In this document: positions 1-17,070 of the stretch, piece after piece
Position numbering within the stretch: the first letter of the stretch is position 1
Layout: every line of letters begins with the position of its first letter
Assembly: GCA_015063335.1 (NCBI GenBank)
Contig: SVUH01000029.1
Span: forward strand, 1-17,070
Direction of reading: 5' to 3'
From: Oscillospiraceae bacterium
GTDB lineage: Bacteria > Bacillota_A > Clostridia > Oscillospirales > CAG-272
Length of the DNA: 17,070 nt
Program-made: the position numbers and the translations under genes
The notes under the pieces: generated by a model
What the model saw: only the letters and a program-made list of their open reading frames with translations
Databases searched by the model: none
What the model was told of the DNA's origin: nothing

Positions 1-20
1 TTTATCTCAAAATTTCTCAT
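1..20 (-). CDS. hisB: Start of a his operon gene, probably imidazoleglycerol-phosphate dehydratase (5' end only)
   Basis: An ATG on the minus strand at 20-18 opens a frame reading MRNFEI before the window ends. It has a good ribosome site (AAGGAG) formed by the last codons of hisC and begins 2 nt after the hisC stop. HisB is the usual gene after hisC in clostridial his operons, and HisB proteins often begin with a short MR..EI-type sequence followed by a lysine/arginine-rich stretch. The identity is therefore inferred from position and six residues only. The existence of a translated gene here is well supported; the name is not. Confidence 0.55.
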
Positions 21-22
21 TT

Positions 23-1096
23 TTATATCTCCTTTTCTTTAAGGATCTCTTTGATTTTTTGGAGTAAAATATCCATCTGCTCCCTAGTTCCAACCGTTAT
101 GCGGTTATATTCACAAATATCGGGAGCGGAAAAGTGTCGTACGAGTACTCCCCTTTCCTTGAGCTTAATGTAAAGCTCCTCGCCGCCGATCTTGTCACTC
201 TTTGCAAAAATGAAATTTGCCTTTGAGTCAGTCACCTCAAAACCGAGCTTTACAAGCTCTCGTTGCGTATACTCGCGGTTTTCCTCTATCCTTTTACAAT
301 TTGCAACGTAATATTCGTTATCCTCTATCGCCGCAATTCCCGCGACCATGGTAAGGCGGTTTATGTTGTAGGGATTTGTAGAGTACTTTATCTTTTCAAG
401 GTCAGCGATAAGCTCCTCGTTACCTATGGAAAAGCCAAGCCTTGCGCCCGCCATTGAGCGAGACTTTGAATAGGTGCATACCACCAAGAGGTTATCGTAT
501 TTTTTAGTAAGCTCGATGCTGCTCTGCGCTCCAAAATCAACGTACGCCTCGTCGATAAGCACCACCCTGTCGGGGTTTGCCTTGACTATTTGCTCGACCT
601 CGTCACGTGTAAGCGCAATTCCCGTGGGCGCGTTGGGGTTAGCAATAACTACGTTCGCGTCATTACCGAAATAGTCCTCAATTCCGATAGAGAAATCCGA
701 TTTAAGAGGAATCTTTCGGTAGTCCGTACCGTAAAGAGAGGCGTAGACCTGATAAAATCCGTAAGAGATTGACGGGAACTTAACAGGGTGCTCCCTCTCA
801 TCGCAAAATGCCATGAAAAAGAAATTAAGTATATCGTCCGAGCCGTTGGACACGAACACATTTTTTCTTTCTACCCCGTAAAGCCCTGCTATCGCGTCCT
901 TAAGTGTGGCGCACGTGGGGTCGGGGTACAAATTAAGCATTGATACCTGTTCTCTGTCAACCGCCGAAAGAACTCCCGCCGAGGGTGGGAACGGCGACTC
1001 GTTGGTATTGAGCTTGACATACTGCATATCTCTTGGCTGCTCACCTGGGGTATACGCTTCAAGCTTTACAAATTTTCTATTTATAAAACGACTCAT
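23..1096 (-). CDS. hisC: Histidinol-phosphate aminotransferase
   Basis: A PLP enzyme that converts imidazole-acetol phosphate and glutamate to histidinol phosphate in cytosolic histidine synthesis. It is 357 aa from the ATG at 1096, the normal family length (about 350). Visible fold-type I motifs are the N-terminal TNESPFPPS substrate segment (31-39), NPNAPTG with the PLP-contacting Asn155, IDEAYVDF with Asp182 and Tyr185 (181-188), and the Schiff-base Lys211 in TYSKSRSMAGARLGF with phosphate-binding Arg219. A TTG 15 nt upstream is in frame but lies inside hisD. The ATG is preferred because it follows AGGA at good spacing and starts 1 nt after the hisD stop, typical of translational coupling. 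It is the fifth gene of the his operon. No key residue is missing. Confidence 0.95.
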   Translation of the reverse strand: MSRFINRKFVKLEAYTPGEQPRDMQYVKLNTNESPFPPSAGVLSAVDREQVSMLNLYPDPTCATLKDAIAGLYGVERKNVFVSNGSDDILNFFFMAFCDEREHPVKFPSISYGFYQVYASLYGTDYRKIPLKSDFSIGIEDYFGNDANVVIANPNAPTGIALTRDEVEQIVKANPDRVVLIDEAYVDFGAQSSIELTKKYDNLLVVCTYSKSRSMAGARLGFSIGNEELIADLEKIKYSTNPYNINRLTMVAGIAAIEDNEYYVANCKRIEENREYTQRELVKLGFEVTDSKANFIFAKSDKIGGEELYIKLKERGVLVRHFSAPDICEYNRITVGTREQMDILLQKIKEILKEKEI

Positions 1097-1097
1097 A

Positions 1098-2375
1098 TTA
1101 TTCCTCGTCAAATCTTATAACTGCGCTCTTTGCGTGTGCGCCGAGCCCTTCTTTGTTTGCAAAGTATTCAACGTCGCGAGCGACCTTACGGAGCGCGTCC
1201 TTAGTAAAGTAGCTGAACTGCGTTTTCTTTACGAAGTCGTCAACCGACAAGGGGCTTGAAAATCTTGCAGTTCCACTGGTAGGCAACGTGTGGTTAGGTC
1301 CTGCCATGTAGTCACCAAGCGCCTCGGGACAATATTTTCCCATGAAGATAGATCCCGCGTGCTTTATCTTATCAAGATACATAAACGGCTCGTCCACGCA
1401 TATCTCAAGATGCTCGGGTGCTATACTGTTAGCAACCTCAACTGCCTCGTCAATGCTCTTGGTAATTATTATCTTGCCGTTATTATCAATAGACGTTCTT
1501 GCAATCTCCTGACGTTCAAGCATAGGGATCTGACGCTCAAGCTCCTCGGCAACGTCAGCGGCAAGAGTCTCGGAGTCCGTTACAAGAACTGCGCTTGCCA
1601 TGCGGTCGTGCTCTGCCTGCGACAGAAGATCCGCCGCTACGTACTTTGCGTTACAAGTGCTGTCCGCAATAACGAGAATTTCGCTCGGTCCTGCTATCAT
1701 GTCGATCGAAACTCTGCCGAACACCTGCTTCTTCGCTTCCGCAACGAATGCGTTACCGGGGCCTACTATCTTATCGACCTTAGGCACAGACTCCGTTCCG
1801 TAAGCCAAGGCGGCGATGGCCTGCGCTCCGCCCACCTTGAATACACGGTCAACACCCGCAACGGCTGCCGCCGCGAGTATGTGAGGGTTTACCTTTCCGT
1901 TCTTTGAGGGGGGAGTTACCATGATTATCTCTTTGCAGCCTGCGATCTTTGCGGGAACACAGTTCATAAGAACGGACGACGGATAAGCCGCCGTGCCGCC
2001 CGGCACGTAAAGTCCGACCTTTTCAATCGGAATAACCTTTTGGCCTATCACCACTCCGTCCTTGTCGTTGATAAGAAAGCTGTTTCTTACCTGACGGGAG
2101 TGGAAAGCGTAAATGTTTCCATAGGCGCTCTTGAGTATATTTATAAACTTCTCGTCAACATAATTAAAAGCCTCGTCTATCTCCTCGCGGCTCACCTCAA
2201 TGGCGTCGAGCTTGACACCGTCGAATTTTTCGGAATAAGCAACAAGCGCTTTGTCCTTATCCTTCTTTACGTTCTCGATTATCTCCGCAACCACAGCCTC
2301 AACGTTTACCGTAGGCTCTGTGCGGGCAAATATTTCGTCTTTTGTTATTTCTCCGTATTTATAAGTGCGAATCAT
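1098..2375 (-). CDS. hisD: Histidinol dehydrogenase
   Basis: A zinc and NAD enzyme that oxidises histidinol to histidine in two steps, the end of the pathway. It has 425 aa, the usual length. The zinc ligands known from the E. coli enzyme are all placed as expected: Gln253 and His256 in SQAEHD, Asp355 in ALGDYMAGP and His414 in LGAHAK. The catalytic Glu321-His322 pair is in APEHLEI. Other signatures are YVPGGTAAYPSS (123-134), VGPGNAFVAEAK (204-215) and IDMIAGPSE (224-232). The ATG at 2375 follows GGGAGG by 5 nt and lies 15 nt after the hisG stop. It is fully intact and in the usual order hisZ-hisG-hisD-hisC. Confidence 0.97.
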   Translation of the reverse strand: MIRTYKYGEITKDEIFARTEPTVNVEAVVAEIIENVKKDKDKALVAYSEKFDGVKLDAIEVSREEIDEAFNYVDEKFINILKSAYGNIYAFHSRQVRNSFLINDKDGVVIGQKVIPIEKVGLYVPGGTAAYPSSVLMNCVPAKIAGCKEIIMVTPPSKNGKVNPHILAAAAVAGVDRVFKVGGAQAIAALAYGTESVPKVDKIVGPGNAFVAEAKKQVFGRVSIDMIAGPSEILVIADSTCNAKYVAADLLSQAEHDRMASAVLVTDSETLAADVAEELERQIPMLERQEIARTSIDNNGKIIITKSIDEAVEVANSIAPEHLEICVDEPFMYLDKIKHAGSIFMGKYCPEALGDYMAGPNHTLPTSGTARFSSPLSVDDFVKKTQFSYFTKDALRKVARDVEYFANKEGLGAHAKSAVIRFDEE

Positions 2376-2390
2376 TTTGTCCTCCCGAAA

Positions 2391-3014
2391 TCAAACACCA
2401 AGATTTCTTCTTACCCCTTCGCATATCTCGCGAATTTCACTGTTCTTGAATTTGTAGCTTGCCTTATTGGCAATAAGTCTTGCGCTTATGTCAACTATGT
2501 CCTGTTTTGGTTCAAGGTCGTTTTCATAAAGCGTCTTTCCCGTTTCAACTATATCCACGATAACGTCGGACAAGCCGAGTATGGGAGCAAGCTCGATAGA
2601 GCCGTTAAGCTTGATTATGTCGATATCCCTGCTCTGCTCGTTATAAAAGCTGCGAGCGATATTCGGAAATTTGGTCGCAACGCGAAGCGTCCTGTCGCGT
2701 CTGTCGCAAAAATCCTTTTTAGCGGCAACCGCCATACGGCACTTACCTATTCCAAGGTCGGCAAGCTCGTAAACGTCGGGAGAATATTCGAGAATAATAT
2801 CCCGTCCCGCAATACCGATATCTGCCGCGCCTCTCTCTACGTATATAACGACGTCCGAGGGCTTTACCCAGAAATAACGAACTCCCTTTTCGGGGTTTTC
2901 AAAGATAAGCTTTCTGTTCTGCTCCTTTATAGACGGGCACTCAAAGCCTGCCGCCTCAAGCATTCCGTATGCCTTTTCTCCAAGTCTGCCCTTGGGAAGC
3001 GCAATATTAATCAT
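2391..3014 (-). CDS. hisG: ATP phosphoribosyltransferase, short-form catalytic subunit
   Basis: Joins ATP and PRPP, the first committed step of histidine synthesis. From the ATG at 3014 it has 207 aa (starting MINIALPKGRL). That is the short form, which lacks the C-terminal allosteric domain and needs HisZ. It shows the ALPKGRLG N-terminus (5-12), GAADIGIAGRD (62-72) and the PRPP loop VDIVETGKTL (153-162). The frame is open further upstream, and the TTG three codons earlier sits closer to the GGTGGAG ribosome site, so TTG is a possible true start. ATG is chosen because it matches the family N-terminus. The gene overlaps the hisZ stop by 8 nt (ATGATTAA), so its translation is probably coupled to that of its partner. 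Confidence 0.94.
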   Translation of the reverse strand: MINIALPKGRLGEKAYGMLEAAGFECPSIKEQNRKLIFENPEKGVRYFWVKPSDVVIYVERGAADIGIAGRDIILEYSPDVYELADLGIGKCRMAVAAKKDFCDRRDRTLRVATKFPNIARSFYNEQSRDIDIIKLNGSIELAPILGLSDVIVDIVETGKTLYENDLEPKQDIVDISARLIANKASYKFKNSEIREICEGVRRNLGV

Positions 3015-4131
3015 TTGTTTCAAGGCTCTCCACCCCTCTCTCACTTATCTTTAAGAGCTGTCTGTATCTTACGCTTGCGTCGGGAGCCGATGCTACCTTA
3101 ACGGTCTTACCGCTATCTACAAGCTCCTTGACTGTTGCAATTATCTTGTCGGTCGATACGTTCTCGTAAACGAGAAGTATATCGGTGTCGTAGCCGTTGT
3201 CTTCATTTCCGAAGCGCTCAAGCGTATCAAGGTAAACCGCAAAGCCGATAGCTCCGCACTGCTTACCCATACGCGAGAGAAGCTTATCGTATCTTCCGCC
3301 CGAAAGAACTCCCGTAGGAATACCGTTGATAAAGCCCTTGAAAATAACTCCGTCGTAATAGTTTCTGTCGTTGACGACGGAAAAGTCAAAATAGAGTTTT
3401 CCCGAAACGCCGTACGACTTCATTGCTTCATTTATGCTGACAAGCTCACCGTATGCATAAGCCATTTTCTCATTTTTAAGATTTTTTTCAATAACAGAGA
3501 GAGCATCGTCAAGCGTGGAGTAAATCTCCGTAAGAGCGCAGGCAACCTCGCTCACGTCCTCGCTGACCGAGCGAAGCGTGCAAAGATTTTTGAGGGCGCT
3601 CACGTTTTTGCTCTTGATATAATCCATCGCCTCGTCGCGCGCCGCGTCCTCAAGACCTGCCGCGTCGATAAGTCCCTCAACGAGCCCCATGTGAGAAATG
3701 TCAAGAACGTATTCCTCGCTTATGCCCTCAAGGCTCTTAAGCGCAAGCATTACGACCTCGCTCTGGGCATAGGTATCAATATTTCCGACACATTCAAGCC
3801 CCGTCTGCACGATCTCCTTAAAGCCGTGGCTCTCCGCTGACGTTCTGTAAACATTCTCGTTATAGTAGAGCTTATGCGTTTCGTTCTTGCCGTCGGAAAT
3901 ATTCTTAATAATAGAAAGCGTAACGTCGGGCTTAAGTGCCATAAGCTTTCCGTTGGTATCGGTAAATGTAAGTATATTCTCGCTTACGAGAAAGCTCTTG
4001 TTTCTCGCGTACAGGTCATACTCCTCAAATCTGCCCACCTTATATCTTGAATAGCCGAATTTACTGTAAAGCTCGCGAAGCGCGTATATCGCGCGCTCGT
4101 CACTTCTCAAAACCTCGGACGAAAAATTCAT
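3007..4131 (-). CDS. hisZ: ATP phosphoribosyltransferase regulatory subunit, HisRS-like
   Basis: A catalytically inactive paralogue of histidyl-tRNA synthetase. In known cases it forms a hetero-octamer with short-form HisG, gives it activity and makes it sensitive to histidine. It has 374 aa, close to the family size, and ends where HisRS would continue into its anticodon-binding domain. Visible HisRS-like segments are MALKPDVTLSI near residue 65, YNENVYRTSAESHGFKEIVQ around 90-110 (motif 2 region), and GVLSGGRYDKLLSRMGKQCG near 277-296 (motif 3 region). The ATG follows AAGGAGG by 8 nt and directly abuts the hisR stop (TAAATG). A true HisRS is unlikely given the length and the position between hisR and hisG. 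Confidence 0.94.
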   Translation of the reverse strand: MNFSSEVLRSDERAIYALRELYSKFGYSRYKVGRFEEYDLYARNKSFLVSENILTFTDTNGKLMALKPDVTLSIIKNISDGKNETHKLYYNENVYRTSAESHGFKEIVQTGLECVGNIDTYAQSEVVMLALKSLEGISEEYVLDISHMGLVEGLIDAAGLEDAARDEAMDYIKSKNVSALKNLCTLRSVSEDVSEVACALTEIYSTLDDALSVIEKNLKNEKMAYAYGELVSINEAMKSYGVSGKLYFDFSVVNDRNYYDGVIFKGFINGIPTGVLSGGRYDKLLSRMGKQCGAIGFAVYLDTLERFGNEDNGYDTDILLVYENVSTDKIIATVKELVDSGKTVKVASAPDASVRYRQLLKISERGVESLETND

Positions 4132-4422
4132 TTACTTTTCCTCCTTGATCTTTGATAAAATTGCGCTATAACCGCCCGCTCCGTAAAGATACGCGCGGTT
4201 TACGCGGCTGATCGTAGCCGTGCTCGCACCGGTTTCCTCAACAATTTTATTATATACCGCCTGCTCGGACAGCATTTTGGCAACGAGCATTCTCTGCGCT
4301 ATGTCCAAAAGCTCCTTACGGGTTATCAGGTCCTCGAGCAGCGCTTCGCACTCATTCTCGCTTTCTACTGCAACAAGCGCCTTTACGAGCAGCTTATATC
4401 CTTCATTTTCCTTGAGATTCAT
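4132..4422 (-). CDS. hisR: TrpR-superfamily repressor of the YerC/YecD type, probable histidine regulator
   Basis: A 96-aa, all-helical DNA-binding protein. The C-terminal half carries the YerC signature: LITRKELLDIAQRMLVAKML (about 38-57), then the helix-turn-helix KIVEETGASTATISRVNRA (about 64-82). Members of this family at the head of Gram-positive his operons have been proposed to repress histidine genes; the family tie is clear, the ligand (probably histidine) is inferred. The first gene of the operon, it is preceded by a promoter flanked by repeated 8-bp half-sites, so it probably represses itself. A GTG at 4440 opens the frame 6 codons earlier but lies inside the operator repeat and ahead of the AGAGGAG ribosome site. 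The ATG at 4422, 8 nt after that site, is the better start. It could also be named yerC. Confidence 0.88.
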   Translation of the reverse strand: MNLKENEGYKLLVKALVAVESENECEALLEDLITRKELLDIAQRMLVAKMLSEQAVYNKIVEETGASTATISRVNRAYLYGAGGYSAILSKIKEEK

Positions 4423-4438
4423 TGATTTTTCTCCTCTC

Positions 4439-4472
4439 ACTTTAATACTTTAATATGATAACACATTAAAGT
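4439..4472 (-). promoter_or_regulatory. Operator-like array of three half-sites in the his promoter
   Basis: On the plus strand ACTTTAAT occurs twice in tandem (4439-4446 and 4447-4454), and its exact complement ATTAAAGT occurs at 4465-4472. The inner pair makes a 26-bp dyad with a 10-bp spacer. The outer pair extends to a 9-bp match (4438-4446 and 4465-4473). On the transcribed strand one half-site falls in the -35/-10 spacer, and two fall just after the -10, over the expected transcription start. A dimeric TrpR-like repressor bound here would block RNA polymerase. Assignment to HisR is inferred from position and symmetry. Confidence 0.75.
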
Positions 4473-4483
4473 GGATTTGTCAA
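4455..4483 (-). promoter_or_regulatory. Sigma-A promoter of the his operon
   Basis: The -35 is TTGACA (4483-4478), the spacer is 17 nt and the -10 is TATCAT (4460-4455), with a TGn extension ahead of the -10. Transcription should start near 4448, giving a leader of only about 25 nt before the hisR ATG. That leaves no room for a T-box or attenuator, so control is probably by repressor at the DNA level. Confidence 0.85.
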
Positions 4484-4565
4484 TGCTTTTCTTAACATTT
4501 TTATTGTGTTTTTCACCAATATTGCGCCAAATTCAACACTGTTTTTTGTCATATGTCTTTTCACA

Positions 4566-4623
4566 ACACTTGTGGGGAAAGGCAAGCCCTTCCCCACGTG
4601 TAGGCATTGGAAACTCCAATGGC
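4566..4623. repeat. Pair of adjacent hairpins, possible dispersed repeat or RNA-stabilising element
   Basis: Two inverted repeats lie side by side between the HD-domain gene and the his promoter. The first has arms GTGGGGAA (4572-4579) and TTCCCCAC (4590-4597), extended inward by two G-C pairs after one mismatch and outward by ACAC/GTGT across a TT bulge. The second has arms CATTGGA (4605-4611) and TCCAATG (4615-4621) around a 3-nt loop. Neither is followed by a T-run on either strand, so they are not standard intrinsic terminators. They begin a few bases after the HD gene stop. The rest of this 204-nt gap shows only the his promoter. Confidence 0.6.
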
Positions 4624-4626
4624 TAT

Positions 4627-5286
4627 TTATAAGAGTCTTTGAGAATTTATCGACAAATGGAATTCAAGCCCCAGCCTCTCCGCCGCCTTACGGCAAAGTA
4701 CCATTCTGCCAAGAAATATTTCAAAATACTCCATGACCGAGCTGTATCTCGTATCAATATCAATATCAAGCAAAATAGACTTTTCCTCGCGGTCGACAGT
4801 CAGCTTTGAGGAAACGACCGAATAGTTTACTCTGTCGTGTATATCAAAGGTGGAAACGTCGGAGTTGCGCACGCGGGTGCGGCGAACGTCGGACTTATCC
4901 GCCAATATAAGCGCCGCCGCGATAGGGTTTACGGGAACGCCCGTGCCCTCGTCGTGGTTTCCGATCGCCGTCACGACCGTTGCAATATCCTCGGCGGGCA
5001 TGCCCATATTATCAAGAATACGAAATGACATTATCGCTCCGCTTTGTGAATGATCCGTTCTGTTTACGAGGTTACCGATATCGTGCATGTGCGCGGCGAT
5101 CTTTGCAAGCTCGATATCATGCTCCGAGTATCCAAGCTCGGTGAGTATATACTCGACGCTTGCCGCAACACGCCCGACGTGCGCAAAGCTGTGCTCTGTG
5201 TAGCCGAGAGCCGTAAGAGATTCGTCCGCACGCTTGATATACGTATTTACTGCTTGATCGTTTTTTATATCGAGGTAGGTAAGCAT
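4627..5286 (-). CDS. HD-domain phosphohydrolase, substrate unknown
   Basis: A soluble 219-aa HD-superfamily protein expected to bind metal and cleave phosphoester or nucleotide bonds. The substrate cannot be read from the sequence. Likely metal ligands in order are His36 (HSFAHVGRV), the His68-Asp69 doublet (AAHMHDIGN), His79 (DHSQSG), His111 (GNHDEG) and Asp130 (ILADKSD). The C-terminal third, from about residue 145, is a separate conserved-looking segment with no motif I know. The frame is open further upstream, but that part overlaps the previous gene. The ATG at 5286 follows GGAGG by 5 nt and starts 19 nt after the CPBP gene stop. It is the last gene of the lgt operon. A role in nucleotide or (p)ppGpp-like turnover is possible but not shown. 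Confidence 0.82.
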   Translation of the reverse strand: MLTYLDIKNDQAVNTYIKRADESLTALGYTEHSFAHVGRVAASVEYILTELGYSEHDIELAKIAAHMHDIGNLVNRTDHSQSGAIMSFRILDNMGMPAEDIATVVTAIGNHDEGTGVPVNPIAAALILADKSDVRRTRVRNSDVSTFDIHDRVNYSVVSSKLTVDREEKSILLDIDIDTRYSSVMEYFEIFLGRMVLCRKAAERLGLEFHLSINSQRLL

Positions 5287-5305
5287 TTTTCCTCCGAGAG
5301 CCTTT

Positions 5306-6115
5306 TTAAATATTAGTTTGCTCCTCTTTTTCGCCGTCATTCAATACCCTTTGTATCTCCGTCTGGCGTATTGTAAATAGCAGGAATATAACGTATGCCG
5401 CAACTGCTAACGCTACGACAGTTGTAAGAATAACCGTGGGAGTATCCCATATCTCGCCGACACCGCAGTTGGGAACAACTCCGCCCGCAAAATTATATAC
5501 CGCGTGAAGTATCACACAATACCAGATATTTGAGGTTTTTATCAATATGACCGAGCACATTCCGCCGATGAGGAACGAATAACCGATTTGAAGAATAACC
5601 GCACCGGGATTTGAGCCTGCGAAGATATTCAAAGCATGTATAACGCCAAATATGACCGAAGATATTACGATAGCAAAAAAAGCGCCCATTCGGTTTTTCT
5701 TACATCTTTGCAATACCACCGTAAAAATACAGCCTCTGAAAGCCATTTCCTCAAAGAAGCCTATGGCAAGCTGAGAGAGCGCGTACACGGCGATCACGGA
5801 CGGCGAGGAATCTATCGACGCGTTACCGCTAAATACGGGTATAAACGGAAAATTATTTATCGCAACTGCCATACAAGGCAGAAAGATAAGAAACGTTTTC
5901 AGCGTAAGGCGCGGAAAAAGAATACTTTTCGTCGAAAACGCAAGTATAAACAGAACGCACACTATACCGCCAAGAGAACGGCTCAACGTAACGTAAAGAT
6001 TTTGTCCGTAAGCCTCGGATGTAAAAATGCTTTTTTGGAAAACTTCAAGCGCTAAAAGTGCGACAAAAAGCACCGCCGCGATAATGACGTAAATTCGTTT
6101 TTTTACTGTACTCAT
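5306..6115 (-). CDS. CPBP-family intramembrane glutamic/metallo protease
   Basis: A polytopic membrane protein of 269 aa with roughly eight hydrophobic segments and the three CPBP (CAAX protease/bacteriocin-processing, ABI) motifs: EEMAFR (Glu122, Glu123, Arg127), FGVIH (His160) and ILHAVYN (His204, Asn208). The family cleaves within or near the membrane. In Gram-positives members act in bacteriocin immunity, peptide maturation or anti-sigma release, and no specific substrate is evident here. The ATG at 6115 shares one base with the lgt stop (TGATG) and follows GGAG by 8 nt. A TTG one codon earlier is in frame but less likely. Close linkage to lgt suggests a cell-envelope role. Confidence 0.88.
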   Translation of the reverse strand: MSTVKKRIYVIIAAVLFVALLALEVFQKSIFTSEAYGQNLYVTLSRSLGGIVCVLFILAFSTKSILFPRLTLKTFLIFLPCMAVAINNFPFIPVFSGNASIDSSPSVIAVYALSQLAIGFFEEMAFRGCIFTVVLQRCKKNRMGAFFAIVISSVIFGVIHALNIFAGSNPGAVILQIGYSFLIGGMCSVILIKTSNIWYCVILHAVYNFAGGVVPNCGVGEIWDTPTVILTTVVALAVAAYVIFLLFTIRQTEIQRVLNDGEKEEQTNI

Positions 6116-6906
6116 CAAGCACTCTCCACGGACTTATTTTCCGATTCCCTTTTTCTTACAGAATATTCAAGCAAGAACACAGCCAAAGAGCCTACTATCA
6201 TAAGTATTGCCGTAAGCTGCGAGGGGGTAAGAAAGCTTATAAATGTTGATCCGCGATAATCCGTCCTTGCGTATTCGATAAAAAATCTCCAAATACCGTA
6301 TGCGCACATATATATGGGCAAATTGTAGGTTTTATTTTTAAGAATACGAATCAAGAACAAGGCAAAGAGCGCAAAGAGGAATATCGCCTCAAAAAGCTGA
6401 ATTGGAACGACCTTTTTGTCAAGTGCCACCATGTATATACCGTACCACTTGTCAGTAACAGCGCCGTGACAGCAGCCCGCGAAAAGACAGCCCAATCTAC
6501 CGAGTCCGTGAGCCGCGGCAATGCAAGCCGCACCTATATTGGCTATGTTAAAGAACTCACGCACGTGCTCTCCGCCCTTGCCGAACATGAAATGGCCTGC
6601 GATAAAATAAACCGCAAGAAATATTGCCGCACCGCCGATAAGACCGCCGTAAAAGGTAGCGCCCGTGCTTGAGCTTAGCACAAAGCCGCCGTTTTTATCA
6701 ATATTGTAGATCGCTTGAAACAAAACGGCAGAATAATATCCGCCTACAATTGATGCAACGGCATTAAAAAGGCAGAGGTTCTGAAGCCTTGCGCCAAGAC
6801 CGTGTCTGTCAGCCAAAATTCTGTATATTATTATAGCGGAAACTGCCGCGATACAAAGCATTATCATGTAAAGGTCAATTCCCGGTAAAATCTCGTACGG
6901 GTACAT
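6115..6906 (-). CDS. lgt: Prolipoprotein diacylglyceryl transferase
   Basis: An integral membrane enzyme that moves diacylglycerol from phosphatidylglycerol to the lipobox cysteine of prelipoproteins. It has 263 aa, about seven hydrophobic segments, and the Lgt signature HGLGRLGCLFAGCCHG (133-148) with the essential Arg137. TFYGGLIGG (84-92) matches the segment that in E. coli carries His103; here Tyr takes that place, as in many clostridial sequences. EYARTDYRGS (211-220) is the conserved C-terminal element. Compared with the enterobacterial motif GRIGNF, Asn is replaced by Cys140, and two more cysteines follow. The ATG at 6906 follows GGAGGT. It is the first gene of a three-gene unit with its own consensus promoter. 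Confidence 0.92.
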   Translation of the reverse strand: MYPYEILPGIDLYMIMLCIAAVSAIIIYRILADRHGLGARLQNLCLFNAVASIVGGYYSAVLFQAIYNIDKNGGFVLSSSTGATFYGGLIGGAAIFLAVYFIAGHFMFGKGGEHVREFFNIANIGAACIAAAHGLGRLGCLFAGCCHGAVTDKWYGIYMVALDKKVVPIQLFEAIFLFALFALFLIRILKNKTYNLPIYMCAYGIWRFFIEYARTDYRGSTFISFLTPSQLTAILMIVGSLAVFLLEYSVRKRESENKSVESA

Positions 6907-6943
6907 TTTCCACCTCCGTATTTACTCACTTTTCTTTACAATA

Positions 6944-6972
6944 ATTATACCGCAAAACGACAAAAATGTCAA
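6944..6972 (-). promoter_or_regulatory. Sigma-A promoter of the lgt operon
   Basis: Perfect consensus: TTGACA (6972-6967), 17 nt, TATAAT (6949-6944). Transcription should start near 6937, leaving a leader of about 30 nt. It separates lgt-CPBP-HD from the pyr operon upstream, although no clear terminator lies between pyrI and this promoter. Confidence 0.9.
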
Positions 6973-6982
6973 TTCTGCGGTA
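6948..6982. repeat. Dyad symmetry enclosing the lgt promoter
   Basis: TACCGCA (6948-6954) and TGCGGTA (6976-6982) are perfect inverted arms with 21 bp between them. A second short dyad (GACA/TGTC) sits inside. The left arm touches the -10 and the right arm lies just upstream of the -35. It may be an operator, or a weak hairpin ending pyr transcripts. No proper T-run follows it. Confidence 0.5.
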
Positions 6983-7011
6983 CAATTTTTACAATATGTT
7001 CTTATTAAATT

Positions 7012-7431
7012 TTAGTTACCAGCCTTGGTCTCGCAGTAAATGCAACGGAAAATTCTGTTTTTCTCATCCGTAAGCTTAAATACGTGCGGAAGCTCCTGCT
7101 CGGTGCTCGTTATACAACGGGGGTTCTTGCAGAAAATAACGTTCTTGATCTCGCGGGGCAAGGTCGCTCTCTTTTTCTCAACGAGCTTGCTGTCCTTGAT
7201 TATATCGATAGTAACACCGGGATCAACGTATCCAAGAACGTTCATATCAAGCTCAATGTCCTCGTCTATTTTGATTATATCCTTCTTACCCATTTTGTTA
7301 CTGTGAACGTTCTTTATTATAGCAATAGAGCAATCAAGCTTATCAAGTCCCAAAAGGCGGTAGATCTCCATTCCTCTGCCTGCTGTGATGTGATCAATAA
7401 CTATACCGTTTCTGATAGAATCTATATTCAT
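7012..7431 (-). CDS. pyrI: Aspartate carbamoyltransferase regulatory chain
   Basis: The zinc-binding regulatory subunit that makes aspartate transcarbamoylase sensitive to nucleotides (CTP and UTP inhibit, ATP activates in the E. coli enzyme). It has 139 aa. The N-terminal allosteric domain includes GIVIDHITAGRGMEIYRLL (9-27). The C-terminal zinc domain has the four cysteines Cys101 and Cys106 (CKNPRC), Cys130 and Cys133 (CIYC), with spacing near that of E. coli (109, 114, 138, 141). Its ATG overlaps the pyrB stop by one base (TAATG), as expected for subunits made together. It is the last gene of the pyr operon. Confidence 0.96.
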   Translation of the reverse strand: MNIDSIRNGIVIDHITAGRGMEIYRLLGLDKLDCSIAIIKNVHSNKMGKKDIIKIDEDIELDMNVLGYVDPGVTIDIIKDSKLVEKKRATLPREIKNVIFCKNPRCITSTEQELPHVFKLTDEKNRIFRCIYCETKAGN

Positions 7432-8348
7432 TATCTTTCCTCCTTAAGACACTTAAGAATAAGGCTCATTCTCATTATCTTTGCGTAGTATACCTGCTTG
7501 AAGTAGCACGCTCTGGGATCGTCGTCTATCGCAACAGCGATCTCGTTTACTCTGGGAAGCGGGTGGAGTATAGACAAGTCGCTCTTTGCGTTCTTGAGCT
7601 TTTCGGGAGTAAGGATATAGCTATCCTTGAGGCGGAGATAATCCTCCTCGTTGAAGAATCTTTCCTTTTGAACTCTCGTCATGTAGAGCACGTCAAGCTC
7701 GGGCATAACTGCCTCGAGGTCAGTCGTCTGAACATACTCGATATTTTTCTGCTGAATAATATCTTTCTTTACGTAGCTCGGTACTTTAAGCTCTACGGGA
7801 GAAACGAGCACGAACTTTACGTTCGTATATCTTGCCATAGCGGAGATAAGAGAGTGTACCGTTCTTCCAAATTTAAGGTCGCCGCAAAATCCAACGGTAA
7901 GGTTGTCAAGTCTTCCCTTTTCACAGTAGATAGTGAGAAGGTCTGCAAGCGTCTGAGTGGGGTGGCTGTGTCCGCCATCTCCCGCGTTTATAACGGGGAT
8001 AGAGGAGTTGAGTGAAGCCACATAAGGCGCGCCCTCCTTGGGGTGGCGCATAGCAATTATATCCGCATAGCAGGATACGACCTTTGCTGTGTCCGCAACG
8101 CTCTCGCCCTTGGATGCGGACGAGGACGACGCGCTTGCCATGGAGATAACGTTTCCGCCGAGCTCATACATTGCAGCCTCAAACGAGAGTCTTGTTCTTG
8201 TAGAGGGCTCAAAGAAAAGAGTTGCAAGCTTCTTTCCGCGGCATGCCTCGGAATACTTCTTGGGGTTCTCGATAATATCCTTTGCGGTAACTATAAGCTC
8301 GTCGATCTCCTCGGTCGACAAGTCCAAAATATCAATAAGATGTCTCAT
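7431..8348 (-). CDS. pyrB: Aspartate carbamoyltransferase catalytic chain
   Basis: Condenses carbamoyl phosphate and aspartate to carbamoyl aspartate. It has 305 aa, the normal length. Motifs seen are the carbamoyl-phosphate loop [13 protein letters not shown] (45-57), the mobile loop with Ser and Lys in [10 protein letters not shown] (74-83, Lys80), RHPKEG (101-106), and near the C-terminus HPLPRVNEI. The ATG at 8348 starts 13 nt after the pyrE stop and follows a GGGAGG site. Together with the adjacent pyrI this predicts a class B, CTP-regulated dodecamer, rather than the unregulated trimer of Bacillus. Confidence 0.97.
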
Positions 8349-8361
8349 TTTTGCCTCCCGA

Positions 8362-9024
8362 TCACGCCTTAGCGCCGTTTATTTCAAGGTATTTAAGTAT
8401 TCTTTCTACGTTTTCTGCGTTCTTCTCATCCTCACGCAAATATTCAATAATGTCGTAAACGTCAACGACAGAATATACGGGGAAACCAAACTCGTCGGAA
8501 ACCTCCTGCATAGCAGACTTTCCTTCTTCTCCCTTTCCCTTTTCCTTTCTGTCAACCATTACGAATGTAGCTGCGATCTTCGTGCCCTCAAGACCTTTGA
8601 GGTTCTTCATGCTCTCGCGAATAGCCGTACCTGCGGTAATAACGTCCTCAACGATAACGATCTCGTCGCCTGCCTTGGGAAGATATCCTACGAATATTCC
8701 GCCCTCACCGTGATCCTTTGCTTCCTTTCTGTTAAAGAAGAAGGGCACGTCGAGTCCGTTTGCGGAAAGTCCGATGGAAGCGGCAACTGCTATCGGGATA
8801 CCCTTGTATGCAGGTCCGTAAAGCACCGTTCTCTTGTTTCCTACCTTTTCGAGGTAGCTCTTTGCGTAAAACTGACCGAGCTTTGCAATCTGATCTCCCG
8901 TCTTTATCTCACCTGCGTTGACGAAATACGGGATCCTTCTTCCGCTCTTTGCTATAAAGTCTCCGAATTTGAGCACACCAGCGCTCTCAAGAAACTCTAT
9001 AAATTCTCTTTTGTAAGCTTCCAT
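8362..9024 (-). CDS. pyrE: Orotate phosphoribosyltransferase
   Basis: Converts orotate and PRPP to orotidine monophosphate. It has 220 aa, within the usual range. The PRPP-binding motif is [13 protein letters not shown] (122-134). Other family features are [11 protein letters not shown] (33-43), YGPAYKGIP (69-77), and the flexible catalytic loop with [11 protein letters not shown] (99-109). A Lys/Glu/Gly-rich insert at 160-169 ([10 protein letters not shown]) looks like a surface loop. The ATG follows AAGGAG. The gene sits 20 nt downstream of pyrF. Confidence 0.96.
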
Positions 9025-9044
9025 TTTTATATCTCCTTTTTAAA

Positions 9045-9743
9045 TTAATCAACGAATTCAGAAACACAGCGGTTGTATGCCGCAACGGGGTCTGCCGCCG
9101 CCGTGATCGGACGACCGACAACTATATAATCAGAGCCAATCTTCTTTGCGTCAGCGGGAGTCATAACTCTTACCTGATCTCCTATGTCGCCGTCGGCAAA
9201 TCTGACTCCGGGGGTTACCGTCAAAAATTCCTTACCGCAAGTACTGTGAACCTTGTCTGCCTCTCTCGGTGAGCAAACAACTCCGTCAAGTCCTGCCTTC
9301 TTTGCGTTCTCTGCGTAGTGCATAACGACCTTATCAAGGGGCTCGTTTATAAGAAGGTCCTCTTTCATTCTTTCCTCACTTGTTGAGGTAAGCTGGGTTA
9401 CTGCTATGAGCAAGGGACGAGTTCCGTCGGGACGGGTAAGTCCTTCAAGCGCCGCTTCCATCATAGCGACCGTTCCGCTTGCGTGAAGGTTGGTCATATC
9501 AACGTCAAGTCCCGAAAGCACCGCCATAGACTTCTTAACGGTGTTGGGAATATCGTGAAGCTTAAGATCGAGGAATATCTTATGTCCTCTCTCCTTGATC
9601 TCCCTTACGATAGACGGACCCTCTGCATAGAAAAGCTCCATTCCTATCTTAACGTAGGGCTTTCTTTCCGTGAACTTATCGAGAAATGCAAGCACCTCCG
9701 CCTTACTGTTAAAATCACAAGCAATAATTACGTCCTTTCCCAT
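9045..9743 (-). CDS. pyrF: Orotidine 5'-phosphate decarboxylase
   Basis: Decarboxylates OMP to UMP, the last step of the de novo pathway. It is 232 aa, of the compact bacterial type. The catalytic DxKxxD motif is at Asp59, Lys61 and Asp64 in [13 protein letters not shown]. The strand carrying Asp10 (IIACDF) and Lys32 (YVKIGMELF) completes the active site, and the phosphate-binding end reads [10 protein letters not shown] and [11 protein letters not shown]. The ATG shares one base with the pyrD stop (TAATG) and follows AGGAGGTG. Confidence 0.97.
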
Positions 9744-10654
9744 TAGTGGGCACCTCCTATTATATCTCTTAAATTATTTATTTTGTACTTTTCCATAACC
9801 TCGGGGAGCTTGTCTACAATATCGCGGCAAACAAACGGATCAACGAGGTTTGCGCTTCCTATCTCGACGGCGGTAGCGCCCGCAAGCATCATTTCGATAA
9901 CGTCCTCCGCAGAGGAGATTCCGCCCATTCCGATTATCGGGATCTTCACAGCCTCGTAGACCTGGTATACCATACGCAGAGCAACTGGCTTTATGGCAGG
10001 ACCTGAAAATCCGCCCATTTTGTTTGCGATAACAGGCTTCTTGGTTTTAAGGTCGATACGCATACCGAGCATTGTGTTTATCATGCTGATAGCGTCCGCG
10101 CCCGCTTCCTCGCAAGCCTTTGCTATGGATACTATATCCGTGACGTTCGGAGAAAGCTTTATTATCACGGGCTTTGTGGTGACCGCCTTAACTGCTCTTA
10201 CCACGCTTGCAGCTCCCTCGGGAGTCACACCGAAGCTCATACCGCCGCCGTGAACGTTGGGGCAGGAAACGTTGATCTCAAGCCAGCCTACCTGCTCCTC
10301 CTTATCGAGTATCTCGGACACTCTTGTGTATTCTTCAAGAGAAAAGCCGCAGATATTTGCCATAACGGGCTTGTGGAAAAACTTTTTAAGCTCGGGAAGC
10401 TCGTGATTTACGACCGCCTCAACACCAGGGTTCTGAAGTCCTACCGCGTTGATCATTCCCGCATCGCACTCAGCAATTCTCGGTGTAGGGTTTCCGAAGC
10501 GCGCCTCAAGCGTCGTTCCCTTAAACGAGAAGCTTCCAAGGCAGTTTATATCGTAAAGCTCGGAAAATTCCTTACCGTAGCCAAACGTTCCGCTTGCGGG
10601 TATCAGAGGGTTATCAAGCTCTATTCCGCACAAAGTGACCTTAGTGTTTACCAT
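9743..10654 (-). CDS. pyrD: Dihydroorotate dehydrogenase B (NAD+), catalytic subunit
   Basis: A cytosolic FMN enzyme that oxidises dihydroorotate to orotate and passes electrons through PyrK to NAD. It is 303 aa, class 1B. The active-site base is Cys131 in [13 protein letters not shown], which marks class 1 (class 2 has serine). FMN contacts include [10 protein letters not shown] (18-27), IIKLSPN (164-170) and [11 protein letters not shown] (242-252). It overlaps pyrK by 7 nt and has an AAGGAGGAG ribosome site. The adjacent pyrK separates 1B from 1A, and the gene could be called pyrDB. Confidence 0.96.
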
Positions 10655-11379
10655 ATTATCTCCTCCTTGACGAATACGGGACCTTCCTTACAAATACGCT
10701 TGTTTCCAAGCAAGGTCTTACAGCTGCATCCCATGCACGCACCAAAGCCACATCCCATTCTTTCCTCAAGACTGTACTGACCGCTCGTCTCAGTAGCGCC
10801 CGCAAGAGCTTTAAGCATAGGCAACGGTCCGCAGGAATAAACGTAAGTATAATCAATATCGGGAAGCGCGTTCGTAACAAAGCCCTTTACTCCGTAAGAG
10901 CCGTCAACCGTCGTAACTATCACGCGGTCAGCGATCTCTGCGAAATCCTTTTCCGCGAATATTTCCGATTTCGTATTAAATCCGAGAATAACGGTGACCT
11001 TTTTGCCCTCTGCCTTGAGTAGCTTGCAAAGCTTATAAAGAGGAGGTACACCAACGCCTCCGCCCACGAGCACGGGCGCATCTCCCGACAAGGAGAGGTC
11101 GTAGCCATTTCCAAGTCCCGTAAGGATATTGAGCTTCTCACCGGGACGCATGGCGCTCATTTTTTCCGTACCTACGCCGACGACCTTGTAGATAAGCGTC
11201 AAGGTATTCTCGTCATAGTCGCATATTGATATAGGGCGGCGAAGATACTGTCCGTCAAGCTTTACGTTAACAAACTGTCCAGCGCCCGTTATTGCAGAGG
11301 TATCCCCTGCCATAACCATTCTGTAAACGCTGTCCGTAAGAGCAACGTTACTCTCTATCGTATAAATTACTTCCTTCAT
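10648..11379 (-). CDS. pyrK: Dihydroorotate dehydrogenase B, electron-transfer subunit
   Basis: An FAD and [2Fe-2S] protein that links PyrD to NAD. It has 243 aa. Order of domains: ferredoxin-reductase FAD domain with RRPISICD (47-54), NAD domain with VGGGVGVPPLY (105-115) and SCGPLPML (182-189), then the iron-sulfur cluster cysteines Cys210, Cys215, Cys218 and Cys230 in a CX4CX2CX11C pattern. All four cluster ligands are present. The ATG follows GAGGTAG and lies 8 nt after the pyrC stop. Its presence shows the pathway can run without oxygen or quinone, which fits an anaerobe. Confidence 0.96.
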   Translation of the reverse strand: MKEVIYTIESNVALTDSVYRMVMAGDTSAITGAGQFVNVKLDGQYLRRPISICDYDENTLTLIYKVVGVGTEKMSAMRPGEKLNILTGLGNGYDLSLSGDAPVLVGGGVGVPPLYKLCKLLKAEGKKVTVILGFNTKSEIFAEKDFAEIADRVIVTTVDGSYGVKGFVTNALPDIDYTYVYSCGPLPMLKALAGATETSGQYSLEERMGCGFGACMGCSCKTLLGNKRICKEGPVFVKEEIIW

Positions 11380-11387
11380 TTTCTACC

Positions 11388-12635
11388 TCACTTTTTTACG
11401 TACACGGCATTGCCGTCGTAAACCGTCAGCAAGCACTCGCCATAAAGCTTCATTCCGTCAAAGGGAGTGCTCTTACCCTTTGAGAGGAACGTATCCGTAT
11501 TGACCTCATATTCCTCATCACAGCTGAAAACCGTAAATCCTACGTCCGTTCCAATGTCAAAACGCTTTCTCGGGTTTTCCGACATTAGCTCAACAAGCCT
11601 TTCCATAGAGATCACACCCGTCTTCACGAGCTTTGTGTAAATTACCGCGAAAGCGGTTTCAAGACCTACGACACCCATAAGGCTCTTCTCAAGCCCCATT
11701 CCCTTTTCCTCTGCCGAGTGCGGCGCGTGGTCGGTGGCGATCGCATCTATCGTTCCGTCAACTATTCCCTCGATAAGCGCGAGTCTGTCCTCCTCGGAGC
11801 GTATGGGGGGATTCATTTTAAAGCGTCCCTCCTCGCAAAGGTCCATATCGTTAAACACAAGATAGTGCGGTCCCGTTTCGCAGGTAATGTCAACGCCCTC
11901 TGCCTTTGCGCGCCTTATAAGCTCGACGCTCTCCTTGGTGGATATGTGGCATACGTGATACGGGCAACCCGTCTTTTTGATAAGCTCGATATCTCTCTTT
12001 ATAGGCGCCCACTCACTCTCGGAGCAAATTCCTCTGTGACCGTGCGCTTTTGCGTACTCCCCGTCGTGTATATATCCGCCGCGAAGCAAGGAATTCTCCT
12101 CACAGTGCGCGGAGATTATCTTACCTGCCGCCTTGACTCTCACCATAGCGTCAAGCATCATATCCTCGGACTGCACTCCCCTGCCGTCATCTGAAAAGCC
12201 CACGACGTCAGATGCGATCCTCTCGATATCCGAAAGCGCCTCGCCCTTCTCACCGACGGTTATAGTACCGAACGGCAAAACCGCAATACTCGCCTTTTCC
12301 TTTATTGCCCTTAACTGAATATCAAGATTTTCTCTTGAATCGGGCGTGGGTATAAGGTTTGGCATGGTGCAGACCGCCGTATAGCCGCCGTGCGCCGCTG
12401 CCGCCGAGCCGCTTGCGATATCCTCTTTATATAAATAGCCCGGCTCGCGAAAATGCACGTGCACGTCACAAAAGCCGGGTAAAATATAACAATTATTAAA
12501 AATACGGAAATCACCAGTATCGGTATCAGAGATACCGCCGTTAAGGATATTGAAATGCTCGCCGTCAAAGATAGCGTCGGTAGAAATAAAAACGCCGTTT
12601 TCATACATTTTGGCATTCTTAAAAAGCATTTTCAT
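11388..12635 (-). CDS. pyrC: Dihydroorotase, class I
   Basis: A zinc amidohydrolase that cyclises carbamoyl aspartate to dihydroorotate. It has 415 aa, the class I (Bacillus/Aquifex) length. Ligands and catalytic residues are visible: His59 and His61 (DVHVHFREPG), Asp149 (FSDDGRG), His177 (SAHCEEN), His230 (HVCHIST) and the catalytic Asp302 (ATDHAPHS). It has no carboxylated-lysine motif of the E. coli type. It is the first gene of the operon. Its start follows GGAGG by 6 nt, and the leader is about 26 nt, too short for a PyrR-type attenuator. Confidence 0.96.
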   Translation of the reverse strand: MKMLFKNAKMYENGVFISTDAIFDGEHFNILNGGISDTDTGDFRIFNNCYILPGFCDVHVHFREPGYLYKEDIASGSAAAAHGGYTAVCTMPNLIPTPDSRENLDIQLRAIKEKASIAVLPFGTITVGEKGEALSDIERIASDVVGFSDDGRGVQSEDMMLDAMVRVKAAGKIISAHCEENSLLRGGYIHDGEYAKAHGHRGICSESEWAPIKRDIELIKKTGCPYHVCHISTKESVELIRRAKAEGVDITCETGPHYLVFNDMDLCEEGRFKMNPPIRSEEDRLALIEGIVDGTIDAIATDHAPHSAEEKGMGLEKSLMGVVGLETAFAVIYTKLVKTGVISMERLVELMSENPRKRFDIGTDVGFTVFSCDEEYEVNTDTFLSKGKSTPFDGMKLYGECLLTVYDGNAVYVKK

Positions 12636-12668
12636 AACAGACCTCCGGGAAACTTTTTTATCCTAAAT

Positions 12669-12697
12669 ATTATATCATATTATGTCGATAGAGTCAA
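12669..12697 (-). promoter_or_regulatory. Sigma-A promoter of the pyr operon
   Basis: TTGACT (12697-12692), 17 nt, TATAAT (12674-12669), with a TGn extended -10. The -35 overlaps the stop codon of the upstream peptidase gene. Transcription should start near 12662. No operator-like dyad or attenuator stem is visible between the start point and the pyrC ATG. Confidence 0.87.
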
Positions 12698-13182
12698 GTA
12701 CGTTTAGAAAATATCCTGCGAAAAATTCGGACTATCTTATTCTTTACTCGTCTTATGAAAAAGAAGAATTTGCGAATAGGCATTTTAGTCCAGAAGAAGA
12801 CGTAAGCAGAGTATATGCCGCTGTCCGTTCCGAACTCTTTATCTTTTCTGTAAAGGCGCGAAACGCAAGCTATTATCTGCTCTTTTTCAATTCCGTATTC
12901 AAGCTGAGTCTGGTTATCTCCGCACATCGTATACGTTCCGTCCTCACGTACGTCCATAACTCTGTGCAAGACGAACTGACCGTTTTTTCGGCGGTAAAAT
13001 GCAATATCATGCTTTTTTGCGGGAATATCAAAATTACGCACAAGCACGACGGAATCTCTCGTCTGTACTATAAGAGGAAGCATACTCGTGCCCTTTGGAT
13101 ACATGCGAAATTCTCCGCCGCTCGCAAGCACGTCCTCTATTGCCTCTATTGCATCGGAAAGATAAAATTCACCGTTATTCAA
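12694..13182 (-). CDS. S24/S26-family (SipW-like) serine peptidase without an N-terminal membrane anchor
   Basis: A 162-aa protein with the signal-peptidase/LexA core. Nucleophile box: PKGTSMLPLI with Ser33-Met34. Substrate-binding strand: TRDSVVL (41-47). Second box: DIAFYRR then FVLHRVMDV, with His73 where type I signal peptidases have lysine, as in SipW/ER-type enzymes. GDN box: CGDN (87-90). There is no transmembrane helix at the N-terminus. The C-terminal 26 residues are instead strongly basic and aromatic, with eleven Arg/Lys among them, and could form a membrane-binding amphipathic helix. The start is TTG at 13182 with an AGGGAG site. It overlaps the PqqD-like gene stop by 8 nt, and no ATG lies before the nucleophile region. 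It may cleave a leader peptide delivered by the neighbouring RRE protein; this is inferred. Confidence 0.83.
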   Translation of the reverse strand: MNNGEFYLSDAIEAIEDVLASGGEFRMYPKGTSMLPLIVQTRDSVVLVRNFDIPAKKHDIAFYRRKNGQFVLHRVMDVREDGTYTMCGDNQTQLEYGIEKEQIIACVSRLYRKDKEFGTDSGIYSAYVFFWTKMPIRKFFFFIRRVKNKIVRIFRRIFSKRT

Positions 13183-13441
13183 GGATATTTGCTCCCTCTA
13201 ACTCATTTATAAATTTTTCAACGTCAGCTTCGACCACCGCCGCATCAACTCCCTCGTATTCATTCAAAAGCGCCTCGACTATCTCCTCTTTCTCAGCGCC
13301 CCTCGCGAGCATATCCCAGATGAATTTAGCGCTTTCGTTAAGCTTTATTATTCCGTTAAATACCTTGCTTGCCTGACCGAGGGCAACGACTACGTACTGT
13401 CCTGCTATTTCTCGTGCAACAAATCCGTTCTTTATTTTCAT
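13175..13441 (-). CDS. PqqD-like peptide-recognition (RRE) protein
   Basis: An 88-aa protein of the PqqD fold. In peptide-modification pathways this stand-alone RiPP recognition element binds the leader of a precursor and brings it to modifying enzymes. The family pattern is clear: a short beta-rich start (GFVAREIAGQYVVVALG, 6-22), then LNESAKFIWDML (34-45) with the conserved NxxAxxIW core, then helices with EEIVEALLNEYEGVD (52-66) and VEADVEKFINELEGANIL (70-87). The ATG follows GAGGA. It sits 16 nt after the kinase-like gene and overlaps the peptidase gene. No radical SAM enzyme or precursor peptide is seen in this window. Confidence 0.85.
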   Translation of the reverse strand: MKIKNGFVAREIAGQYVVVALGQASKVFNGIIKLNESAKFIWDMLARGAEKEEIVEALLNEYEGVDAAVVEADVEKFINELEGANILE

Positions 13442-13457
13442 TTTTCTTTCCTCATTT

Positions 13458-14165
13458 TTATTTCATTCCATTGTAGGCGACCTCTGCCGCTTCCTCGGAT
13501 ATATTACAGCCGAGAACGTAGCAAGGCACCCCTTTAAGCGTCCTGTCAAGAAGCGGAAAAAGCGCATCGACCGTTTCCATATCGGACGGAGTAAGTATCT
13601 GGTGAAATACGCGCATTACCGCCTCATCGGCGCCAATTCGTCTTATTTCATTTTTCTGTGCGCGTTCAAGGAAGCAGATCGCTTTAAGCGGAGCTCTTGT
13701 GTTTGTATGCCAGCCCTCCTTGCCGCACCAAGGCGTGCCGTATGCGTAAAGGCGACCGTCCTCGTCAAACCTGAAAATAGGCTTGTCTCCGTTAACGACG
13801 TGAACCCCCTCGCCAAAATACTTTCTCCAAAGAGAAATGTGGGTGGACTTTCCCGTTCCGCTCTTTGCCGCAAAGGCAAAGCCCTCACCGCCGTATTCGA
13901 TCACCGCGCTGTGAAACAGGTATGCGTTATATTTAAGCGGCAGATGCCTTGATATCTCGCGATAGATGCATATGCTCTCGGCATAGCCCCGTGAAACATT
14001 AGTTTCCGCAATACTGATCTCATCATCAATAAGATCCTCGCTTATCGAAACATCAATATCGGCATGCTCCGTCGGCTCGCAAACGTAAGACGCGCAAAGC
14101 CTTTCTACGTGGTCGTATTTATTTTTAATGCAAATTTTCAATCCTGCAATACTAATATAGAGCAT
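13458..14165 (-). CDS. HPr-kinase/PEP-carboxykinase-like P-loop protein
   Basis: 235 aa with a beta-rich N-terminal part (1-80) and an HPr kinase-like C-terminal domain. Seen: LFHSAVIEYGG (83-93, the strand before the P-loop), Walker A AKSGTGKST (100-108, Lys106), VNGDKPIFR (124-132), where HPr kinases usually have an Asp pair, and GTPWCGKEG (143-151). It is much too short at the N-terminus and too divergent to be the carbon-catabolite HprK. Related small kinases sit in lasso-peptide clusters and phosphorylate the precursor; whether this one acts on a peptide is unknown. It is the first gene of the kinase/RRE/peptidase unit, with an AGGAGGG site and its own promoter. Databases may call such proteins aldolase or PEPCK-like. 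Confidence 0.8.
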   Translation of the reverse strand: MLYISIAGLKICIKNKYDHVERLCASYVCEPTEHADIDVSISEDLIDDEISIAETNVSRGYAESICIYREISRHLPLKYNAYLFHSAVIEYGGEGFAFAAKSGTGKSTHISLWRKYFGEGVHVVNGDKPIFRFDEDGRLYAYGTPWCGKEGWHTNTRAPLKAICFLERAQKNEIRRIGADEAVMRVFHQILTPSDMETVDALFPLLDRTLKGVPCYVLGCNISEEAAEVAYNGMK

Positions 14166-14193
14166 ATACCCTCCTACGAACCCATTCTAATAT

Positions 14194-14222
14194 ATTGTAA
14201 CATAGATCTTGCTTTTTTTCAA
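14194..14222 (-). promoter_or_regulatory. Sigma-A promoter of the kinase/RRE/peptidase module
   Basis: TTGAAA (14222-14217), 17 nt, TACAAT (14199-14194), with a TGn extension. Transcription should start near 14187, about 22 nt before the ATG. Two mismatches to consensus make it weaker than its neighbours. It lies directly after the terminator of the previous gene. Confidence 0.8.
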
Positions 14223-14230
14223 GAGGGATA

Positions 14231-14268
14231 AAACAATTGCCGTGCAGAATTTTCTGCACGGCAATTGT
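14231..14268 (-). terminator. Intrinsic terminator of the two-TM protein gene
   Basis: Perfect 16-bp inverted arms (14233-14248 and 14253-14268) around a 4-base centre, beginning 15 nt after the gene stop. In the minus direction the stem runs into TTTTAT, so it should stop transcripts of the two-TM protein gene before the kinase module promoter. The stem is unusually long and exact. Confidence 0.85.
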
Positions 14269-14282
14269 CTACTTTATACAAT

Positions 14283-14942
14283 TCAGTTGAATTTTTCAAT
14301 ATTGTCGCGAACGTACATAAGCATCTTGGTCTGCAAGTAGTTAGCGTTGCTTACAAGATAGTCTCTTACGTACTTTACCTGGAACGGCACAATTGCCTTC
14401 ATCTTGCGAAGATTTCCCGCGATCTCAGTCTCTCCGTTCATTTCAAGAGAGGAGCAAACGAACTCAACGGTCGCCGCGGAAGCCACCTCAAAGCACTTCC
14501 AGCCCTTTTCCACGTCTCTGTCGGCAAGGTCTATCAGAAGCTTGTACGCAACCAAGGGCTTGAAGGCGTCCTCCATATCAAGGTCGGGATCCTCAAGTAT
14601 ACCGTCAGTCCAAAGCTTTCCCTCGGAGGGAGCAAACTCTGAAAAATATCTATCCATTCTTCTGTTAACGACCTGAAGCGTAAGCTTTTCCGCGCCTACG
14701 TTTTTCTTGGTCGAGGCATCGTAAAGGAAGTAGTTGGGCTTATCTCCCTTTCCGCCAAACCAAACGAGAAAAGCAAGCTCTGCCGCCAAAGCAAGACTGA
14801 CGAGTGCAACGACGATCATCATGATCTTTGTAACGGTGTATGTAAAATCAATTACTAAGCCGCATACGAGCAAAGCAACGAACAGCGCTGCAAAAACAGC
14901 CGCCACTATTGTCAAAATCAAGTTAAGCTTTTTCTGATTCAT
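14283..14942 (-). CDS. Two-TM membrane protein of unknown function
   Basis: I do not recognise this family. It is 219 aa from the ATG at 14942, which follows GAGGTG by 7 nt; an in-frame GTG five codons upstream lies within that ribosome site and is rejected. Two hydrophobic helices are at about 8-31 and 37-61, joined by a short loop, followed by WFGGKGDKPNYF. The remaining 150 residues look soluble, cytosolic and helical, with charged stretches (VNRRMDRYFSEF near 92-103, LEDPDLDMED near 116-125) and several cysteines. No catalytic motif is evident. It is transcribed alone from a consensus promoter and ends at a strong terminator, so it is probably well expressed. Confidence 0.8.
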   Translation of the reverse strand: MNQKKLNLILTIVAAVFAALFVALLVCGLVIDFTYTVTKIMMIVVALVSLALAAELAFLVWFGGKGDKPNYFLYDASTKKNVGAEKLTLQVVNRRMDRYFSEFAPSEGKLWTDGILEDPDLDMEDAFKPLVAYKLLIDLADRDVEKGWKCFEVASAATVEFVCSSLEMNGETEIAGNLRKMKAIVPFQVKYVRDYLVSNANYLQTKMLMYVRDNIEKFN

Positions 14943-14974
14943 AGAAAAACACCTCACGAAAATATCTTACATAA

Positions 14975-15003
14975 ATTATATCATACGAACTTATCCTTGT
15001 CAA
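14975..15003 (-). promoter_or_regulatory. Sigma-A promoter of the two-TM protein gene
   Basis: Perfect consensus: TTGACA (15003-14998), 17 nt, TATAAT (14980-14975), plus a TGn extended -10. It lies in the gap after the sensor kinase gene. No clear terminator for the kinase gene is visible between its stop (15040) and this promoter, so some read-through is likely. Confidence 0.9.
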
Positions 15004-15039
15004 TTATTTTGCCAAAAATAAATCCCTCGACAGCATAAA

Positions 15040-16137
15040 TTACTGCTTTTTAGGCAGCTGAACGTAAAACGAGGTCACGCCGCCCTCACTCTTGACGTCA
15101 ACGCTTCCGCCGTGAAGATCCGCAATTCGTTTGACGATAGCAAGACCAATTCCGTTACCCTCGGAGGAATGAGATTCATCGACCTGATAGAACTTGCGCC
15201 ATATCTTTTCGATCTTATCGGCGGGAATGTCCTCGCCCGTATTGCTGACACAAACGGTAAGAAGCCTGTCGGAGCTCTCGATATCTATTGATACCACTCC
15301 CCCTTGCGGAACGAATTTGACCGCGTTATCTATAAGGTTTATCCATATCTGCTTGAGCATCTCCTCATTGCCCTCAACGGTATACTCGTCGAAATCAAGC
15401 TGAAGATCAACCTCCTTTTTCTCCCACTTGCTTTCAAGCAGCAAAACGGACGAACGGATCTGCTCCGAAAGATTAAATTCACAAATATCCGTCAGTATCG
15501 TCTGATTTTCAACCTTGGTAAGATTCAGCACGTTGGTCGCCATGTAAGAAAGCCGCTTCGACTCCTCCTCAATAGCGTCAAGGTACTGCATTCTCTGCTC
15601 CTCGGTAAGGTCTCCGCGCTTTAGTAGCTTCGCAAAGCCCGCTATCGATACGATGGGCGTCTTGACCTCATGCGAAAAATTGTTTATAAAGTCGCTGCGC
15701 AGCATCTCCGTCTTTTGAAGCTCCTCGGCAAGCTTGTTAAAGCTGTCACAAAGCTCCACCATGGCAGGCGCTTTACCAAAGGGCTTACCAAAGCTCATTC
15801 TGACGTTAAAATCGCCCTCGGCGAGTCGGTTCATGTTGTTGATCCAACGGTTTACGGGCTTCAAGGGTATCTTACCGATAAGAAACGCGCCAACAAGTCC
15901 GATTATTGTACTGATGACCGTCATAAACAAGACTATATATCCTGCATTAAGACCGTTAAGACTGCCGATAACACCAAAGGAAGCAAGAATATAGACTGTC
16001 AGTGAGGCTATTGCGAGCGATGCCAGAAGCACGAGCAAAACGACCAGCGTAAAGGAAAGCGTAAGCGAGAAGCGTTGCTTTCTGATCTTCTTTTTAAGCC
16101 TTAACGTAGGCAGCTTCATCTGAGGGATCTTTTTCAT
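15040..16137 (-). CDS. HAMP-containing sensor histidine kinase with a very short extracellular loop
   Basis: 365 aa. A basic N-terminus (1-22) leads to TM1 (about 25-53), a loop of only about 12 residues (54-65), TM2 (about 66-88) and a HAMP linker (about 89-142). The dimerisation and phosphoacceptor region follows with His156 in FSHEVKTP, then the ATPase domain: N-box INLIDNAVKF (266-275), G1-like NTGEDIP (299-305), F-box-like WRKFYQVD (313-320) and G2 GNGIGLAIVK (327-336). The tiny loop is like intramembrane-sensing kinases that read envelope stress, or rely on partner proteins, rather than binding a ligand outside; this is inferred. Its ATG overlaps the regulator stop by 4 nt (ATGA). Confidence 0.93.
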   Translation of the reverse strand: MKKIPQMKLPTLRLKKKIRKQRFSLTLSFTLVVLLVLLASLAIASLTVYILASFGVIGSLNGLNAGYIVLFMTVISTIIGLVGAFLIGKIPLKPVNRWINNMNRLAEGDFNVRMSFGKPFGKAPAMVELCDSFNKLAEELQKTEMLRSDFINNFSHEVKTPIVSIAGFAKLLKRGDLTEEQRMQYLDAIEEESKRLSYMATNVLNLTKVENQTILTDICEFNLSEQIRSSVLLLESKWEKKEVDLQLDFDEYTVEGNEEMLKQIWINLIDNAVKFVPQGGVVSIDIESSDRLLTVCVSNTGEDIPADKIEKIWRKFYQVDESHSSEGNGIGLAIVKRIADLHGGSVDVKSEGGVTSFYVQLPKKQ

Positions 16138-16808
16138 ACCTTCTTCACCGCCTTGTAGCCAAGTCCGCGAACGGATTCGATCTCAAATTCCGTCCACACC
16201 TCAAATCTCTTGCGAAGTCTTCCGATATGTACGGTCACCGTTTCCCAGCCCGTATCGCTGTCACTTCCCCATATCTCGTCCATAAGCTGAATTCTGGTGA
16301 ATATCTTGCCGGGATACGAAAGAAGCTTGTACAAAAGCAAAAATTCCTTTTGAGGAAGCTCCTGTACCTCCTCGCCGCGTGTTACGGTGAATGAATCGTA
16401 GTCCAAAACCACCTCGCCAACTACTATTTTTCTCTCGTTTGCTATCTTCGCGCGGCGTAAAAGCGCCTTTATTCTGTAAAGCATCTCCTCGTCGTCAACT
16501 GGCTTTGTGATATAGTCGTCCGTGCCGACCATAAATCCCTTGTGCTTGTCCGCGGGAAGCTGCTTTGCGGAAACCATAAGTATTGGCAGATTATTCTGTG
16601 CCTCGCGCAAAACGCGCGTAAACTCATATCCGTCCATGCCGGGCATCATTATGTCGAGCACGACTAGATCAATATGCTCCTTATCCAGAACGCCAAGCGC
16701 GTCCTCTCCGTTAGTCGCGGTAGTAACGGTGTAATTTGCATTTTCAAGGACAGCTTTAAGAAGAAGCCTCGTGTTTTTGTCGTCGTCAACCACCAGTATA
16801 TGAAACAT
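16134..16808 (-). CDS. OmpR/PhoB-family response regulator
   Basis: 224 aa. Receiver domain (1-115) with the acidic pair Asp8-Asp9, phosphoacceptor Asp52 in VVLDIMMPGMDG, Ser80 and Lys102 (TKP). Winged-helix DNA-binding domain (about 128-224) with LPQKEFLLLYKLL (151-163) and the recognition region VTVHIGRLRKRFE (191-203), ending RGLGYKAVKK. It should be phosphorylated by the kinase encoded directly downstream. Targets are unknown; the closest familiar types are PhoP/WalR/CssR-like regulators, but the sequence alone does not say which. The ATG follows GAGGTGA. It starts the operon, with a consensus promoter. Confidence 0.95.
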   Translation of the reverse strand: MFHILVVDDDKNTRLLLKAVLENANYTVTTATNGEDALGVLDKEHIDLVVLDIMMPGMDGYEFTRVLREAQNNLPILMVSAKQLPADKHKGFMVGTDDYITKPVDDEEMLYRIKALLRRAKIANERKIVVGEVVLDYDSFTVTRGEEVQELPQKEFLLLYKLLSYPGKIFTRIQLMDEIWGSDSDTGWETVTVHIGRLRKRFEVWTEFEIESVRGLGYKAVKKV

Positions 16809-16851
16809 AAACTCACCTCACAGTGCATTCGTTGTATAATTTACAATATTA

Positions 16852-16880
16852 ATTATATCATTTCCGAAGCGCCTTGTCAA
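16852..16880 (-). promoter_or_regulatory. Sigma-A promoter of the two-component operon
   Basis: Perfect consensus: TTGACA (16880-16875), 17 nt, TATAAT (16857-16852), plus a TGn extended -10. Transcription should start near 16845. A small dyad (TTGTA at 16832-16836 and TACAA at 16842-16846) overlaps the start point and could be a regulator site, but such A/T-rich dyads arise easily by chance. Confidence 0.88.
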
Positions 16881-16910
16881 GGAATAACTCTTGAAATGCA
16901 ATTTCGGCAT

Positions 16911-16945
16911 GATAAAAAGAAAAAAGGGATACTAAAGTATCCCTT
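16911..16945 (-). terminator. Intrinsic terminator after the 5S rRNA gene
   Basis: Perfect 9-bp arms AAGGGATAC (16924-16932) and GTATCCCTT (16937-16945) with a 4-base loop. In the minus direction a long T-rich tract (TTTTTTCTTTTTATC) follows. It begins 3 nt after the 5S end and closes the rRNA operon. Confidence 0.93.
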
Positions 16946-16948
16946 GAT

Positions 16949-17064
<116 letters not shown>

Positions 17065-17070
17065 TAAGTG

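Follow-up and report, generated by a model that had tools for sequence, protein, structure and literature searches.

Three adjoining genes in a 17,070-nucleotide stretch of DNA from an Oscillospiraceae bacterium (the window) very probably form a RiPP maturation module of the linear polyphosphorylated peptide (LPP) type, acting in trans on short peptides encoded elsewhere in the genome. LPPs are RiPPs of Bacilli (Popov et al., Nat Commun, 20 May 2026; PMC13381572), and their discoverers, in the text of that paper, call their role unknown. As described there, biochemical work on Paenibacillus established the same set of three enzymes for LPP synthesis: LppB binds a YxxP leader, LppK adds up to four phosphates to Ser3 of the core, and LppS (S29/H68/D93) cuts after T-1 in a reaction that requires LppB. 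LppN and LppD complete the cluster, which contains one to three precursors with the motif YxxPxVLxHQxIxFETxxS, a Tyr-Ser spacing of 18 as counted from the motif, the Ser at that distance being the phosphorylated one (PMC13381572).

By analogy with the Bacilli system as that paper describes it, the RRE of the window would bind the YxxP leader of the dispersed peptides, the kinase would phosphorylate a conserved Ser 19 residues past the leader Tyr, and the SipW-like peptidase, aided by the RRE, would cut the leader off around a D-[IV]-[IM]-T-x-S segment, thereby releasing a mostly acidic core. Most of the peptides we examined are encoded directly behind the gene for a large exported protein. A first-pass annotation of the window had suggested a minimal module for recognizing, phosphorylating and cleaving a peptide or protein tail whose gene lies elsewhere; this suggestion is now well supported, with its chemistry and role argued from analogy.

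Three coupled enzyme genes in the window

Translation of the window's open reading frames confirmed all three genes on the minus strand (Table 1), and they are as tightly coupled as the first-pass annotation had said, with an intergenic gap of 16 nt between the kinase and PqqD genes and an overlap of 8 nt between the PqqD and peptidase genes.

Table 1. Features of the enzyme trio, in positions of the window
Feature	Position	Strand	Description
Kinase-like gene	13458-14165	minus	235 aa; predicted HprK/PEPCK fold, LppK-like
Kinase P-loop (Walker A), residues 100-108	13842..13868	minus	S102-T108 invariant
PqqD-like gene	13175-13441	minus	88 aa; stand-alone RRE of the PqqD family, LppB-like
Peptidase gene	12694-13182	minus	162 aa, TTG start; probably SipW/Sec11-type, LppS-like, basic C-terminal helix
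Peptidase catalytic Ser33 codon	13084..13086	minus	invariant alignment column; likely counterpart of LppS S29
Peptidase His73 codon	12964-12966	minus	invariant alignment column; likely counterpart of LppS H68
Peptidase Asp89 codon	12916-12918	minus	invariant alignment column; likely counterpart of LppS D93

The kinase has no match in our local copy of Pfam, HprK included, and its matches to the curated ScmC and HprK-related NCBIfam models are weak and far below cut-off; PF27840 is carried by the 120 kinase relatives listed. Foldseek placed its AlphaFold model (pLDDT 91.9) with PEP carboxykinase and HPr kinase/phosphorylase (E about 1e-6), at modest TM-scores (0.29-0.39 relative to the query for the listed HprK chains). 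Residues S102-T108 of the P-loop are invariant in 23 aligned relatives, as are His85 and Asp127, and His85 precedes the P-loop by the same distance as the active-site His does in HprK. The predicted fold and the conserved P-loop together point to an HprK-like kinase of the LppK kind, in agreement with the HPr-kinase-like P-loop protein proposed in the first-pass annotation.

The PqqD-like protein matches Pfam PF05402 (E 1.6e-18), and a search with its profile recovers the lasso and LPP RREs of solved structure, TbiB1, LppB (9x8z), TfuB1 and PbaB1 (9x90), a sequence match which argues for the leader-binding type originally assigned to it and against the prospect that it lacks an RRE fold. Residues of LppB were mapped with a chain numbering offset of 18, which reproduces the residues named in PMC13381572. 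In sequence alignments, L32, N33, Y60, E61, V63, V67, D70 and F74 of LppB are identical in the window protein (as L34, N35, Y62, E63, V65, V70, D73 and F77), the peptidase-contact residue K31 is kept as K33, and the contacts T30, V35, C39, I56, M78 and L83, also named in that paper, are different. By family the protein is a clear discrete RRE, and with nine named residues kept and six not, it is a putative leader binder of the LppB type.

Matches of the peptidase to S24 (Pfam) and to signal peptidase I/SipW (NCBIfam) are both weak, and the curated SipW model gives 16.8 bits against a cut-off of 190. The peptidase profile finds Sec11 weakly (E 0.009), and a fold search returned nothing at E <= 0.001, LexA and Sec11 lying above that limit. 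An alignment of 14 sequences shows no variation at Ser33, His73 or Asp89. These results are consistent with a distant SipW/Sec11 relative with the Ser-His-Asp set of LppS, and they uphold the S24/S26 assignment of the first reading.

Family searches place around the trio a two-component system, Trp-repressor-like, HD-domain, CAAX-protease-like and LGT-like proteins, and histidine and pyrimidine synthesis genes. Among the 21 window ORFs we found no match to an LppN-type NTP transferase (PF14907), to an MsbA-like exporter LppD or other ABC transporter, or to a lasso macrolactam synthetase C or B2 cysteine peptidase. Across 467 reading frames of the window, a profile of the peptides described below finds no precursor, its best match being at E 6.8, so that, by profile and family search, the window is as devoid of a visible precursor or transporter as had been noted. 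We also considered a 224-aa membrane protein encoded upstream of the kinase (14283-14957) as a fourth member. It has N-terminal hydrophobic stretches and reaches the cut-off of neither a Pfam nor an NCBIfam family. Its cluster counts 19 proteins across the 82 sequences that we compared, and we judged it a lineage neighbour.

Short peptides encoded away from the trio

In related genomes the probable LPP-type precursors are encoded by short, dispersed genes, most of which lie far from the trio. A regular-expression hunt for YxxP in the window and the related loci yielded 67 ORFs, the majority of which overlap a long gene read in a different frame, and the first peptide alignment kept the five non-overlapping ORFs with a D-[IV] continuation. 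Small ORFs no more than 8 kb from the kinase in five loci (L032, L047, L057, L064 and L065) have a motif in common. The dispersed peptides read MKKxYxxPxIE...F...D[IV][IM]TxS, followed by an acidic tail. The five-row profile was searched against 30 trio genomes, those of 30 of the 80 loci. It matched in 28 of them at the permissive limit of E <= 10, where single matches near 1 carry no weight. Loose matches per genome reached a maximum of 22 (genome G002), and there were eight in the genome of the locus nearest the window (G001). We infer the presence of such peptides in the window's own genome from its nearest fetched relative, L001, whose kinase is 86% identical.

Tyr and Pro are invariant in a 37-row alignment of the peptides, and Asp and Ser are conserved in at least 90% of rows. 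For the anatomy we used 59 peptides with their flanks, including five whose genomes show no kinase match. As the peptides were gathered by profile, their motif conservation (Tyr in 54/58, Pro in 55/58, Asp in 58/59, Ser in 54/59) and, to a degree, the spacing of exactly 19 residues from Tyr to Ser in 51/59 are partly built in. The same is not true of ribosome sites and flanks, and a Shine-Dalgarno-like motif precedes 56 of the 59 peptide starts, compared to 177 of 1180 control ATGs. Thr stands two positions before the Ser in 36 of 54 peptides; the part after the Ser is 8-37 residues long, with acidic residues outnumbering basic ones in 51 of 54. Three peptides had no Pfam family and four had no NCBIfam family. 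A recurring short peptide gene of this kind is one of two signs that the first-pass annotation had looked to for support. As to the other, a shared C-terminal Ser/Thr motif, the conserved Ser follows the leader Tyr at the stated distance and is not at the C-terminus.

Lipoproteins encoded upstream of the kinase (c41, c91 and c92) were considered as precursors and rejected; they look exported, with N-terminal hydrophobic stretches. By eye, the tail of c92 in genome G011 (NDPAVEDPF) resembles a peptide core of the same genome (NDPYVDDPF). Acyl-carrier-like, MGMYSPNY-ending and lipoprotein-like NDPAV.DPF-ending proteins are found upstream of the kinase in L020, L063 and L076. Separately, in a second order, cores from different genomes are much alike and clade-specific (N.G..G.P...S...F; L284, L285 and L288-L291).

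Peptide genes behind exoprotein genes

The peptide genes are arranged as if in operons with their upstream neighbours: 46 of 57 start no more than 35 bp behind a same-strand upstream gene. By a simple rule, 28 of 35 uncut upstream neighbours have a signal peptide or lipobox, compared to 229 of 1157 background genes. The second order, that of genome G013, has the same layout, in that all 15 peptides, which come from 15 regions taken around strong matches, start -4 to 33 bp after an upstream gene on their own strand.

Some upstream exoproteins have a C-terminal domain in common. Its very divergent alignment (A6) holds 23 of the 47 upstream proteins, chosen by eye. The domain profile finds 19 of the 47, 17 of these 19 having been used to build it; of the 24 proteins outside the alignment, two match, one of them at its C-terminus. 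BLAST groups 38 of the 47 in one cluster, and 84 of 176 matches between pairs of upstream proteins (three of the 47 left out) are C-terminal to both. The cluster is no proof of one common domain, since the profile matches mostly its own source rows. The domain marks part of the exoproteins, not all. In the proteins tested, neither Pfam nor NCBIfam gives it a name, and six pieces of it gave nothing above the Pfam cut-off.

In a few genomes, tails are common to exoproteins and peptides. Genome G149, which supplied no rows to the domain alignment, has 17 exoproteins with the domain. Six of these end in a fused tail (GDNDASWPWN / KDNDAAWPWN type) with no peptide gene close behind, four lack such a tail and have, -4 to 36 bp behind them, a peptide gene with the core SFGDNDxxDPWA, seven have neither, and none has both. 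Dispersed peptide copies in this genome have near-identical cores. Four exoprotein ends in G093 have DND..PW. tails and five in G023 have [DG]-[DG]-L-[FY] tails, in each case like one of the genome's own peptides.

We took 80 domain ends, dropped five in which the frame ran on (L217 and L232-L235), and found 16 of the remaining 75 open, leaving 59 closed ends. An adjacent peptide gene (<= 50 bp) stands behind none of the 22 ends with an extension of at least 96 nt and behind 11 of the 37 without one (p 0.004), rows that come from twelve genomes and are not independent. A single extension row, L223 of G023, is followed by a peptide gene at a distance of 237 bp. We then scored the ends against peptide cores, using 20 of the 22 extension rows (96-200 nt), of which 19 were scored, and scoring 22 of the 26 ends with neither extension nor adjacent peptide, the unscored ones being from genomes without a known peptide. 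Extensions scored a mean of 29.2 against cores of the same genome and 18.0 against those of other genomes (19 rows, 17 of them from G023, G093 and G149), with mixed individual p-values and two rows, L222 and L260, pointing the opposite way. The ends with neither extension nor adjacent peptide had no same-genome preference (11.0 vs 10.2; 22 rows).

Other resemblances between protein ends were seen along the way. In G002 a secreted protein (L125:4472-6073) ends ..YRSWESLFGE, and the peptide whose gene (L125:3990-4127) it follows at 344 bp ends ..YTSWGNLFGE. Other secreted proteins nearby in L113, L116, L117, L124, L126 and L127 end in a hydrophobic stretch and a basic-acidic tail (RRRKDD, KRKED), and several of these neighbouring proteins end YPSDHLPV-like, as in an endonuclease/exonuclease/phosphatase match.

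What might the peptides do? We tentatively propose, as a possibility that we hold well short of even confidence, that exoproteins with the common C-terminal domain either carry a fused, species-specific tail (such as GDNDASWPWN) or have behind them a gene for an LPP-type peptide with that tail as its core (SFGDNDxxDPWA), and that the trio turns this peptide into a phosphorylated, detachable tag that would bind to, or be joined to, the exoprotein or a cell-surface receptor. It is speculative that the exoprotein or its receptor receives the core in trans as a tail; if true, this would be a RiPP pathway that builds or addresses the cell surface rather than one that makes a natural product. If the products were instead secreted signals or bacteriocin-like peptides, the pairing with exoproteins would be only an operon convenience. 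We consider this rather unlikely, yet it fits several observations: the rule of 'tail or peptide' leaves 26 of the 59 closed ends unexplained, with neither a long extension nor an adjacent peptide; 28 of the 47 paired exoproteins are without the C-terminal domain by profile; and the authors of the LPP paper see gain-loss patterns typical of biological conflict (PMC13381572). The tight spacing behind exoproteins, the near-identical dispersed cores of G149 and the tails common to peptides and exoproteins argue against it.

Distribution across genomes and comparison with known systems

The kinase alignment, searched against genome contigs, found 422 relatives. The best 80 of these 422 were taken as loci, in which genes were called with a codon-hexamer caller, and were compared along with one viral contig and the window, 82 sequences in all; 81 have the kinase, these being the window and the 80 loci chosen for it. 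The viral contig (L081, IMG/VR) has a partial kinase match of 33 residues at the contig edge. PqqD and peptidase profiles match in 59 and 56 of the 82 sequences, respectively. Kinase, PqqD and peptidase genes are consecutive on one strand in 38 of the 81, and the kinase and PqqD genes are consecutive with the peptidase not next in 15 more, including L032 and L057, where the peptidase precedes the kinase. All three genes are present in another arrangement in six more (L016, L018, L026, L033, L050 and L066), and none of these arrangements is found in 22 within the stretch examined, some of them at a contig end. With 3169 kinase and 1577 peptidase relatives at E <= 0.001, the observation is not due to chance. 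The three genes are thus co-conserved, a point on which the first-pass annotation could have failed, in many loci, though not in every one. Its expectation of similar trios in Clostridia was borne out by many loci; the trio now has an explanation in some bacteria, as the LPP paper accounts for it in Bacilli, and from May 2026 on it is recognizable from that work (PMC13381572).

Outer neighbours of the trio vary widely between loci. Could the window trio then be a relic or fragment of a clustered LPP pathway that has lost its precursor, exporter and transferase, with no substrate left? The window has none of these three, some other loci do have an NTP_transf_5 nucleotidyltransferase gene and an ABC exporter adjoining the trio, and rearranged or incomplete sets occur. 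A relic is nevertheless very improbable: all three proteins are strongly conserved with active-site residues intact, the trio-only layout recurs in different genomic contexts, and the peptides co-occur with it. As side observations, a radical SAM protein (weak SPASM) is encoded directly before the PqqD and peptidase genes in one locus (L050:11046-12494), and eight genomes (G072, G119, G131, G147, G168, G206, G225 and G245) have two to four kinase matches each; multiple kinases may serve different peptide sets or lasso pathways.

The peptides go together with the kinase in genomes of two orders. In the order of G001 (245 genomes; full kinase match at E <= 1e-40, peptide match at E <= 0.05), a peptide is present in 55 of 58 kinase genomes and 11 of 187 others (p 1e-39, shared ancestry uncorrected), or 48 of 58 and 6 of 187 at a stricter peptide limit of E <= 0.001. 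The figures are little changed without G001, the row source, and G010 and G023, which had been seen earlier. In the order of G013 (196 genomes) the counts are 18 of 20 and 2 of 176 (p 3e-21, again with shared ancestry uncorrected), or 16 of 20 and 0 of 176 at E <= 0.001. Three kinase genomes in the first order and two in the second have no peptide match, and eleven and two genomes, respectively, have a peptide match and no full kinase match. The RRE profile matches 52 of the 58 kinase genomes of the first order, leaving six with no RRE match.

The C-terminal domain of the exoproteins follows the kinase too. It occurs in 33 of the 245 genomes (29 of 58 with the kinase and 4 of 187 others), 32 of the 33 also having a peptide, and in 14 of 42 compared to 3 of 186 (p 3e-9) when the 17 genomes that supplied its alignment are removed. 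PF14907, the LppN-type family, is found in 48 of 58 kinase genomes and 27 of 187 others of this order, and lies no more than 2.6 kb from the kinase in ten genomes picked from the match lists; in the nearest genome, G001, nothing of the LppN type matches at E <= 1e-10. An LppN-type transferase may act in a second step.

It is hardly credible that the module marks a housekeeping protein or HPr, with the peptides tracking the same lineages through shared ancestry: 55 of the 67 genomes with a kinase match have a single copy, as such a role might predict, and the co-occurrence figures ignore phylogeny, but the leader motif and Ser of the peptides resemble the biochemically tested LPP substrate as described in PMC13381572, the association repeats in a second order, and, of 128 peptide places among the matches listed (G001 excluded, and only genomes with some kinase match counted), 15 lie no more than 5 kb from a kinase gene, each of these 15 being upstream of it and co-oriented.

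RiPP pathways are normally found through the neighbourhood of precursor and enzymes. In the present case a single set of enzymes seems to act in trans on many precursors, which are tied to exported proteins, and because the precursors are dispersed, cluster-based genome mining would miss them. The orphan trio of many Clostridia thereby gains a testable substrate, and LPP-type peptides gain a first hint of a role. In the openly licensed PMC literature we found no paper on a Clostridial LPP variant, nor any account of dispersed precursors, of the exoprotein pairing, or of a tail that is both fused and a RiPP core; the word clostridia does not appear in the main text of PMC13381572.

Set beside the LPP pathway as reported for Bacilli (PMC13381572), the window has a predicted HprK-like kinase, a discrete RRE with most of the leader-holding residues and a SipW-like Ser-His-Asp peptidase, and the relatives' peptides likewise have a YxxP leader and then a conserved Ser. 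Unlike in that pathway, the window trio has no adjoining precursor, exporter or transferase; the precursors of its relatives are dispersed, with up to 22 loose matches in a genome where an LPP cluster has one to three, and are paired with exoproteins; and their leader motif differs, with a Tyr-Ser spacing of 19, not 18. Phosphorylated lasso peptides of the paeninodin type similarly combine a discrete RRE, an HprK-like kinase and a [Y/W]xxP leader, according to PMC13381572, whereas the window has no macrolactam synthetase or B2 cysteine peptidase and its peptidase is of the signal-peptidase type. With HPr kinase/phosphorylase the window kinase has in common a fold match and the P-loop, but it lacks a Pfam HprK match and sits with an RRE and a putative leader peptidase. 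Finally, exoproteins with a common C-terminal domain and a short conserved tail recall C-terminal sorting tags such as LPXTG and PEP-CTERM; unlike those tags, the exoprotein tail here also occurs as the core of a separate RiPP-like peptide.
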